Shown: positions 1 through 49,058 of the stretch, in pieces | How positions within the stretch are numbered: the first letter of the stretch is position 1 | Layout: the number at the start of each line of letters is the position of its first letter | From: an uncultured Alphaproteobacteria bacterium | GTDB taxonomy: Bacteria > Pseudomonadota > Alphaproteobacteria > RF32 > CAG-239 | Direction of reading: 5' to 3' | Length of the DNA stretch: 49,058 bases | NCBI GenBank assembly: GCA_900540425.1 | Contig: UQFU01000002.1 | Coordinates: 1 to 49,058 of the forward strand | Position numbers and translations under genes: made by a program | The notes under the pieces: model-generated | What the model was told of the DNA's origin: nothing | The model's input: the letters and a program-made list of their open reading frames with translations, nothing else | Database searches by the model: none

Positions 1-1220
1 AATATGATTACGGGGTGTGTCGCGGCTCTGGGGGGAGCCGTGGCTGCTTCCAGAATCTTGCCGACAATGATTTTGGCTTCGGCAGGATGTTCGTCAAGCC
101 ATTCTTTGAGCTTGTCACCGATAACGCTTTCAACCACCGGACGGACTTCCGATGAAACCAGTTTGTCCTTGGTCTGGGACGAAAATTTCGGATCCGGCAC
201 CTTAACCGACAGAACGCAGGTCAGGCCTTCGCGCATATCATCGCCCGAAAGTGTAACTTTTTCTTTTTTGAGCAGTCCGTTTTCGGTAATGTAGTTGTTC
301 AGCGTCCGGGTCAAAGCGCCGCGGAAACCGGCCAAATGCGTTCCGCCGTCTTTCTGCGGAATGTTGTTGGTAAAACACAACATGCTCTCATTATAGGCGT
401 TGGTCCATTGCAAAGCGGCATCAACGCAGATGTCGTCTTTTTCGCCCGAAATGGAAATGACTTCCTCATGCAGCGGGGATTTGGATTTGTTGATGTGGTT
501 GACAAAGGCCTTAAGTCCGCCTTCGTAGTGCATGACCGCTTCCCGGGGTTCGCTGCCGCGGTTGTCAATCAGTTTCAGATAAACGCCGGAGTTCAAAAAC
601 GCCTTTTCGCGAATGGCGCGTTCCAAAGTATCAAAATTAAACTCGGTCATGGTAAAAGTTTCTTTAGAGGGCAGGAAGGTAACTTCGGTGCCATGCTTGC
701 CCGGGGCTTCGCCGACGACTTTCAAATGCTCGGTAACGTTGCCGTGTGAAAATGTCACCAGGTGTTCTTTGCCTTCGCGCCAAATGCGTAGTTTCAGCCA
801 TACCGACAAAGCGTTGACCACCGAAACGCCTACCCCGTGCAATCCGCCGGAAACTTTGTAGGAGTTGTTGTCAAACTTACCGCCCGAATGCAGCTGGGTC
901 ATAATGACTTCTGCCGCCGAAACGCCCTCTTCTTTGTGAATTCCGACCGGAATGCCGCGCCCGTTGTCGCGAATGGTCGCCGAACCGTCCGGATTCAAAA
1001 TCACTTCTGTCTTGTCGCAATAGCCGGCCAGAGCTTCGTCAATGGCATTGTCCAGAACTTCATAAATCATATGATGCAGGCCGGTGCCGTCGTCGGTGTC
1101 GCCGATATACATGCCCGGACGTTTGCGAACGGCATCCAACCCCTTCAAAACCTTGATTGAATCCGCGCCATATTCTTTTTCTTCTTTGAGGATTTCCTCA
1201 GCTGTCATTTCTGCACACAT
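1..1220 (-). CDS. gyrB: DNA gyrase subunit B, N-terminal part (cut by the window edge)
   Basis: ATPase subunit of DNA gyrase, which introduces negative supercoils with GyrA. Translating the minus strand from 1220 gives the GHKL ATPase region: [24 protein letters not shown] near the start, then the [11 protein letters not shown]sn-box, DNGRGIPV, and the ATP-lid [16 protein letters not shown]. The transducer region follows, with QTKDKL at its expected place, and the frame runs open off the window. About 406 codons are present, so the TOPRIM and C-terminal regions lie outside. The ATG at 1220 is preceded by AAAGGAAA at 12 nt; an in-frame ATG at 1208 is a less likely start. The final residues seen match a normal GyrB linker and nothing looks broken. 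Confidence 0.96.
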
Positions 1221-1265
1221 ATTAACCTAATTTCCTTTGTTTTTAATATCAGATAAATTACCTGA

Positions 1266-1294
1266 AATATACAGCAATTTATCAGATTTACCAA
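1266..1294 (-). promoter_or_regulatory. Candidate sigma-70 promoter of gyrB
   Basis: On the minus strand TTGGTA (1289-1294) and TATATT (1266-1271) are separated by 17 nt, about 45 nt upstream of the gyrB start. An 8-bp inverted repeat GATAAATT/AATTTATC (1253-1260 and 1276-1283) overlaps the -10 area. The call rests on match to consensus only. Confidence 0.45.
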
Positions 1295-1370
1295 GCAAAA
1301 ACTCCAATTTATCCCACACCCCGGCAGGGATGTGGAAGCATATTTTTCAGACGGAATAAAGCTTTTGCAA

Positions 1371-2726
1371 TTAGTCTTTTTCGGCGTACGGATTGCCAGT
1401 CTTGCGCACGGTCATCCGGATGGGAATCCCGCCCAAATCAAACGTCTCGCGCAGATTGTTGACCAGATAGCGCAAATATGAATCCGGCAGCCCTTCCGGG
1501 TTGCTTGAAAAAATATAAAATGAGGGCGGCCGCGATTTGGCCTGCGTAATGTAACGCAGCTTAATCCGCCGTTTGTTTTTGCCGAGCGGCGGCGGGTAAT
1601 TGTCAATCATATCCGCAAACCATTGATTCAGCGGTGCCGTCGGAATCCGGCTGTTCCAGCGGTCATAAACCTTGAATACCGCCCGCATCAGCTTGTCCAA
1701 CCCTTCGCCTTTAAGCGCCGAAATGGTAACGGTCGGCACCCCCTCAACCTGGGTTAAAGAAGTCTTGAGCTTATAATTAAGCTGTTCCAGCGCTTCTTTG
1801 CGGTTGGCAATGTCCCATTTGTTGACTGCAATAACCAGCGCCCGCCCTTCGTCAATAACCTGCCGGGCAATGGTTAAATCCTGTTTTTCAAGTACGGCGT
1901 CGGCATCAAGAACCAGAACCACTACCTGCGCCATAAAGGCAGCGTGCTTGGTGCTGGCAGCCGACATCTTTTCCAATGAGTCCGAAATTCGCGAGTGGCG
2001 GCGCAGCCCGGCGGTGTCAACCAAATTGATTAAGCGGCCGTTCCAGCTCCATTCCGAAGTAATGGCATCACGGGTAACCCCTGCTTCCGGACCGGTCAAC
2101 ATCCGCTCGTCCTTGAGCAGGGCATTGACCAAGGTCGATTTTCCGACATTCGGCCGGCCGACAATCGCCAGCTGCAGCGGGCGTTCGTTTTTTTCTCCGC
2201 TTTTGTCATCTTCCGCCGGCTGCTCCGCTTTTTTCTTGTCAAACGGCTTCAGCGCTTCGTAAAGGTCGTTGATTCCCAGCCCGTGCTCGGCCGAGAAAGG
2301 AATAGGCTGCCCCATGCCCAGCTTATATGCTTCGTGAATGCCGTCTTCCTGGGCTTTTCCTTCGCATTTGTTGGCCAATAGTACAACCGGCTTCCCTGAC
2401 TGGCGCAAAATGTCGGCAAAATGCTCGTCATAAGGTTGCAGCCCGCTTCGGGCATCAAACAAAAACAAGCAAACGTCAGCGTCCTCAATCGCCCGTTTGG
2501 TTTGTTCCCACATCCGGCGTTCCAGATTGTCTTCGTTGGAGTACTCGTATCCCGCCGTATCAATAATCCGCAAATCAAGATCACGAAGCTTGGCCAGAGC
2601 TTCCCGCCGGTCGCGGGTAACGCCCGGCTGATCGTGAACAATCGCTATTTTGCGTCCGGCCAGCCGGTTGAATAACGTCGACTTTCCGACATTCGGCCGT
2701 CCGATGATGGCAATTTTAAGACTCAT
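1371..2726 (-). CDS. der: Ribosome biogenesis GTPase Der (EngA)
   Basis: Tandem-domain GTPase needed for 50S ribosomal subunit maturation. The protein starts MSLKIAIIGRPNVGKS (first G1/P-loop), with DTAG (G3) and NKCE (G4). A second G domain begins near residue 180 with LAIVGRPNVGKST, then DTAG and NKWD. The C-terminal KH-like domain ends GIPIRMTVRKTGNPY, the usual Der ending. Length is 451 aa, normal for the family. A longer reading frame extends upstream to 2804, but the conserved N-terminus fixes the ATG at 2726, which lies 19 nt after the bamB stop. It is the last gene of a yfgM-bamB-der cluster, a common proteobacterial arrangement. Confidence 0.97.
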   Translation of the reverse strand: MSLKIAIIGRPNVGKSTLFNRLAGRKIAIVHDQPGVTRDRREALAKLRDLDLRIIDTAGYEYSNEDNLERRMWEQTKRAIEDADVCLFLFDARSGLQPYDEHFADILRQSGKPVVLLANKCEGKAQEDGIHEAYKLGMGQPIPFSAEHGLGINDLYEALKPFDKKKAEQPAEDDKSGEKNERPLQLAIVGRPNVGKSTLVNALLKDERMLTGPEAGVTRDAITSEWSWNGRLINLVDTAGLRRHSRISDSLEKMSAASTKHAAFMAQVVVLVLDADAVLEKQDLTIARQVIDEGRALVIAVNKWDIANRKEALEQLNYKLKTSLTQVEGVPTVTISALKGEGLDKLMRAVFKVYDRWNSRIPTAPLNQWFADMIDNYPPPLGKNKRRIKLRYITQAKSRPPSFYIFSSNPEGLPDSYLRYLVNNLRETFDLGGIPIRMTVRKTGNPYAEKD

Positions 2727-2745
2727 GGCGTTTCCTTTTGTTCTT

Positions 2746-4068
2746 TTATTTGTACGCCAGCAAATCGGCGTCGTTGGTGGTAAAGATAACCACGCCGTCC
2801 GCAATCACCGGCGACAGCCCGATTTCGTCGTCTACGTTAATAAAACCCAAGATTGCGCCGGTATAAGGCGAAATTGCAAAAACATGCCCGTCCGACAACG
2901 CGGCAATCAGACTGTTGTTGGCCAAAACCGGACCGATGGCCGACAAGCCGGCGTTGTGTTCGGGAACCGGAAGCTTTTTGTTCCAGACGACTTTCCCGGT
3001 GTCTTTTTGCAGGGCAATCAACTCAAAATTATCGCTCAGTACATACATAAACTTTCCGGCAATCCAGGGCTGATTGGAAGTTGAAATTTCCCTCTCCCAG
3101 ATTTTTTTGCCGGTTCGGAGATCAATCGCCATCAGCACGTCGCTGTGCCCAGCCGCAAAAACCTTGTCGCCGTCGATAATCGGATTGGCCTTAATAGCCG
3201 TAATGTTGGCCAGGGAGTTGGTTCTTTTGGGGCTGATAAGCATCTCTGACCACAAGGGAGTCCCGGTAGAAGCCTTGAAAGCGCGCAGCTCGCCGTTGTT
3301 GAATGCAGCAACGGCAACATCTTCTTCGCTGCTGTATGCCGGGCTGGCGCCGCCGACCAAAGTGGTGGCTTCCGCCGTGGTTTTATATTTCCAGATTTCT
3401 TTTCCGCTCAAGGCATCAAGGGCAATCAGCGTATTGTCAATGGTCTGAACCAGCAAACGGTTGTTTTCTGTTGTCGGAGCAATCCGGATCGGCATTTCGG
3501 TATCATAACGCCAGATTTCTTTGCCTGTTTTCATTTCCAGGGCGAACACGCCGCCAAAACCGGTAGTGGCAAACAGTCGCTGCCCGTTATAGGCAATGCC
3601 GGCCCCTTTCAGGGCAATTCCCTTGTCGTCCTTAATAACCGGCTTAAGGCGCTTATGCCAGATCTCCCGCCCGTCGTCCAAACGGCGCGCCGTTACAACC
3701 GCGTCGGCGTCAATCGCAAAAACCACCCGGTGTGCCACAACCGGCGCCGCAATCAGAAAATCGCGCTTGGAAGCGCCTTCTCCGAAATTGGCCGTCCAGT
3801 ATTCCTCAATTTGATTGCCGGATTTCAAATGCGACATCACATGCTTGGCGTTGCCGCCGCTTTGCGACCACCGGCTGTTCGGCTGCGGCTGCGGTAGCTT
3901 GATTTTAACGTAGCCGGGTGCATAGTCCGGTTTGATCTCCGTTTCGGAACTCAAAACCGAAATCCGCTCCCCTTCCGGCAAAATCTTTTCGGGGGTGAAT
4001 AATCCGCAAGAGGCTAGAGAAACAGCCATGGCGCTATATGCTAAGCTTCTGATTGTCCGGTTCAACAT
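2746..4068 (-). CDS. bamB: Outer membrane protein assembly factor BamB (lipoprotein)
   Basis: Lipoprotein of the BAM complex that helps insert beta-barrel proteins in the outer membrane. The N-terminus has a lipoprotein signal with LASC, putting the lipidated Cys at residue 21. The rest is an eight-bladed propeller of PQQ-type repeats, seen as recurring blocks such as ALSGKEIWKYKT, LRTGKKIWEREI and KDTGKVVWNKKL. Length is 440 aa, a little longer than the enterobacterial protein (about 390), as expected for alphaproteobacteria. It lies between the yfgM-like gene (31 nt upstream) and der, which supports the name. AGGA stands 10 nt before the ATG. Confidence 0.9.
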   Translation of the reverse strand: MLNRTIRSLAYSAMAVSLASCGLFTPEKILPEGERISVLSSETEIKPDYAPGYVKIKLPQPQPNSRWSQSGGNAKHVMSHLKSGNQIEEYWTANFGEGASKRDFLIAAPVVAHRVVFAIDADAVVTARRLDDGREIWHKRLKPVIKDDKGIALKGAGIAYNGQRLFATTGFGGVFALEMKTGKEIWRYDTEMPIRIAPTTENNRLLVQTIDNTLIALDALSGKEIWKYKTTAEATTLVGGASPAYSSEEDVAVAAFNNGELRAFKASTGTPLWSEMLISPKRTNSLANITAIKANPIIDGDKVFAAGHSDVLMAIDLRTGKKIWEREISTSNQPWIAGKFMYVLSDNFELIALQKDTGKVVWNKKLPVPEHNAGLSAIGPVLANNSLIAALSDGHVFAISPYTGAILGFINVDDEIGLSPVIADGVVIFTTNDADLLAYK

Positions 4069-4099
4069 TCTTTTATTTTCCTAACTTGTGGTTGCCTGA

Positions 4100-4786
4100 T
4101 TATTTAATCTCTTCGTCAAGGATTAACAACATATCCTGTGCCCGCGATTTAAGCTCGTCGGGAGCATTGGGATTTTCTGCCGCCCGGGCATAAAGCTCTT
4201 TGGCTTGTTCAAAATTTTTGGCATAAATGGCGGACATTGCCAGCATTTCCTGGGCAATGGCAGTCCAGTTGCCGTTTTCGTCAATCAGGGGCTTGAGCAG
4301 TTTTTCAATGTCCTGATAGGAAGAATTGTCCAGCTTGTAAGAGGCCAGCTTTATTACGGCAACGTCATGCAAAGATTTGTTAATGTCTTTTTGAACCGTG
4401 AAATCCTGCAAAACGGCGGCCGCTTCATCTTCTTTTTCCTGCTCGGCCAGAATATTGGCGCGTTGCAGCTGGGAAAGCTGCCCGTAAATGCTGCTTCCTG
4501 CTTTTTTTTCAAGGTCTTTAAGAATTCGCAGGCTGTCTTCATATTTTCCCTGCCCCTGCAAAGCAACCGCTACTGCGTAAACGTCGGAAATGTTCTGGTG
4601 CTTTTTGTCGTGCCAGTTTTTAAATGTCTCAAAGCTGACCGCCGCCGTCAGGACCGCCACGATGAAAGCGATAATATACAGCCCGTAATTATTCCAGATG
4701 TTGCGGATCTTTTCGTTTTTGAGTTCCTCGTTCACTTCCTGAATAAAGGCGTCTTCTTTGTTTTGCTGGCCGATATTTTTTCTCAT
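4100..4786 (-). CDS. YfgM-type membrane-anchored TPR protein
   Basis: Predicted inner-membrane protein with a large periplasmic TPR-like domain. A short charged cytoplasmic N-terminus (1-33) is followed by one transmembrane helix (about 34-52, YGLYIIAFIVAVLTAAV) and then helical repeats, for example YAVAVALQGQGKYEDSLRIL and MSAIYAKNFEQAKELYARAA. This is the architecture of YfgM (tetratricopeptide_21), which in E. coli works with periplasmic chaperones next to SecYEG. Length is 228 aa, normal. Its place directly upstream of bamB and der supports the assignment. GGAG lies about 9 nt before the ATG. It is the first gene of the operon behind the promoter at 4813-4841. Confidence 0.82.
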   Translation of the reverse strand: MRKNIGQQNKEDAFIQEVNEELKNEKIRNIWNNYGLYIIAFIVAVLTAAVSFETFKNWHDKKHQNISDVYAVAVALQGQGKYEDSLRILKDLEKKAGSSIYGQLSQLQRANILAEQEKEDEAAAVLQDFTVQKDINKSLHDVAVIKLASYKLDNSSYQDIEKLLKPLIDENGNWTAIAQEMLAMSAIYAKNFEQAKELYARAAENPNAPDELKSRAQDMLLILDEEIK

Positions 4787-4812
4787 TGCACCATTCTCCG
4801 TATTTTTATGTA

Positions 4813-4841
4813 ATTATATTGCTTATATCCGAAAACCTCAA
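4813..4841 (-). promoter_or_regulatory. Sigma-70 promoter of the yfgM-bamB-der operon
   Basis: On the minus strand TTGAGG (4836-4841), a 17-nt spacer and a perfect TATAAT (4813-4818) lie 27 nt upstream of the yfgM-like start. A second overlapping pair (TTGGCT-N17-TATAAG) sits a few nt further up. Confidence 0.6.
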
Positions 4842-4876
4842 TTAAGCCAAGACTTAAATTTAATGATTACCAACTT

Positions 4877-6034
4877 TTATTTGCTGAATTCATAAAGCAG
4901 AAAGTTTTTAAGCCAGCGCAAATCCTCAATCGGCAGCTTTTTTCCGAAAATAATTGTTTTGGCGCCGGAAATTATCGCCACATAGTGCCTTCCGGTTGCC
5001 GGATTGACGGCAACGTCGACCGCCTCAATGTCGGTCTTGGCAATTTCGTCTTTTTTGCGGGAATAGTTCATAAATTTGTGAACGTTGACAATCTTGTATT
5101 TTTTGATGACCAGTTTTTCGCGCCGGAACAACATTGCTAAGGCCGCCGCAATCAGCAGCGCGCCGGCGGCATAAACGCTGTTCAGCCCGGTTCCGCCGGT
5201 TTCCCAGCTGCGGGTGGCGGCAAATTCGGCTCCGGCCAGCGCTGCGCCGGCCGTCAGGAAGAACAGGGCCATCAGACTGTAGGCGTCCCACAAACGGTTG
5301 CGGATTTTAATAATGGTTTTTCGGTCTTTGTTTTTGACGATTAGTGAACCCGGTACCGGAGCCTTGGGGTCGAACTTTTCTTTAATGTTCCATTTTTCGG
5401 CCATTTCCCTGACCGATTTTCCCAAGTCGTCGATCTCCCGGATAACCAGGCCTTCGTCGGTTTCGACCATTGCCGGCAGATTAAGGGTGCGGGCATAATA
5501 TTCCCACTTCTGGCGGACATTGCGGTCGTTTGTCGAAATATAAAGGGGAATGATTTTTTTAGGGTTTTTGTGATACAGTTCAACAATATAGCGGTTGCGG
5601 TTTAAGAAACCGAACATAAAAAACTCGATTCTGAAACGAACCCCTTCGTATTTTTTGAGGGCTTCCTTGTAAGAAAATTTTTTTCCCCGGCCGGCCCGAT
5701 AAACGACGGTAATGTTTTTGCCGTCAAAATAAATTTTGCGATAACGAAAATAAGAAGCGGCCAGGCTGCCGATAATGCCGGCACCGATGAGCGTCAGAAC
5801 AAGGTCAAAGAGACTGATGTTCAAAAGGGTTTCGTCTGCCGGAATATCCGCACCGTATAACAGGTCATAAACGCCCAACGCCGCAAACCCCAGTCCCAGC
5901 AACAGTCCGGGAAACAAGATTTTAAGGGGGATTCGGTCCAGGCATTTGGAAGGCAGGCGGTTGACCGGGAGTTCAAACCGGTGGCTAAAGTGATTCGGAT
6001 ATTCTTCTCTCATTTTTTGTAAATCCTTTTGCAT
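4877..6034 (-). CDS. Four-helix membrane protein with a PH-like central region, unknown function
   Basis: I do not recognise a named family. The 385-aa protein has two hydrophobic segments near residues 36-58 and 74-96, a soluble basic region of roughly 150 residues, two more helices (about 255-275 and 285-303) and a soluble C-terminus. The stretch after helix 2 (IYFDGKNITVVYR..., EGVRFRIEFF, RYIVELYHKNP) has the beta-rich look of bacterial PH-like domains. The C-terminal segment (REKLVIKKYKIVNVHKFMNYSRKKDEIAKTDIEAVDV) repeats the pattern, so this may be a duplicated PH-like membrane protein. An internal ATG at 6013 has AAGGA 10 nt upstream and is an equally good start. It is a single gene, divergent from the diguanylate cyclase. 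Confidence 0.75.
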   Translation of the reverse strand: MQKDLQKMREEYPNHFSHRFELPVNRLPSKCLDRIPLKILFPGLLLGLGFAALGVYDLLYGADIPADETLLNISLFDLVLTLIGAGIIGSLAASYFRYRKIYFDGKNITVVYRAGRGKKFSYKEALKKYEGVRFRIEFFMFGFLNRNRYIVELYHKNPKKIIPLYISTNDRNVRQKWEYYARTLNLPAMVETDEGLVIREIDDLGKSVREMAEKWNIKEKFDPKAPVPGSLIVKNKDRKTIIKIRNRLWDAYSLMALFFLTAGAALAGAEFAATRSWETGGTGLNSVYAAGALLIAAALAMLFRREKLVIKKYKIVNVHKFMNYSRKKDEIAKTDIEAVDVAVNPATGRHYVAIISGAKTIIFGKKLPIEDLRWLKNFLLYEFSK

Positions 6035-6216
6035 CTACTCTGTTCTTCCGTCTTCGTCCTTAATACTATAATATTTTTTTCAAAGAATCACCAATTTTTT
6101 ATAAAATTAAATAAATTTAGGTAATTTTAACATTATTGCGTATAATGAAATAAATAATTCTTGCAAGCTGCAATCATTAATATATGATTCGTAAAAAAAT
6201 TTAGAAGGGTTCTGGT

Positions 6217-7977
6217 ATGGGAAGTTTTGCTATATTTAATAACGGCGCTTACATGATAATCAGTCTGATCGCCTTGTTGATTCTGTTCCTCTCCTGCTTT
6301 TTTACGGAAAAAGGCAGCCGGATTAAATTGGGCATTTGGCTGCTGTTTTTTGCAATGGTTGTCGATTTTGCTGCCGGCTGGATCGAAGCCGAGGCGGCCA
6401 TTATGTACAGTATCGGCAGCGCTTATTATACCTACATGCTTTATGCCGAGTTGTCCCTGTTTTTGGGTGAAATGCTGCTCTTGGCGGTTGCCGCGTCGCT
6501 TATTCTGCTCAATAAGATTCCCAGCCTGATGATGATTGGCGGAGCTGCCGGCTTTGCGGTCGTGTGTATTGTGTATTTTTTGTTTATCTCGCAGAACGGC
6601 AATGCCGTCTTCCAAATGCGCTATATTTTCCCGATGGTCGGTTTTGCCTATTTTGCCGCCAGCCTCTGGGCTAAGTTCAATCAGCGTTTTTCCAGCGGCT
6701 ATATTTTTGCCGCGGTAGTTGCCAGCCTTTCGGCATCTTTCCTGTTCCTGCGGCTGATTCGCCTGCCCTGGGTTACGGATGATGCTCATATTTGGTTTGT
6801 CCCGGCATTGGTTAACATTCTGTTCGCCCTTTCTTTTATCATTATCCGGATTAATTTCCTGAGCTTCAAATTGTCCGAAGCCAAAGTTGAAATAGAAAAA
6901 AACAACCGGCGCCTTCAGGAAATTGTCAAGTCTTCGCCTTTCCCGATTATCATTTCCAAATTGAGCGATGACAAAATCATTATGGCCAATAACAATGCGG
7001 TCAAATTGTTCGGGATTCTTCGGCGGGAAGCCGAACGCTACCGGCTGCGCGATTTCTTTGTCGATGTTGAAAATCGCCGTCTGCTGACCGAACGTTTGGA
7101 ACGGGAGCGTGAGGTTCAGGATTTTGAAATTCTGGTCAAAACCCCGACCGGGGATACGCCTTTCTGGCTTCTGGCCTCCGCCAATATTATCGATTACAAC
7201 AATGATGTGGCGTTGTACGCGGCCTTTCAGGATATCACCAGCCGCAAAAATCGCGAAATGCTGCTGAAAAACCAGGCAATCCGCGATCCGCTGACCTCGC
7301 TGTACAACCGCCGTTATTTTGAAGAAGAGGTCTTTAACCGGATTCTCTGTGCCAAAACCGCCCGCGAAGACTACAGCGTTTTGATGATTGACGCCGACCA
7401 CTTCAAACGCGTTAACGATACTTACGGCCATAAAGTTGGGGATAAGGTCTTGATAGAACTGGCTGCTACTGCCGAAAAGGCGCTGCGCGAAAACGACATT
7501 GTCGCCCGTTACGGCGGTGAGGAATTTGTCATTTATCTGGACAAGGTCAATGCCGACAAGGCCAAAATTGTCGCCGAACGCCTGCGCGAAAGTATGGCCG
7601 CCATCGTGGTCTACAGCGACGAAGGCGAAGAAGTCCGCTTTACGGTCAGTATCGGCCTTTCTTCTTCGGAAGTTTCCGACAATGTCGAAACGCTGATTAA
7701 AACCGCCGACGAAGCCTTGTACCGTGCCAAACAAACCGGGCGTAACCGGGTTGAGATTTTCCGTCAGTCCGATTTGCAGCATTTTAATGACATTAGTGCC
7801 GCAGAACGCAAAACCGAAACTCTGAACCATCATCCGATTTTTGACAAGGAAGACAGTCAGGAAATTTCATTGCTGGACGGGATTCCTTCCAACCAGATTC
7901 AGGAAAATGACGTTCAAATAGAAGAAAATGCCGCCAACATGGCTTTGCCCGGCGTTGACGACGACGATTTGCGGTAG
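6217..7977 (+). CDS. Membrane-bound PAS-GGDEF diguanylate cyclase
   Basis: Predicted cyclic-di-GMP synthase. Residues 1-220 are strongly hydrophobic with six to seven membrane helices and look like a 7TM-type sensor. A PAS domain covers about 232-345 (IVKSSPFPIIISKLSDDKIIMANNNAVKLFG ... AAFQDITSRK). The GGDEF domain follows (about 350-515) with RDPLTSLYNRRYF, the metal Asp in MIDADHFKRVND, and the active-site loop GGEEF at 433-437. RxxD (R424, D427) sits five residues before GGEEF, so the inhibitory I-site is intact and product feedback is likely. The last 70 residues are acidic and probably unstructured. There is no EAL domain. AGAAGGG precedes the ATG. The rRNA methyltransferase follows 7 nt downstream. 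Confidence 0.92.
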   Translation: MGSFAIFNNGAYMIISLIALLILFLSCFFTEKGSRIKLGIWLLFFAMVVDFAAGWIEAEAAIMYSIGSAYYTYMLYAELSLFLGEMLLLAVAASLILLNKIPSLMMIGGAAGFAVVCIVYFLFISQNGNAVFQMRYIFPMVGFAYFAASLWAKFNQRFSSGYIFAAVVASLSASFLFLRLIRLPWVTDDAHIWFVPALVNILFALSFIIIRINFLSFKLSEAKVEIEKNNRRLQEIVKSSPFPIIISKLSDDKIIMANNNAVKLFGILRREAERYRLRDFFVDVENRRLLTERLEREREVQDFEILVKTPTGDTPFWLLASANIIDYNNDVALYAAFQDITSRKNREMLLKNQAIRDPLTSLYNRRYFEEEVFNRILCAKTAREDYSVLMIDADHFKRVNDTYGHKVGDKVLIELAATAEKALRENDIVARYGGEEFVIYLDKVNADKAKIVAERLRESMAAIVVYSDEGEEVRFTVSIGLSSSEVSDNVETLIKTADEALYRAKQTGRNRVEIFRQSDLQHFNDISAAERKTETLNHHPIFDKEDSQEISLLDGIPSNQIQENDVQIEENAANMALPGVDDDDLR

Positions 7978-7984
7978 GCGTAAA

Positions 7985-9136
7985 ATGGCTTGTCCTTGGG
8001 AAGACGTTTGCGGCGGTTGTACCTTTCGCTCATATTCGGAAGCGGATTACCGGGAACATAAACAGCGGGAACTGCGGCGAATTTTAGAAACGCTGCCGGT
8101 TGGCCGCCTGAATTTCGGGCCTCCGGTTTTTGTCGGCGACGGTGTCCGTCGGCGGGCAACCTTTGCCTTTTCGGTTCGTCGGGGAGACTTGGTTTTGGGG
8201 TTTAACCGCCGCCGCAGCGAAGAGCTTGTCGACTTGGCGTCTTGTCCGCTGCTGGTGCCGGAGATTAATGCCGCCCTTCCCGAAATCCGCCGCCTGATAG
8301 CCGAATTATGCAAAATTCCGCAGCTGCTTCCCAAAAATTCCAAAAAACATAAAAAAAATCTGCCGGTCCGGATAGGGCAGGGCGATGTTGCCGTCTGTGC
8401 TGCGGATAACGGTTTGGATTTGGTTTTGGAGTTTGATGCCGAATTGGGGTTGGAGCATAAAATGGCTGTCTTTGAATGGAGCGAAAACAACAGTTCGGTT
8501 ATCCGCATCTCTCACCGCCGTAAGGCTTTTGGAGCTGTGGAACCGTTAATCGAAAAAGCCAAACCCCAAATTGCCGTTGGCGGCAGTTGCGTGTATATCC
8601 CGGCCGGAACCTTTTTGCAGGCATCCTCTGCCGGCGAACGGGCCTTAACCGGTCTGGTTCTGCAATATCTGGGCGGCACGCGCGGAAAAATTGCCGATTT
8701 GTTTTGCGGCGTCGGAACCTTTTCATATCCGCTGGCCGCCTTAAAAGGCAATAAAATTTTGGCGGTGGATTCGTCCCGGGAGCTTCTGGAAGGTTTCCGC
8801 AATTCGATTAACCGGAATATGCTTGCCAATATTGAAATTTGGGAGCGTAACCTGTTCAAATATCCTTTGGCAGGCAAAGAGCTTTCCGGATTCGATGTTC
8901 TCGTTTTTGATCCGCCGCGCGCCGGTGCCGCGGCGCAGATGGAAGCTGTTGCCGCTTTGCCGCCGGCTGGCCGGCCGCAGAAAATCATTGCCGTTTCCTG
9001 CAACCCGCACAGTTTTGTCAAAGATGCCGGAATTCTGTTGGCATGCGGCTATGAACTGCGGGAAACAACTCTGGTTGACCAGTTTGCCTATTCTAATCAC
9101 AGCGAACTCGTTGCCTTATTTACTTTAAATTCTTAG
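7985..9136 (+). CDS. RumA/TrmA-family RNA uracil-5 methyltransferase (RlmD-like)
   Basis: SAM-dependent enzyme that methylates C5 of uracil in RNA, most likely 23S rRNA. Starting at the ATG at 7985 gives MACPWEDVCGGC, whose Cys3, Cys9 and Cys12 with Cys87 (LASCPLL) form the expected [4Fe-4S] ligand set. The C-terminal Rossmann domain has IADLFCGVGTFSYPLA (SAM site), VFDPPRAG, and the catalytic Cys in IAVSCNPHS. Length is 383 aa and there is no N-terminal TRAM domain, as in short alphaproteobacterial members. A longer frame extends back to 7928 but would overlap the cyclase gene. Which U is modified (U1939 or U747) cannot be told from sequence. Confidence 0.9.
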   Translation: MACPWEDVCGGCTFRSYSEADYREHKQRELRRILETLPVGRLNFGPPVFVGDGVRRRATFAFSVRRGDLVLGFNRRRSEELVDLASCPLLVPEINAALPEIRRLIAELCKIPQLLPKNSKKHKKNLPVRIGQGDVAVCAADNGLDLVLEFDAELGLEHKMAVFEWSENNSSVIRISHRRKAFGAVEPLIEKAKPQIAVGGSCVYIPAGTFLQASSAGERALTGLVLQYLGGTRGKIADLFCGVGTFSYPLAALKGNKILAVDSSRELLEGFRNSINRNMLANIEIWERNLFKYPLAGKELSGFDVLVFDPPRAGAAAQMEAVAALPPAGRPQKIIAVSCNPHSFVKDAGILLACGYELRETTLVDQFAYSNHSELVALFTLNS

Positions 9137-9166
9137 CCGTTTATTATATCATACAAAGGATATTTG

Positions 9167-9718
9167 ATGATGAAAAAACAAAGAATCTTCGGCCTGTTGC
9201 TATGTGCGTCTCTTTTAGCTTCCTGCTCTCTTTTTTGGAGCGAAAATACTGTCCGGGCGCCGGAGGATAACTGTCCTTCCGTGATCATTCCCCGCGATGT
9301 TGCCTATGTTACCCAAAAAGTAAATTATAAAGACGATTTCCGGATAGAAATTACCGGCTTTAGCGGTTATTGCTATTTTGACAAACGGGTCAACCGCCGC
9401 AAGGCCGTCATTACGCCGCAGTTTGAAGTGCGCCGCTTGCGCCAGAAGCTTGATGAAACCGACGTTGATTTTGAATATTTTACCGAAACCGTAAAGGGCC
9501 CGCCGGAATATCTGGGCAAAAAACATTATTTCGGCCATGTGACCATTCCGCTCAATCGGCGCGAAATGGCTTTTTCCGGCAAAACGCTGGAATTAAAGAT
9601 TCCTAATCGGGATTACGGACGGTTTGAAATTTTTCTCGGCTTGGAACTGACACCGGAAGAGCGAAACTATAATAACCGGACTTTTGATGTAAAATATAGA
9701 TTTGAGGAGAATCATTAA
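9167..9718 (+). CDS. Putative lipoprotein, unknown function
   Basis: Not a family I recognise. The N-terminus MMKKQRIFGLLLCASLLASC is a lipoprotein signal with the Cys at residue 20. The mature part (about 164 aa) has two further Cys close together (DNCPSV and GYCYF) and many alternating hydrophobic residues, suggesting a small beta-sandwich in the cell envelope. AAAGGA ends 6 nt before the first ATG (9167); a second ATG at 9170 and an upstream TTG at 9164 are alternative starts. It lies between the rRNA methyltransferase and tkt, and its stop is 1 nt before the tkt start. The two are therefore probably co-transcribed, though no functional link is evident. Confidence 0.8.
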   Translation: MMKKQRIFGLLLCASLLASCSLFWSENTVRAPEDNCPSVIIPRDVAYVTQKVNYKDDFRIEITGFSGYCYFDKRVNRRKAVITPQFEVRRLRQKLDETDVDFEYFTETVKGPPEYLGKKHYFGHVTIPLNRREMAFSGKTLELKIPNRDYGRFEIFLGLELTPEERNYNNRTFDVKYRFEENH

Positions 9719-9719
9719 G

Positions 9720-11711
9720 ATGGCTTTTTTGAAAAAAAACGATGAGAACCTGCGCGATATGGCCAACGCCGTACGCTTTCTCTGTGCAGACATGATTGAG
9801 AAGTCAAAGTCCGGACACCCCGGCATGCCTTTGGGAATGGCCGATGTTGCCGCCGTTTTGTTTTCCAAATACCTCAAAGTCTGCCCCAAAGCGCCCCGCT
9901 GGTTTGACCGCGACCGTTTCGTGCTTTCTGCCGGTCATGGGTCAACGCTGCTGTATGCTTTGTTTTATCTGATGGGATATAAGGATATTAATTTGGAAGA
10001 TCTCAAAAATTTTCGTCAGCTGGGGTCAAAAACCGCCGGGCATCCTGAATACGGACACTTGGAAGGGATTGACATAACCACCGGGCCGCTGGGGCAGGGG
10101 ATTGCTTCTTCCGTCGGTATGGCTCTGGCGGAAAGGATTATTGCCGCCAAGTTCGGCAGCGATGTCTGCGACCACTATACCTACGTCATCAATGGCGACG
10201 GCTGCCTGATGGAAGGCATTTCCGAAGAGGCAATTTCGCTGGCCGGGCATTGGAAGTTAAATAAGCTGATTGTTTTTTGGGATAATAACAATATTACGAT
10301 TGACGGAACGGTGGACAGCGCTTCTTCAACCAATCAGATTGCCCGCTTTAAAGCCAACGGCTGGAATACGATTTCCATTGACGGTCATAATTATTCCGAG
10401 ATTGACAGGGCCATTCGCAAAGCGCGCAAATCATCTCGCCCGACCCTGATTGCCTGCAAGACCAAAATCGGTTTCGGCGCGCCGAACAAAGCCGGTACCT
10501 GCAAATGCCACGGTTCGCCGCTTGGTGCCGAAGAGGTTGCCGCCATGCGGAAAAATTTGCATTGGCAGTCGGAGCCTTTTGAAATTCCCTCGCAGATTCT
10601 GCAGTCTTGGCGGGACGCCGGCCGCCGCAACAAAAAAGGGTATTATGATTGGGAAGCGCGTGCCAAAGCCAAAGGGCGCGAATTTCTCGATTATATCAAT
10701 AATGAGCTTCCCCGTGGCTGGGATGAAGAATTGAATGCCTTAAAACAGCAAGCCGTTAAAGACGGGTTAAAAATTGCCACCCGCAAGGCATCGCAGCTGT
10801 GCCTGGAAAAAATCGTGCCGCATGTTCCGCAGCTGATTGGCGGATCTGCCGACTTGGCCGCTTCTAACCTCACCAAAGTGGACGGTATGGTTAATATTAC
10901 GGCGGCAAACTACGCCGGCAATAATATTGCTTATGGTATCCGCGAACACGCCATGGGGGCAATTATGAACGGCTTGTCGCTCCATGGCGGCGTTATTCCC
11001 TACGGCGGCACGTTCTTTGTGTTTTCCGATTACTTGCGCCCGGCAATTCGTTTGGGGGCTTTGATGGGCATTCGGGCCATTTATGTTTTGACCCACGATT
11101 CAATCGGTGTCGGCGAAGACGGGCCGACCCACCAGCCGGTTGAACAGCTGGCGTCTTTTCGCAGTATGCCGAATGTGCTGATGTTTCGCCCCTGCGATGT
11201 GGTCGAAACGGCCGAAGCCTGGCAGTTGGCTCTGGAAAATGAAGACAGTCCGAGTCTGTTGGCTCTGACGCGCCAGGCATTGCCGATGCTGCGTACCCAG
11301 ACAAAGGAAAATCTCAGCGCCCGCGGAGCTTATGTTATTTCGGACGTCAAAAAAGGCAAAAAGCGCCAGGCAACGTTGATTGCCACCGGTTCGGAAGTGT
11401 CTTTGGCGGTAGAAGCCCAGCAGAAACTCCGCAAGGAGGGAATTGAAACTGCGGTGGTCTCAATGCCCTGTATGGAGCTGTTTGATCGCCAGGATGTCGG
11501 TTATCAGGAAAAAATTCTTGGCGATGCGCCGCGGATTGCCGTAGAAGCGGCGGCCAAATTCGGCTGGGAGAAATACGTCGGGCTCACCGGTGCCGTAATC
11601 GGAATGGACAGTTTCGGCGCTTCCGGTCCGGCCGATGAATTGTTCCGGTTTTTCGGGATTACGGCAGATGAGGTTTCCGATACCGTCAAAGAATGTCTGC
11701 ACAAAGCCTAA
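9720..11711 (+). CDS. tkt: Transketolase
   Basis: Thiamine-diphosphate enzyme that moves two-carbon units between sugar phosphates in the non-oxidative pentose phosphate pathway. Visible landmarks are SGHPGMPLG near the N-terminus, the TPP motif GDGCLMEGISEEA ... DNNNITIDG, the pyrimidine-domain block GIREHAMGAIMNG, and THDSIGVGEDGPTHQPVEQLAS. Length is 663 aa, typical. The ATG at 9720 directly follows the lipoprotein stop, with GAGGAGA about 10 nt upstream; a longer frame from 9702 adds nothing conserved. A strong terminator lies just after the stop. Rpe, the pathway partner, is about 3.6 kb downstream and fba lies between them. Confidence 0.97.
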   Translation: MAFLKKNDENLRDMANAVRFLCADMIEKSKSGHPGMPLGMADVAAVLFSKYLKVCPKAPRWFDRDRFVLSAGHGSTLLYALFYLMGYKDINLEDLKNFRQLGSKTAGHPEYGHLEGIDITTGPLGQGIASSVGMALAERIIAAKFGSDVCDHYTYVINGDGCLMEGISEEAISLAGHWKLNKLIVFWDNNNITIDGTVDSASSTNQIARFKANGWNTISIDGHNYSEIDRAIRKARKSSRPTLIACKTKIGFGAPNKAGTCKCHGSPLGAEEVAAMRKNLHWQSEPFEIPSQILQSWRDAGRRNKKGYYDWEARAKAKGREFLDYINNELPRGWDEELNALKQQAVKDGLKIATRKASQLCLEKIVPHVPQLIGGSADLAASNLTKVDGMVNITAANYAGNNIAYGIREHAMGAIMNGLSLHGGVIPYGGTFFVFSDYLRPAIRLGALMGIRAIYVLTHDSIGVGEDGPTHQPVEQLASFRSMPNVLMFRPCDVVETAEAWQLALENEDSPSLLALTRQALPMLRTQTKENLSARGAYVISDVKKGKKRQATLIATGSEVSLAVEAQQKLRKEGIETAVVSMPCMELFDRQDVGYQEKILGDAPRIAVEAAAKFGWEKYVGLTGAVIGMDSFGASGPADELFRFFGITADEVSDTVKECLHKA

Positions 11712-11721
11712 ACGCTTAAAT

Positions 11722-11755
11722 GCCTTCCCAATTCCGGAAGGCGTTTTGTTTTTTG
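11722..11755 (+). terminator. Rho-independent terminator of tkt
   Basis: GCCTTCC (11722-11728) pairs with GGAAGGC (11736-11742) across a 7-nt loop and is followed by a T-rich run. It starts 10 nt after the tkt stop. Confidence 0.85.
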
Positions 11756-11764
11756 TAAAAAATA

Positions 11765-11793
11765 TTGACAAACCATAAAGGGGTAATTATATT
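11765..11793 (+). promoter_or_regulatory. Strong sigma-70 promoter upstream of the 149-aa gene
   Basis: A perfect TTGACA (11765-11770), 17-nt spacer and TATATT (11788-11793) lie directly after the tkt terminator and about 50 nt before the next start codon. Confidence 0.75.
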
Positions 11794-11845
11794 TCTTTTC
11801 ATATATTAACACAATTTTATGAACAATTTTAAAAATTATTAGGAA

Positions 11846-12295
11846 ATGAACAAAACAGAAATTTTGCGTGCCAGCCAGTTTATAGATACGGTTCGCCGCG
11901 ATTTGGGTTTGAACATTGGGCTTCAGGATGTTCGTCTCGGACGTTTAAAGTTCAAGAGTGAAGAGAAACAGAAGTTTAACGGATTTGTCTGCTTTTTTGC
12001 GATTTTTCCCGATCATACAACGGGAGAAGGCGGTAAGAACAAAATCTGTTATCTGAATGCTTTTGAAGGTGGGATCGGTCAGCCGGCCGTGTGGGCGGTT
12101 GAAGGTGATGAAGTTGTGATTTATCAGGAATTTAAACCGAATAATACTTTTCGTGCTAAAGGCAGTATTGAATGGCACTATGGGGTTGATAACAAAGGAA
12201 CAGATTATCAAATTGTTGAAGAAGAACTCCGCCGCCGGCACAAATTAGCAGAAGCGCATGAAAAGGAAAAACTCGCTCGGTCAGCCCAAAAGTAA
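11846..12295 (+). CDS. Small soluble protein of unknown function (149 aa)
   Basis: No family recognised. The protein has no signal peptide or membrane helix. The N-terminal 115 residues mix short beta-like stretches (KFNGFVCFFAIFPD, PAVWAVEGDEVVIYQEF). A charged helical tail follows (VEEELRRRHKLAEAHEKEKLARSAQK). The gene has its own near-consensus promoter and its own terminator, so it is an independent transcription unit. AGGAA directly abuts the ATG, which is closer than usual; the next in-frame starts are worse placed. The clean framing by promoter and terminator is the main support that it is real. Confidence 0.75.
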   Translation: MNKTEILRASQFIDTVRRDLGLNIGLQDVRLGRLKFKSEEKQKFNGFVCFFAIFPDHTTGEGGKNKICYLNAFEGGIGQPAVWAVEGDEVVIYQEFKPNNTFRAKGSIEWHYGVDNKGTDYQIVEEELRRRHKLAEAHEKEKLARSAQK

Positions 12296-12319
12296 AATTT
12301 TTACATTTTGTAATTAAAA

Positions 12320-12351
12320 AGGTTCAATGTTGCAGCATTGAGCCTTTTTTA
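12320..12351 (+). terminator. Terminator of the 149-aa gene
   Basis: A 10-bp stem (AGGTTCAATG 12320-12329 with CATTGAGCCT 12336-12345, one G-T pair) with a 6-nt loop is followed by six T. Confidence 0.85.
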
Positions 12352-12360
12352 TTTGTTGCA

Positions 12361-12400
12361 AAAAAAGCATTAACCCTTATTCAAGCGGTTAATGCTTTTT
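12361..12400 (-). terminator. Hairpin terminator, probably of the minus-strand membrane gene
   Basis: GCATTAACC (12367-12375) pairs with GGTTAATGC (12387-12395), with A and T runs on both outer sides, so it can work in either direction. It starts 8 nt past the stop of the gene at 12408-12755. Confidence 0.75.
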
Positions 12401-12407
12401 AGTGTGT

Positions 12408-12755
12408 TCATTGAAAACCGGCCAGATCTCCGCCGCTGTTCCAATAAAAAGCTACCAGAAGTAATCCCGCCATAAGCCAGCAGCACCAGTTGTAGCAGGG
12501 AATTTTGCAGCGTGGAACGCGATAATTGCGGATAATGTCGTATGCCAGATAAATTATCGGCAACACACAACAGATTCCCATCACGCTATACGGATGTTCG
12601 GCAAACTTTCCGATACCTGCAATATCTGCCAACCCGATCAAGAGCCAAAACGCCCCTTTGAGCTTAAACTCGCGAACATACAATCTCTCCGAATAAATCA
12701 AACAGCCGGAAATTGTTATAATAGCCGACAAAATGAAAATAATGTTGTAATTCAT
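12408..12755 (-). CDS. Small integral membrane protein, unknown function
   Basis: A 115-aa protein with about four hydrophobic helices (residues 1-20, 34-50, 57-76 and 92-107). Five Cys lie in the second half (GICCVL, RCKIPCYNWCCW), an unusually Cys-rich stretch for a small membrane protein. No family is recognised. There is no clear Shine-Dalgarno sequence before the ATG at 12755, so the start is uncertain. It is convergent with the 149-aa gene, and the two share a pair of back-to-back terminators, which supports real expression. Confidence 0.6.
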   Translation of the reverse strand: MNYNIIFILSAIITISGCLIYSERLYVREFKLKGAFWLLIGLADIAGIGKFAEHPYSVMGICCVLPIIYLAYDIIRNYRVPRCKIPCYNWCCWLMAGLLLVAFYWNSGGDLAGFQ

Positions 12756-12852
12756 GATAATTGGAATTTATAATATTTTTCTGCCGCCACTATACAAAAA
12801 TTTCGGGAATTTGCAACCTAATTCTGCATGGCGCACAGAAACAAAAAATAAC

Positions 12853-12883
12853 TTGCAATAAATCGCCAATTCACTATATTGGC
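12853..12883 (+). promoter_or_regulatory. fba promoter with an overlapping inverted repeat
   Basis: TTGCAA (12853-12858), a 16-nt spacer and TATATT (12875-12880) lie about 40 nt before fba. GCCAAT (12865-12870) and ATTGGC (12878-12883) form a perfect inverted repeat with a 7-nt gap that covers the -10 element, so it could be a repressor site. Confidence 0.5.
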
Positions 12884-12921
12884 AATTAACAAATTGCTTA
12901 AACATCTAAGGAGATAAATAT

Positions 12922-13971
12922 ATGCCTTTAGTTACAATGCGTCAGATTCTTGACCATGCCGCCGAAAACAATTATGGTGTTCCGGCCTTTAACATCAACG
13001 ATATGGAACAGATTATTGCCGTTTTGCAGGCTGCCAAAAAGGTCAATGCCCCGGTTATTCTGCAAACGTCGACCGGTGCCCGCAAATTTGCCGGTGATCC
13101 GATGATTCGCCATATGGTCGCCGCCGGAATCGAAATGTTCCCCGAACTGCCGATTTGCCTGCATCAGGACCATGGTTCTTCCGTCAACATCTGCCAGTCG
13201 GCAATTGTCAACGGCTACTCTTCGGTTATGATGGACGGCTCTCTGGAAGCTGACGGCAAAACCCCGTCTTCTTTTGAATATAATGCCCGCGTCACCAAAG
13301 AAGTTGTTGCCCGTGCCCACGCTGTCGGCGCTTCCGTTGAAGGCGAGCTCGGCGTTATCGGTTCTCTGGAAACCGGCAAAGGCGATAAAGAAGACGGTCA
13401 CGGCGCTGAAGGCGTTATTGACAAGAAACGTTTGGTAACCGATCCTGACGAAGCCAAAAAATTTGTTGAAGAAACTCATGTTGACGCTTTGGCAGTTGCT
13501 GTCGGAACTTCTCACGGTGCTTACAAATTTACCCGCAAGCCGACCGGTGATATTTTGGCCATTGACGTTATTGAAAAAATTCATAAGGTTCTGCCCAATA
13601 CGCACATGGTTATGCATGGTTCTTCTTCGGTTCCCCAGGAACTGCAGGATTTGATTAATGCCTATGGCGGCGCCATTCCGCAGACCTTTGGCGTTCCGGT
13701 TGAAGAAATTGTCCGCGGCATCAAGTCCGGTGTCCGCAAAGTCAATGTCGATACCGACTGCCGTATGGCCATTACCGGCGCAATCCGCAAGCTCTTTGCA
13801 GAAAATCCGAAAGAATTTGACCCGCGCAAATATCTTAAACCGGCAATTGAAGAAATGCAAAAAGTCTGCGAAGCCCGTTATGTTGCTTTCGGTGCTGCCG
13901 GGCATGCCGATAAGATTAAGGTTATTCCGATGTCGTCGATGGCCAAGCGCTACGCCGACGGTGAGCTTTAA
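12922..13971 (+). CDS. fba: Class II fructose-bisphosphate aldolase
   Basis: Zn-dependent aldolase that interconverts fructose-1,6-bisphosphate with dihydroxyacetone phosphate and glyceraldehyde-3-phosphate. Visible features are the zinc/catalytic block CLHQDHGSS, MMDGSLE, the GELG(V)IG segment, VGTSHGAYKF, and the phosphate-binding MVMHGSSSVP and KVNVDTDCRMA. Length is 349 aa with the extended C-terminus of the CbbA subtype common in alphaproteobacteria. AAGGAG stands 8 nt before the ATG. The gene is monocistronic, framed by a promoter and a GC-rich terminator. Codon use is regular, as for a highly expressed gene. Confidence 0.96.
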   Translation: MPLVTMRQILDHAAENNYGVPAFNINDMEQIIAVLQAAKKVNAPVILQTSTGARKFAGDPMIRHMVAAGIEMFPELPICLHQDHGSSVNICQSAIVNGYSSVMMDGSLEADGKTPSSFEYNARVTKEVVARAHAVGASVEGELGVIGSLETGKGDKEDGHGAEGVIDKKRLVTDPDEAKKFVEETHVDALAVAVGTSHGAYKFTRKPTGDILAIDVIEKIHKVLPNTHMVMHGSSSVPQELQDLINAYGGAIPQTFGVPVEEIVRGIKSGVRKVNVDTDCRMAITGAIRKLFAENPKEFDPRKYLKPAIEEMQKVCEARYVAFGAAGHADKIKVIPMSSMAKRYADGEL

Positions 13972-13999
13972 TCTGAAAAAAAGGGTTTTTGACGCTCTA

Positions 14000-14027
14000 A
14001 GCCCCGCAAAAATGCGGGGCTTTTTGT
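14000..14027 (+). terminator. Terminator of fba
   Basis: GCCCCGC (14001-14007) and GCGGGGC (14014-14020) form a stem with a 6-nt A-rich loop, followed by five T. Confidence 0.9.
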
Positions 14028-14031
14028 CAAT

Positions 14032-14059
14032 TTGACATTTGAAGGATTTATGCTATACT
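14032..14059 (+). promoter_or_regulatory. Sigma-70 promoter of the 14094 lipoprotein gene
   Basis: TTGACA (14032-14037), a 16-nt spacer and TATACT (14054-14059) begin only 5 nt after the fba terminator. Predicted transcription starts about 28 nt before the ATG. Confidence 0.7.
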
Positions 14060-14093
14060 CACCGCCAAATTGTATAATTTAATTAATTATTTT

Positions 14094-14603
14094 ATGAAAC
14101 CGTTTTATATTTTTTTGTTTTTTATCGGAGTGTTGTTAAGCAGTTGTCGGCAAGATTACGATGACCGGTGTTTGATTGTGAATGAAAATCCGTCAGAAAC
14201 CCTGCTTAAGAAATTTGAGTTTGATAACAATGAGTTTATCGATTCCTATTGCGCCTTTCTGAGTGATGATGACATTATTCTGGCTTGGGAAACAAACCGC
14301 AAGGTTTATCTGGTTTCGGTTCCCGAAGATGCCGAAGTTTTGGGAATTGCGCCTGATTGGGCTCTGGTTCGTTTTTCTAATGACCGGATTCTGACTTTGA
14401 TTTTGGATCGCCGGCTCCTTACCGAAAAGCAGCTGCGGCAGTTGGAAACAATCTTGGAAGACGATGCCCGTAAAATTATTTCCGGAGAAGATATTGCCCC
14501 TTATGAAATTGAGGAACACATCGGAAATAAAATATGGATTCTGCGCCCGGATTGGAAAGTTGAAACGCCTCAAATAACGCCAAACCCGATGTTGGAAATT
14601 TGA
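14094..14603 (+). CDS. Putative lipoprotein, unknown function
   Basis: Starting at the ATG at 14094 gives MKPFYIFLFFIGVLLSSC, a lipoprotein signal with Cys at residue 18. The mature part (about 150 aa) is acidic and soluble, and no known domain is seen. A longer frame opens with TTG at 14070, but the signal peptide and promoter spacing favour 14094. The ATG has no Shine-Dalgarno sequence in its short AT-rich leader, so initiation may be weak or leader-independent. The gene is a single unit between a consensus promoter and a shared terminator. The sequence does not show what it does. Confidence 0.75.
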   Translation: MKPFYIFLFFIGVLLSSCRQDYDDRCLIVNENPSETLLKKFEFDNNEFIDSYCAFLSDDDIILAWETNRKVYLVSVPEDAEVLGIAPDWALVRFSNDRILTLILDRRLLTEKQLRQLETILEDDARKIISGEDIAPYEIEEHIGNKIWILRPDWKVETPQITPNPMLEI

Positions 14604-14610
14604 AAAAGGA

Positions 14611-14644
14611 AAAACCCCGCCAGGCAGCTGCTTGAGCGGGGTTT
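14611..14644. terminator. Bidirectional terminator between converging genes
   Basis: AACCCCGC and GCGGGGTT (14613-14620, 14636-14643) pair around a 15-nt loop, with A and T flanks. It serves the lipoprotein gene on plus and the ferritin gene on minus. Confidence 0.75.
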
Positions 14645-14669
14645 GCCCTAGATGGAAACGTTTGCGCGG

Positions 14670-15182
14670 CTATTTGTCGCCGTTCAGATGATGTTCGACG
14701 GCAGCGTCAATATCATCAATAAAATCGCCGATTTCCTGTTCGTGTTCCAGCTCCTCGCTCAAAATCTTGCGGGAAATATGAAAAGTTTGAATATCCTTGC
14801 CCATTGTCATCTCGCAGATTTTCTGGTAGCGGGCAACAGCGCAGCGTTCGGCAATCAGGTTTTGTTCCAACAGCTTGACGGTATAATCGTCGGCGGGCGC
14901 GTCGTATTTGCATTGGGCGTATTTTTTCCACTCATCGGGATCAAGCAGCGGCGTACCGCCGAGTTGGATAATCCTTTCTGCCAGCCAGTCCGCGTGCTTC
15001 AGCTCTTCTTCGGCATGCTCGTTAAATTCCTTAATGACATTGTAGCGCATCGGCCCCTTGGCAACCTGCGCCCCCATCCAGTATTGATAATAAGCCAGCC
15101 ACTCTTCCGCAAAAGCTACGTTCAGCATGTTCAGCAGTTCGTTGCGATCAACCTGGCTGATTTTTTGAGCCATTTCACCCAT
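14670..15182 (-). CDS. Dps-like ferritin-family protein (DPSL/thioferritin type)
   Basis: Predicted four-helix ferritin-like protein for iron storage or peroxide detoxification. The di-iron ligand pattern is complete: Glu in AFAEEW (helix A), ExxH in EEELKHADW (helix B), Glu in NLIAERCAVARY (helix C) and ExxH in SEELEHEQEIGDF (helix D). Two Cys, in YAQCKYD and AERCAVARY, are 23 residues apart. This recalls the paired Cys that mark archaeal and bacterial Dps-like (DPSL) proteins. Length from the ATG at 15182 is 170 aa; GGAGA lies 6 nt upstream. A longer frame reaches 15623 but runs antisense to rpe and is not real. Bacterioferritin-like is the alternative name. Confidence 0.85.
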   Translation of the reverse strand: MGEMAQKISQVDRNELLNMLNVAFAEEWLAYYQYWMGAQVAKGPMRYNVIKEFNEHAEEELKHADWLAERIIQLGGTPLLDPDEWKKYAQCKYDAPADDYTVKLLEQNLIAERCAVARYQKICEMTMGKDIQTFHISRKILSEELEHEQEIGDFIDDIDAAVEHHLNGDK

Positions 15183-15320
15183 TTTGTTTCTCCATTCAGT
15201 AGGGGTTAAACCAATTCTTAAAGTTAAATAATCATCAATCGCCGAAATACAAGATGCAAATTTTAATGGATTTTTGCACGGCAATGGTATATATTTGAAA
15301 AAACAGAAAGGAGCCGCGCC

Positions 15321-15956
15321 ATGGTAAAAATTGCACCAAGCATTCTCTCGGCAAATTTTGGAATGTTGCAGTCCGAAATTGAGAAATTGGATAAATCGGG
15401 AGCCGACCTGATCCATCTGGACGTGATGGACGGAAATTTTGTTCCGAATTTGACTTTTGGTCCCGGAATAGTCAAGGCTCTGCGCCCATATACCAGACTG
15501 CCGTTTGATGTCCATTTGATGGTTAATAATCCCGATGAAATGATTCCGTGGTTTATTGCGGCCGGGGCGGATATTATTACCGTTCATGCCGAAACCTGCC
15601 CACATCTGGACAAGACCCTGCATACAATCCGCGCCTATGGCCTGAAAGCGGGCGTTTCACTGAACCCCGCCACGCCGGAATATGTTTTGGAATATGTGCT
15701 GGATAAACTGGATTTGGTATTGGTTATGAGCGTTAATCCCGGTTTTGGCGGCCAGAAGTTTATTGAAAGTTCTCTGGCCAAAATCTCCAAAATACGGGAT
15801 ATGATTGGTGACCGCCCGGTTGAAATTGAAGTTGACGGCGGTATCAACCCGTTGACGTCTTCGCGCTGCATTTCTGCCGGAGCCGATATCCTGGTAGCCG
15901 GAACCGCAGTTTTTGCCGGCGGGGAATATGCCCGGAATATTGAATCTTTAAGGTAA
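15321..15956 (+). CDS. rpe: Ribulose-phosphate 3-epimerase
   Basis: Interconverts D-ribulose-5-phosphate and D-xylulose-5-phosphate in the pentose phosphate pathway. The TIM-barrel signatures are clear: APSILSANFGML, LIHLDVMDGNFVPNLTFGP (metal and catalytic residues), PFDVHLMV, MSVNPGFGGQKF, and EVDGGINPLT near the C-terminus. Length is 211 aa, as expected. AAAGGAG lies 8 nt before the ATG. It is divergent from the ferritin gene and upstream of phoB; transketolase and aldolase are nearby, so central sugar-phosphate enzymes cluster here. Confidence 0.96.
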   Translation: MVKIAPSILSANFGMLQSEIEKLDKSGADLIHLDVMDGNFVPNLTFGPGIVKALRPYTRLPFDVHLMVNNPDEMIPWFIAAGADIITVHAETCPHLDKTLHTIRAYGLKAGVSLNPATPEYVLEYVLDKLDLVLVMSVNPGFGGQKFIESSLAKISKIRDMIGDRPVEIEVDGGINPLTSSRCISAGADILVAGTAVFAGGEYARNIESLR

Positions 15957-16015
15957 TATTAAGACAATATCCTTATTCTGCTTTCAGACGATGAAAAGCA
16001 ACAGGGGAGGACGAC

Positions 16016-16717
16016 ATGAAACATACGGTTATGGTTATTGAGGACGAAGAGGCCTTGGCACTGATTCTCAAATATAATCTTGAAAAAGAAGGTTATAACG
16101 TCGTATGGGAATCCCGCGGCAGCAAAGCCGTCCCCCAGGTAGAAAAGACCCGCCCGTCGGTTATTCTTTTGGACTGGATGCTTCCGGAGCTTTCCGGCGT
16201 TGAGATATGTAAGTTGATTCGCAACAAGCCGGATATTAAAAATATTCCGATTATCATGCTTACCGCCAAAGGCGAAGAGGAGGACAAGGTCAAAGGCCTG
16301 TCCTCGGGTGCGGACGATTATGTTACCAAGCCTTTTTCCATTCCTGAATTGATGGCCCGGGTCAAAACCAATATCCGCCGCGCGCCGGAACCGCAGACCG
16401 AAAAAGAATTGGCTTTTGAAGATATTGTTATGGATATGGAAACCAAAAAGGTTCACCGCGGCGATAATTATATTCACCTCGGCCCGACCGAGTTCCGGCT
16501 GCTGAAAACCCTGATGGAAGTTCCGGGCAAGGTTTTTTCCCGCGAATATCTGCTCAAAACCGTATGGGGAGATAATATCTATGTGGAGTCCCGCACGGTT
16601 GATGTTCATATCCGCCGGCTGCGCAAATCCTTAAACGAGTTTGGCCCGGACTATATCCGCACCGTCCGTGCTACCGGCTATGCCCTGGACAGCCACCTGG
16701 TTGATGAAGAAGAATAA
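16016..16717 (+). CDS. phoB: Phosphate regulon response regulator PhoB
   Basis: OmpR-type transcription factor, the usual partner of PhoR in phosphate starvation. The receiver domain (1-120) has the acidic pocket IEDEEALA, the phosphoacceptor D53 in ILLDWMLPELSG, Thr in MLTAKG and Lys in VTKPFS. The C-terminal winged helix shows LGPTEFRLLKTLMEVPGKVFSREYLL and ESRTVDVHIRRLRKSLN followed by IRTVRATGYAL, close to alphaproteobacterial PhoB. Length is 233 aa. No phoR or phoU is adjacent, so the name rests on sequence alone; CtrA-like or other OmpR members are less likely. The start has GGGAGG 7-8 nt upstream. Confidence 0.85.
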   Translation: MKHTVMVIEDEEALALILKYNLEKEGYNVVWESRGSKAVPQVEKTRPSVILLDWMLPELSGVEICKLIRNKPDIKNIPIIMLTAKGEEEDKVKGLSSGADDYVTKPFSIPELMARVKTNIRRAPEPQTEKELAFEDIVMDMETKKVHRGDNYIHLGPTEFRLLKTLMEVPGKVFSREYLLKTVWGDNIYVESRTVDVHIRRLRKSLNEFGPDYIRTVRATGYALDSHLVDEEE

Positions 16718-16735
16718 GCCCGCAAAACAATTTAA

Positions 16736-17923
<1,188 letters not shown>

Positions 17924-17924
17924 A

Positions 17925-18881
17925 ATGGAAAAATGCAGTACCCAGAGCGTAGAACAGTTTGTCGATTCTTTCCGGCAGGAGAACCGGGGAGCCGGACTGC
18001 GGGTGTTCGTCGCCGGCGGGTCGCGTTCCGGGAATGATAAGATTTATGTTGACGAATGTTATAATCTGGGACGCCAAATTGCCAAAATGGATTTCCGGCT
18101 CGATTTCGGACTTTCCAGCTCCGGAATTATGGGAGCGGTGGCCCGCGGCGTTTTGGACGGCTGGAACAAAAAGCAATGCGCCGGCGCACCGATACAGGGC
18201 ATAACCACCAAAGAATATTACAGCCTTTATCAAACCGATGAAATTCTGAGTCAGATTGAAGATGTTATCGTTGCCCAGACTCTGGAAGAACGCAAACAAA
18301 AACTGCTTGATGCCGATTTTGTGGTCTTTGCGCCCGGCGGCGTCGGAACTCTGGATGAGCTGGCCTATGACTGCGTTGCCATGCAGGATGGTTTTTTGCA
18401 GATAAAACCGTTTATTCTCTACAATGTTGAAGGCTATTTTCACCACTTGGTTGAGTTTTTGAAAAGTATTGCCGCCAACGGATTCGCTGACCCCATCCCT
18501 TTTATTGTCGTTGATAACAGCTACGAGCTGGGGATTGTGTTCCGTCTGCTCAAATGCCGTTATAAAAAAGGAAATACCACGACCGAGGCTTATGCCGCTA
18601 CCCGGCAGCTTATTTATGAATTGCCGTATTTTATCCGTCAAAAAGATGCCACTCCCGAAAAGCATATTGAAGAAATGGTCAGAGAGATGACGGAACTCAG
18701 TCTCCATGGTACTGCGGCGGAACGTTGCGACCTGGCTAATGAAATCGAACGTGCGTATCTTGAAAAAGAAATTGAGCGAATGTATGACCGCCTGGCCAAA
18801 ACCGGCCGCGATACCGCCGTCGTCAGCGATAAGCTGACAAAACTCCGCCAGATGCAGAAAGAGAATAAGCAAAACAAATAG
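17925..18881 (+). CDS. LOG-family (lysine decarboxylase-like fold) protein
   Basis: Member of the LOG/TIGR00730-like Rossmann family, whose characterised members cleave the N-glycosidic bond of nucleoside 5'-monophosphates. The hallmark PGGxGTxxE is present as APGGVGTLDELAYD; the preceding glycine-rich loop is replaced by GLSSSGIMGAVARG. Residues 230-318 form a charged, probably helical C-terminal extension absent from short LOG proteins. Length is 318 aa from the ATG at 17925, 1 nt after the tgt stop. Despite common 'lysine decarboxylase' labels, no PLP site is expected. The EamA transporter starts 20 nt after the stop. Substrate unknown. Confidence 0.8.
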   Translation: MEKCSTQSVEQFVDSFRQENRGAGLRVFVAGGSRSGNDKIYVDECYNLGRQIAKMDFRLDFGLSSSGIMGAVARGVLDGWNKKQCAGAPIQGITTKEYYSLYQTDEILSQIEDVIVAQTLEERKQKLLDADFVVFAPGGVGTLDELAYDCVAMQDGFLQIKPFILYNVEGYFHHLVEFLKSIAANGFADPIPFIVVDNSYELGIVFRLLKCRYKKGNTTTEAYAATRQLIYELPYFIRQKDATPEKHIEEMVREMTELSLHGTAAERCDLANEIERAYLEKEIERMYDRLAKTGRDTAVVSDKLTKLRQMQKENKQNK

Positions 18882-18901
18882 GAAAAGGAAGGGAGAAAGC
18901 T

Positions 18902-19792
18902 ATGTTTGCAGTCGTAATGGCTTTTCTCGCGCCAATTCTCCATTCCAGCTGCAATCTGTTAGATTCTCATTTTGCCAATAACCTCATCAAAAGCAACAGC
19001 GCGATTATTTTTTATAATTCTCTGACGAATGTCGTGGCCATTCCTTTTTTGCTGCTGTTTGGCCTGCCGCAGCCGATAAGCTGGGAATTGCTTCCTTTTT
19101 TATTGATTATTGCTGCTACCGAAACTTTTTATCTTCTTCCCTACTATCATGCCTTGCGCAAAATTGACACTTCGGTCGCCAGCGCCCTGTTTTCGCTGGC
19201 CAATGTCCTGATACCGGTTCTGGCCTGGTTTTTGGTCGATGAACGGCTCCGCCTTTCGCAGTATTTCGGTTTTGGGGTGATTGTTGCCGCCAGTGTCGTC
19301 TTGAATATTGACAGCCCTCGCCGGATTAAAGTCAATGCCGCTTTCTGGCTGATGTTGATGGTATCGGTTATGCTGGCAGTTCAGTCCGTTTGCTACAAAT
19401 ACGCCATTGAGAATTTGGACTGGGTGACGGCGGTGTTTTATACCCTGGTGCTTTCAACATTGATGAGCTGTGCCTTTCTGCTTCTGCAAAACAGCCGCCG
19501 GAATATTGTGCGGGCATTTCCGGTTTATCGGAAAAACTTTCGTTATTTTTTGCTTAATGAAGTCATCTATCAGGCCGGCGAAATTCCGTCTATGTTTGCC
19601 CTGTCGCTGTTGCCGGTGGTCGCGATTGAGGGCATTAACGCAACCCAGCCGATTTTTGTGCTGCTGTTTGGTGTCTTGCTGCATCGCTTTTACGGTGACC
19701 GTTTCAAAGAAAGCGTGCATCCGCGCCATATTTTGAAAAAACTGTTGTGTTTTGCCTTAATCATTTGGGGCGTTGTTCTGATATTGGCATAA
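18902..19792 (+). CDS. EamA/DMT-superfamily transporter
   Basis: Integral membrane protein with about ten predicted helices across 296 aa, in two homologous five-helix halves as in EamA proteins. The first half carries the typical YYHALRKIDTSVASALFSLANVLIPVLAWFLVDERL and the second repeats the theme with PSMFALSLLPVVAIEGINATQPIFVLLFGVLL. The family exports or imports small metabolites; the substrate cannot be read from sequence. A purine-rich GGAAGGGAG stands about 8 nt before the ATG. It is 20 nt downstream of the LOG gene and likely in the same operon as tgt. The ABC exporter gene that follows has its own promoter. Confidence 0.85.
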   Translation: MFAVVMAFLAPILHSSCNLLDSHFANNLIKSNSAIIFYNSLTNVVAIPFLLLFGLPQPISWELLPFLLIIAATETFYLLPYYHALRKIDTSVASALFSLANVLIPVLAWFLVDERLRLSQYFGFGVIVAASVVLNIDSPRRIKVNAAFWLMLMVSVMLAVQSVCYKYAIENLDWVTAVFYTLVLSTLMSCAFLLLQNSRRNIVRAFPVYRKNFRYFLLNEVIYQAGEIPSMFALSLLPVVAIEGINATQPIFVLLFGVLLHRFYGDRFKESVHPRHILKKLLCFALIIWGVVLILA

Positions 19793-19797
19793 AAGCG

Positions 19798-19826
19798 TTT
19801 ACAACCTTTTGCGGTTTTGCTATACT
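19798..19826 (+). promoter_or_regulatory. Sigma-70 promoter of the ABC exporter
   Basis: TTTACA (19798-19803), 17-nt spacer and TATACT (19821-19826), about 28 nt before the ATG at 19855. It starts 5 nt after the preceding stop codon. Confidence 0.7.
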
Positions 19827-19854
19827 GCCGCGGTATGTGTTAAAGGCGGGTAAA

Positions 19855-21615
19855 ATGACCGATAATGTATTTAAGTTTTTGTGGAAATATCTTTCCAAAT
19901 TGAAATTTTTGTTCTTTGCCGTTCTGTTGTCGGTTATTTTCGGCGAAGCCTGTGTCCGGATTGCGCTTTATTACGCCTCTTTGATTGTTGAGGCGTTGTC
20001 TTCTTCGCAGCCGCATGACGAGGTTTTGCGAGCCGCTTTGGGCTTTGCCGGATTAACGGCGGTCTTCTTGTTTTTAAAAGGGGTCCTGCTTAATGCGGTT
20101 ATCTTTATTGAAGCCCGTTTTCTGCCAAAATACAATACCTATGTTGCCAAAGACCTGTTCAATTATGCGCATAAACACTCTACCGCGTTTTTTGCCGAAG
20201 AAATGGCCGGGAATATTTCCTCCAAAATCAAGACCATTATCGATAACAGCTACTATATTTATTACAATCTGCTCTGGGGGTTTGTCTCGCCGCTGGTTGC
20301 GCTGGTTATCAGTTTTGCCTTTATCTGGAACATCAACTGGGAACTGGGGCTGCTGATGCTGATATTGAATTGCCTGTTGATTGCCCTGATTTATGCCTTG
20401 AGCAAAAAACTTGCCCCTTATTCCGAAACCCGTTCGCGGCTGATGTCCGAAGCCAACGGCGGATTGGTTGACAGTATCACCAATGCCTCGCTGGTCAAAA
20501 ATTTCAGCAATTTTACTTCCGAAAAAAGCCGTTATTTTCGCGAAATGCGCAAGGCTGCCGAAGCCGACCGGATAGAAACCGTTCAGTTCGGCAAGATATT
20601 TTTGACTCAGGGCGTCTGCCGCGCGGTTATGGAAGCGGTTTTTTATGCCCTTCCGATTTGGTATTGGTATCGCGGAGAAATTAACGTCGGTCAGTTTGTG
20701 CTGATTCAAAGCCTGATTGTCACCTTAAGCGGCCTGTACAGTATGCTTTCGATGCAGTTTATGCAGTTTTTCAAACTTTACGGCGGTATCCGCGACGGCT
20801 TAAAACTGCTGTCCCGCCCGCGTGAAGTTGTCGATATGCCCGGAGCCGCGAAATTGAAAATAACCAAAGGCGACATCTGTTTTTCGCATATTGATTACCA
20901 TTATAAGGGGGCTGAACCTTTGTTTGCGGATTTTAACCTGCAAATCGGCGGTGGGGAAAAAGTTGGTCTGGTCGGGCGTTCCGGCTCCGGAAAATCGACG
21001 CTGATCAAACTTCTTTCCCGTTACTACGATTTGCAGGCCGGCGAGATATGCATCGACGGGCAGAATATCGCCAAGGTCACGCAGGATTCTCTCCGCCGTC
21101 AGATTGCCCTGATTCCGCAAGACCCCAGCCTGTTCAACCGGACGATTATGGAAAATATCCGCTACGGCAACCTCAAAGCTTCGGACGAAGAGGTCTATGA
21201 AGCCGCCCGCAAAGCCTATTGCCATGATTTTATTAAGGCGCTGCCCAAAGGTTACGACAGCAAGGTCGGAGAAAGGGGGGTAATGCTTTCCGGCGGCGAG
21301 CGGCAGCGAATAGCCATCGCCCGGGCAATTCTGAAAAATGCTCCGATTCTGATCTTGGACGAAGCGACCTCGGCGCTCGACAGCGAAAGCGAGCGCTATA
21401 TTCAGGAATCATTGCGCAACCTGATGCAGGGCAAAACCGTGATTGCCATTGCTCACCGGCTCTCAACGCTGAAGGAAATGAACAAGCTGGTGGTGATGGA
21501 ACACGGCAAAATCACAGAGCAGGGCAGCCATGCCGTTTTGTTGCGCAAGAAAGGTATTTACAGCAGTTTTTATGATTTGCAGTCTTCCGGCTTTTTGAAA
21601 ATGGAAAATGATTAA
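19855..21615 (+). CDS. ABC exporter, fused membrane and ATPase domains
   Basis: Half-transporter of the MsbA/multidrug exporter type, expected to act as a homodimer in the inner membrane. Residues 1-330 hold six transmembrane helices. The ATPase domain has Walker A GRSGSGKST, Q-loop IPQDPSLF, signature LSGGERQR, Walker B ILILDEATSALD and the H-loop IAHRLST. Length from the ATG at 19855 is 586 aa; a frame opening at 19747 overlaps the previous gene and the promoter and is not used. Nothing identifies the substrate; lipid, peptide and drug export are all possible. It converges with dnaJ. Confidence 0.9.
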   Translation: MTDNVFKFLWKYLSKLKFLFFAVLLSVIFGEACVRIALYYASLIVEALSSSQPHDEVLRAALGFAGLTAVFLFLKGVLLNAVIFIEARFLPKYNTYVAKDLFNYAHKHSTAFFAEEMAGNISSKIKTIIDNSYYIYYNLLWGFVSPLVALVISFAFIWNINWELGLLMLILNCLLIALIYALSKKLAPYSETRSRLMSEANGGLVDSITNASLVKNFSNFTSEKSRYFREMRKAAEADRIETVQFGKIFLTQGVCRAVMEAVFYALPIWYWYRGEINVGQFVLIQSLIVTLSGLYSMLSMQFMQFFKLYGGIRDGLKLLSRPREVVDMPGAAKLKITKGDICFSHIDYHYKGAEPLFADFNLQIGGGEKVGLVGRSGSGKSTLIKLLSRYYDLQAGEICIDGQNIAKVTQDSLRRQIALIPQDPSLFNRTIMENIRYGNLKASDEEVYEAARKAYCHDFIKALPKGYDSKVGERGVMLSGGERQRIAIARAILKNAPILILDEATSALDSESERYIQESLRNLMQGKTVIAIAHRLSTLKEMNKLVVMEHGKITEQGSHAVLLRKKGIYSSFYDLQSSGFLKMEND

Positions 21616-21617
21616 AA

Positions 21618-21657
21618 AAAACAGCAGCTTTGGATTTGCCGCTGCCGTTCTTTTATC
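21618..21657. terminator. Weak hairpin between the ABC exporter and dnaJ
   Basis: CAGCAGC and GCCGCTG can pair with one mismatch around an AT-rich loop, with A-rich and T-rich flanks, between the two convergent stops. Confidence 0.35.
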
Positions 21658-21660
21658 TCC

Positions 21661-22815
21661 TCAAGCCACGGATTTGAACAAATCCTTTATCTTGTCCAAA
21701 AAGCCTTTGCTTTCCGGTTGGCAGCTGTCGTCTTTGCTGATGCTGCGAAATTCCTCCAGCAGCTCTTTCTGCCGGGCAGTCAGGTTAACCGGCGTTTCGA
21801 CCCGCAGCCGGACAAACAAATCGCCGCGGTTTTTGGAGCGCATCACGGTCATTCCCTGATTTTTAAGGCGGATTTGCTGATCGTTTTGCGCACCCGCCGG
21901 TATCGAAAGCTCAATTTTTTCTCCGTCGACCGCCGGAATTTCGAGCTTGCCGCCGAGAGCTGCGCAAGTCATCGAAACCGGAATCTGGACATATAAATTG
22001 GCACCTTCGCGGCTGTAAAGCTTATGCTGCCTGACGCTGATAAAAACATACAAGTCGCCGTTCGGGCCGCCGTGCAGGCCGGCCTCGCCGCCGCCGCCGA
22101 TACGCATCCGGGTATTATCCTCAATTCCGGCCGGTATTTTGACTTTGATGGTTTTTTCTTCGCCGATGACCCCGGCGCCTTTGCACTCTTTACAGGCTTC
22201 TTTAATAATCCGCCCTTTGCCGCGGCATTTGGGACAAGTCGTTTCGACAATAAAGAAACCGCCCTGCTGTTGGCGGATTTTACCGCTGCCATGGCAATCC
22301 GGGCAAATTTCCGGTTCTTTGCCGTCGGCCGTTCCATGTCCGTGACAGGCTTCGCAAACTTTGGTCGAGGGAATTTTAATCTCTTTTTCTACCCCGAAAA
22401 ACGCCTCTTCCAGCGTGATTTCCATATTGTAACGCAAATCCGCCCCGGCTTGCGCATAAGAACGCTGCTGGCCTCGCCCGCCGCCCATAAAATCGGAAAA
22501 TATATTCTCGAAAATATCCGAGAAACCGCCGGCGCCAAAATTGAACTCAAATCCGCCAAACGGATTTCCGCCTCCCATGCCGCCGTTTTTGAATGCATCG
22601 TGCCCATACCGGTCATAAGCTGCCCGTTTTTGCTCGTCTTTCAAAACCTCATAAGCCTCATTAATTTCTTTGAAGTGAAGTTCTGCCTCTTTGTTGCCGG
22701 GGTTGCGGTCGGGGTGATATTTCATTGCCAGCCGCCGGTATGATTTTTTCAGTTCGTCGCCGCTACAGTCTCGGCTGACTTCCAATAGCTCGTAATAGTC
22801 TTTTTCGGTGGTCAT
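21661..22815 (-). CDS. dnaJ: Chaperone protein DnaJ
   Basis: Hsp40 co-chaperone that delivers substrates to DnaK and stimulates its ATPase. The J domain has [10 protein letters not shown] with the essential HPD. It is followed by a Gly/Phe-rich linker (about 75-125) and four zinc-finger repeats ([32 protein letters not shown]), then the C-terminal beta domains. Length is 384 aa, normal type I DnaJ. It is not directly after dnaK; a 1.7-kb AT-rich stretch with two other genes lies between, and dnaJ appears to have its own promoter. A weak purine stretch (GAAGAA) precedes the ATG. Confidence 0.97.
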
Positions 22816-22853
22816 AATTCTTCAGCTCTGTTATTTTCTTGCAAGTTAATTAG

Positions 22854-22882
22854 TATTTAGGGTTTTGCGTTGGCAAAGTCAA
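22854..22882 (-). promoter_or_regulatory. Candidate promoter of dnaJ
   Basis: On the minus strand TTGACT (22877-22882), 17-nt spacer and TAAATA (22854-22859). The same bases also read CTTG-N17-CCCTAAAT, a fair match to the alphaproteobacterial heat-shock (sigma-32) pattern. It lies about 40 nt before the dnaJ start. Confidence 0.5.
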
Positions 22883-22978
22883 GTTTTTATGCTTAATCCC
22901 TGCAAAATAGGGCTCTTTAATTAATTTTTCAGTTTTTGTGCCTAAACTGATGATAATCTCATTGTCTGGAGCTTGGGA

Positions 22979-23422
22979 ATGAAAAAATTTTTGTTATTGT
23001 TTGTGGGAATTGTTCTGATGAGCGGCGGCTGCTACTTGTTTGCACCAAACCAAGAAGAAAAATTTGTGAATCTGCTTTTTTATAAACCGCTAATTCCCAT
23101 TTCTTCAATAGCCAGAGAAACATATCTAACCCCAAAAAGTTTAAAGTTTTCAAATTCGATTTTATATAAAAAAGGGGATACTCACGCAGACGGTTGGACA
23201 ATACAAAAATGTTTTTTGCAGGAAAATAAACAAGATTATATTGTTTTAAAATGTCGTTTTGATAATCCGGTTACCCATAAAACGCAAACCAGTATCAATA
23301 AGTTTCAAATTTCCGAATGTGTCGAAAACATATATTGTGCAAACTACCGCTGGTTAGTGGAACTGATTGAATATGAACAAAATAATTTAAGAAGAAGTGG
23401 TGAAATTTATGGTATAGAATAG
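22979..23422 (+). CDS. AT-rich putative lipoprotein, unknown function
   Basis: A 147-aa protein starting MKKFLLLFVGIVLMSGGC, a lipoprotein-type signal with Cys at residue 18, preceded by GGAG about 9 nt before the ATG at 22979. The mature part has five further Cys (QKCF, LKCR, SECVENIYC and others) and no domain I recognise. Base composition is clearly more AT-rich than dnaJ and dnaK on either side, matching the lysozyme-like gene that faces it. The two convergent genes sit in what should be the dnaK-dnaJ junction and may have arrived together. Function unknown. Confidence 0.7.
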   Translation: MKKFLLLFVGIVLMSGGCYLFAPNQEEKFVNLLFYKPLIPISSIARETYLTPKSLKFSNSILYKKGDTHADGWTIQKCFLQENKQDYIVLKCRFDNPVTHKTQTSINKFQISECVENIYCANYRWLVELIEYEQNNLRRSGEIYGIE

Positions 23423-23446
23423 GCTGTATTTTACCCCAGCCTATTC
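23417..23446. terminator. Hairpin shared by two convergent AT-rich genes
   Basis: GAATAGGCTG (23417-23426) pairs perfectly with CAGCCTATTC (23437-23446) around a 10-nt loop. It overlaps the lipoprotein stop codon; the flanking T-tract is poor, so the terminator role is likely but not certain. Confidence 0.55.
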
Positions 23447-23454
23447 TGTTAAAA

Positions 23455-24327
23455 TTATTTTTTTAATAAATCAGCAGTCCATCTATTTCTCTCTTCAGAG
23501 ATTCCTTTCCTATGATATTCCGCGAGCATTCCATCTACGGAATTAGAATTTACGGCATTTATGAATTTTTTGAATTGATTATCAAATTTTGTAGCGCCAA
23601 GATTGTATACCATATCTAAAATTGCTAACTGTTTTTCATGATTTAATTCATCATAATTTTTTATTATATTTTTTATAACCGGAATATCTTTTAATACATG
23701 TTCTGTGTGCAAACGTTTTTCTTCTTTTGAATCTATGTATAAATCACTTAAATCCCTAAAGTAGCTCGCCTTATAATTATGTGTATCTGTGGCATTTTTT
23801 TTATTTGCTTTAGTCCAATTTTCTAGCTTATTAAAATTATCTATTTTTTCTTGTTTGGTTGCAATATTGCCGCTTTTCTTACTTCTAAAATTTATTTTGT
23901 CGAAAGTTTCAAAAGTATTAATATTTTCACCCCTTCCAATAGTTTTTATATATTTAGGGTCAAGATAAACATAATTGGGATTTCCCTCACTTTTATAAGC
24001 GTCATCATAGTGTTGATCTATCAGCTTTTGATATTTAGGTAAAAAAGAGGTGTTTGTCTCACCGGGATTTGAAGCCAAATTTGATGTCGGTTGACGATTG
24101 CTTGTTTGCGGTTTATTCTCAGAAGCTGATAACGAATTTGATGAGCTTTTATTAATAAGGCTTTCCCGATTCTCCAACAAATTATTGCTGCTAAAATTAT
24201 AGCTTTTTTTCGCTTTGTCCGCAGAAGATTCATTATCCCTATCCCACTCGTCTTTTTCTTCTTGATAATGTCTTTTTTCTTCGTCTTCGGGGTCATCTTG
24301 AATAATATATTGTATTAAATTAGACAT
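23455..24327 (-). CDS. GH24 (T4 lysozyme-type) domain protein with a disordered N-terminus
   Basis: Residues 1-95 are polar, low complexity and rich in Ser, Asn and Glu, with no signal peptide. Residues 100-290 look like a divergent phage-type lysozyme. E114, D123 and T129 keep exactly the E-x8-D-x5-T spacing of the T4 lysozyme catalytic triad, with TIGRG taking the place of TIGxGH. The C-terminal part carries LAILDMVYNLGATKFDNQF and ERNRWTADLL, matching the family's helical lobe. Predicted role: muramidase acting on peptidoglycan, or a toxin/effector of that fold. The gene is strongly AT-rich with many AAA and TTA codons, unlike dnaK and dnaJ around it, suggesting transfer, perhaps from a prophage. 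No other phage gene is seen. Confidence 0.7.
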   Translation of the reverse strand: MSNLIQYIIQDDPEDEEKRHYQEEKDEWDRDNESSADKAKKSYNFSSNNLLENRESLINKSSSNSLSASENKPQTSNRQPTSNLASNPGETNTSFLPKYQKLIDQHYDDAYKSEGNPNYVYLDPKYIKTIGRGENINTFETFDKINFRSKKSGNIATKQEKIDNFNKLENWTKANKKNATDTHNYKASYFRDLSDLYIDSKEEKRLHTEHVLKDIPVIKNIIKNYDELNHEKQLAILDMVYNLGATKFDNQFKKFINAVNSNSVDGMLAEYHRKGISEERNRWTADLLKK

Positions 24328-24363
24328 TTTTTTATCCTTTCATTTGATTAAAATTTAAAAACA

Positions 24364-24395
24364 AAAAAACCTGAAGAAAATATCTTCAGGTTTTT
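24364..24395. terminator. Bidirectional hairpin upstream of the lysozyme-like gene
   Basis: AAAAACCTGAAGA and TCTTCAGGTTTTT pair around a 4-6-nt loop. It lies about 35 nt upstream of the lysozyme-like start and could stop residual dnaK transcription or act as an attenuator. Confidence 0.7.
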
Positions 24396-24497
24396 AACAT
24401 ACTTGTCCCTCGTGACAGTTAATTTTACACCAAAATGAAAAACAATTTTCAAGTATAAAAAAATGTATTAACAGCTTTAAGTGGTACATGCCTCCGC

Positions 24498-24533
24498 AAA
24501 AAACCCCGGAAACAAATTATTTCCGGGGTTTTT
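24498..24533 (-). terminator. Terminator of dnaK
   Basis: AAACCCCGGAAA (24501-24512) pairs with TTTCCGGGGTTT (24520-24531) around a 7-nt loop, with a T-run on the minus strand. It lies 20 nt past the dnaK stop, so dnaK is not co-transcribed with dnaJ. Confidence 0.9.
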
Positions 24534-24552
24534 GAATTTTCAAACAAGATTG

Positions 24553-26460
24553 TTATTTGACTTCTTCAAAGTCAGCATCAACCACCTTGTCGTCTTTCGG
24601 CTGCTCGCTGGCGGCAGCTTCCGGACCGGCGGCATTGGCAGCTTGCGCGGCCTCGGCCTGCTGTTTATACATTGCCTCGCCGAGTTTGAGAGAAGCCTGC
24701 ATCAAAGCTTCGGTGCGCTCTTTGATGTTGGCGGCATCATCTGCTTCCATCGCCGATTTCAAAGTCTTGATGGCTTCTTCAATCTGCCCTTTGTCGGCGG
24801 CGCTGATCTTATCGCCGTTTTCCTTCAGGGTCTTTTCGGTGGTGTGAATCAGGGCTTCGGCCTGATTGCGAACCTCGACCAACTCTTTTTTCTTCTTGTC
24901 GGCTTCGGCGTTGGCTTCGGCGTCTTTAACCATTTTTTCAATGTCGGCGTCAGACAAACCGCCGGAAGCCTGAATCCGAATGGCCTGTTCTTTGTTGGTT
25001 GCCTTGTCTTTGGCCGATACGTTTACAATACCGTTGGCGTCAATATCAAAAGTAACCTCAATCTGCGGCATGCCGCGCGGTGCCGGCGGAATACCAACCA
25101 AATCAAACTGCCCGAGCAGCTTGTTGTCGGCAGCCATTTCGCGCTCGCCCTGGAAAACGCGGATGGTAACGGCAGTCTGACCGTCATCGGCCGTTGAGAA
25201 AACTTGCGATTTGCGGGTCGGAATTGTCGTGTTGCGATCAATTAACCGGGTGAATACGCCGCCCAGGGTCTCAATACCCAAAGACAGCGGGGTAACGTCT
25301 AGCAGCAAAACGTCTTTAACGTCGCCCATCAAAACGCCGCCCTGAATAGCCGCACCGACGGCAACGACTTCATCGGGGTTAACGCCTTTATGCGGTTCTT
25401 TGCCAAAGATTTCTTTAACTTTTTCCTGAACTTTCGGCATACGGGTCATGCCGCCGACCAAAATGACCTCGCTGATGTCCGCGGCCTTCAGGCCGGCATC
25501 GGCCAAAGCTTTCTTGCAGGGTTCAATCGTGCGGTCAATCAAATCTTCGACCAAAGATTCGAGTTTGGCGCGGGTCAGTTTGATGTTCAGGTGTTTCGGA
25601 CCGGTCGCGTCAGCCGTAATGAACGGCAGGTTGACCTCGGTCTGGGTGGTCGAAGACAATTCAATCTTGGCCTTTTCGGCAGCTTCTTTCAGGCGCTGCA
25701 AAGCCAAACGGTCATTTTTCAGATCAATGCCGGATTCTTTTTTAAATTCTTCAGCTAAGTAGTTGACAATTCTCTGGTCAAAGTCTTCACCGCCGAGGAA
25801 CGTATCCCCGTTTGTAGACTTAACTTCAAAAACGCCGTCGCCGATTTCCAAAATCGAGATATCAAACGTACCGCCGCCCAGGTCATAAACGGCAATCGTC
25901 CCGGACGTTTTCTTGTCCATGCCGTAAGCCAAAGCCGCAGCCGTCGGTTCGTTAATGATACGCAAAACGTCAAGTCCGGCAATTTTGCCTGCGTCCTTGG
26001 TTGCCTGACGCTGGCTGTCGTTAAAGTAAGCCGGAACGGTAATGACGGCCTTCTCAATTTTTTCGCCCAAATAGCTCTCGGCATATTCTTTAATTTTTTG
26101 CAGTACAATCGCTGAAATCTGCGACGGCGCATATTTTTGCCCCTTGACTTCTACCCAGGCATCGCCGTTGTCGCCCGGAATAATTTTAAACGGAACCAGG
26201 CTTTTGTCCTTGGCTACTTCCGGAGAATCATACCGGCGCCCGATTAAACGCTTGATTGCGAACAGCGTATTTTCCGGATTGGTAACGGCCTGACGCTTTG
26301 CCGGAAATCCGACCAGGCGTTCATTATCCGTAAAAGCCACCATCGACGGGGTTGTCCTTGCCCCTTCGGTGTTTTCCAGAACCTTGGCTTCTCCGCCTTC
26401 CATAACGGCAAAGCAGGAGTTTGTCGTACCAAGGTCAATACCAATTACTTTATTGCTCAT
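24553..26460 (-). CDS. dnaK: Molecular chaperone DnaK (Hsp70)
   Basis: ATP-driven chaperone that binds unfolded segments, working with DnaJ and GrpE. The start [23 protein letters not shown] is the phosphate-1 motif. Further landmarks are [21 protein letters not shown], the [16 protein letters not shown] block, [14 protein letters not shown], the linker [19 protein letters not shown], and the substrate-binding beta domain. The lid ends in the typical acidic tail [10 protein letters not shown]. Length is 635 aa. A heat-shock-type promoter is 57-87 nt upstream and a strong terminator follows. The usual dnaJ partner is separated by an inserted AT-rich stretch. Confidence 0.98.
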
Positions 26461-26516
26461 ATTTTATCACCCTTCTTCAATTTTCTAAAAGTGTATCGTT
26501 GTTTATTGCTATACAC

Positions 26517-26547
26517 TTATATAGGTAGGGCAAATTTTAGATGCAAG
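26517..26547 (-). promoter_or_regulatory. Sigma-32 (RpoH) type heat-shock promoter of dnaK
   Basis: On the minus strand CTTG (26544-26547), 18-nt spacer and CCTATATAA (26517-26525). This matches the alphaproteobacterial RpoH pattern (CTTG, then CCTAT-T) rather than sigma-70, and the gene is a standard RpoH target. The leader would be about 50 nt. Confidence 0.7.
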
Positions 26548-26588
26548 CCTTGGAAGAATTTTTTTGAAATTTTTTAATTTTGCGAATG

Positions 26589-28076
26589 TCAGCGGGAAAC
26601 AACCGTATAGCCGTTGTTGCCGTCCACGGCGCTGTTGGCATATCCGAAATCCGTCGAATTCATGGAATGAATGCGGAAAAGCGTTTCGCCTTGTTCAACC
26701 CGGTCGCCGACTTTTTTGAGCAAATCCAGTCCGGCCCCCGGATTCTGCGAAGCCCCGGCCAAAACGCCGATACGGTTAATTCTGGTGTTGTCTATACTCT
26801 CTACATATCCGCTTTCTGCGGCAACAATGTCGCGGGTCAGATGTCCGAGCGTCGGCTGCGGCGCCTTGCCCTGGGCGTGAATAATCCGATTCATGCTTTC
26901 AAGCGCCCGTCCGGAATTTAGAATTTCTTTTGCCACAAAATACCCTTGCCCGCCGCGCAGCTTGGGGTCAAAATCAATAATCCTTCCGGCCAGGAACAAC
27001 GACTTTTCGCGCAAATCCTGCGGAGCGTCATCTTTGTTGCGCAAGACTTTCATCACGTCGCGGGCTTCCAAAACTGCTCCGATGCCGTTGCCAATCGGCT
27101 CACTGCCGTCGGTAATGACCGCATCGACCTCAATCCCCATCTGGTCGCCGACATATTCAATCAGCTTGCGCAACCGCATGGCGTCTTGTGTGCTTTTAAT
27201 GCGCGAATTGGGGCCGACGGGAATATCAATTACCAAATGCGTAATCCCCATGGCAATTTTAATTGCCAGGATAGAAGCAACCAAATGCTGCTGCTGGGTA
27301 ATGCCGATTTGCCGTTCTACCGAAGAAATCAACCGGTTGGCCATGGCAATTTGCAGCCCGCTGTGGCAAACCAGAGCGCCGCGGTTTTCGCGGATAAGCT
27401 TTTTGAGCAACGTCTCGTCCAAATCGACATTGGCCAAAACGCTCATGGTGTCGGCCACCCCCGCGCAGGAACTCAGCGACCGGGAAGCCGTTTTGGGAAT
27501 AGGCAGGCCGTAAGCCGCTACAATCGCGGTAATGATAATATCGGTTTTGTTGCCGGGAATGCCGCCCAGGCAATGATGATCGACCACAATTCCTTCGTTG
27601 TCCCAGTTAATAACCTGGTTTCCGACCAACGCTTCCGTCAGCGCCAGCACTTCCGGCGGCGTCATAAAAGAACCAGAAGCCACCAGAAAAGAGGCAATAT
27701 CCATGTTGGAATAGCGGCGGTTGGCAATATCGGCGATAATTCCGCCATATTCCGCCGGACTGAGAATATTACCGGCAATTTTGCGTTTGATAGAACTGAT
27801 GCTGGGCGGCGGGGGTGTCAGGGCCAGGGTAATGTTGGAGCCTTCAGGCAGGTTAAGAAGGCTGAAAGCTTCCGTATTTAGCGCCAGTTGTTCGGGGCTG
27901 ACCAGATTTTCATCATCGACGATATTTAAAAAGGCGTATATCGGCTTTGCTCCGCCGTGAATTTCTACCTTGGTCATAAATTTGATGTCTTCCAGTTTGT
28001 AGGCAACGCAATCTTTGTGAAGATATGCAATATTTTCATTAAAAGAATTAATCGGTAGATGTTTTAACGTCAGCAT
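26589..28076 (-). CDS. AMP phosphorylase / thymidine phosphorylase-family enzyme
   Basis: Nucleoside or nucleotide phosphorylase of the long DeoA-like type. The roughly 85-residue N-terminal extension before the phosphorylase core is the archaeal AMP-phosphorylase layout. The core reads LGGIPGNKTDIIITAIVAAYGLPIPKTASRSLSSCAGVADTMSVLA, close to the archaeal GGVPGNK...PKTSSRAITS...GTADTMEVL. The C-terminal domain (LTRDIVAAESGYVESIDN) is also present. Expected reaction: phosphorolysis of AMP or a pyrimidine nucleoside to base plus sugar phosphate. Length is 495 aa. The second ATG at 28076 is chosen because AGGA is 6 nt before it but touches the first ATG at 28082. No type III RuBisCO or ribose-1,5-bisphosphate isomerase is seen nearby. 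Confidence 0.82.
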   Translation of the reverse strand: MLTLKHLPINSFNENIAYLHKDCVAYKLEDIKFMTKVEIHGGAKPIYAFLNIVDDENLVSPEQLALNTEAFSLLNLPEGSNITLALTPPPPSISSIKRKIAGNILSPAEYGGIIADIANRRYSNMDIASFLVASGSFMTPPEVLALTEALVGNQVINWDNEGIVVDHHCLGGIPGNKTDIIITAIVAAYGLPIPKTASRSLSSCAGVADTMSVLANVDLDETLLKKLIRENRGALVCHSGLQIAMANRLISSVERQIGITQQQHLVASILAIKIAMGITHLVIDIPVGPNSRIKSTQDAMRLRKLIEYVGDQMGIEVDAVITDGSEPIGNGIGAVLEARDVMKVLRNKDDAPQDLREKSLFLAGRIIDFDPKLRGGQGYFVAKEILNSGRALESMNRIIHAQGKAPQPTLGHLTRDIVAAESGYVESIDNTRINRIGVLAGASQNPGAGLDLLKKVGDRVEQGETLFRIHSMNSTDFGYANSAVDGNNGYTVVSR

Positions 28077-28191
28077 TGCCATTCCTGAAGATTTCTTACA
28101 TTTCCTTAAAATATCATGTTTTTATTTATTATTGGTTAATGCTTTTTCCAGAGAAAACCGGCAGGTCTTTTCAACGGAATATTGTTTTTGC

Positions 28192-28222
28192 AAAAAAAAG
28201 CCTCCCGAAGGAGGTTTTTTTT
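28192..28222 (-). terminator. Terminator of accD
   Basis: CCTCC and GGAGG form a stem closed by a TTCG-type tetraloop, with A and T runs on the two sides. It overlaps the accD stop codon. Confidence 0.9.
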
Positions 28223-29102
28223 ATTTCTGTTCAATAGCCAACGTATTAATTCGCGGCTTGGTATGGGTTAAAATGCTGATGACTTTGACCAGTTCGTTTT
28301 TGAGTTCTGAACGGGAAACCACAATGTCGACCATGCCGTGTTCCTTAAGGTATTCGGCGCGCTGAAACCCTTCCGGCAGCTTTTCGCGAATGGTTTGCTC
28401 AATCACCCGCGCTCCGGCAAAACCGATAACGCAGCCTTTTTCGGCAATATGCACGTCGCCGAGCATTGCAAACGAAGCCGAAACCCCTCCGGTCGTCGGG
28501 TCGGTCAGAATTGAGATAAACGGCAGTCCTTTTTCTTTTACCATATTAATGGCGGCTGTCGTACGGGCCATCTGCATCAGGGACAAAATGCCTTCCTGCA
28601 TTCTGGCGCCGCCCGAAGCCGTAACCGCAATCAGCGGATAATTCCCCTTCATAGCGATTTCTGCGGCTTTGACGATACCTTCGCCGACCGCGGTTCCCAT
28701 TGAACCGCCCATAAAAGAAAAATCCATTGCCGCAACAACGCAGTTAATGCCACCGATTTCGCCTTGGGCAACCTTGATTGCATCTTCGTTTCCGGTTGCT
28801 TTGCGATAAGCCTTCAGGCGGTCGGTATATTTTTTTGAATCCTTAAAATTAAGCGGATCTTCTTTGGTTCTGGGCAGAGTGACCTCATTATATTCGCCAT
28901 TGTCAAAAAGCATTTTTAAGCGCTTGTCAATATACAAACGCAAATGATGCCCGCATTTGGTACAAACATAGCTGCTTTTTTTCAACTCTTTGGAAAACAG
29001 CATCTGCCCGCAATTAGGGCACTTGGTCCAAAGGTTGTCGGCAATTTCTTTGGTCGTTGTTTTTTTTACTTTCGGTCGAACGAAATCTGTAAGCCAATTC
29101 AT
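28221..29102 (-). CDS. accD: Acetyl-CoA carboxylase carboxyltransferase subunit beta
   Basis: With AccA it forms the carboxyltransferase that makes malonyl-CoA, the first step of fatty acid synthesis. A four-Cys zinc ribbon near the N-terminus (CPNCGQMLF ... YVCTKCGHH) is typical of AccD. The crotonase-fold core shows GARMQEGILSLMQMART, ILTDPTTGGVSASFAMLGDVHIAE and GFAGARVIEQT. Length is 293 aa, normal. It follows lapA by 43 nt and ihfB further up on the same strand, an order often seen in alphaproteobacteria although the trp genes usual in between are missing here. No clear Shine-Dalgarno sequence is visible at 29102, but the N-terminus matches the family. Confidence 0.95.
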   Translation of the reverse strand: MNWLTDFVRPKVKKTTTKEIADNLWTKCPNCGQMLFSKELKKSSYVCTKCGHHLRLYIDKRLKMLFDNGEYNEVTLPRTKEDPLNFKDSKKYTDRLKAYRKATGNEDAIKVAQGEIGGINCVVAAMDFSFMGGSMGTAVGEGIVKAAEIAMKGNYPLIAVTASGGARMQEGILSLMQMARTTAAINMVKEKGLPFISILTDPTTGGVSASFAMLGDVHIAEKGCVIGFAGARVIEQTIREKLPEGFQRAEYLKEHGMVDIVVSRSELKNELVKVISILTHTKPRINTLAIEQK

Positions 29103-29145
29103 AATTTTAAACCATTTCTGTTAAAACAAACGGGAGAAAGATTGG

Positions 29146-29550
29146 TTAATCTTTGTCTGCCGGAGCGGCTTTAGACGGTTTAAACCAGTTTTTCATTTTT
29201 TCTCCAAAGGTTGGTTTTGGCGCCTGAGCCTCTTTGGCTTTGATATTTTCCAAATCTTCATGCAGGCCTTCCATCTCCCGAACCAACTTTTGCTGTTCTT
29301 TGTTCAGTTTTTTGCATTGTTTCTTATGCTGGCGCAAAGCCTTGCGAACCGGGGCATAAGACATCCAGGAAAACAGGTTTCCGAGAAAAAAGCCGAAAGC
29401 GATGAAAAAGACAATGGCCACGCTGAGCGAAACCGTAACCTCAAACGCAAACGGCCACAGGCTGAAAGTCGCCAAATCATTATTTACAAAAGCAAATACA
29501 AGAACAACAACCAGCACCGGCAGACCGATAAGCGTTTTGAGCAAAGGCAT
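29146..29550 (-). CDS. lapA: LapA-domain inner membrane protein
   Basis: Small inner-membrane protein of the LapA (DUF1049) family, linked in E. coli to control of lipopolysaccharide assembly. Two transmembrane helices are evident (about 5-25 and 38-60), with NNDLATFSLWPFAFEVTVSLSVAIVFFIAFGFFLGNL as the family core. A cytoplasmic coiled-coil-like tail of Lys, Gln and Glu residues follows. Length is 134 aa. AAGGA is 8 nt before the ATG. Position between ihfB and accD is the common alphaproteobacterial context. LapB, its usual partner, is not in the window. Confidence 0.85.
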   Translation of the reverse strand: MPLLKTLIGLPVLVVVLVFAFVNNDLATFSLWPFAFEVTVSLSVAIVFFIAFGFFLGNLFSWMSYAPVRKALRQHKKQCKKLNKEQQKLVREMEGLHEDLENIKAKEAQAPKPTFGEKMKNWFKPSKAAPADKD

Positions 29551-29576
29551 CTTTTACATCCTTTCGGCAGATATGT

Positions 29577-29861
29577 TTAATTTTTTTTGTTCAGAAGTTC
29601 AAACAACTGCTTTCCGATTTTGAAATGCGGGATTCTTCTTTCTTCCACTTCGACGCGTTCGCCGGTTCTCGGATTTTTGGCAATGCGGGAACTGCGGTTG
29701 CGGACAGAGAAAGCCCCAAAACCTCTGAATTCGACTCTTTCGCCTTTGGCCAGAGCTGAAATAATGCTGTCAAAGACAACGGCAACAATTCTTTCAACGT
29801 CCTTAAGCATCAGATGCGGATTTTTAGCAGCAATTTTCTCAATTAATTCAGATTTAGTCAC
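29577..29861 (-). CDS. ihfB: Integration host factor beta subunit
   Basis: DNA-bending protein of the HU/IHF family. The sequence begins [16 protein letters not shown] and has the diagnostic arm [16 protein letters not shown] and the DNA-minor-groove motif ARNPRTGE-like [25 protein letters not shown]. The IHF-beta style PHF and the missing HU-type PAF support IhfB over HU. Length is 94 aa. The start codon is GTG at 29861, with GAGG 8 nt upstream. In many proteobacteria ihfB follows cmk-rpsA; here that pair is about 17 kb away. Confidence 0.9.
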
Positions 29862-30043
29862 TTCAATTACCTCTGTTTTTTATTATTCATTATCACGATT
29901 TCAGTTTAAACTAACTTTTTTTCTACAATAAATCAATATCGCAATTTACAAAAAAGCAAATTTTTATTGCATACTTATCCCATAAATTTTGAGAAATCAA
30001 GCGTAAACGGCATTTCAAGCCCGAATGCAGATATTTCGGCCAT

Positions 30044-30073
30044 AAAAAAAGCCTCCGTTTGGAGGCTTTTTTT
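30044..30073 (-). terminator. Terminator downstream of tRNA-Arg(ACG)
   Basis: GCCTCC (30051-30056) and GGAGGC (30061-30066) with a 4-nt loop and T-runs on both strands, immediately after the tRNA CCA end. Confidence 0.85.
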
Positions 30074-30074
30074 A

Positions 30075-30151
30075 TGGCGCGCCCGGCGGGATTCGAACTC
30101 ACAACCTTCTGATCCGTAGTCAGATGCTCTATCCAATTGAGCTACGGGCGC
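30075..30151 (-). tRNA. tRNA-Arg (anticodon ACG)
   Basis: On the minus strand the 77-nt gene folds as a full cloverleaf. The acceptor is GCGCCCG/CGGGCGC, the anticodon stem TCTGA/TCAGA holds the loop CTACGGA, and the T arm contains GTTCGAATC. CCA is encoded. The ACG anticodon is normally edited to ICG by TadA and reads CGU, CGC and CGA codons. Confidence 0.95.
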
Positions 30152-30395
30152 ATAATATTCCGTAACACAGATGCTTTAATAACCCTTTTAATTTTTTTTT
30201 GCAAGCAAAATTTTTAATAATTTAAAAGAATTTTAAACTATTTCCGCTAAACATTGAAAAAACAAATAAGATATTTAAGGCCGGATTGAATTTACCACTT
30301 GTTTTTTTGTAAAAAAAACATTACAAAAGAAAAAGCTGAAGTCCAATAATCGGCAAAACGCAACATCGGGTTTTTTATAAAGGTAAATCAGTATA

Positions 30396-31508
30396 ATGAA
30401 AAAAACAGCAATCAGATTATCCTTAACCGCCATCTCCGCAATGATAATGAGCGGCTGCAGCTTTACGTCGGACGCTTTGTTCCCTTCTTTGCTCGGCTCG
30501 GATTCTCAGGAGGAAATGGCCGCAAGTGGAGATTTCAAAGCCACCGGAGCCGCGCTTCCGGAACTTGGATCGACAAATTTTGAACCGGTCGAAGTTTCCG
30601 AAGGCAGCAATACCGGAACTTTTGTCGGGCAAAAGGTTGTCGGCTTCCGTAACGAACTAAACCAGCTGCAAAAGTCAATCCGCGCTTATAATGAAGAATT
30701 GCAAAAGGTTCGGACTTCCGTCATCAATAATGCTATGCAGTATCACAAAACCATTGGCACCATTGAGGCCAAGCTCCAAGTCGGAACCACCCCCGGAAAC
30801 CCCCAGATGTTTACGCTTTTGCAAAGTGCCCAAAATAACATTCAGACCATGAATGCCAATACCATTGCTCTGGAGCGTTTGTCTTCAAAGGTAACGTCCG
30901 ATTCTGCAATGACGACATATCTGCTGGATTCAATCCGGGCGGCCTACAGCGTCTCTGGAGCCGTTGATGAAGATCATCGCCAGTTGCGGATTTTGGAAAA
31001 TGAGACCAATCAGACTTCTATTCTGATCAACAGCCTGTTGAACGAGGTCAACAGCGATATCAGCCGCCAGCGCCAGTATATTGAAAGCGCCAAAAACAAT
31101 ATTGTGGATTTGAGCGAAGCGATCAAAGTCGGCAGTTACGGTGTTAATAATGTTCCTTTCTCTGCTGTCAGCAATGTCCGTTCTTCCGCCTATGCCCCGG
31201 TTTCGTCCGCAGTTGCTTCCGGAAAACCGCTGTTTACGGCGAAATTTAACAAAAGCAACGTAAACTACCATGATGGACTGCGTCAGGCTGTTCGCCAAGC
31301 CCAGTCGGCAAAACCTTCGGTTCGGTTTAATGTTGTGGCCGTATCGCCGGTTGGCGGCAGCCAGTTGAGCAAGAAAAATGCTCAAAATCATGCCGGTACC
31401 ATTTTTAAGGAAATGGTGGAAATGGGTGTCGGTGCCGATCGCATCAGCCTTTCGGCACGCAGCAGCGATGAGGTTGCTTCTTCCGAAGTGCAGATTTTTG
31501 TAAAATAA
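30396..31508 (+). CDS. Large putative lipoprotein with a possible OmpA-like C-terminal fold
   Basis: The N-terminus MKKTAIRLSLTAISAMIMSGC is a lipoprotein signal with Cys at residue 21. After a Ser/Glu-rich linker, residues 80-245 form long amphipathic helices (FRNELNQLQKSIRAYNEELQKV, NEVNSDISRQRQYIESAKNNIVDL), probably coiled coil. Residues 280-370 alternate strands and helices (FTAKFNKSNVNYHDGLRQAVRQAQ, RFNVVAVSPVGG, GVGADRISLSA, SEVQIFVK), like OmpA-type periplasmic domains, though without their usual peptidoglycan-binding motif. No family name can be given. The gene is a single unit with its own terminator. AAAGG lies about 11 nt before the ATG. Confidence 0.8.
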   Translation: MKKTAIRLSLTAISAMIMSGCSFTSDALFPSLLGSDSQEEMAASGDFKATGAALPELGSTNFEPVEVSEGSNTGTFVGQKVVGFRNELNQLQKSIRAYNEELQKVRTSVINNAMQYHKTIGTIEAKLQVGTTPGNPQMFTLLQSAQNNIQTMNANTIALERLSSKVTSDSAMTTYLLDSIRAAYSVSGAVDEDHRQLRILENETNQTSILINSLLNEVNSDISRQRQYIESAKNNIVDLSEAIKVGSYGVNNVPFSAVSNVRSSAYAPVSSAVASGKPLFTAKFNKSNVNYHDGLRQAVRQAQSAKPSVRFNVVAVSPVGGSQLSKKNAQNHAGTIFKEMVEMGVGADRISLSARSSDEVASSEVQIFVK

Positions 31509-31521
31509 ATTCGGCTGTTTC

Positions 31522-31557
31522 AAAAAAAAGCCTCCGGGATTCCCGGGGCTTTTTTTA
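31522..31557 (+). terminator. Terminator of the 30396 lipoprotein gene
   Basis: GCCTCCGGG and CCCGGGGC pair with one bulge, flanked by eight A and seven T. Confidence 0.85.
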
Positions 31558-31642
31558 TGTCATATCGTTGAATTTATATTTTTTTTAATATTTTATTGAT
31601 ACTGTCAAATAAACAAATTTCTGCCCCGAGGTATATTTCATT

Positions 31643-33574
31643 ATGCATTCTGTTCATGCCCTCATTGTCGATTTGACACTAATAACCATTTATGCCGGAA
31701 TCACGACGCTGATTTTCAAAAAACTGAAACAGCCGATGGTTTTAGGATATCTGCTGGCAGGAATTCTGGCCGGTCCGTATTTTAATTTTGTCCCGACCGT
31801 GACGGATAATGAAAATCTCGGCATGTGGGCGGAAATCGGAGTTATTTTTTTGTTGTTTGGGCTGGGATTGGAATTCAGTTTCAAAAAAATGCTCAATGTC
31901 GGCAAAGCTGCCATGATAACCGCCATGATTAACATTTTGTTTATGCTCTTTCTGGGATATAACGTCGGGCTGCTTCTGGGCTGGACAGTCATGGACAGCT
32001 TCTTTCTCGGCAGCATGATTTCAATGTCTTCAACCACCATTATCATCAAAGCTTTTGATGACCTGAATGTTAAGCGGCAAAAATTTACGGATTTGGTTTT
32101 TGGCGTTTTGGTTGTTGAAGATATTGTCGGAATTTTGATGCTGGTTTTGTTGCCGACAATCGCCCTCGGAAGCACGATAAACGGTACGGAGCTGGCTGTC
32201 AGTACCGCTAAGTTGGTTTTTTTTCTGGTATTGTGTTTTATTATCGGAATTTATATGGTTCCGACTTTCTTAAAAAAGGTCGAACCGCTGATTAATGATG
32301 AAATGCTGCTCGTTATTGTTATCGGCATGTGTTTTGGAATGGTTTTGTTAGCCACGTCTTCCGGTTTTTCTGCGGCTTTGGGGGCTTTCCTGATGGGTTC
32401 GATTCTGGCGGAAACCGGTTTAATCCATCGTATTGAAACAACAATTAAACCGTTAAAGGATTTTTTTGGCGCCGTGTTTTTTGTTTCGGTGGGAATGATG
32501 GTTGACCCTTCCATGTTTGTCAAATATGCTTGGCCGATTTTTCTGATCACTTTGGTTGTTATTTCCGGAAAAGTATTTTTTTCCTGCTTTGGTTTCATCA
32601 TTTCGGGGCAGGGGCTGAAAACTTCGGTTCAGGGCGGATTCTCGCTGGCCCAGGTTGGCGAATTTGCTTTCATTATTGCCAGCCTGGGATTAGGTTTGGG
32701 GGTTATTGACGCCAAGGTCTACCCGATTATTGTGGCGGTTTCGGTAATCACAACTTTTCTGACGCCGATGATGATTCGCTCTTCGGCTCCGGTGTATCGT
32801 ATGTTGGAAAAGGTTTTTCCCGATTCCTGGAATCGCTATGTGGAACAAAGCCGTAAAGCCGCGCCGGAGAGCAAAATTGAGGAGCAGCGCTGGAAGTTGT
32901 TGTTTAAGAGTTATTTTTTGCGCTTAAGCCTTTTTGCCATGATTTTGTATACGGTTCTGGGGTTGTCGGTTTATTTTCTGCAGCCATGGGTCATGCGCCT
33001 GTTGCCCGGTTTGCCCGGAAAGCTGATTATGACTCTCGGAACCCTTTTGCTGATGGCTCCTTTTTTGAAGGCGTTAATCGGCTGGGAAACGATTCTGCCC
33101 AGTTTCGTCAAAGGAAAGATAGCGTCTTTCTTCTGCCGGATTGTTCCGGCCAAAAATCGGGAAGACGTCAAAAAATCAGTTATCAAAAAACTTGAAGAAA
33201 AAATCAGTTTTTGTTCGGTGATGGAAGAAGTCGAAAACGAAAAAGACTTTTTTATCTCCAACAATAGAATTGCCGCCTTGTATTATAAACTCTGGAAAGC
33301 CAGAAGAATTAACCGTTTGCCGCTGATTGTCCTGACTAGTTTCCGGCTGATTTTGGTTGCTTTTTTTATTGTGACGGTTGTCCATCAGTTTTTAACGGAA
33401 GACACCAGGGTAACTTTGCTGCTGGCCGTATTGTCAATTTTTCTGCTGTCTCAGTCGCGGTGGCTTTTGAGCCAGTATATGAAAATTGAAAGCCAGTTTC
33501 TCGAAAATCTGAACGGTTACAAGCATCACGCGTCCGAAAAAGAAGAACCGTCCGCTGTTGCGGAAGAAAAGTGA
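31643..33574 (+). CDS. CPA2-family monovalent cation/proton antiporter
   Basis: Inner-membrane Na+ or K+/H+ antiporter of the KefB/YbaL type. Residues 1-385 form the Na_H_Exchanger domain with about 12 helices, including QPMVLGYLLAGILAGP, IGVIFLLFGLGLEFSFKKM, FFLGSMISMSSTTIIIKAF and GGFSLAQVGEFAFIIASLGLG. The C-terminal 250 residues have four additional hydrophobic helices. There is no TrkA-N (RCK) nucleotide-binding domain, so it differs from KefB/C and from typical YbaL. Length is 643 aa. The exact ion cannot be told. The ATG at 31643 begins a conserved hydrophobic N-terminus; a purine-poor leader gives little Shine-Dalgarno support. Confidence 0.88.
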   Translation: MHSVHALIVDLTLITIYAGITTLIFKKLKQPMVLGYLLAGILAGPYFNFVPTVTDNENLGMWAEIGVIFLLFGLGLEFSFKKMLNVGKAAMITAMINILFMLFLGYNVGLLLGWTVMDSFFLGSMISMSSTTIIIKAFDDLNVKRQKFTDLVFGVLVVEDIVGILMLVLLPTIALGSTINGTELAVSTAKLVFFLVLCFIIGIYMVPTFLKKVEPLINDEMLLVIVIGMCFGMVLLATSSGFSAALGAFLMGSILAETGLIHRIETTIKPLKDFFGAVFFVSVGMMVDPSMFVKYAWPIFLITLVVISGKVFFSCFGFIISGQGLKTSVQGGFSLAQVGEFAFIIASLGLGLGVIDAKVYPIIVAVSVITTFLTPMMIRSSAPVYRMLEKVFPDSWNRYVEQSRKAAPESKIEEQRWKLLFKSYFLRLSLFAMILYTVLGLSVYFLQPWVMRLLPGLPGKLIMTLGTLLLMAPFLKALIGWETILPSFVKGKIASFFCRIVPAKNREDVKKSVIKKLEEKISFCSVMEEVENEKDFFISNNRIAALYYKLWKARRINRLPLIVLTSFRLILVAFFIVTVVHQFLTEDTRVTLLLAVLSIFLLSQSRWLLSQYMKIESQFLENLNGYKHHASEKEEPSAVAEEK

Positions 33575-33740
33575 ATGTTTTAGGCTGATAAAATCAGACC
33601 GGCGAGAAAATAAACAATCTAGGCCGCGAGCCAGGCGATTGAACATTGGAGCAAAACAACCAATTAGATAAAAGCTTAAGATAACGCTGACTTGGTCTTC
33701 TCTGAAAAAAGACATCACAATCTGGTGTCTTTTTAATCAA

Positions 33741-33920
33741 AATGGCGGATAGAGAGGGATTACTCTGCGCTGCGCTTGAGTTGCACAGGCGCTCATTCAC
33801 TCCGCTCACCGGCGTTCTCCCGCCCGCCTTTCGCTGGTAGTCGAACCCTCTTCCCTAGGGTTCAAATCCAACTCCCCTCATCATTATCAGTAAACCCCGC
33901 ACAAGGCGGGGCTTACTGAT
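33741..33920. repeat. tRNA-Ser-derived interrupted repeat unit (unit 1)
   Basis: The 21 bp at 33741-33761 are an exact copy of 33921-33941, the 3' end of the adjacent tRNA-Ser(GGA) including CCA. In the copy the T-loop is broken after GGGATT by an 80-nt GC-rich insert (33762-33841). Tcgaaccctc-type tRNA sequence resumes at 33842-33850, exactly as at 33942-33950, and then diverges. A 7-bp inverted repeat (GAACCCT/AGGGTTC) follows. The unit fills most of the 348-bp gap after the antiporter gene, where I see no credible protein gene. It may be a small mobile or structured repeat that entered a tRNA copy. Attachment-site remnant is the alternative. Confidence 0.6.
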
Positions 33921-33923
33921 AAT
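33883..33923 (-). terminator. Long hairpin directly 3' of tRNA-Ser
   Basis: Two 18-nt arms (33883-33900 and 33906-33923) pair around a 5-nt loop. The single A/C mismatch on plus becomes a G-U pair in minus-strand RNA, so the hairpin is complete in the tRNA-Ser transcript. It touches the CCA end; no T-run follows. Likely an end-of-transcript or processing structure. Confidence 0.5.
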
Positions 33924-34013
33924 GGCGGATAGAGAGGGATTCGAACCCTCGGTACCCTTTGGGGGTACACACGATTTCCAATCGTGCGCCTTCGACCACT
34001 CGGCCATCTATCC
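33923..34013 (-). tRNA. tRNA-Ser (anticodon GGA)
   Basis: A 91-nt class II tRNA on the minus strand. The acceptor is GGATAGA/TCTATCC, the anticodon stem CACGA/TCGTG holds the loop TTGGAAA, a long GTACCC...GGGTAC variable arm is present, the T arm is GAGGGTTCGAATCCCTC, and CCA is encoded. It reads UCC and UCU. Confidence 0.96.
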
Positions 34014-34027
34014 AAATCATGAACATG

Positions 34028-34056
34028 CTTATATCGTAAACAAATTCGTTTTGCAA
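34028..34056 (-). promoter_or_regulatory. Sigma-70 promoter of tRNA-Ser(GGA)
   Basis: On the minus strand TTGCAA (34051-34056), 17-nt spacer, TATAAG (34028-34033), 15 nt before the mature tRNA 5' end. Confidence 0.65.
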
Positions 34057-34066
34057 TAGTTTTTTA

Positions 34067-34095
34067 TTGAAATGTTTGCAAGATTTATTTATAAA
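34067..34095 (+). promoter_or_regulatory. Sigma-70 promoter of tRNA-Arg(CCT)
   Basis: TTGAAA (34067-34072), 17-nt spacer, TATAAA (34090-34095), 11 nt before the tRNA. It is back to back with the tRNA-Ser promoter. Confidence 0.65.
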
Positions 34096-34106
34096 GGCTT
34101 CAGGTT

Positions 34107-34183
34107 GTCAGCGTAGCTCACCAGGATAGAGCGACGGTTTCCTAAACCGTAGGTAGCAGGTTCGAGTCCTGTCGCTGACGCCA
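34107..34183 (+). tRNA. tRNA-Arg (anticodon CCT)
   Basis: A 77-nt cloverleaf. The acceptor is GTCAGCG/CGCTGAC, the anticodon stem ACGGT/ACCGT holds the loop TTCCTAA, the T arm is GCAGGTTCGAGTCCTGT, and CCA is encoded. It reads AGG. An eight-T run directly follows the CCA end and may assist termination. Confidence 0.96.
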
Positions 34184-34218
34184 TTTTTTTTCAAGATGTC
34201 TCCCGGCCGAAATTTTTT

Positions 34219-34470
34219 TCATTTGCCTTTATGAACGCAATGCCGATGCGGTTCGCATTCCATGGCTTTGTCGCTGTCCGGCAGATTGTCCGCTTCTCCG
34301 TAATTATACATCGATTCGGCAAATTCGATTTCGTCGTCCAGACCGGGCGCCGGGTCAATCAGCCGCTCTTCGCGGATGGTTCTGATTTCAAAATCTTTTT
34401 CGTCGGTATCCTGGTAGTATTGTCCGGAATAATCTTTGATTTTTACATTTTTGAGTTCTTCTGTAATCAT
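34219..34470 (-). CDS. Small acidic protein, unknown function (83 aa)
   Basis: No family recognised. The protein is very acidic and Tyr-rich, with motifs such as DYSGQYYQDTDEKDFEIR and DDEIEFAESMYNYGEADN. It ends in a His/Cys cluster (CEPHRHCVHKGK) that could bind a metal. No signal peptide. GGGAG lies 7 nt before the ATG at 34470, a good ribosome binding site that supports the gene. It lies alone between tRNA-Arg(CCT) and the histidine phosphatase gene, which has a terminator separating them. Confidence 0.65.
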   Translation of the reverse strand: MITEELKNVKIKDYSGQYYQDTDEKDFEIRTIREERLIDPAPGLDDEIEFAESMYNYGEADNLPDSDKAMECEPHRHCVHKGK

Positions 34471-34532
34471 TTTTTGTCTCCCGTGATTGATTTGTCATAT
34501 AAATAATCTTCGGAGCCTGTTTTTGAAGCATA

Positions 34533-34562
34533 CAAAAATACCTCCCTTTGGGGAGGTATTTT
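34533..34562 (-). terminator. Terminator of the histidine phosphatase gene
   Basis: AATACCTCCC and GGGAGGTATT pair around a TTTG loop with A and T flanks. It lies 10 nt past the phosphatase stop on the minus strand. Confidence 0.85.
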
Positions 34563-34571
34563 CTTGCCGGG

Positions 34572-35147
34572 TCAGAGCAATGCATATTTTCCGTCATCGA
34601 AACGGCAAATATGAATAAACCCTCCGTTTTCGATTCGCGGACAGCTCACGCCCAAATAAGCCAACAACAAAGCGATTGTTCCGCCGTGTATGGAAATTCC
34701 GACGCAATCATATTGCCGGTTGCGAGCCAAATCGTCAAAAACCACAAAAATACGGTTTAGAACTTCTTGTTGACTTTCTCCTCCCTCAAAACGGATACCA
34801 AAATTTTCCCGATCCGGACGTATCCATTTTTCAAAAACCGCCGGCCACCGGTTCTGGACTTCATCAAAAGTCAAACCTTCCGCCAAACCGTAATGCGCTT
34901 CATGGAGATTTTCCCGGATTAAAAGCGGAATCCCGCAGGCTTCGGCAACGATTTTTCCGGTATGCCGCGCCCGGATCAGCGGGCTGCTGACAACGGCTTT
35001 GAGTTTTTTTTCCTTAAGCTGTCGTGCCAGTTGCTGCGCCTGTCCGATTCCGGTCAGGTTCAAATCAATATTGATTTGGCAGCCCTGCCAGATTCTTTTG
35101 TGATTGTTGTCGGTCTGTCCGTGTCTGAATACATAAAAATCCATCAT
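34572..35147 (-). CDS. Histidine phosphatase family protein
   Basis: Member of the phosphoglycerate mutase-like superfamily. The catalytic motif is YVFRHGQTDNN (RHG with the phosphorylated His). Further active-site parts are SSPLIRARHTGKIVAE, the Glu in NLHEAHYGLAEG, and the second His in ISIHGGTIALLLA. Length is about 191 aa, typical of small phosphatases such as CobC or PhoE-like enzymes. Substrate is unknown; alpha-ribazole phosphatase or a general sugar phosphatase are possible. Two ATGs in tandem (35147 and 35144) are the likely start; a longer frame to 35219 lacks conserved sequence. No Shine-Dalgarno sequence is visible. The HD-domain gene is divergent. Confidence 0.85.
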   Translation of the reverse strand: MMDFYVFRHGQTDNNHKRIWQGCQINIDLNLTGIGQAQQLARQLKEKKLKAVVSSPLIRARHTGKIVAEACGIPLLIRENLHEAHYGLAEGLTFDEVQNRWPAVFEKWIRPDRENFGIRFEGGESQQEVLNRIFVVFDDLARNRQYDCVGISIHGGTIALLLAYLGVSCPRIENGGFIHICRFDDGKYALL

Positions 35148-35233
35148 GTCAAATAATTTAAACGTTAAAAACTGAATTTCTTCCCCACCATAGCGAACAA
35201 TGTTCTTGATGGCAAGCAAAATCGAGAAAGCAT

Positions 35234-35262
35234 TTGACTTGGTATAAAACGGCTGTTAAGAT
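35234..35262 (+). promoter_or_regulatory. Candidate promoter of the HD-domain gene
   Basis: TTGACT (35234-35239), 17-nt spacer, TAAGAT (35257-35262), 24 nt before the ATG. Confidence 0.45.
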
Positions 35263-35286
35263 TTTGTTTGATTGGAGAGAATAAAA

Positions 35287-36309
35287 ATGTGGCTGGAAGA
35301 TGAAATATACGGCCATTTTGAAATTACCGAACCGGTTTTGAAGGAATTGTTGAACGCTCCGGAATTGCAGAGGCTCAAAGGAATTTCCATGGCCGGCTAT
35401 TATCCCGGCTGTCCGGAATTCGGCAATCCCGAATACAACCGTTACAATCACAGCATTGGCGTTTTGCTTTTGCTGCGCAAATTCGGAGCGCCGTTGCCCG
35501 AACAAATTGCCGGACTGATACATGATGTTTCCCATTCCGCTTTTTCACATACCATAGACTATATAAGAAAAGATGCAGAAGGCGAAAAGACACATGACGG
35601 ACAAGATAAGATTCATGACGGTTTTGTCCGTGCTTCCGGACTAAAAACAATTCTTGAGCGGCATGGATTTAACCCGGACGACATTTTGGATGACCGCAAC
35701 TTTCCCCTGAAGGAAAACGAATTGCCCGATATTTGTGCTGACCGCTTGGACTATGCCGTCCGCCAAGGATATTACGATTATCATTATCTAAGCTTTGATG
35801 AAGTGCAAAAAATATGGAATGGCTTGGCTGTCTGTAACGGCTCTTTTGTTTTTGCCGATCTCAAAGCTGCCGGTCTCTATGCGCATACTTTTTGTAAACT
35901 GAATGAAATCGGCTGGTCCGGACTGTCAACCGCAGTAATGTTCTCCGTTTCCTCAGCAATGTTCCGCCGGGCTTTGGCGCAGGGATACGTCGAGTTCGCC
36001 GATTTCTATAATTGCGGCGATGCTTTTGTGATTGGAAAGATAGAACGGCATTTGTCCTATGATGCCGAGCTGTTGCGGCTTTACCGCTTATTGCAGCGTC
36101 CGGTTTCCGACTTTTGCAATTCATCCGCCTCCTGCCTGGAAACGCTTTACTGCAAAAACCGGATTGTCAATCCGTTAGTTTTGCAAAAAGACGGCAGCAT
36201 GAAGCGCTATGCGGATATTGATGCGGATTATGCGGCGCAGATAAAAGGCCTGCCAAAATTTAAACAATATGGCGTTGCCTTAAAAGCGGAAGCGGATAAG
36301 ATTGCCTGA
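35287..36309 (+). CDS. HD-domain phosphohydrolase
   Basis: Predicted metal-dependent phosphohydrolase of the HD superfamily, resembling SAMHD1/dGTPase-like proteins. The metal ligands are visible as H55 (YNRYNHSIGV), H79-D80 (AGLIHDVSHSAFSH) with H83 and H88, and a later Asp in ADRLDYAVRQGYYD. Length is 340 aa from the ATG at 35287, which has GGAGAG 7 nt upstream; a TTG start at 35272 is less likely. The substrate could be a deoxynucleotide triphosphate or another phosphoester. It is a single gene between the divergent phosphatase and the convergent DUF1349 gene. Confidence 0.85.
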   Translation: MWLEDEIYGHFEITEPVLKELLNAPELQRLKGISMAGYYPGCPEFGNPEYNRYNHSIGVLLLLRKFGAPLPEQIAGLIHDVSHSAFSHTIDYIRKDAEGEKTHDGQDKIHDGFVRASGLKTILERHGFNPDDILDDRNFPLKENELPDICADRLDYAVRQGYYDYHYLSFDEVQKIWNGLAVCNGSFVFADLKAAGLYAHTFCKLNEIGWSGLSTAVMFSVSSAMFRRALAQGYVEFADFYNCGDAFVIGKIERHLSYDAELLRLYRLLQRPVSDFCNSSASCLETLYCKNRIVNPLVLQKDGSMKRYADIDADYAAQIKGLPKFKQYGVALKAEADKIA

Positions 36310-36333
36310 TATGATTATTGTCGGTCACAACGG

Positions 36334-36903
36334 TCAGTCGGAGCAGAAGTCAAGGGTTTTTAACGTACAGTCGAAAGGTTGTTCCTGTGGGCTGCAGGCA
36401 TAAGCGCCAGCCTGGATGACCGGACTTTCGCTGTGAAAAGTCACCAGCCGCAGCTGACGGAATTTTTCACCGTCGACGGAAACAAAAAATATATAGTCTC
36501 CTTTCAGGCGTCGGACCCGAAACCATAAAACGTTTCCGCTTTCCGGGAGGTCGTGAACGGCCCAGTCGGAATTGCCGCGATGGGTAACAACGGTTCCGAT
36601 TTGCGGTTTTCCGGCCTCGGCGGCCATCAGCCCCATTTTAATCCAATTACGTTCGTCCAGACGCAGCATCAAACCGCATTGCCGAAATCCAGAATAATCT
36701 CCAAACTGCCATTGCAGCGTTAAAGTGAAGTTTCCGTCCCGTGGCGTAAAAAAGAAATGCCCGTTGTCTTTGCGGACCTGATGCTGAACGCTTTGCCAAA
36801 AATCCGTCTGGGCTTCGGTGCTGATGGCCATTCCGGCGTCGCTGTACGCCAGTTTCCGGGGTTCGTTGAGCCATTCAAAGTCTTTCAGCACGTCAAGAAG
36901 CAT
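36334..36903 (-). CDS. DUF1349-family protein
   Basis: Looks like a DUF1349 (YesU-like, concanavalin-type beta-sandwich) protein. Family features are FEWLNEP near the start, QTDFWQSV, the Trp-rich segment NWIKMGLMAAEAGKPQIGTVVTHRGNSDW, WFRVRRLKGDYIFFVSVDGEKFRQLR, and the closing QAGAYACSPQEQPF. Length is 189 aa and there is no signal peptide. Members often occur near carbohydrate metabolism genes and may bind sugars, but the role is unknown. Its ATG overlaps the stop of the upstream DnaJ-type gene by one base (TGATG), so the two are translationally coupled. Confidence 0.8.
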   Translation of the reverse strand: MLLDVLKDFEWLNEPRKLAYSDAGMAISTEAQTDFWQSVQHQVRKDNGHFFFTPRDGNFTLTLQWQFGDYSGFRQCGLMLRLDERNWIKMGLMAAEAGKPQIGTVVTHRGNSDWAVHDLPESGNVLWFRVRRLKGDYIFFVSVDGEKFRQLRLVTFHSESPVIQAGAYACSPQEQPFDCTLKTLDFCSD

Positions 36904-37829
36904 CAAAAGTTCCTTATCGGTTCCTCTTTCAAAGCGGCAAGAGCCTTTTCAAGGTCTGGATCGGCTTTTTGCGGCGCTACGATTTTAAGTGTAATGATCT
37001 CGTCGCCCTGGCCGTTTTTATTTTTTATACCTTTTCCCTTCAGCCGCAGTTTTTCGCCGCTTGAAGCATACGGCGGGACAGAAACCATAACCTTTCCCGA
37101 AATCGTCGGAACCGTAACCTTGCCGCCCAGAACGGCTTCTTTAATGCTGATGGGCAGTTCCAGATTAATGTTAAGGCCGTCAGCCGTAAAATAAGGATGC
37201 GGTTCGACATGAACCGTAATCAAAACGTCGCCGTTCGGGCCGTTATTCGGCCCCGGCTGCCCAAGTCCTTTCAGGCGCAGCGTCTGCCCGTCGGTTGTTC
37301 CTGCCGGAATTTTGACGTTAATCGATTTTCCCTGCAGCATGACTGCTTTTTCGGTTCCCTGCACGGCCGAAAGAAAATCCAGACGCATGGTATAGGCCAG
37401 ATCATCGCCTTTTCGCGGCCGCCGGGATGCCCCGCCAAAACCTCGTCCCCCGCCGGTAAACTGTGAGAAAATGTCATCGCCGAAGATGGAGGAAAAATCA
37501 AAGTTGCCTCCGCCTCCTTGAAAACCGCCGGCACCGAACGGGCTTTCGCCCTGATAGCCGCCATAAGTGCCGCCGCCAAAGCCTCCGGCACCAAAACCGG
37601 TCGGCTTGCCGTCGCAGTCAATTTCGTTGTTATCATATTTCTGACGTTTCTCTTTGTTGCCGAGAATGTCATAGGCACATGAAATTTCCTTGAATTTGTC
37701 CGCCGCTTCCTTGTTGTCTTTGTTAACGTCGGGATGATACTTGCGAGCCAGCTTCCGATAGGCGGATTTTATTTCCGCTTCGGTCGCATCTTTGGAAATA
37801 CCCAAGACATGATATAAATTTTTATCCAT
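36903..37829 (-). CDS. DnaJ-type (CbpA-like) co-chaperone
   Basis: Type II Hsp40. The J domain has [13 protein letters not shown] with HPD, and ends at QKYDNNE. It is followed by a long Gly/Phe-rich linker (about 77-130), then the two C-terminal beta domains ([34 protein letters not shown]). The Cys-rich zinc domain of true DnaJ is absent. Length is 308 aa, as in CbpA. It is the second DnaJ-type protein in the window; it lacks the cbpM modulator gene and is coupled to a DUF1349 gene instead. The start at 37829 follows an AGGGAAAAATGG-type purine stretch. Confidence 0.88.
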
Positions 37830-37903
37830 TTTTCCCTAACTCTGTAAAAACTATGCTTTATAAAAATATATAGGAAGCTTGGAACTTTATTGCAAGATTG
37901 AAA

Positions 37904-38239
37904 CTAGCGGCTGCTGCAGTAAAACGAGGCGCGGCGCCGGTTGTTTTTATAAAGATTTATTTTTTCAAGATAAGCGTTGCGGTTGCCGTGATCCTGACAA
38001 TACATGGCCGCCAGCAGGGAAACCTCGTCTACGCGGACGTCCTGATATTCATAAACGACGCTGGAAGGCGTTTTTTCTGCCACAATGACCCGGTCAATAA
38101 ATTTGCCGAAATCCAGTTGTTTGCCTTCCGGTTCGGAAACGGTCTTAATCGGTTCGGGTGCGGTGCAGCCGGCCAGGAATATAACCGCCAACAAAGGCAG
38201 CCACCGCCCCGCTTTATTGATTTTCCAATGCTTTAACAT
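37904..38239 (-). CDS. Small putative lipoprotein
   Basis: A 111-aa protein with N-terminal signal ending FLAGC (Cys at residue 25), then a basic, Cys-containing domain (AMYCQDHGN, RRASFYCSSR). Two mature Cys may form a disulfide. No family recognised. AAGG lies 9 nt before the ATG at 38239. Its first 26 nt overlap the end of the upstream small gene in another frame, which suggests translational coupling. It is the last of three small genes on this strand. Confidence 0.65.
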   Translation of the reverse strand: MLKHWKINKAGRWLPLLAVIFLAGCTAPEPIKTVSEPEGKQLDFGKFIDRVIVAEKTPSSVVYEYQDVRVDEVSLLAAMYCQDHGNRNAYLEKINLYKNNRRRASFYCSSR

Positions 38240-38375
38240 CTTTAAGCCTTCTCACTTTGGGGTGTTTGACCGCTTTGTTGACTTCTTCAAAAACTGACAT
38301 CCCTTTAATTTCAATAACTCGCTGCCGCAGCTGAAGAATTTTTGTTGCCAGCTTGTCGATTGTAATTTTTTTCAT
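38214..38375 (-). CDS. Small basic protein, unknown function (53 aa)
   Basis: Starting at the ATG at 38375 (GAGGAAAA 7 nt upstream) gives a short, basic, helical protein, MKKITIDKLATKILQLRQRV, ending KVRRLKDVKALENQ. There is no signal peptide and no recognised family. A longer frame to 38408 lacks a ribosome binding site. Its end overlaps the start of the lipoprotein gene by 26 nt. The good Shine-Dalgarno sequence and overlap favour a real gene, but its small size leaves doubt. Confidence 0.55.
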   Translation of the reverse strand: MKKITIDKLATKILQLRQRVIEIKGMSVFEEVNKAVKHPKVRRLKDVKALENQ

Positions 38376-38441
38376 AAGTTTTTCCTCGTTTTTTAAACTT
38401 ATGGACATTCTACTACTTTTCGGTTAAGCAAAGATTAATGG

Positions 38442-38747
38442 TTATTTGAGTTCATCATAAATATCTTTGCCGGCTTTTTTCAAAATACGCAGAACTCGCT
38501 GATTTTTGCTGTCTTTGTTTCTTGAGTTTGAAAGCTTTTGCACCATTTGATATAATTTGCGGTTAAATTGCTGGTCCTGTCGCAGCCTGTTGACGTTTTC
38601 CAGCTCTTCTTCGTCATTGATTTTGAAATCGGCGACTGCTTTCAGCGTCGCCAGATAGGCAGCGTCTTTATCCGCAGCAAACTGTGCAGATGAGTTGTTG
38701 ATATTGCACAATAAAATAAAAAACGCAAATATAAGTGCCCGCCGCAT
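38442..38747 (-). CDS. Small exported protein, unknown function
   Basis: A 101-aa protein with a clear signal peptide, predicted cleavage after SSA (residue 21). The mature part is a charged helical domain (DFKINDEEELENVNRLRQDQQFNRKLYQMVQKL) of periplasmic type. GAGGAG stands 6 nt before the ATG at 38747, a strong ribosome binding site. No family recognised. It is first in a run of three small minus-strand genes and divergent from the ELM1-family gene, from which it is separated by 80 nt. Confidence 0.7.
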   Translation of the reverse strand: MRRALIFAFFILLCNINNSSAQFAADKDAAYLATLKAVADFKINDEEELENVNRLRQDQQFNRKLYQMVQKLSNSRNKDSKNQRVLRILKKAGKDIYDELK

Positions 38748-38827
38748 GGTTTACTCCTCTTGTTTTGTTGCATATATTTATATATACTAAATACGATTTT
38801 AAAATTTTTCTAGGGATAATCGGGCAA

Positions 38828-39829
38828 ATGGGAAAAAATGTTTGGATACTGATAGATAATCGTGCCGGGAGCAACGGCCAGGCAAGAGGGATTGCCAAAG
38901 CTTTGGGCTGGCAGACTACGGAAAAAAACATTTCATATAATGGCTGGGCCAACTTGCCTAATCTTTTTTTGGGAGCGACTTTGCGCGGGGTTGAACCGCG
39001 CAGCCGTGAAACCCTGAAACCGCCTTTTCCTGATTTGGTCATTGCCGCCAGCCGGCGCTCGGCTCCTGTTGCTCGCTGGATTAAAAAGCGGACTTTCGGA
39101 CAGGTGAAAATCGTACAGGTTATGCATCCCGGAAGTTGCGGCCTGAAAGATTTTGACCGTGTTTTTGTTTCCGATCACGACGATCATAAAAAGCATAGTC
39201 CGAATATTTTTTACGTTACCGGCTGCGCCCATCGCGTAACCCCCGAGACTTTAGCCGAAGGGCGTGAAAAATGGGAAAAGGAGTTTGCCGGGCTTCCCCG
39301 CCCGCTGACAGCGGTTATTGTTGGCGGAACTTTCAAAGGGCATGATTTTACGGTTGAAAATGCTCGCGAATTCGGTCGTCAGGTTCGGGAATATAAAGAA
39401 AAAATCGGCGGCTCGATTTTGATTACCGATTCGCGGCGGACCGGAATTGATGCGCAAGAAGCGATTATGCGGGAAATTGAGGGAATTCCGACTTATAGCT
39501 ATTTGTGGGACAAGGATTTGGGGCAAAATCCGTATCTGGGATTTCTGGGCTGCGCCGATGATTTAATTGTGACCGGAGATTCAGTCAGCATGTGCTGCGA
39601 AGCTTGCGGAACCGGCAAAAAAGTACAAATTTACAGCGGAAAAAAATGGCTGGATGCCAAACACAAACGCTTTTTGGATAAAATGTTTTCCCGAAAACTG
39701 GCTTTCCCTTTGGGAGCGGAAATTTCCGAAGGAACGGAATTCCGGGCGTTTAATCCGGCATCGGAAATCGCTGCGGAAATTAAAAAACTTTTTCCGGCAG
39801 ATAGCGGCGAACCGAAAACGCCGAAATAA
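38828..39829 (+). CDS. ELM1-family (DUF1022) protein
   Basis: Resembles the 'mitochondrial fission ELM1' family, bacterial relatives of the plant ELM1 proteins, with a glycosyltransferase-B-like fold. Telling segments are ILIDNRAGSNGQARGIAKALGW, PDLVIAASRRSAPVARWIKK, VQVMHPG, FDRVFVSDHDDH, AVIVGGTFKGHDFT, ITDSRRTG and GCADDLIVTGDSVSMCCEACGTGKKV. Length is 333 aa from the ATG at 38828; the frame opens at 38735 but the extra residues overlap the divergent gene. Its biochemical role in bacteria is not established; envelope sugar transfer is a guess. tRNA-Ala(GGC) follows 70 nt downstream with its own promoter. Confidence 0.85.
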   Translation: MGKNVWILIDNRAGSNGQARGIAKALGWQTTEKNISYNGWANLPNLFLGATLRGVEPRSRETLKPPFPDLVIAASRRSAPVARWIKKRTFGQVKIVQVMHPGSCGLKDFDRVFVSDHDDHKKHSPNIFYVTGCAHRVTPETLAEGREKWEKEFAGLPRPLTAVIVGGTFKGHDFTVENAREFGRQVREYKEKIGGSILITDSRRTGIDAQEAIMREIEGIPTYSYLWDKDLGQNPYLGFLGCADDLIVTGDSVSMCCEACGTGKKVQIYSGKKWLDAKHKRFLDKMFSRKLAFPLGAEISEGTEFRAFNPASEIAAEIKKLFPADSGEPKTPK

Positions 39830-39858
39830 AAAATGGATAAAAAGTATAAAAAAATCTA

Positions 39859-39887
39859 TTGACATTATGAAAGTGTTTTCATATAGT
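39859..39887 (+). promoter_or_regulatory. Sigma-70 promoter of tRNA-Ala(GGC)
   Basis: Perfect TTGACA (39859-39864), 17-nt spacer and TATAGT (39882-39887), 12 nt before the mature tRNA. Confidence 0.8.
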
Positions 39888-39899
39888 AGCGATGATCTT

Positions 39900-39975
<76 letters not shown>

Positions 39976-39980
39976 ATTCC

Positions 39981-40010
39981 AAAAAAACCGTCCTGAGAGG
40001 GCGGTTTTTT
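39981..40010 (+). terminator. Terminator of tRNA-Ala(GGC)
   Basis: ACCGTCC and GGGCGGT pair around TGAGA with A-run before and T-run after. It separates this tRNA from the repeat unit and tRNA-Ala(CGC). Confidence 0.9.
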
Positions 40011-40018
40011 ACTGCAAA

Positions 40019-40202
40019 GGGGCTGTAGCTCAGTTGGGATGGCTAAGCGAAAAGACCCCCGGCGGGGTGTTTTCGTCTGTAACATCTTGGCTGCCTTGCC
40101 GAGAAAGGGAAGCGGGAGCAACCGCAACGAGGTTAGGCACCCAAGGCGAATGGTTCCATTCGCTTGATGAAAGTCGAAATTATTTTGAATTTAATACATA
40201 AT
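40019..40202. repeat. tRNA-Ala-derived interrupted repeat unit (unit 2)
   Basis: The 21 bp at 40019-40039 exactly copy the 5' end of tRNA-Ala(CGC) (40203-40223). Inside the D-loop the copy is broken by a 106-nt GC-rich insert (40040-40145), after which tRNA sequence GCGAATGGTTC resumes (40146-40156 versus 40226-40236) and then diverges. The insert is structured. It has a 12-bp hairpin with one mismatch (CGAAAAGACCCC/GGGGTGTTTTCG) and an outer stem CTTGG/CCAAG with an inner GCCT/AGGC (40086-40145). A perfect inverted repeat GCGAATGG-TT-CCATTCGC follows. No protein gene is credible here. Like unit 1 it is about 180 bp and touches a tRNA. It may be a mobile or regulatory RNA-like repeat. Confidence 0.6.
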
Positions 40203-40278
40203 GGGGCTGTAGCTCAGTTGGGAGAGCGAATGGTTCGCAATCATTAGGTCGGGAGTTCGATCCTCCTCAGCTCCACCA
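40203..40278 (+). tRNA. tRNA-Ala (anticodon CGC)
   Basis: A 76-nt gene. The acceptor is GGGGCTG/CAGCTCC, the anticodon stem AATGG/TCATT (one G-T pair) holds the loop TTCGCAA, the T arm is GGGAGTTCGATCCTCCT, and CCA is encoded. It reads GCG. No clean promoter is visible just upstream; transcription may start in or before the repeat unit. Confidence 0.93.
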
Positions 40279-40280
40279 AT

Positions 40281-40318
40281 AAAAACAAAGGGGTGCCGTT
40301 AGGCGCCTTTTTGTTTTT
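40281..40318. terminator. Bidirectional terminator, tRNA-Ala(CGC) and M20 peptidase
   Basis: GGTGCC and GGCGCC pair, extended by AAAACAAAGG/CCTTTTTGTTTT, around GTTA. It overlaps the stop codon of the minus-strand peptidase gene. Confidence 0.8.
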
Positions 40319-41423
40319 TCTCCGCAGCCAGCTTTTCCAAAAATTTAATCTGAATATCAGCAATCTGCCGAACCGTGTCAATCACCACATATTCGCCGGC
40401 GGTATGCATTCCTTCACCGGTACCCGAATGCATGATAACCGTTGACCCTTTAACAGCAAATACACGAGAATCCGTAGCTCCGCCAATATGCTCGAATTCA
40501 ATTTTTTCCCCCATAATGGCTTCGGCAAATTTTTTATATTCCTGAATGTAGCGGTTGTTTTCATCCATAACCACCGGCGTGCTTTCGGAAATAATTACAT
40601 AGTTGACACCGTCAATCATACAGCTGTCGAGATTTTTCTTCAGGTTTTCGATACTGGAATTTTCTGTCAGGCGAAAATCAAGCAAAGCTTCGGATTCGCC
40701 GCAAATAACATTAGAAACTTTGCCGCCGTGCAGCTTGGCAACATGAACGGTATCAATCCATTGGTCAGCAGGAATAATGCCGTTTTGAGAATAGTAGGGA
40801 TAAATTTTGCGGATGTTGCCGAGGACTTTTATCATCATTTCATTGGCGTCAATTCCTTCCCAAGGGGTTGAACCGTGGGCTTCCAAACCTTTGGCGATAA
40901 GTTTGACAAAGACCGGATTTTTGCACTTGCTGACAATTTTATGAATATCGCCGCCGGTGTCGTTGTCCAAAACAATTTTGGCGGAAATTTCCGGATGGGC
41001 CTCCATAAAGGCATGAGTGCTGGCGCTTCCTTTTTCCTCATCGGTGGAAAGGATAACCCCGAAATTAAGATTCAAATTATTTTTAAGGACATATTCCATT
41101 GAATTAAGCGCAACGGCGGCAAAAGATTTCATGTCCAACGAACCGCGCCCGAACAGTTTCCCGTCTCTGATCTGCGGAACAAACATTTCATCGGCGGCCG
41201 GAACCACGTCCAAATGCCCCAGACACAAAACGTCAAAATCTTCAGTTCTTCGATTGCGTATAAATAACACCGGAGAAGCCTTGTCAAATTCGGCAATTTC
41301 AACAATGGCGCCGCTGTTTTCAAGTAAATTCCGGCAGTATTGCAGGCATTTGTTAATCTGTTCGCGGTTTCCTGTTTCGGTGCGGAATTTCATAAGCTCT
41401 TGGGCAACGGCGATAACATCCAT
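40299..41423 (-). CDS. M20-family metallopeptidase (ArgE/DapE-like)
   Basis: Predicted zinc-dependent amidohydrolase related to acetylornithine deacetylase and succinyl-diaminopimelate desuccinylase. Metal and catalytic residues are seen in CLGHLDVVP (His and Asp), GRGSLDMKS (bridging Asp) and STDEEKGS (catalytic and metal Glu). Others are DNDTGGD and the C-terminal His in GMHTAGEYVVID. The dimerisation domain sits in the middle (AHGSTPWEGIDANEMM). Length is 374 aa. GAGGAG stands 9 nt before the ATG. Substrate cannot be fixed; ArgE-type is a fair guess, a general peptidase is possible. It stands alone. Confidence 0.88.
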   Translation of the reverse strand: MDVIAVAQELMKFRTETGNREQINKCLQYCRNLLENSGAIVEIAEFDKASPVLFIRNRRTEDFDVLCLGHLDVVPAADEMFVPQIRDGKLFGRGSLDMKSFAAVALNSMEYVLKNNLNLNFGVILSTDEEKGSASTHAFMEAHPEISAKIVLDNDTGGDIHKIVSKCKNPVFVKLIAKGLEAHGSTPWEGIDANEMMIKVLGNIRKIYPYYSQNGIIPADQWIDTVHVAKLHGGKVSNVICGESEALLDFRLTENSSIENLKKNLDSCMIDGVNYVIISESTPVVMDENNRYIQEYKKFAEAIMGEKIEFEHIGGATDSRVFAVKGSTVIMHSGTGEGMHTAGEYVVIDTVRQIADIQIKFLEKLAAEKKQKGA

Positions 41424-41464
41424 TTTTTTTACTCCTCAAATAACCTGATTTTTACGTTTTATTC

Positions 41465-41497
41465 ATTTTATTTAGTCATACTACGTCTAAATAAAAT
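41465..41497. promoter_or_regulatory. Perfect 11-bp inverted repeat in a divergent intergenic region
   Basis: ATTTTATTTAG (41465-41475) and CTAAATAAAAT (41487-41497) are separated by 11 nt. They lie between the divergent M20 peptidase and SH3-domain genes. The symmetry suits a dimeric regulator binding site. Confidence 0.4.
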
Positions 41498-41524
41498 AAT
41501 AAAAGATTAAAAAAGGGGATAAAA

Positions 41525-42031
41525 ATGAAAACAATCTGTTGGCTTCTGGCGGCGCTGATGTTTTGGGCCGGTCCGGTTTCGGCGCAAACCTTGGAAGAAG
41601 ACGGCGAAAGCGGATTAAAGCTGCCGCGTTTTGTATCTCTGCGTTCCAATCTGATTAACGCCCGTTCCGGTCCCGGTGCGCGGTATCCCATAGAATGGGT
41701 CTATATGCAAAAAGGCGCTCCGGTAGAAATCATTGCCGAGTTCGAAATTTGGCGTCAGATAAAAGATTGGCAGGGATCCAAAACCTGGGTGCACAAAACG
41801 ATGCTGAGCGGTCACCGGTCAGTCAAGGTTATGACCCCGGGAGAAAACAATATTTATGCCAAAGCCGACTATAATTCCAAAGTCATCGCCAAGGTTGAAG
41901 ACGAAGTGATCGGCGATATCCTGAAATGCCCGGAAGGCTCGCCTTTTTGCCAGATTAAGTTTGAGCGGATTACCGGCTGGGTGCCGCGCCAGAATTTGTA
42001 CGGCCTGTATCCGCAGGAAGTTATTGATTAG
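41525..42031 (+). CDS. Exported SH3-domain (SH3_4) protein
   Basis: A 168-aa protein with a signal peptide cleaved after VSA (residue 20). The mature part shows the bacterial SH3-like pattern twice. The first copy is RFVSLRSNLINARSGPGARYPIEWVYMQKGAPVEII ... WRQIKDWQGSKTWVHKTMLSG, the second VKVMTPGENNIYAKADYNSKVIAKVEDEVIGDILKC ... ITGWVPRQNLYGLYP. These domains commonly bind peptidoglycan or other envelope ligands. It resembles the alphaproteobacterial 'SH3 domain-containing protein' (PF06347) family. AAGGGGAT lies 4-5 nt before the ATG. It is a single gene with its own terminator; function not known. Confidence 0.88.
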   Translation: MKTICWLLAALMFWAGPVSAQTLEEDGESGLKLPRFVSLRSNLINARSGPGARYPIEWVYMQKGAPVEIIAEFEIWRQIKDWQGSKTWVHKTMLSGHRSVKVMTPGENNIYAKADYNSKVIAKVEDEVIGDILKCPEGSPFCQIKFERITGWVPRQNLYGLYPQEVID

Positions 42032-42037
42032 ATTAAG

Positions 42038-42059
42038 CCCGGATGCTTCCGGGTTTTTT
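42038..42059 (+). terminator. Terminator of the SH3-domain gene
   Basis: CCCGGA (42038-42043) and TCCGGG (42048-42053) around a 4-nt loop, then six T. Confidence 0.88.
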
Positions 42060-42076
42060 CTTAACCGTTAACCAAG

Positions 42077-42105
42077 TTGACAAAATGTCTAAAATCGTAT
42101 ATCAT
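42077..42105 (+). promoter_or_regulatory. Sigma-70 promoter of the Ser/Arg-rich protein gene
   Basis: Perfect TTGACA (42077-42082), 17-nt spacer and TATCAT (42100-42105). The leader to the ATG at 42199 would be about 87 nt. Confidence 0.65.
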
Positions 42106-42198
42106 AAAAGTCCCATTTATATAGATATTTTGATTATTAATCCGTTCTTCTGCTTTGAAATATAATCATTTCCGGCAGAAAACACAAATACATTTACC

Positions 42199-43221
42199 AT
42201 GAGAAAAAAATTTGTATGGGCAATAATTTTGGCACTCAGTGCAATTGTTGCCGGAGCAAAAGCCCAGAGGTATTACCTTCCGGAAGATTTGTCTTTCACC
42301 GGTTCGCAGTATGTCTGGGAAAGCCGGGCGCTGTTTGAATTAAGCGATCCGGACATGTGGTTGTATTGCGAAGACGGTTATGCGCCGGCATTGCAGTACC
42401 TGCCGCCGTTCAGCGAACTCCGCCACCTCTTGCGGCATGCCTATCGTTCCCATGTTCGTTGGGGATATCACGGCATGATCGGATATCGGGTTTTGACCGA
42501 TGCCGGCTATTATTTTTTAAGCCCGCTCTGTGACCCGATATTTCTGGGATTAACCATTCTGGACGACTGGGTCGGAAGGCCTTTGCGGATGTTGTATCGA
42601 ACCTATGCGGATTTGTCATATCTGCACTTTCGGGTGCATGCTTTTGACAACATCTGGCGGCACCATCGCTTTTATGATTATTATCCCCGCCATGGACATC
42701 GTCATTATGGTTGGTATGATAATCATCACTGCCATGTCCGTCCGCCTCGTCCGGTTTACCGTCACGCTGCTCCTTATCGCGGCAGCGGACGCAGCAGTTA
42801 TGGCAATGCCTATCGCAGCAATCTGCGTGCCGGCACCAGCCGTTCAACGCCGCGGCATACGGAAACCGGCAGCATAAAACGGATTCCGTCCCGTAGTTCT
42901 TCTTCCTTGCGCAATACCGAACCGATACGGCGCAGTAGCAGAAGTTCAACGGGGACGATGCCGATAAGCCGGTCGAGTGCTGCTGTTTCTCCCGGATATG
43001 TTTCCGGCCGTAACATGCGTCAGTCGTCCGTTCCGCAAAGAAGCAGCCGTTCGGTTTCTTCGTCCCGCAGCGAAAGCTATCGCGGTTCGTCGGTAGAAAC
43101 GCGTTCTGCCCGCAGCGGCAGCGTAAGAACCCGGAGTTCGTCGTTTGTCGGCTCCTCCCGTTCTTCTGGATATTCCAACCGTTCCGGAGTCGGAAGTCGC
43201 AGCGCTTCAGGACGCCGTTAG
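42199..43221 (+). CDS. Exported protein with aromatic/His-rich N-domain and Ser/Arg-rich tail
   Basis: A 340-aa protein with a signal peptide cleaved after AKA (residue 22). Residues 23-165 are rich in Tyr, Leu and Trp (YLPEDLSFTGSQYVWESRALFEL ...). Residues 155-195 contain many His and Tyr (RHHRFYDYYPRHGHRHYGWYDNHH). From about 196 to the end it is a low-complexity Ser/Arg tail (RRSSRSSTG, SRSVSSSRSESYRGSS), strongly cationic. No family recognised. The layout suggests an envelope or surface protein whose tail binds anionic polymers, DNA or phosphate groups. No Shine-Dalgarno sequence is evident before the ATG, but promoter and terminator frame the gene and the signal peptide is convincing. 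Confidence 0.78.
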   Translation: MRKKFVWAIILALSAIVAGAKAQRYYLPEDLSFTGSQYVWESRALFELSDPDMWLYCEDGYAPALQYLPPFSELRHLLRHAYRSHVRWGYHGMIGYRVLTDAGYYFLSPLCDPIFLGLTILDDWVGRPLRMLYRTYADLSYLHFRVHAFDNIWRHHRFYDYYPRHGHRHYGWYDNHHCHVRPPRPVYRHAAPYRGSGRSSYGNAYRSNLRAGTSRSTPRHTETGSIKRIPSRSSSSLRNTEPIRRSSRSSTGTMPISRSSAAVSPGYVSGRNMRQSSVPQRSSRSVSSSRSESYRGSSVETRSARSGSVRTRSSSFVGSSRSSGYSNRSGVGSRSASGRR

Positions 43222-43237
43222 CGGTAAAAGCAACGAA

Positions 43238-43273
43238 AAACCCCGGAATTGATTTTCATCAATTCCGGGGTTT
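43238..43273. terminator. Bidirectional terminator between the Ser/Arg-rich gene and rquA
   Basis: AAACCCCGGAATTGAT and ATCAATTCCGGGGTTT pair perfectly (16 bp) around TTTC, ending the plus-strand gene and the minus-strand rquA operon. Confidence 0.9.
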
Positions 43274-43293
43274 CTCTTGGCAGATAAAACTTG

Positions 43294-44007
43294 TTAAAAT
43301 TCTTCCAATATGTCCGGCGCCCGCTTTGTAACGACGGTTTTCTGATACATCTTGCCAAAGAAGAGGGTTTTTCTCCAGTTGTATTTCAAACGGTTTTTGC
43401 AGTAGTTGCCGATTTCCAGATCCCAGAGCTTTTCGGCAAAAGGCTGCCACAGCCGGTTGATCATCCGGACGATATAGCGCAGCGGGTGGTAGGTTAAAGG
43501 CCGGTGATAATCGACAAAGATGACTTTCCCGTTTTCTTTGATAACACTCAAGGCATTCCCGACAATTTTGCTTTTTGTCTGCGGCGGAACTTCATGCAGC
43601 AGCATATAACAGATGACGACATCGTAGCCATAGCCGGGCTTTTTGATTTTGTCGGCGCCGTTTTGTTGAATAAAATCCATTTGTGGAAACACATACTGGT
43701 ATTTTTGCTTAACCAAATTCAGTTGTGTAAGGCTGACGTCCATCAGGTCGTACTGCCCGTATTGCCCGATTCGCTCGGCCGTTTCATCTATTTGGTGTCC
43801 AAAAGTAACGCCGATTTGCAATACTTTGTCATTCCGTTTGATCTCTCTCAAAACGGATTGGGTCAGTCGGTTGTTGTTGCCCAGCGTCAAAAAGGTCTGT
43901 ACCCAGTTTTTGCTCAAAAAGGCCGACCAAAATTTGTTTCCGTATAGCCATCCGTAAAACCGCTTCCAATACTTCGGCAGTTTAAGGCTTTCCGATGTTC
44001 TTTTCAT
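43294..44007 (-). CDS. rquA: RquA-like methyltransferase-family protein (rhodoquinone biosynthesis)
   Basis: Class I SAM-methyltransferase-like protein of the RquA type, the factor that converts ubiquinone to rhodoquinone in Rhodospirillum rubrum. RquA-like traits are an N-terminus that runs PKYWKRFYGWLYG, the non-canonical SAM loop DKVLQIGVTFG (in place of DxGxGxG), and CYMLLHEVPPQTK. Others are VIFVDYHRPLTYHPLRYIVRMINRLWQPFAEKLWDLEI and FFGKMYQKTVV near the end. Length is 237 aa. It is last in an operon, and its ATG directly follows the HPt stop (TAGATG). Rhodoquinone supports fumarate reduction under low oxygen, so an anaerobic lifestyle is implied. A UbiE/UbiG-type methyltransferase is the alternative. 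Confidence 0.72.
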   Translation of the reverse strand: MKRTSESLKLPKYWKRFYGWLYGNKFWSAFLSKNWVQTFLTLGNNNRLTQSVLREIKRNDKVLQIGVTFGHQIDETAERIGQYGQYDLMDVSLTQLNLVKQKYQYVFPQMDFIQQNGADKIKKPGYGYDVVICYMLLHEVPPQTKSKIVGNALSVIKENGKVIFVDYHRPLTYHPLRYIVRMINRLWQPFAEKLWDLEIGNYCKNRLKYNWRKTLFFGKMYQKTVVTKRAPDILEEF

Positions 44008-44343
44008 CTACAGGTCTTTAAATAGATTGTTTATCGATTCGCAGCCATTATAGAAAATTCTTCTAGTTTTGTCTACATATTTTTTTATTTTCGCAAAATT
44101 TTCATTATTAAGGACGGCTTCCTCAATCATTTCACAGTTTTTAGAAAACTCCTCAAGCCCAAAAACCAAAGAAGAAGAGCGGAGTGTATGAAAACAGAGC
44201 CTGATGTCTTCCGGGCTTTGTTTTTCGATTTGTTGCAGTTTGTTTTCTGTCGATTCATAAAATTCTTGCCACAGCAGCCGCATTTTTTCTGTGCCGAAAA
44301 CTTTGCGATATTGCTCAAACGCGTCTTTATTAATTGCCGTCAT
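44008..44343 (-). CDS. Histidine phosphotransfer (HPt) domain protein
   Basis: Single-domain phosphorelay protein of 111 aa. The helix LCFHTLRSSSLVFGLEEFSKNCEMIEEA fits the HPt signature HxLKxSSxxxGA...C..LE, with H52 as the expected phosphorylated residue. There is no catalytic kinase domain. Its start overlaps the end of the response regulator gene by 14 nt, so translation is coupled. It probably passes phosphate between a remote hybrid kinase and the adjacent LuxR-type regulator, although that is inference. The stop is immediately before rquA. Confidence 0.8.
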   Translation of the reverse strand: MTAINKDAFEQYRKVFGTEKMRLLWQEFYESTENKLQQIEKQSPEDIRLCFHTLRSSSLVFGLEEFSKNCEMIEEAVLNNENFAKIKKYVDKTRRIFYNGCESINNLFKDL

Positions 44344-45013
44344 CTTTCAGAATCCCCCATTCTCTTGCCTTGATTAGTGCGGCGGTACGGTTATAAACGC
44401 CGAGAACTTTCAGTATCGCCGTTACGTATAATTTAACCGTTCCCTCGGTAATTCCAAGTTCATAGGCAATTTGTTTGTTGGACATGCCTCTGGCAATCAG
44501 TTGCAAAACGTCAGTCTGCCGCGGTGACAGCATTTTGATGTCATTCGGGTTGCTTTCGGTTCGGTTAAGAGAGTTTTCTTCCTGTTTCAGCAGATCCAGA
44601 TTAACGTCGTTTTCTTTGTCCAGCAGTTCTTGCGGAATATAAACGCCGCCGGCCAGGACGATTTCAATGGCCTGCAGGATTTCTTTATTGGGAGAAGCCT
44701 TGGAAACATACCCCGCGGCACCGATGTCAATGGATTTTTTAACAATTTCTTTTTCAAAAACGGCAGAAAGGATTATGACCGGCGTATCGGGGAGCACCCG
44801 GTGAATTTGCTCCAGAGCCTCCAGCCAATAGGCGCCCGGCATTGCCAAGTCTGTTAATATCAGGTCAAAATCTTTGTCTTTTCGGATAATTTCAAATATC
44901 TCCGTATAGCTTTTGGCCGTTACCAGCTTAAAGTTTTTCCGGTAATCGGTCAAAATGAGTTCCAGTCCTTTAAGAAAAAGCTCATGGTCATCCGCAACAA
45001 GAATTTTTACCAC
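44330..45013 (-). CDS. LuxR/NarL-type response regulator
   Basis: Two-domain regulator of 227 aa. The receiver has the acidic pair VADDHELF, phosphoacceptor D55 in LILTDLAMPG, and Lys in GYVSKASP. The C-terminal helix-turn-helix is LSPRQTDVLQLIARGMSNKQIAYELGITEGTVKLYVTAILKVLGV, typical NarL/FixJ class. The start is GTG at 45013 with GAGGAG 8 nt upstream, overlapping the rsmE stop. An ATG frame to 45046 would overlap rsmE and has no binding site. No histidine kinase is adjacent. It may control rquA or other respiration genes, an inference from the operon only. Confidence 0.9.
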   Translation of the reverse strand: MVKILVADDHELFLKGLELILTDYRKNFKLVTAKSYTEIFEIIRKDKDFDLILTDLAMPGAYWLEALEQIHRVLPDTPVIILSAVFEKEIVKKSIDIGAAGYVSKASPNKEILQAIEIVLAGGVYIPQELLDKENDVNLDLLKQEENSLNRTESNPNDIKMLSPRQTDVLQLIARGMSNKQIAYELGITEGTVKLYVTAILKVLGVYNRTAALIKAREWGILKDDGN

Positions 45014-45018
45014 TATTT

Positions 45019-45759
45019 TTACTCCTCGTTTTTCCAGTCGCCGCAAATGGCCTGCCAGCAGGAAAGGGCTGCCGCGGCGGCAGTTTCCGCCCGGAGGATT
45101 CGCGGCCCCAGGGAAACCCCCAGCGTAAAGTCCTGCGCCGCCAGCAGTTCCAGTTCCGTGGGAGAAAACCCGCCTTCGGGGCCGACCAGTATCGCCGCCG
45201 GAACCGCTTTGCTGCCGAATGCCTGATATATATTGGCTCCGTTGCCGGTTTCATCCATATAATATAAAATTCTTTGCCTGTCCCATGATTTGAGAAGAAC
45301 CGAAAGCGTAACCGGTTCGCCGATTTCGGGAACGTCGACCCGTCGGCATTGTTCACAGGCCTCTACCGCCTGCGCCAAATACCGCTCGGTTTTGACCCGG
45401 TCGCTGATGGTGTGTTTGGTAATAGTCGGAATAATTTTTCTTACGCCGAGCTCGCCGGCTTTTTCAATGATAAAATCGGTCTTGTCTTTTTTGACCGGAG
45501 CGAACAAAAGCCACAGATCCGGCGGCAGATAAAGTTCGCGCAGTTTTTCGATGCGTTCCAAAACCAGGCTTTTTTTGCCGTTTTTGCGCAACCGGAAAGA
45601 ATATTCGCCGTTGATTCCGTCAAAAGCGGCAAGGACGGCTCCGTCTTCAAGACGCAGGACGTTGTTAAGATAGTGAACCTGCGCCTCTCCCGGAACAATC
45701 TCCGGCGAGCGGCTTAAATCTTGGTTGATGTAAAGGCGGATTTTGATTTTTTGCGACAC
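45019..45759 (-). CDS. rsmE: 16S rRNA (uracil1498-N3)-methyltransferase
   Basis: SPOUT-class SAM methyltransferase that modifies U1498 of 16S rRNA. N-terminal PUA-like part includes HYLNNVLRLEDGAVLAAFDG. The SPOUT knot is clear from LLFAPVKKDKTDFIIEKAGELGVRKIIP, AVEACEQCRRVDVPEI, ILVGPEGGFSPTELELL and SLGPRILRAETAAAAAL. Length is 246 aa, normal. The start codon is GTG at 45759, 3 nt after the stop of the exported-protein gene. It is the second gene of a five-gene operon leading to rquA, a housekeeping gene in an otherwise regulatory cluster. Confidence 0.95.
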   Translation of the reverse strand: MSQKIKIRLYINQDLSRSPEIVPGEAQVHYLNNVLRLEDGAVLAAFDGINGEYSFRLRKNGKKSLVLERIEKLRELYLPPDLWLLFAPVKKDKTDFIIEKAGELGVRKIIPTITKHTISDRVKTERYLAQAVEACEQCRRVDVPEIGEPVTLSVLLKSWDRQRILYYMDETGNGANIYQAFGSKAVPAAILVGPEGGFSPTELELLAAQDFTLGVSLGPRILRAETAAAAALSCWQAICGDWKNEE

Positions 45760-45762
45760 CGT

Positions 45763-46335
45763 TTAGCCTATGATAACGTTGATGTATCTGGATGCAATAA
45801 CTCTAATCCCATTATCGGATTTGTCAACATAATCCAGATAAATCTTGGTGTTTCCGGTATCTTCGGCATTAAACAGCAGTTCCAGCTCCGTTCCTTCTTT
45901 GGTGTTGGCGGCTAGTTCGATTCCTTCGTTGCATTCAACGTACCAGCGGGCATGCGGGGCTTCCTGCAATACGATCCGCACCTTTTTGCCGAGCGGAACA
46001 AAAACCCGGCTGGTATTGCTGTCAAGATTGATGATTTGCTCTTCTTCTTCGGGCAGGGGGCCAAACAGCTCGCGGGCGATTTCGGCGTTATAGTCAACAG
46101 TTTGGCTGCCGATGAAACTGTCGCTGTCTGATGTGTCGGCGGTTTTGGGAGTGTTGACAGGTTCATCATAGCGCGACGGGGCAGAATTTTCATCAGTTGC
46201 ATCGGCAGGCAGAAACATATCATAGCTGACGGCTGTGCGTCCTCTTTGCAGGGTTGCCGCATCGGCGCATTTCAGGGTCGGAGCGGTAAGCGCCGCTACA
46301 ATGGCTGATAAGTATATGATCCCTGAAACTTTCAT
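45763..46335 (-). CDS. Exported beta-rich protein, unknown function
   Basis: A 190-aa protein with a signal peptide at the N-terminus (MKVSGIIYLSAIVAALTAPTL...ADA). A polar acidic linker (residues 35-105) leads into a roughly 85-residue beta-rich C-terminal domain (VFVPLGKKVRIVLQEAPHARWYVECNEGIEL ... KIYLDYVDKSDNGIRVIASRYINVIIG). Its pattern is loosely like chagasin-type inhibitor folds, but I would not assign that family. AGGTG is 5 nt before the ATG at 46335; a longer frame to 46365 is less likely. It heads the rsmE-regulator-HPt-rquA operon, with 3 nt to rsmE. Confidence 0.72.
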   Translation of the reverse strand: MKVSGIIYLSAIVAALTAPTLKCADAATLQRGRTAVSYDMFLPADATDENSAPSRYDEPVNTPKTADTSDSDSFIGSQTVDYNAEIARELFGPLPEEEEQIINLDSNTSRVFVPLGKKVRIVLQEAPHARWYVECNEGIELAANTKEGTELELLFNAEDTGNTKIYLDYVDKSDNGIRVIASRYINVIIG

Positions 46336-46464
46336 CTCGCACCTGCATATCAATAAGTTCTGCATAAACCAAACTTTGTGCTTATAATTTTATTCTATAT
46401 TAAGTAACCTGAAATTGAAAGTGAACTTTTTGTTACATGAATATAGGGAAACCGGGCTTTTACC

Positions 46465-47130
46465 ATGATTATCACTATTGACGGGCCGGCCGCCGCCGGC
46501 AAGGGAACTTTGGCAGCAACCCTGGCGCAGAAATATCGTCTGGCCTATTTTGATACCGGCATGGTTTATCGCGCCGTCGGATTGGAAATGCGCCTTTCCG
46601 GAAAAGAAATCAAAGATGAAGCCGCTGCCGCCGCATTTGCCCGGTCGCTGACTTTTCCCCGCATGATGGAATTGTCGCGGGATCCCCGTTTTCGTGACGA
46701 CGTTGGCGGACAGTACGCCTCCATTGTGGCGGCCATGCCCGAAGTGCGTGCCGCGCTTTTGCAAATGCAGCAGGATTTTGCCCTTCGACCGGTTTTTGCC
46801 GACGGGACGCCGGCTGCCGGTGCCATTTATGACGGGCGTGATACCGGAACGGTTGTCTGTCCCGGTGCGGATATCAAATTCTATGTGACCGCTTCGCCGG
46901 AAGTTCGGGCTGCCCGGCGGCATAAGGAATTTGTAGCCAAAGGCATGAATATTTCCTATGAGCAGGTTCTAGCCGACGTTCGTGCCCGTGACGAGCGTGA
47001 CAGCAACCGCAGTACCGCCCCCTTAAAACCCGCGGTAGACGCGGTTATTCTCGATACTTCGGGCCTGACGATTGCCGCCGTGCTCGAAACGGCCGAAAAA
47101 ATCATCGATTCTTATCAAAAAAACTCTTGA
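46465..47130 (+). CDS. cmk: Cytidylate kinase
   Basis: Phosphorylates CMP and dCMP to their diphosphates. The P-loop ITIDGPAAAGKGTLAATLAQKY is at the very start, followed by YFDTGMVYRAVGLEM, DGRDTGTVVCPGADIKFYVTASPEVRAARRHKE and DERDSNRSTAPLKPA (CMP-specific region). Length is 221 aa, typical. The ATG at 46465 has no good Shine-Dalgarno sequence, but the P-loop position fixes the start. rpsA follows, a classic cmk-rpsA pair in proteobacteria; ihfB, usually next, is elsewhere in the window. Confidence 0.95.
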   Translation: MIITIDGPAAAGKGTLAATLAQKYRLAYFDTGMVYRAVGLEMRLSGKEIKDEAAAAAFARSLTFPRMMELSRDPRFRDDVGGQYASIVAAMPEVRAALLQMQQDFALRPVFADGTPAAGAIYDGRDTGTVVCPGADIKFYVTASPEVRAARRHKEFVAKGMNISYEQVLADVRARDERDSNRSTAPLKPAVDAVILDTSGLTIAAVLETAEKIIDSYQKNS

Positions 47131-47154
47131 ATTATAAATATTTGCGTGTATAAC
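47127..47154 (+). promoter_or_regulatory. Candidate promoter and leader of rpsA
   Basis: TTGAAT (47127-47132), 16-nt spacer, TATAAC (47149-47154), overlapping the cmk stop. Transcription from here leaves a leader of about 100 nt before rpsA, a place where S1 autoregulation would act in other bacteria. Confidence 0.5.
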
Positions 47155-47264
47155 AATAGCATCTTTGCGGCAATATGGTGCGGTATTGCCAAAGATTATT
47201 TTTAACCCCGCACAAGTCCGCTCGCATTGTCGAGGCTGGCAGTTTGTTGAAATTTATAAATTTA

Positions 47265-48950
47265 ATGACCAATACTGAAGTAAAAATTCCCGAAATAACC
47301 GAAAATTTTGCCGACTTGTTGAATGAACAGTTTGGCGATAACGGCATTACCGGTTCGGTTGTCAAAGGAACCATTATCAAATTGACTCCCGATTTTGCTA
47401 CTGTTGACGTCGGATTGAAATCCGAAGGCCGCATTCCGCTCCGCGAATTTGGCCAGAACAATGAGCTCAAAATCGGTGACCAGATTGAAGTTTATGTTGA
47501 CCGCTATGAAGACCGCGACGGCAATATCGTCCTTTCTCGTGAAAAAGCCCGCCGCGAAGAAGTCTGGATTGATTTGGAAAAATCCATGAACGCCGGCGAA
47601 CGTGTCAACGGTGTTATCTTCGGCCGTGTTAAAGGCGGCTTTACCGTTGATTTGAACGGCGCCATTGCCTTCTTGCCCGGTTCGCAGATCGATATCCGTC
47701 CGATTCGCGACATTACGCCGCTGATGGGTATTTCTCAGCCGTTCCAGATTTTGAAAATGGACAAGGTCCGCGGCAATATCGTTGTTTCCCGCCGTGTTGT
47801 CCTTGAAGAAACCCGCGCCGAAGCCCGTGCCGAACTGATTGATACCCTCAAAGAAGGTTCAATCCTTGAAGGTGTTGTCAAAAACATCACCGATTACGGT
47901 GCATTCATTGATTTGGGCGGCGTTGACGGTTTGCTGCACGTTACCGACATTTCCTGGAAGAGAATTAACCACCCGGCAGAAGTTCTGTCTGTCGGCCAGA
48001 CGGTTAAAGTCCAGGTTATCAAATTCAATGAAGACAACCAGCGCATCAGCTTGGGTATGAAACAGCTCGAAAACGATCCGTGGCAGGCTGTTGCCGACAA
48101 ATTTGAAGTCGGCCAGGTTTACACCGGAAAAGTTACCAATATCACCGATTACGGTGCCTTTGTTGAACTCGAAGACGGTATTGAAGGTTTGGTACACGTT
48201 TCCGAAATGAGCTGGACCCGCAAGAATGTTCACCCGGGCAAAATCGTTTCCACTTCTCAGGAAGTCCAAGTTAAAGTTCTGGAAGTTGACCCCGAGAAGA
48301 GAAGAATCAGCCTCGGCATCAAACAATGCACCCCCAATCCTTGGGCTGCCTATGTTGAAGAACATCCGGTCGGTTCCGTTATTGAAGGCAAAATCAAAAA
48401 TATTACCGAGTTCGGTCTGTTCGTTGGCTTGTCTGACGAAATCGACGGCATGATTCACCTGTCCGACATCTCTTGGGACAAAGCGGGTGAAGAAGCGGTT
48501 AAAGATTATGCCAAAGGCCAGGATATTCAGGCAAAAATCATTGACGTTGATGTTGAAAAAGAACGCATCAGCCTGGGTATCAAACAACTCACCGAAAATA
48601 CTTTCGCTTCCGCTCTGGACGGCGTAAAGAAAGGTGATGTTGTAAAAGCCACCGTTACTTCTGCCGATGACAAAGGTGTTAATGTTGAAGTCAACGGCGT
48701 AAACGCTTATATCAAAAAAGCCGACCTTTCCAAAGATAAGGCTGCCCAGAACCCCGAAAACTATAATGAAGGCGATGTTCTGGAAGCCAAAGTTACCTCA
48801 GTCGACAAGAAAAACAACAAACTCGGACTGTCGGTAAAAGCTTTGGAAATCGAAGAAGAAAAGAAAGCTTTGGAAGAATACAGCAGCACAGCTTCTGCCG
48901 GTTCTTCTCTGGGTGAAGCTCTTGGCGAAGCCCTGAAGAAAAATGCTTAA
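47265..48950 (+). CDS. rpsA: 30S ribosomal protein S1
   Basis: Large RNA-binding ribosomal protein that helps mRNA bind the 30S subunit. Several S1/OB-fold repeats are obvious, with recurring VKNITDYGAFIDLGGVDGLLHVTDISWKR, VTNITDYGAFVELEDGIEGLVHVSEMSW and IKNITEFGLFVGLSDEIDGMIHLSDISWDK, each closed by ISLGMKQ or ISLGIKQ. Length is 561 aa from the ATG at 47265 (MTNTEVKIPE), comparable to the 557-aa E. coli protein. A frame opening at 47175 adds 30 non-conserved residues and overlaps the leader. Regular codon use fits high expression. A strong terminator follows. Confidence 0.97.
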   Translation: MTNTEVKIPEITENFADLLNEQFGDNGITGSVVKGTIIKLTPDFATVDVGLKSEGRIPLREFGQNNELKIGDQIEVYVDRYEDRDGNIVLSREKARREEVWIDLEKSMNAGERVNGVIFGRVKGGFTVDLNGAIAFLPGSQIDIRPIRDITPLMGISQPFQILKMDKVRGNIVVSRRVVLEETRAEARAELIDTLKEGSILEGVVKNITDYGAFIDLGGVDGLLHVTDISWKRINHPAEVLSVGQTVKVQVIKFNEDNQRISLGMKQLENDPWQAVADKFEVGQVYTGKVTNITDYGAFVELEDGIEGLVHVSEMSWTRKNVHPGKIVSTSQEVQVKVLEVDPEKRRISLGIKQCTPNPWAAYVEEHPVGSVIEGKIKNITEFGLFVGLSDEIDGMIHLSDISWDKAGEEAVKDYAKGQDIQAKIIDVDVEKERISLGIKQLTENTFASALDGVKKGDVVKATVTSADDKGVNVEVNGVNAYIKKADLSKDKAAQNPENYNEGDVLEAKVTSVDKKNNKLGLSVKALEIEEEKKALEEYSSTASAGSSLGEALGEALKKNA

Positions 48951-48976
48951 TTTTGTTCTTAAGCTTTAAGCAAAAG

Positions 48977-49002
48977 AACCCCCGGATTTTCCGGGGTTTT
49001 TT
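48977..49002 (+). terminator. Terminator of rpsA
   Basis: AACCCCCGG and CCGGGGTT pair around ATTTT, followed by a T-run. It can also end the minus-strand gene that enters from the right. Confidence 0.9.
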
Positions 49003-49007
49003 GCTGC

Positions 49008-49058
49008 CTATTCTCTGTCGACGAGTTCGATTTTGATGTCTTTGTTATAATATTTGAG
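49008..49058 (-). CDS. 3' end of an unidentified gene (partial)
   Basis: On the minus strand an open frame enters from the window edge and ends at TAG (49008-49010), giving ...LKYYNKDIKIELVDRE. It stops 5 nt before the terminator, where a gene end is expected. Sixteen residues are too few to name a product. Confidence 0.4.
   Translation of the reverse strand, partial: LKYYNKDIKIELVDRE

Follow-up and report, generated by a model that had tools for sequence, protein, structure and literature searches.

In an uncultured alphaproteobacterium, a copy of the 5' end of tRNA-Ala(CGC) stands ahead of the complete gene and runs into a structured insert; this feature is probably a single unit from a family of small mobile repeats, which enter tRNA genes as well as certain other sites and copy part of the target as they do so. 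The window, as the term is used here, is the whole stretch of 49,058 nucleotides that was analysed. As judged from the aligned units, a conserved and covarying core is placed between two copies of the tRNA end, so that the gene behind it stays whole. In most units at tRNA genes, the tail that follows the core holds, first, the sequence lying right of the insertion point as a direct copy and then a reverse complement of the insertion region, both of which follow the identity of the target tRNA. The case for mobility is drawn from distribution and retargeting; no jump was observed. The family is apparently without a name so far, none having been found in the literature searched or in Rfam (for the window and eight further loci).

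The unit is 184 bp long, is single in the window and adjoins the tRNA gene, all parts being on the forward strand. The left target copy, GGGGCTGTAGCTCAGTTGGGA, comprises the first 21 nt of tRNA-Ala(CGC) on the D-arm side (40019-40039) and equals 40203-40223 base for base. It is broken by an insert of 106 nt (40040-40145), after which GCGAATGGTTC resumes at 40146 and matches the gene from 40226, exactly as the preliminary description had placed these coordinates. The structured core, ATGGCTAAG-hairpin-CTGTAACATCTTGG...CCCAAG (40039-40145), scored 120 bits with model R1, a value given by construction as the window unit is a training sequence of R1. The direct copy of the target right of the insertion point, again GCGAATGGTTC, occupies 40146-40156 (an 11-nt match to 40226-40236) and is followed by the reverse complement of the target (40156-40164), in which CCATTCGCT pairs with AGCGAATGG over 9 nt corresponding to target positions +2 to +11. 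An AT-rich spacer (40165-40202) leads to the intact tRNA-Ala(CGC) (40203-40278; ARAGORN, and Rfam RF00005 at 63.2 bits), the first 21 nt of which are the right target copy. By reading, ATTATTTTGAA or near variants occur in several Ala units. An upstream tRNA-Ala(GGC) located by ARAGORN (39900-39975) carries no unit. The inverted repeat GCGAATGG/CCATTCGC noticed earlier exists, but as one hairpin just 3' of the insert (40146-40164) and not as a border at both of its ends.

At the Rfam gathering score, only tRNAs matched in the window and no family covered the insert, nor was a family found for the core in eight further loci. A permissive Rfam search of the window gave chance-level matches and one weak match to the permuted tmRNA (RF04321), nothing being relevant to the core. 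The tmRNA match bridges 39948-40027 at 24 bits, below the gathering score of 47; it differs from a true member in that it is accounted for by the 3' half of one tRNA-Ala with the 5' half of another behind it, and no tag region was seen by reading. A weak R1 match elsewhere in the window (31483-31563; 18.6 bits, E 0.023) lies over a terminator-like hairpin and is likely due to chance.

An intron-like reading had also been entertained earlier. The break does lie in the D-loop and tRNA sequence does pick up again after the insert; however, the interrupted copy has no tRNA 3' half, neither T-arm nor acceptor follows GCGAATGGTTC, and the complete gene is found 184 nt downstream, which makes a split or intron-containing tRNA scarcely conceivable. 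With introns of 0-300 nt allowed, ARAGORN found no gene in 39991-40202 and the intact gene only at 40203-40278. Assignment as a tRNA intron or split tRNA, which requires exons that join to a full tRNA, was rejected for the tRNA-Ala copy.

The hairpin and the CTTGG/CCAAG stem that had been proposed for the insert are both present and both covary among related units, and the tRNA-Ala stretch folds better than its shuffles (z -3.2; 0/200 shuffles as good). In an alignment of 28 units, 96.7% of cells were paired and double-sided changes were seen in 16 of 30 pairs; none of 500 shuffles reached any of the five structure measures, and sliding the partners reduced pairing to 35-48%. These 28 units were chosen by sequence pattern, for which reason the outer three pairs are invariant there and the invariance of the search motif is no evidence. 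The outer three pairs of a wider set read ATG/CAT, AGC/GCT, AAC/GTT, GGC/GCC and GGT/ACC, a variation that is description and not test since pairing at these positions was required for inclusion. The predicted fold of the core is thus backed by covariation. The conserved core also rules out tandem duplication followed by random drift, the alternative against which the preliminary description had set its own reading.

Related loci were reached through the neighbouring ELM1 gene. A first ELM1 protein scan of genome contigs gave 14 pattern matches and no relative; an alignment-based scan led to 80 loci, almost all from metagenome-assembled genomes and many of them ruminant by title. A strict pattern, ATGGCTAAG-gap-CTGYAACATCTTG, was present in 26 of 268 relatives and a looser one, GCTAAG-stem-TCTGYAA, in 51 of 139 related genomes, with a maximum of 21 copies (in G007) and none for the reversed-pattern controls. 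Every one of these 51 falls within the 79 genomes that precede G155 in the list (2.0 Mb or smaller), and the other 60 have none. A phylum-wide sample gave one match in 398, namely the centre genome itself, and the covariance model matched 7 of 385 class genomes when at most ten candidates per genome were scored, three of the seven being without a loose-pattern match or outside that list. Among 23 viral contigs with TCTGYAACATCTTGNNTNYCTT, the sole unit was at a tRNA-Ala on L081, a contig from a viral collection; reading of the surroundings in the remaining 22 showed these to be unrelated. Plasmid BLAST with the Ala unit gave no match.

Across the family, units are about 150-270 bp long and share one layout: the core GCTAAG-hairpin-CTGYAA, a short direct target copy, the insertion point copied as reverse complement, then a spacer and a second tRNA-end copy. 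Two loci (L001, L002) have two tandem units before the same tRNA-Ala(CGC), 85-87% identical to the window unit by BLAST, and tandem copies are 96-99% identical to each other within each of the four loci compared (L001, L002, L088 and L098). Both tRNA-Ala genes are present without a unit in L005, L007, L029 and L030. With homologues in dozens of genomes, covariation, many tRNA targets, tandem copies and presence or absence between related genomes, the earlier wording of a structured RNA or mobile repeat tied to tRNA genes was borne out, as were the two checks suggested with it, a search for further copies (51 of 139 related genomes by the looser pattern) and covariation in aligned copies (0/500 shuffles on all five measures for the 28 units). 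In one genome, two units face each other about 200 bp apart, and the same arrangement is found on two of its contigs (L211; G018:C6 and G018:C21).

Units in the D-loop, in sense orientation, were seen at tRNA-Ala(GGC), Ala(CGC), Glu(TTC) and Val(GAC), and units at the 3' end, in antisense orientation, at Arg(CCT), Ser(TGA), Ser(GCT), Gly(CCC) and Phe(GAA; left copy drifted); further units form foldback arrangements beside Asp, Val(CAC) or Ser(GCT), or occupy non-tRNA sites. ARAGORN placed a tRNA within 250 nt of 45 of 95 distinct units, a biased rate since some loci are short and the set was partly chosen via tRNA-rich hits. By reading, most insertion points are RGG|A. In 42 of 99 units there is no second target copy nearby.

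Complements to the target were counted in 34 distinct of 36 non-tandem units, out of 54 with a target copy and 99 units in all; the left copy at Arg has drifted and was therefore not used as target. For the longest complement to the unit's own target, 20 of 27 tRNA units reach 7 nt or more (mean 8.0). In comparison, this was so for 17 of 378 cross-target pairs (mean 5.2) and for 327 of 5400 shuffled tails. Since units at the same tRNA type share descent in part, these counts are not independent. In the other 7 of the 27, L088 and L220 included, the complement is only 5-6 nt, and the 7 of the 34 units that have no tRNA label and lie outside the 27 have longest complements of 5, 6, 6, 5, 7, 7 and 6 nt. 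Among D-loop units, 14 of 20 have a direct target copy of at least 8 nt; cross pairs gave 0 of 228 and shuffles 25 of 4000. In several units this copy continues out of the paired stem and on through loop bases (up to 14 nt), an indication of copying from the target and not of selection for pairing alone. By these comparisons, the tails match their own targets well above controls, with exceptions. In G039, the cores of the Ala-GGC and Ala-CGC units are 95% alike and are 70-87% alike to the 11 other units compared, and despite the like cores each of the two tails matches the tRNA at which it lies. The retargeting seen there might be imitated by gene conversion that made the cores of two old insertions alike.

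Divergent units at L153 and L154 (G226 and G342; around 1501) lie antisense upstream of apparently the same gene (product MNLSKG..MFSGSRALENKIDEFLDRISEAG by eye) and so share a non-tRNA location. By reading, the tails of the non-tRNA units of L151, L164, L226, L200, L204 and L237 are longer and show recurring GTACAT..GTACATGA-like and CTGTATTAG-like motifs; these longer-tailed units are perhaps a larger form of the element.

The window contains a second repeat of this layout at tRNA-Ser, to which the preliminary description had likened the tRNA-Ala case. The layout is indeed the same and the copy-to-gene spacing similar (184 nt at tRNA-Ala, 180 nt at tRNA-Ser), but the two cores differ in sequence. 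The left copy of the tRNA-Ser 3' end, antisense to the tRNA (TGGCGGATAGAGAGGGATT, 33743-33761, forward strand), is identical to 33923-33941 and is followed on the reverse strand by the repeat itself (33762-33922), made up of a core, a direct copy CGAACCCTC (33842-33850), an inverted copy AGGGTTC (33857-33863) of 7 nt and a terminator-like spacer, and by the intact tRNA-Ser(GGA) (33923-34013, reverse strand; ARAGORN). This repeat (33743-33922) appears to be a divergent unit of the type of RtT RNA (RF00391): it scored 26.3 bits against that family, below the gathering score of 45 (E 0.0083 in a 701-base search), and has, in AATCCCTCTCTATCCGCCA, 19 nt identical to the tRNA 3' end, within the 18-19 bp that characterise the E. 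coli repeats described below. Similar units stand at the tRNA-Ser genes of L002, L036, L047, L053 and L063; their inverted target copies measure 9-10 nt and agree with the local tRNA, whose stem is GAGGG or GTGGG. As control, only four cross pairs differed sufficiently (6, 6, 6 and 7 nt). RF00391 matched in E. coli only among 14 control genomes and in none of 6 genomes of alphaproteobacterial relatives.

One tRNA-Val(GAC) (L105, 1501-1876) bears a GCTAAG-type unit in its D-loop and an RtT-type unit at its 3' end. At tRNA-Ser(TGA), the related genomes G002 and G001, whose DNA next to the gene is 85% identical, are not alike. G002 has a GCTAAG-type unit there; in G001 the 330 nt read contain none, the place being taken by an RtT-type unit whose inverted target copy is 17 nt long.

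In E. coli, 22 tRNA-linked repeats (TLRs) have been reported at ten loci, each with 18-19 bp of the gene 3' end, and as a family they have no known function so far according to one account (PMC8144298). These repeats have the layout of the units described here: TLRs, including RtT RNA at tyrT, are units of about 98-178 bp (repeated end included) that lie behind tRNA genes, every one repeating the gene end; they are in tandem at tyrT, and the tyrT, lysV and lysQ units also have an inverted tRNA-end copy besides the direct one. The tRNA-Ala unit is likewise a small unit of a kind that stands singly or in tandem beside a tRNA gene. However, TLRs copy the 3' end, while the Ala unit lies in the D-loop and takes its 21-nt copy from the 5' end, and the cores are unlike, no match up to E 10 being obtained for R1 against the tyrT locus or for RF00391 against the Ala unit. 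The tRNA-Ala unit thus appears to work like a TLR at the other gene end and with another core, as a variant of that kind and not a member. In E. coli K-12, the inverted target copies are 10 nt at tyrT and 13 nt at lysV and lysQ, so that 3 of 9 testable TLRs reach at least 10 nt (argV, which is cut, and argY, whose hit spans argZ, being left out); argQ, argZ, lysT, lysW, lysY and lysZ have complements of 5-6 nt. The control from cross pairs is not a clean one: because T-arms are alike, 8 of 68 attain 11 nt (46 genes tested), and the E. coli match may therefore not be target-specific. A TLR has also been placed behind the rrnB 5S gene (PMC8144298), where the 18-nt criterion used here missed it and gave no repeat.

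The E. coli work bears on a reading in which the units are a host RNA feature, that is, processed small RNAs or processing signals of tRNA transcripts that were spread by ordinary duplication, with ribonuclease recognition keeping the repeated end and the inverted copy closing the fold. Three TLRs are reported to be transcribed and processed and to be bound by Hfq and CsrA, recognition of the repeat by RNase E has been proposed, and the three are treated as sRNA genes in a main text from which the words 'transposon', 'mobile' and 'insertion' are absent (PMC8144298). Many of our units adjoin tRNAs and their fold is conserved. However, units also occur antisense to tRNAs and at non-tRNA sites, at up to 21 per genome, their presence differs between related genomes, and the direct copies that pass the paired stem into the loop fit poorly with such a role; we consider this reading unlikely.

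The direct repeats of the tRNA end that flank the unit, and the tandem units, recall the attachment sites of integrated phages or islands, of which the units might be remnants. The RtT-type tRNA-Ser unit (33761-33905) matches 3 of 50,697 phage records, all 'Bacteriophage sp.' from human faeces (H11-H13), at up to 89.7% over 87 nt. But the units are small and geneless, one core is found at many tRNAs, and for the Ala unit plasmids gave no match and phages nothing beyond matches of 21-24 nt (10 records). Inverted target copies are not known to be part of phage or island attachment sites, which counts further against this origin, and we regard it as very improbable. With the E. coli RtT query, phage records gave no match and 32 plasmid records matched; in the four of these that were read, three repeats lie beside purU and the fourth beside the Lrp-type gene of the third, with no new tRNA site.

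Candidate mobilising enzymes were scored in 20 element-rich and 20 element-free genomes (by the looser pattern), which may be incomplete. Y1 transposase was found in 9/20 rich and 6/20 element-free genomes (15/40), without tracking copy number, and the reverse transcriptase domain RVT_1 in 8/20 and 5/20 (13/40), without tracking the units. IS110 recombinase matched in 5 of 40 genomes, likewise without tracking the units, and exceeded the Pfam cut-off in one; the four sub-cut-off hits lie in frames of more than 1400 aa, and that of L247 looks like a dehydratase activase by reading and is not Cas9-like. The element-rich genomes G006, G009 and G014 have no match to Y1, RVT_1 or IS110, and G007 has no Y1 or RVT_1 match and a sole sub-cut-off IS110 hit in an unrelated long frame. 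REPINs of the REP-RAYT system resemble the units as short, non-autonomous hairpin elements with many intergenic copies (PMC3116915), but they are tied to a Y1-type transposase, for which element-rich G006, G007, G009 and G014 have no Pfam Y1_Tnp match, and long target copies are not mentioned in the available part of that source (PMC3116915). Assignment of the units as REPIN/RAYT, retroelement or IS110-type found no support in the 40 related genomes, where the enzyme that each requires did not track the units. A far second target copy, as might mark an autonomous form, was found once, 342 nt away, most loci reaching only 1.5-3 kb, and no excised or intermediate form of the unit was seen. The mobilising enzyme may be encoded elsewhere.

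The bridge RNA or seekRNA of IS110 elements is a structured RNA with target-complementary stretches, in which it resembles the units; IS110 elements use a 2-bp core, whereas the units copy the target end at about 20 bp or more. The inverted target copy could be a guide, in RNA or single-stranded DNA, that steers an enzyme to the next target. Own-target complements often lie at or across the insertion point (at Arg, GAGAGGACT spans -6 to +3; at Glu, AGGACACCA spans -3 to +6; Gly by reading), and the RNA fold is conserved. Against guidance, the direct copy includes loop bases that no guide needs and looks like a copying footprint, the inverted copy is short in L088, L220 and E. coli argQ and lysT, and no associated effector was found among the Y1, RVT_1 and IS110 searched in 40 genomes. 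We hold RNA-guided insertion to be distinctly improbable.

For mobile repeats that copy their target, we would propose the following course. The element would copy part of its target at each insertion, and the second end-copy would act like a long, variable target-site duplication that restores the tRNA, which may be the reason such insertions survive. The snap-back copy of the target could be made by hairpin (foldback) synthesis or template switching, an RNA or single-stranded intermediate being among the possible routes. The junction would re-create the original target site, so that tandem arrays could arise there by the insertion or duplication of further units. The same kind of process may have produced the tRNA-Ser repeat as well as the RtT/TLR repeats of E. 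coli. A bolder proposal is that the units and the E. coli TLRs form an unrecognised class of self-retargeting mini-elements, whose core, on each entry into a tRNA gene, would take up the landing site's two strands as a foldback and restore the gene end. The captured strand could then guide re-insertion in tandem, the enzyme being a host or trans-acting one. We think this quite unlikely, in part because the E. coli cross-target control is not clean.

In E. coli, repeats linked to tRNA genes have been on record since 1978. That their layout recurs with another core and at the opposite end of tRNA genes, with target copies that change with the host tRNA, would make them a class of mobile element that can be tested. 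Should the captured strand serve as a guide, this would be a new kind of self-programming insertion; if it does not, the foldback would be a readable footprint of the insertion reaction.
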